Shown one piece after another: positions 1 through 5,351 of a stretch of DNA of 5,351 bases. Both the position numbers and the translations under genes were made by a program. How positions within the stretch are numbered: the first letter of the stretch is position 1; every line of letters starts with the position of its first letter. The notes under the pieces are model-generated. The model was not told where the DNA came from, did no database searches, and saw only the letters and a program-made list of their open reading frames with translations. The DNA lies in contig JAJYUV010000067.1 in the NCBI GenBank assembly GCA_021792355.1, forward strand, positions 1 through 5,351. The letters run 5' to 3'. Source of the DNA: Thermoplasmata archaeon. GTDB lineage: Archaea > Thermoplasmatota > Thermoplasmata > Thermoplasmatales > GCA-001856825.

Positions 1-579
1 TATGTTAGGCTTTACAGTTTCCAAAGGCATACCGAAATCAGACGCTATCATCTGTGTAACTGAATTTTTAATTTTTTCGGCGTTCTCGCTTAGCACGGCT
101 TTTAGCTTGACTCGATCCTGTCTCTCAGTGATGAATTTCTCAATGTTATTTGGATATAATTCCTTTGAGAGATTAAGGAATATTGAGATATCCTCCCTGT
201 CTTCAAGGCAGTTCCACTCGAAGACGGGTTCATCTATCCCCTTCTTCATCAGTAACAGCTCGTGACCGTTGTATAAGACTCCATATGGTGCGTTGTCAGG
301 GAGCAGGTAATCTCGCAATTGCCCTCTGGCACGCTCATCAGCCAGTGGGACAGTGGGGGATTTCAGTTCAATGATAAATTTATTCTCGCCATCACCGATC
401 AGAAAATCCGGTCTTACCTTGCCATTTGTCCCTTGAACAGATGCCTGAGGATGTATATCATCTATTGACCAGTTCATTGAAGCTAGGAGCTTCTTCATGA
501 TCTTGGTGACTTCATCTTCCAGTTCGTCTTCCAGTTCACATCCCTTGTAAACATATTTTTTTATTTCCTCTTCTCCCAT
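1..579 (-). CDS. HsdR N-terminal-like PD-(D/E)xK nuclease domain protein, C-terminus missing
   Basis: The frame is open from ATG at 579 to the left edge, giving 193 residues with no stop, so the C-terminus lies outside the window. Residues 54-73 carry a PD-(D/E)xK nuclease core: PD at 57-58 and ELK at 71-73, set in beta-strand-like sequence. QLRDY at 87-91 matches the QxxxY motif that follows the ExK in type I restriction HsdR nuclease domains. YGVLYNG about 10 residues later resembles the LTNG strand of that family. The likely role is DNA cleavage or DNA binding in defence, but no helicase motif is visible, so it may be a stand-alone nuclease-domain protein rather than full HsdR. It is last in a three-gene minus-strand unit, 41 bases after the 55-residue gene. 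An in-frame GTG at 588-586 is an alternative start: GGGGG at about 592-596 sits only 3 bases before it but 12 before the ATG. Confidence 0.8.
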   Translation of the reverse strand, partial: MGEEEIKKYVYKGCELEDELEDEVTKIMKKLLASMNWSIDDIHPQASVQGTNGKVRPDFLIGDGENKFIIELKSPTVPLADERARGQLRDYLLPDNAPYGVLYNGHELLLMKKGIDEPVFEWNCLEDREDISIFLNLSKELYPNNIEKFITERQDRVKLKAVLSENAEKIKNSVTQMIASDFGMPLETVKPNI

Positions 580-620
580 TTTTTTCACTTTCCCCCTAAT
601 TTTTGCAAATCGGAAACCGC

Positions 621-788
621 TTACTCCCACTCTACCGTAACCTTAACTTTCTTTGGTTCCTTTGACCCGAACACAGACTTCTGGACGTACAATGTGCCTA
701 TCACAGGCGATCCCGTGGTCTTCTCCTGGAACCTGTAAGTGTTCTTCGTTGCACGCTCGAACTCAAATTCTATCTCCTTTTTGTCCAC
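621..788 (-). CDS. small conserved-looking hypothetical protein, 55 residues
   Basis: This short protein has alternating charged and hydrophobic strands. It contains the run KNTYRFQE (15-22), then SPVIGTLYVQK (27-37), then PKKVKVTVEW (45-54). That pattern resembles a family of very small bacterial and archaeal proteins of unknown function that I recall, with a central IGTLYVQK-like strand; probably a small beta-sheet protein. The GTG at 788 is preferred because GGGGTGA (800-794) sits 5 bases upstream. The TGA of that ribosome binding site is also the stop of the gene before it, so the two are probably translationally coupled. An in-frame GTG at 797 and an ATG at 842 are alternatives; the ATG would overlap the upstream gene by 49 bases. 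It lies between an unknown gene and the nuclease-like gene. Function not known. Confidence 0.65.
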   Translation of the reverse strand: MDKKEIEFEFERATKNTYRFQEKTTGSPVIGTLYVQKSVFGSKEPKKVKVTVEWE

Positions 789-808
789 TTTTTTCACCCC
801 TTCAGAAT
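785..808 (-). repeat. gene-junction repeat, copy 2
   Basis: On the minus strand this 24-base segment matches 1063-1086 at 21 of 24 positions: ATTCTGAA, one variable base, GGGTGAAAAA, two variable bases, then TGG. It spans the end of the 90-residue gene, the stop-embedded GGGGTGA ribosome binding site and the GTG start of the 55-residue gene. Confidence 0.6.
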
Positions 809-1066
809 CTCCCATACCCTTGGCAGGTTTCTTTCTATCCACAAGTTGAACTCATTCTCCGCATTGGCCTCCAACTTGCCATCAGCGTCGAAGACCCCCT
901 TCTTAAATACTCCGCAGTATTTCGGAAGGAACCAGTTCCACAGGATATCCCTGTCCGATATGCTCACCTTCCTCCAGATGCGCCTTATGCCCTTATATCT
1001 GTCAGAAAACAGTATGCTATCAAGTTCCTCATCCAGTCCGGAAAGATCACTTTCACCCCCAACCAT
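794..1066 (-). CDS. hypothetical protein, 90 residues
   Basis: First gene of the minus-strand unit; I do not recognise the family. It is soluble and mixed in charge: an acidic N-terminus (residues 5-17), a basic patch near 23-33 (DRYKGIRRIWRK) and a tryptophan-rich stretch WNWFLPKY at 43-50. No membrane segment or catalytic motif is evident. The ATG at 1066 is chosen because GGGTGA (1077-1072) lies 5 bases upstream, the same spacing as in the next gene. A longer form from GTG at 1138 would add 24 residues. It has no ribosome binding site but would sit about 13 bases from the start predicted from the TATA-like box near 1177, so it cannot be excluded. The stop overlaps the next gene's ribosome binding site. 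Position next to an HsdR-like nuclease suggests, but does not show, a role in defence. Confidence 0.6.
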   Translation of the reverse strand: MVGGESDLSGLDEELDSILFSDRYKGIRRIWRKVSISDRDILWNWFLPKYCGVFKKGVFDADGKLEANAENEFNLWIERNLPRVWEILKG

Positions 1067-1086
1067 GTTTTTCACCCATTCAGAAT
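1063..1086 (-). repeat. gene-junction repeat, copy 1
   Basis: Second copy of the 24-base element at 785-808, here containing the GGGTGA ribosome binding site and ATG of the 90-residue gene. In the matching frame it also ends a short reading frame with ...ILNG-stop, comparable to ...ILKG-stop in the other copy. This hints that a gene junction was copied, though the match is short. Confidence 0.55.
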
Positions 1087-1171
1087 TCCTTGCGAACGCA
1101 TTCCGCCAATTCCTCCGCCTGGGCGAGGAAAGATTCACGCAACGGTTGCCGGGTTGTTTTACCCCAAGACG

Positions 1172-1184
1172 CCTTATAAATATT
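1172..1184. promoter_or_regulatory. TATA-like box, probably for the minus-strand unit
   Basis: The segment reads CCTTATAAATATT on the plus strand and AATATTTATAAGG on the minus strand, close to the archaeal TATA consensus. On the minus strand it predicts initiation near 1151, upstream of the three-gene unit. That gives a leader of about 85 bases to the ATG at 1066, or about 13 to the GTG at 1138. It could also fire to the right. It sits in the 166-base divergent gap between that unit and the gene at 1305. Confidence 0.5.
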
Positions 1185-1242
1185 GTTACGGCTGCATGTC
1201 AACGCTTGGCAATGCGCTGCGTGAACAGGAATCTCTACAGTG

Positions 1243-1250
1243 TATAATTA
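1243..1250 (+). promoter_or_regulatory. TATA-like box for the 1305-1684 gene pair
   Basis: TATAATTA lies about 60 bases before the ATG at 1305 and predicts initiation near 1270-1275, with a leader of roughly 30 bases. Assignment rests only on sequence and spacing. Confidence 0.4.
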
Positions 1251-1304
1251 TGCTCTTTTTCTCATTTATTGACCTTATGGCAACCTATTAGGTCTCCTGA
1301 AAAT

Positions 1305-1523
1305 ATGGGAAAATTCATGAACAGGAAGGGAGAATCGCTGTATTTGCCGGACGATGCCGCAATACAGAAGGCACGCAGTGAGGGATATCGCAAGGGTTGG
1401 GACGACAGGAGAATATTTGATGAGGGTATCGTCCAGGATGCACTGAAGGATAGCAGGAACTACAGGGAATTTGCCGAGAACGTGAGACAGAAATTATCGG
1501 AGTCAGGAGAGAGGATTGAATGA
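1305..1523 (+). CDS. small charged hypothetical protein, 72 residues
   Basis: Not recognised. The protein is highly charged and probably helical: a short basic start (MGKFMNRKGE), an acidic-hydrophobic LYLPDDAA turn, then SEGYRKGWDDRR and a C-terminal helix-rich half ending in ENVRQKLSESGERIE. No membrane helix or catalytic motif is seen. It reads into the next gene with a 4-base ATGA overlap, so the two are almost certainly one transcript and translationally coupled. The start is uncertain: ATG at 1305 and ATG at 1317 are both possible, and neither has a strong ribosome binding site (only a weak AGGT about 12 bases before 1305). A TTG at 1269 near the predicted transcription start is less likely. 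Local G+C (about 57% in one line counted) is far above that of the block to its right. Confidence 0.65.
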   Translation: MGKFMNRKGESLYLPDDAAIQKARSEGYRKGWDDRRIFDEGIVQDALKDSRNYREFAENVRQKLSESGERIE

Positions 1524-1684
1524 ACAAGTTTGACCTGGAATTCATGAACGGATACATAAAGACCAGCCTCAGGCTGGCAAGGAAGATAAACATGGCAAAG
1601 ACCCTGGACGAGGCAAAAAGGATTGCACTGGAGATTGAGGAGAAGGCAATGAGGAAACTTGAAGAGACGATGGGGGATTTATAG
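1520..1684 (+). CDS. small helical hypothetical protein, 54 residues
   Basis: Second gene of the pair, starting inside the stop of the previous gene (ATGA). AGGAGAGAGG lies upstream as ribosome binding site. The product looks like two amphipathic helices: residues 5-25 (GYIKTSLRLARKI) and 27-51 (KTLDEAKRIALEIEEKAMRKLEE), the second with a coiled-coil-like heptad pattern. Not recognised as a family. Size and pairing with another small charged protein recall toxin-antitoxin or regulator-partner pairs, but nothing in the sequence proves that. A 72-base gap follows before the four-helix membrane protein gene, so transcription could continue into it. Confidence 0.7.
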   Translation: MNKFDLEFMNGYIKTSLRLARKINMAKTLDEAKRIALEIEEKAMRKLEETMGDL

Positions 1685-1713
1685 ATAACGGTCTACGGAA
1701 ATTCGGCTATGGA

Positions 1714-1723
1714 AAAATTAATT
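1714..1723 (+). promoter_or_regulatory. possible TATA-like box before the KwaA-like gene
   Basis: AAAATTAATT lies about 40 bases before the ATG at 1757 and would place initiation near 1744, giving a short leader that contains the GAGTGAT ribosome binding site. The match is weak and read-through from the preceding gene pair is an alternative. Confidence 0.3.
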
Positions 1724-1756
1724 GTCTTTGTAGGAATCTGTGGATAGAGTGATCGA

Positions 1757-2311
1757 ATGGGGTTGAAACTAAACTTGATTCTGTCTATCGGCGCTCTCTT
1801 GCCATTCTTCACTTTTTTGCTATTTGTATCAATCTTCATAATTCGGCCGCTTCTGTTTCCAGTTATTCCTCTCTTCCTTATATCTTTCCTCGTCAATGCG
1901 TATGCTGCTAAAATAGTGAGTACTAAGAAACAATTTAACCCCAAACCAATGAAGATAGAATCTCTTGACCCATTAAGCATGAGTGCAATATGGTTGTCCC
2001 TGTTCTCAATCATCGTCGCTGTAGCTACTCCTTTCATAGGTATAACAAAGTTATCCCAAGATTATATGTTGGCGATCGTCTTGCTATTGTCCACTATGCT
2101 GATCCTATTCTATACATTCATTCTTCGTGAAAATTCCGTATCCTTGATATTAGGTATAAGAATACTATTCCCAAGTTTCTATGTAGCAAAAACTGATACC
2201 AGTAGCACGATATATCTCATTTCAAAGGAGAAAATCCAGGCCAATAGGAACATAAAGGCTTACCATATAATAAACGACGTCTATTTCTTTGGATACATAA
2301 CCAATAATTAA
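1757..2311 (+). CDS. four-helix membrane protein, KwaA-like (putative Kiwa defence component)
   Basis: The 184-residue product has four clear hydrophobic segments at about 7-29, 31-54, 74-96 and 103-123, a polar loop at 55-73, and a soluble C-terminal tail at 125-184. The tail contains a strand-rich stretch with IYLISKEKI (from about 153) and ends in YHIINDVYFFGYI. Length, four helices and the short tail with an LISK-type strand fit what I recall of KwaA, the membrane subunit of the Kiwa anti-phage system, which senses phage attack at the membrane and works with KwaB. Support comes mainly from the neighbour: a KwaB-like gene ends 6 bases away on the opposite strand. In known Kiwa loci the two genes run in the same direction, so this layout is unusual. 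GAGTGATC just before the ATG acts as ribosome binding site. Base composition is A/T-rich, like the KwaB-like gene. It could instead be an unrelated small membrane protein. Confidence 0.55.
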   Translation: MGLKLNLILSIGALLPFFTFLLFVSIFIIRPLLFPVIPLFLISFLVNAYAAKIVSTKKQFNPKPMKIESLDPLSMSAIWLSLFSIIVAVATPFIGITKLSQDYMLAIVLLLSTMLILFYTFILRENSVSLILGIRILFPSFYVAKTDTSSTIYLISKEKIQANRNIKAYHIINDVYFFGYITNN

Positions 2312-2317
2312 TGATCT

Positions 2318-3262
2318 CTAAACCTTAGTCTTTTCCTGCGCAAGGTATTTTTCTCCAAAAATTGCATCTTTTACTGCTTGGCCATTCAGCAACTTTAGCA
2401 CATCGCCAATTATGGAATTTTGCATTTTTATGAGCCCATTGGAGAATGTTATATTAAAGCCATAATCTTTGGAAATTGGTTCAAGATCCACCTTATTCTG
2501 TACTATTCTGTCCACATAACCAGCACAGGCTGAGGCAAGTCTCCGATATTTCTTCATGTCAGGTTTCGAACCGTTAATCAATAATGACAGGTCGTTTACA
2601 ATTTTCTTGAGACTAGGAGTGGCAGCAGTTATAAAATGGTCAAATGCATCTTCGTATCTGAACAGTTGTATGAAATGATTCCTGTTGAAAATATAAAGAG
2701 GATCCCCGTATAAAATCGTGTCAACACTCATAGGCATTGAAATCAGGTTTTGTTCCTCGATCTCGGTGAATTCTCCAGTTGCCGATGGAAAGAAATATAA
2801 ATATCTTTTTGGAAACAACAGGTTTGTTTTGGTGACTTTGTTGAAGACGACAAGATCAGGTGAGAACGTTATGGCAAAGCCCTTGAGGTATGAGATGTGT
2901 GTCAATTTATTAAAGGAGATATCATCGTTATCATCCCTCCGCATTTCAGATATTATCTTACTTAAAACTGGAATATCACTTTCAGCTAGCCTCTCTATCA
3001 AGTACTCGTCTGATTGGTCATTGGAAACCATAAAATCCTTTATCTCGTTCTCTGCGCAGGTCCTTATGTAGTTCAAAACAATTTCTTGTATGCGTTTGGC
3101 AAGGGACTCCGTAATTCTCAAGTCACTGACGGACCATATTTCTTGCTTTTCCTTGTTTTTCTTCAATAATATTGCTTGTAGCTGAATGTCTGATTGCTTT
3201 GTCTCAATGACTTTTTTGTGAATCTCTTCAAGTTTTGCTTCTCTAAAATTATTACCTGGCAA
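2318..3262 (-). CDS. DUF4868 / KwaB-like protein (putative Kiwa defence component)
   Basis: Soluble protein of 314 residues from the TTG at 3262. The middle and C-terminal part fits the DUF4868 pattern of KwaB: a GFAITF strand near 128, VVFNKVTKTNLLFPKRY (138-154), a GEFTEIEE turn, then DTILYGDPLYIFNR (181-194), HFIQLFRYEDAF (196-207) and helices to the end. KwaB is the cytoplasmic partner of KwaA; Kiwa KwaB is about 315 residues, matching this length. TTG is preferred because GGGGTGAT sits 4 bases upstream and overlaps the stop of the RHH gene, implying coupled translation. An ATG at 3295 (325 residues) would overlap the RHH gene by 28 bases and has no ribosome binding site. The gene is A/T-rich (about 33% G+C in one line counted), unlike flanking operons. 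The membrane-protein gene at 1757 is its convergent neighbour. Family call fairly firm, system call inferred. Confidence 0.65.
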   Translation of the reverse strand: MPGNNFREAKLEEIHKKVIETKQSDIQLQAILLKKNKEKQEIWSVSDLRITESLAKRIQEIVLNYIRTCAENEIKDFMVSNDQSDEYLIERLAESDIPVLSKIISEMRRDDNDDISFNKLTHISYLKGFAITFSPDLVVFNKVTKTNLLFPKRYLYFFPSATGEFTEIEEQNLISMPMSVDTILYGDPLYIFNRNHFIQLFRYEDAFDHFITAATPSLKKIVNDLSLLINGSKPDMKKYRRLASACAGYVDRIVQNKVDLEPISKDYGFNITFSNGLIKMQNSIIGDVLKLLNGQAVKDAIFGEKYLAQEKTKV

Positions 3263-3267
3263 TATAA

Positions 3268-3447
3268 TCACCCCACCGCATGATCCCTCTTCCATCGATC
3301 AATCTTTTCATTGAGGGCATCCTGAATGAACTGCTGCGGTGAGTTCCACTTCCTCTCCTTCTCTAGAATCCTGATGACTTCTTCGTATAATCCTTCGGGA
3401 AGTCTTAGATTCACTGGCACAGTTTTAACATAGGGCTGTTTTGGCAT
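3268..3447 (-). CDS. ribbon-helix-helix DNA-binding protein 1
   Basis: A 59-residue protein with an RHH (Arc/CopG/MetJ-type) core: beta strand TVPVNLRLP (9-17), helix 1 EGLYEEVIRILEKERK (18-33), turn WNSP and helix 2 QQFIQDALNEKIDRWK (38-53). Such proteins dimerise through the strand and bind operator DNA, usually repressing their own operon. The ATG at 3447 is chosen because a TATA-like box (3471-3480) predicts initiation at about 3447-3450, making this a leaderless gene; TTG codons at 3465 and 3462 are less likely. Its stop forms part of the GGGGTGA ribosome binding site of the KwaB-like gene, so it probably controls or partners that gene. It shares the VNLRLPE.LY.E core with the divergent RHH gene at 3538 and looks like its paralogue. 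An antitoxin role is possible but unproven. Confidence 0.8.
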   Translation of the reverse strand: MPKQPYVKTVPVNLRLPEGLYEEVIRILEKERKWNSPQQFIQDALNEKIDRWKRDHAVG

Positions 3448-3470
3448 GCAACCATGACGCAACAAAAAGA

Positions 3471-3480
3471 TTTATTATAT
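3471..3480. promoter_or_regulatory. shared TATA-like box between divergent RHH genes 1 and 2
   Basis: TTTATTATAT on the plus strand is ATATAATAAA on the minus strand. To the left it predicts a start near 3450, almost on the ATG at 3447; to the right near 3502, leaving about 36 bases before the ATG at 3538. One element may serve both genes. Confidence 0.45.
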
Positions 3481-3490
3481 TGCTAAATGA

Positions 3491-3510
3491 TATGGTATCT
3501 ACTTGGTGTC
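3491..3510 (+). promoter_or_regulatory. possible operator: two similar 9-base half-sites
   Basis: TATGGTATC (3491-3499) and CTTGGTGTC (3502-3510) form an imperfect direct repeat with an 11-base period, about one helical turn, just after the shared TATA-like box. RHH dimers often bind such spaced sites, so autoregulation by gene 1 or 2 is plausible. The match is short. Confidence 0.25.
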
Positions 3511-3537
3511 ATTAAATGTCTACGAGGTTGATTTCAA

Positions 3538-3684
3538 ATGAATGATAGCATTCCGGTTAACCTGCGGCTGCCGGAAAAACTTTATGACGAGGCAAAAAAA
3601 GCAGCACAGAATCACGGTTACTCAAGCGTTCCGGATTTCATAAGGCAGGCGTTAAGGGAATTTCTAAAAAAGGAGGTTCCCTGA
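3538..3684 (+). CDS. ribbon-helix-helix DNA-binding protein 2
   Basis: A 48-residue minimal RHH protein: strand SIPVNLRLP (4-12), helix 1 EKLYDEAKKAAQNHG (13-27), turn YSSV and helix 2 PDFIRQALREFLKKE (32-46). It is nearly all DNA-binding fold with no extra domain, as in small Arc/CopG-type repressors and plasmid or virus regulators. GAGGTTGAT at 3524-3532 is the ribosome binding site, 5 bases before the ATG. It is divergent from RHH gene 1, 90 bases away, and the strand and first helix of the two proteins are clearly related. It is convergent with RHH gene 3, 42 bases downstream. No partner gene follows on the same strand, so it may act alone, for example on the shared promoter. Confidence 0.82.
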   Translation: MNDSIPVNLRLPEKLYDEAKKAAQNHGYSSVPDFIRQALREFLKKEVP

Positions 3685-3726
3685 AATGGAACCGGAAGTT
3701 AAGATCGGGAAGGAGAGTATAGGGAA

Positions 3727-3879
3727 TCAGGGTTTCCTGGACTTTTCAAGTTCCTTCCTAAGAAGATTATTTACAAGCTCAGAAACGGACCTGTATCCTA
3801 GCTCCGGATGTTCTTTTACCAGCTTCTCAACTTCTTCAAAAAGAGGTTTTGGTATTCTAGCAGAACTGTACTGCGGCAT
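3727..3879 (-). CDS. ribbon-helix-helix DNA-binding protein 3
   Basis: A 50-residue RHH protein: strand YSSARIP (4-10), helix 1 KPLFEEVEKLVKEHPEL (11-27), turn GYRS and helix 2 VSELVNNLLRKELEKS (32-47). The ATG at 3879 is chosen because the domain starts there; upstream residues in the same frame are rich in Cys, His and aromatics and look non-coding. No good ribosome binding site is visible. A TATA-like CATATATG near 3921-3928 predicts a start near 3897, so the leader is short. It is divergent from RHH gene 4 and shares the RIP..LF.EV core with it. It has no gene behind it on its own strand: the next minus-strand gene is RHH gene 1, beyond the convergent gene 2. Confidence 0.75.
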   Translation of the reverse strand: MPQYSSARIPKPLFEEVEKLVKEHPELGYRSVSELVNNLLRKELEKSRKP

Positions 3880-3888
3880 GGAAGAGAT

Positions 3889-3934
3889 ATATATGTGCAA
3901 GAATAAGAATGTAGATGTTGCATATATGTGGCAA
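3889..3934 (+). repeat. paired direct repeat ATATATGTG(G)CAA in divergent promoter
   Basis: ATATATGTGCAA at 3889-3900 recurs as ATATATGTGGCAA at 3922-3934, 33 bases apart and differing by one inserted G. Both lie before RHH gene 3, and the second overlaps the TATA-like box. They may be operator sites for an RHH protein. Confidence 0.4.
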
Positions 3935-3975
3935 TATTCAAATAGAGGCATGTGTTTAGTGCATGTATGCAACAT
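3915..3975. promoter_or_regulatory. inverted-repeat operator and divergent promoter of RHH genes 3 and 4
   Basis: ATGTTGCATATATG (3915-3928) and CATGTATGCAACAT (3962-3975) are inverted copies matching at 13 of 14 positions with a 33-base spacer. The left arm contains CATATATG, a TATA-like box able to serve both directions: a start near 3897 for gene 3 and near 3950 for gene 4. Placement over the promoter and between two RHH genes fits an autoregulatory operator. The core ATGCAAC also occurs at 3446-3452, at the start of RHH gene 1. Confidence 0.5.
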
Positions 3976-3987
3976 AGGAGTGGCAAT

Positions 3988-4137
3988 ATGAATTGGGCTA
4001 CAGTGAGAATACCTCAGAATTTATTTGATGAGGTCAATAAGAAATTATCGGATTTGAACGCCACTTCAGTTTCCGAGATAACAAGACGGGTTCTTGTTGA
4101 ATATCTTGAAAAGGCTGCATCTAAGGAAGTTTTGTGA
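3988..4137 (+). CDS. ribbon-helix-helix DNA-binding protein 4, head of the small-gene operon
   Basis: A 49-residue RHH protein: strand WATVRIP (3-9), helix 1 QNLFDEVNKKLSDLN (10-24), turn ATS and helix 2 VSEITRRVLVEYLEKAA (28-44). AGGAGTGG at 3976-3983 is the ribosome binding site, 4 bases before the ATG at 3988; an in-frame ATG at 3952 would add unlikely Cys/His-rich residues and lie at the predicted transcription start. The stop is one base from the start of the next gene, and the following genes are packed with overlaps, so this is the probable regulator of the operon to 5351. Its core resembles RHH gene 3 (RIP..LF.EV and SVSE), suggesting duplication of the pair. Confidence 0.82.
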   Translation: MNWATVRIPQNLFDEVNKKLSDLNATSVSEITRRVLVEYLEKAASKEVL

Positions 4138-4138
4138 G

Positions 4139-4345
4139 ATGAACAGAAAAATAACTGGTCTTGAAAAGTACCTGCCACTGAGCGGAACCGTCGGCGGACT
4201 CGCAATAGGTATCACTTTTATCGACGCGGCGATTCACACGGGAAACGGGTGGTTCTTTATTCTTGGTATTTTCGCCCTTTTCTATGCTGTGTTTTACTAT
4301 CGCTGGGTCACAGGCGTCGCAAGAATCAAGGAGGTACAGGCATGA
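4139..4345 (+). CDS. small two-helix membrane protein, 68 residues
   Basis: Not recognised as a family. The protein has a short basic N-terminus (MNRKITGLEKY), a first hydrophobic segment at about 12-32 rich in Gly (TVGGLAIGITFIDAAI), a short HTGNG turn and a second, aromatic segment at about 37-57 (GWFFILGIFALFYAVFYYRW), then a short polar tail. That is a helical hairpin with both ends probably in the cytoplasm. The ATG at 4139 lies one base after the RHH stop, with AAGGAAG about 9 bases upstream. It overlaps the next gene by 4 bases. Small hairpin membrane proteins occur in archaeal plasmids and viruses and in defence or toxin modules; no specific role can be given. Confidence 0.75.
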   Translation: MNRKITGLEKYLPLSGTVGGLAIGITFIDAAIHTGNGWFFILGIFALFYAVFYYRWVTGVARIKEVQA

Positions 4346-4725
4346 GAATGGCAAGGGTACGAAAATATGACGAGGAGATGCATGCAGTACCCGATCACTT
4401 CATGTTCCGGATTAGCGGAACGGAGGAAAAAACAAGCGTAGAATATGAAGAGGAGTTCCTGACAAGCGAGACAAGGTTCAACGAGATTGGAAAGACACAG
4501 GCAGACCGACAGAAGTCAAGGTTCCCCGACGACCGTTTTGAATGGTCATATGCCAATGGCATCGGGACTGTCAGGGTTTCTTTCACCGGGGACCGTGGCG
4601 TGTGCCTTTCGCGCGTCCTGAATGAGATGGCATTCCAGGCAAAGTGCTTCTTCAATGATGAAGCCGTTTCAGAGCTGTTGGAAGATACCAGTGTCAGAGA
4701 TACGTGGATATGGAGGGAGGATTGA
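4342..4725 (+). CDS. hypothetical soluble protein, 127 residues
   Basis: Not recognised. The start is well supported: GGAGGT at 4330-4335 lies 6 bases before the ATG, which overlaps the previous stop (ATGA). The sequence is mixed alpha and beta: strand-like HFMFRISG (19-26) and SVEYEEEF (32-39), a charged linker (KTQADRQKSRFPDDR, 51-65), then strands FEWSYANG and GTVRVSFTG (66-83) and a helix RVLNEMAFQAKCFF (91-104), ending in an acidic, Trp-containing tail. No catalytic motif or membrane segment is seen. G+C is high (about 53-62% in lines counted), in contrast to the A/T-rich Kiwa-like block. It lies between two small membrane-protein genes and could be their cytoplasmic partner, which is inference only. 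Confidence 0.75.
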   Translation: MRMARVRKYDEEMHAVPDHFMFRISGTEEKTSVEYEEEFLTSETRFNEIGKTQADRQKSRFPDDRFEWSYANGIGTVRVSFTGDRGVCLSRVLNEMAFQAKCFFNDEAVSELLEDTSVRDTWIWRED

Positions 4726-4800
4726 ATGACCTCATTTTCTCTTTCTGGATCTTCTGTCCTTACTGATTCCCTTGGCTCATCCAGGAGAGTGGAACAATGA
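4726..4800 (+). CDS. possible 24-residue microprotein
   Basis: A tiny frame fills the 71-base gap between two genes. Its ATG immediately follows the stop of the 127-residue gene (TGAATG), a strong GGAGGGAGG ribosome binding site lies at 4712-4720, and its TGA overlaps the next ATG (ATGA). The peptide is rich in Ser and Leu (MTSFSLSGSSVLTDSLG...). The exact fit at both ends argues for translation, perhaps as a coupling leader for the next gene rather than a functional protein. No family can be named. Confidence 0.35.
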   Translation: MTSFSLSGSSVLTDSLGSSRRVEQ

Positions 4801-5168
4801 ACCCTAAAGGCTTCAACTACCTGAGATGGGAGATACGGGAGCAGAACCCTGGATGCAGAATAGACGAGGAAACTGGAACCGTTATGATGCCGTTGGAGTC
4901 CTACAGAAAGCGGGTACTCAGTAATTCCTTATTTCTGGGTACTATCGGCTCAGTTTTCTCAGGACTGCTTTCCGTTTTTGCACTGAATGAAGCCGTAACA
5001 GTGAATCCCGTAGCGGGTGTTGTATTGTCCGCTATTGCCGCAATTTGCTGGTTCTTTTCCATCAGGATGCTCAGGCACGTCCGGGACCTGAGAAATGAAA
5101 ACGAGTCCTGGAGGCTCCTTCTGAAGATGTTCTTCTATCCGTGGAAAGATGGGAGCCAGCTGCAATGA
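4797..5168 (+). CDS. two-helix membrane protein, 123 residues
   Basis: Not recognised. A cytoplasmic-looking N-terminal 40 residues (charged, with CRIDEETGTVMMPLESYRKR at 20-39) precedes two hydrophobic segments at about 42-62 and 70-89, joined by a short loop. A charged helix (RHVRDLRNENESWR, 93-106) and a short aromatic tail follow. Positive residues at both outer flanks suggest both ends face the cytoplasm. AGGAGAGTGG at 4782-4791 is the ribosome binding site, 5 bases before the ATG at 4797; the ATG overlaps the possible microprotein stop. It overlaps the next small gene by 4 bases. The hairpin resembles that of the 68-residue gene in the same operon in layout, not clearly in sequence. Confidence 0.75.
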   Translation: MNPKGFNYLRWEIREQNPGCRIDEETGTVMMPLESYRKRVLSNSLFLGTIGSVFSGLLSVFALNEAVTVNPVAGVVLSAIAAICWFFSIRMLRHVRDLRNENESWRLLLKMFFYPWKDGSQLQ

Positions 5169-5266
5169 ACCCGGAAACTTTCCCGGCGAAAGGCCAGGAG
5201 GCTCACCACTTTTTTGGTCCGCCAATGGGAACCGGAATTTATACGGAGGAAACACGGGATGAATGA
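5165..5266 (+). CDS. possible small protein, 33 residues
   Basis: The frame starts inside the stop of the two-helix membrane protein gene (ATGA) and runs 34 codons to TGA at 5264-5266. The peptide is Pro-, Gly- and Glu-containing and polar, with HHFFGPP near the middle (14-20) and an acidic end; no fold is apparent. GGGAGCC about 9 bases upstream is a modest ribosome binding site. It fills the gap to the next gene and follows the coupling habit of this operon, but short length leaves doubt. Confidence 0.45.
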   Translation: MNPETFPAKGQEAHHFFGPPMGTGIYTEETRDE

Positions 5267-5285
5267 AATGGGAAAAGGAGGCGAA

Positions 5286-5351
5286 ATGACGGGTGCGGAG
5301 GGGCCGCAAATGGACGACTGCCTGGTGATTGACTACATGCCCTATCTCAGG
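5286..5351 (+). CDS. start of a gene cut by the right edge
   Basis: Frame open from ATG at 5286 to the end of the window, 22 codons. GGAGGCGA at 5277-5284 directly before the ATG matches the archaeal ribosome binding consensus GGAGGTGA except one base. The N-terminus is polar, then hydrophobic (CLVIDYMPYL), too short to classify. In-frame ATG codons at 5268 and 5310 are alternatives. It continues the plus-strand operon. Confidence 0.5.
   Translation, partial: MTGAEGPQMDDCLVIDYMPYLR

Follow-up and report, generated by a model that had tools for sequence, protein, structure and literature searches.

Kiwa has been worked out in bacteria, and its apparent presence in the archaea studied here asks what the Kiwa core really needs. 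To our knowledge, archaea are without RecBCD, and these archaea have no cell wall. The question is raised by a 5,351-nt stretch of DNA from an acid-loving Thermoplasmata archaeon (the window), in which a kwaA-like and a kwaB-like gene lie on opposite strands and run towards each other. Do the two genes form a Kiwa system, and what made them convergent? We read the pair as a new gene-order variant of Kiwa carried in an archaeal defence-exchange slot. From the sequence comparisons below, a Kiwa-type antiviral pair is probably the cargo of a two-sided defence slot in mobile or integrated DNA of the Thermoplasmatales. The original prediction concerned the pair; a slot whose flanks are common to other convergent defence-candidate pairs goes beyond what it saw. 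The pair has the following parts:

1757-2311, plus strand: kwaA-like gene (184 aa) whose product has four predicted membrane helices
2312-2317, no strand: gap of 6 bases between the convergent stops
2318-3262, minus strand: kwaB-like gene, 314 aa from TTG 3262; the frame is open to ATG 3295 (325 aa)

Both frames (1757-2311 on the plus strand and 2318-3295 on the minus strand) were uninterrupted, and the coordinates bore out a tail-to-tail pair whose stops are 6 bases apart. Convergent genes frequently overlap by 4 bp at their stops, a feature to which we gave no evidential weight. TTG 3262, the start taken in the original prediction, was favoured for kwaB because it fits the lengths of the related KwaB proteins (314-317 aa in 15 of 19, 323 aa in three and 209 aa in one) and because GGTGGGGTGA lies upstream. 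The G+C content was 0.366 in kwaA and 0.375 in kwaB, compared to 0.449 and 0.46 in the window flanks. The archaeal host that had been proposed agreed with protein and DNA matches in Thermoplasmatales genomes. A locus on a 1,938,699-bp chromosome whose KwaB bears the name Cuniculiplasma divulgatum in a database (genome G081, locus L063) contained convergent homologues with 37% (KwaA) and 51% (KwaB) identity to the window proteins, which takes the window pair beyond chance.

The domain matches identify the minus-strand gene as KwaB. Its only Pfam match was PF16162 (KwaB, DUF4868), at 41 bits with a cut-off of 26.3, three PADLOC KwaB models were matched (best E=8.6e-10), and in profile-profile comparison the KwaB profile A1 matched A6, a set of eight KwaBs, at 98.7% (E=2.4e-16); the DUF4868/KwaB-like assignment thus stood. 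Against the lone KwaB of genome G532, A1 reached 3.5%. Twenty database proteins matched the window KwaB at E<=1e-3, namely the identical P0009 and 19 others with 51-68% identity; all 20 carried PF16162, and the source name of one, P0026, includes both Kiwa KwaB-like and Cuniculiplasma divulgatum. In 400 Thermoplasmata genomes the KwaB alignment matched two at E<=1e-3 (G081 and a 55-residue match with inner stops), and among 389 genomes of the phylum the PF16162 profile picked out two, G081 and G532. KwaB was found in none of 16 named Thermoplasmata genomes. Scans of genome contigs and viral contigs with the KwaB alignment, of viral contigs with the Halobacterium KwaB, of plasmids by tblastn with the window and G532 KwaBs, and of phages by tblastn gave no match. 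PDB sequence searches with KwaA and KwaB gave no match either, apart from two hits at chance level in one of them (E 1.1 and 1.5).

The plus-strand protein on its own fell under every curated threshold (PADLOC KwaA E=0.026; NCBIfam KwaA 13.6 bits vs a cut-off of 100) and had no Pfam match. These weak single-sequence scores are what would be expected if a KwaB-like gene merely lay beside an unrelated four-helix membrane protein, as is the result of hhalign between the family profile A4 (8 rows) and the KwaA of G532, which gave no match (0.2%); the G532 KwaA itself reached only 0.0053 with PADLOC. The relatives of the window protein argue against two unrelated neighbours. Seven relatives and the L063 copy were scanned with the PADLOC KwaA models, and three of the eight matched (P0005 at 6.8e-5, P0004 at 6e-5 and P0006 at 3.8e-6), with no match for P0002, P0003, P0007, P0008 and the L063 copy; P0004/P0005 and P0006/P0007 are near-twins, so these are about two independent matches, and one twin was missed. 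Also against it, A4 matched A7 by profile-profile comparison at 97% (E=8.1e-11 over 162 columns), and the controls were clean: 0.59% for the reversed target and at most 0.48% for 40 column-shuffled targets. A7 consists of eight KwaAs, from Microvirga, Roseivivax, Paenibacillus, Halobacterium, a C. difficile phage and three Thermoplasmata. One of its members, the KwaA of Thermogymnomonas acidicola, had a PADLOC E-value of 3.5e-16 and matched A4 at 92%. A similar gene adjoins in L063 and in the T. acidicola locus L069, and we regard unrelated neighbours as very unlikely. The hydropathy profile had four peaks (residues 11-29, 32-50, 78-96 and 105-123), and together with the A4-A7 match and its controls this upheld the KwaA-like membrane protein of the original prediction. 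Its relatives and the profile comparison mark the plus-strand protein, with its four helices, as a diverged KwaA.

A KwaA search of the 117 genomes of the order gave five matches at E<=0.01 and led to T. acidicola (G009); three weak matches (G374, G402 and G016) lay inside long frames of 452-662 aa and were rejected. The PADLOC KwaA model gave 10 matches at E<=0.01 in the 400 Thermoplasmata genomes, five of them at E<=1.3e-6; five weak matches to PDLC00216 (G231, G169, G339, G150 and G345) lie outside the loci that were read. Viral contigs scanned with the window KwaA and with the T. acidicola KwaA gave no match.

The two genes were adjacent in the window, L063 and L069. In L063, kwaB (9498-10448, plus strand) and kwaA (10469-11038, minus strand) are convergent and 20 bases apart, and in T. 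acidicola the KwaA gene meets its partner, a 352-aa gene, tail to tail, the two overlapping by 7 bases. The 352-aa partner had no KwaB match in Pfam or PADLOC. A search with it found three proteins, one of them the partner itself; a profile of the partner and the other two gave a 93% match to the KwaB family (E=3e-7, with 0.8% for the best of 40 shuffles) and a poor one to A6, at 7.6% (best shuffle 1.5%). On these profile matches the partner is a KwaB so diverged that only profiles detect the kinship. Since the genes stay adjacent in three lineages, the inference that kwaA and kwaB form one system is strengthened. Recurrence of the convergent pair in related archaea, on which the original prediction had called for a survey, was thus found in two further loci.

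In each of the eight further Kiwa loci for which both genes were read, kwaA and kwaB are on the same strand, in line with the statement that known Kiwa genes run in one direction; the window pair departs from this. kwaA comes first in Roseivivax, Microvirga, Halobacterium BOL4-2, G532, G113 and G316, and kwaB in Paenibacillus and the C. difficile phage. The count omits G324 and G377:C62 (KwaA cut by contig ends), Natrinema (a KwaB fragment without KwaA) and L090-L093 (with 98-100% identity to kwaB of the C. difficile phage). In PMC11514479, the Kiwa of S. thermophilus is given as kwaB, kwaA in one range. Among the records read, the kwaB and kwaA of Clostridioides phage CD1801 (L079:2165-3716) are annotated as bacteriocin synthesis and hypothetical proteins, and a Natrinema salinisoli plasmid (L078:2471-2938) has a 155-aa KwaB fragment only, with no KwaA annotated beside it. 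A literature search found no paper joining Kiwa with Cuniculiplasma, nor Kiwa with DUF4868.

A rival account of the convergent order is a single inversion of a Kiwa operon in an ancestor of these archaea, followed by plain inheritance, the common flanks being incidental. Trees did not reject a single clade for the convergent set (p-AU 0.523 for KwaA and 0.358 for KwaB, with long branches in both), and they neither showed nor rejected a single origin of convergence. KwaB is patchy, in that two of the 117 genomes of the order matched its alignment at E<=1e-3, one by the 55-residue match with inner stops, and the same flanks house other pairs; both points speak against a single inversion, which we consider possible without being likely. 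The flanks, or caps, that we favour as the setting of the pair are the following:

1269-1523, plus strand: 84-aa ORF, outer part of the left cap; its start may be ATG 1305, and it overlaps the next ORF by ATGA
1520-1684, plus strand: 54-aa ORF (MNxFDxEFxNG...), left cap; searched for in the 117 genomes of the order
3268-3294, minus strand: 3' end of the regulator gene, right border of the cargo; the stop lies inside GGTGGGGTGA, which is Shine-Dalgarno-like for kwaB
3268-3447, minus strand: 59-aa ribbon-helix-helix (RHH) regulator gene, right cap
3469-3480, minus strand: TATA-like ATATAATAAATC, candidate promoter of the regulator gene, found by inspection; a similar stretch is in L113

The DNA of the window matched genome G011 (L113) at 1519-1677 and 3265-3677, with nothing between. 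The borders of the cargo are sharp. On the left, DNA identity ended at 1677-1683 in four of the five matching loci and at 1617 in L137; on the right, identity to L113 began at 3265 and identity to L115 at 3268. kwaB starts 5 bases past the RHH stop in GGTGGGGTGA, and all 27 bases of the RHH 3' end (3268-3294) were the same in L114. The 54-aa ORF was found at 17 places in 14 of the 117 genomes, with 72-85% identity to the window in L113, L134, L135 and L136, and tblastn found the 84-aa ORF in L113, L134 and L138 among 13 loci tried. The window RHH protein was 85% identical in L113, 73% in L115 and 49% in L137. Further out on the left, a gene cut by the window end (1-630, minus strand) resembles the N-termini of type I restriction R proteins (PF13588, 1.2e-5) and is 64% identical in G268, where the ORF has 355 aa; next to it is a 73-aa ORF (621-842, minus strand), and the region around 620-815 matched 14 of the 117 genomes with 74-86% DNA identity. 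Near the right cap are three short RHH-like genes (3538-3684, plus strand; within 3727-3975, minus strand; within 3952-4137, plus strand), two recognised by tblastn likeness to the cap RHH and one by a sub-cut-off RHH_1 match.

By sequence, the slot is laid out as left cap, gene A, facing gene B and right cap; the pair varies and the caps stay. Matches to the kwaAB DNA were absent from L113, L134, L135 and L114, and L115 had a single one of 26 bp (E=5.6e-4). When the 17 small-ORF places were read, a convergent pair came directly next in 10: six of the seven strong places (E<=3.1e-14) and four of the ten weak. The pairs are as follows:

L113 (G011): radical SAM (PF04055) facing TcmP-like; PDC-M30A 2.7e-47, PDC-M41A 2e-15
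L115 (G268): radical SAM facing TcmP-like; 70% DNA identity to L113
L144: radical SAM/TcmP-like, by eye
L135: radical SAM and a protein matching M41A, not M30A
L137: as L135, by DNA similarity; the small ORF has an inner stop and the A gene runs into unknown bases
L114: DUF1828/DUF6978-like, which is PDC-M24B/M24A
L134: DUF1828/DUF6978-like, by DNA similarity to L114
L138 (1716-2192 and 2189-3016), L140 and L146: unnamed convergent pairs

L136 kept the small ORF and the RHH gene but had no plus-strand cargo gene, in five weak places the small ORF was a different one and no pair was clear, and one further place was spurious. The PADLOC defence-candidate scores of the cargo were 2.7e-47 (M30A), 9.9e-16 (M41A), 2.9e-20 (M24B) and 3.1e-5 (M24A); the DUF6978 match lay under the Pfam cut-off (20.2 vs 29.6 bits), and the radical SAM protein had no PADLOC match. 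Five of the six proteins of the unnamed pairs were scanned (both of L138, both of L146 and one of L140) and had no PADLOC match, and a PDB sequence search with one L146 protein gave none; by position, the three pairs are candidates for new defence systems. Conserved flanks with different defence-candidate cargo, the feature of a defence slot, were thus found. For poorly studied archaea this gives a rule for finding defence genes: read between the 54-aa ORF and the regulator.

The right cap varied in type. Behind gene B there is an RHH gene in the window, L113, L115 and L137, a winged-helix/RHH fusion in L114, L134 and L140, and a winged-helix gene in L144 and L146, with other short or cargo genes between B and the regulator in L114, L140 and L146; L135 and L138 had no regulator gene close behind B. 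Winged-helix genes on the kwaB side of L063 and of L098 (T. acidicola), with an ORF in between, are kin of the right caps: in a nine-protein comparison their kinship to L146 was 8e-25 for T. acidicola and 1.4e-13 for C. divulgatum. For the left cap, an ORF in L063 was not significant (E=0.075) and none was found in L098. Two more KwaB genes, P0021 and P0022, probably follow the same RHH end, since their N-termini (MEERSCGG... and MEKRSCGR...) are that end read in the other frame. Searches of the viral contigs with the RHH alignment and the small-ORF alignment found no viral contig with these caps.

The link between regulator and cargo could also mean that the pair is a regulator-linked toxin-antitoxin or plasmid-maintenance module that is not antiviral. 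RHH genes are often part of toxin-antitoxin loci, and here the regulator frame overlaps that of kwaB. Other cargo, however, is preceded by the same RHH gene, and the cargo matches defence-candidate models; we judge such a module unlikely. The one Pfam match of kwaB is KwaB.

Because the Kiwa pair sits between caps that hold other convergent pairs, its convergent order looks local in cause. A slot that forces convergence was weakened as an idea by the TcmP pairs: TcmP and the radical SAM (Gp37/Gp68) gene were convergent in two of three loci beyond the Thermoplasmatales, namely in Rhodococcus and Streptomyces plasmids, and the slot may therefore accept convergent pairs and not make them. In its general form, this would mean that many two-gene defence candidates are usually convergent and that the slot collects pairs without shaping them. 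A Haloarcula gene weakly like M24A (27% over 66 aa, E=0.006, three-protein comparison) and convergent to DUF1828 at a distance of 263 bp fits this as well. Kiwa itself, however, is same-strand in the eight other loci, and in Haloarcula TcmP and a radical SAM gene share a strand; a slot that only collects is possible, if short of probable. Among the slot cargo, a change of gene order is documented here for Kiwa alone. A literature search for the slot idea gave no title on the subject among the matches listed.

Several loci showed signs of exchange. L115 and L135 shared 84% identity across 1187 bp, a stretch that starts in the left cap and breaks off some 20 bp short of the radical SAM stop, with no match in B, and the same was seen between L113 and L135 (72% over 1253 columns). 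The B proteins of the L113/L115 type and the L135 type are distant relatives and both kinds match M41A, so the difference between the halves could be uneven divergence; B of L115 and L135 may differ by replacement by, or divergence from, a distant relative, and the former would be a half-swap. L114 and L134 were 74% identical in the regulator and 64% in the M24 pair with the regulator end. In L114 the regulator 3' end is present twice (85% over 55 bp), and the copies enclose an extra ~1340 bp that include a PKD-domain gene; the locus looks like L134 with a ~1.34-kb insertion, in a comparison between diverged genomes. In L063, a 321-aa ORF (8435-9400) with no Pfam, PADLOC or NCBIfam match separates the winged-helix gene from a repeat of its 3' end (79% over 71 bp) that precedes kwaB. 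Clear second copies were found for two of 12 regulators tried. L135 also has a lone 55-bp copy of an RHH 3' end (oriented 6257-6311; 84% to L115), about 3.4 kb past B, which is perhaps a remnant of an older right border.

If the window pair acts as bacterial Kiwa does, KwaA in the membrane would sense virus entry, and KwaB would dock on KwaA and bind incoming viral DNA. kwaB would be translated from the stop and Shine-Dalgarno-like stretch of the regulator and transcribed from its promoter, and kwaA would be transcribed from the left-cap side, which would place the two subunits under separate control. We infer this cap-driven expression from position and from the TATA-like stretch at 3469-3480 with its counterpart in L113. 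Recombination in the caps may exchange the cargo, possibly one half at a time where the two genes meet; cargo may also be added by insertion at the regulator's 3' end, duplicating that end. Tentatively, and with considerable doubt, these steps can be joined into a Thermoplasmatales capture platform, which the distant kinship of the two kinds of B gene beside the radical SAM gene makes slightly less probable. Two inward-facing cap operons would hold convergent two-gene cassettes whose halves are exchanged at the tail-to-tail junction; additions would enter at the regulator 3' end, rebuilt each time to give a ribosome-binding site; the cargo would be expressed and regulated without a promoter of its own; and Kiwa would have turned convergent to fit. 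If this is true, the unlabelled pairs of L138, L140 and L146 are new defence systems.

Some elements are known to integrate into a gene's 3' end and rebuild it. L114 and L063 resemble this in carrying a second regulator 3' end before other cargo, although the copies are imperfect, at 85% identity over 55 bp and 79% over 71 bp. The TcmP and phage Gp37-Gp68 (radical SAM) pair, PDC-M30, is like the Kiwa pair convergent in the same slot (L113 and L115), but its proteins are unrelated and it is convergent in some bacterial plasmids too. The defence hotspots of P2-like phages and P4-like satellites (PMC9122126) likewise hold variable anti-phage genes; unlike there, the 3' end of the cap regulator starts the next gene here and the cargo is a convergent pair. 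Bacterial Kiwa shares with the window a PF16162 KwaB and an adjacent KwaA-like membrane partner of similar sizes, whereas the window genes are convergent, KwaA is highly diverged and a regulator gene is linked. The reviews PMC12904381 and PMC12593503 describe a KwaA tetramer, KwaB dimers, injected DNA bound without cutting and a partnership with RecBCD. E. coli Kiwa works with RecBCD, according to PMC12593503, whereas the host of the window is archaeal.
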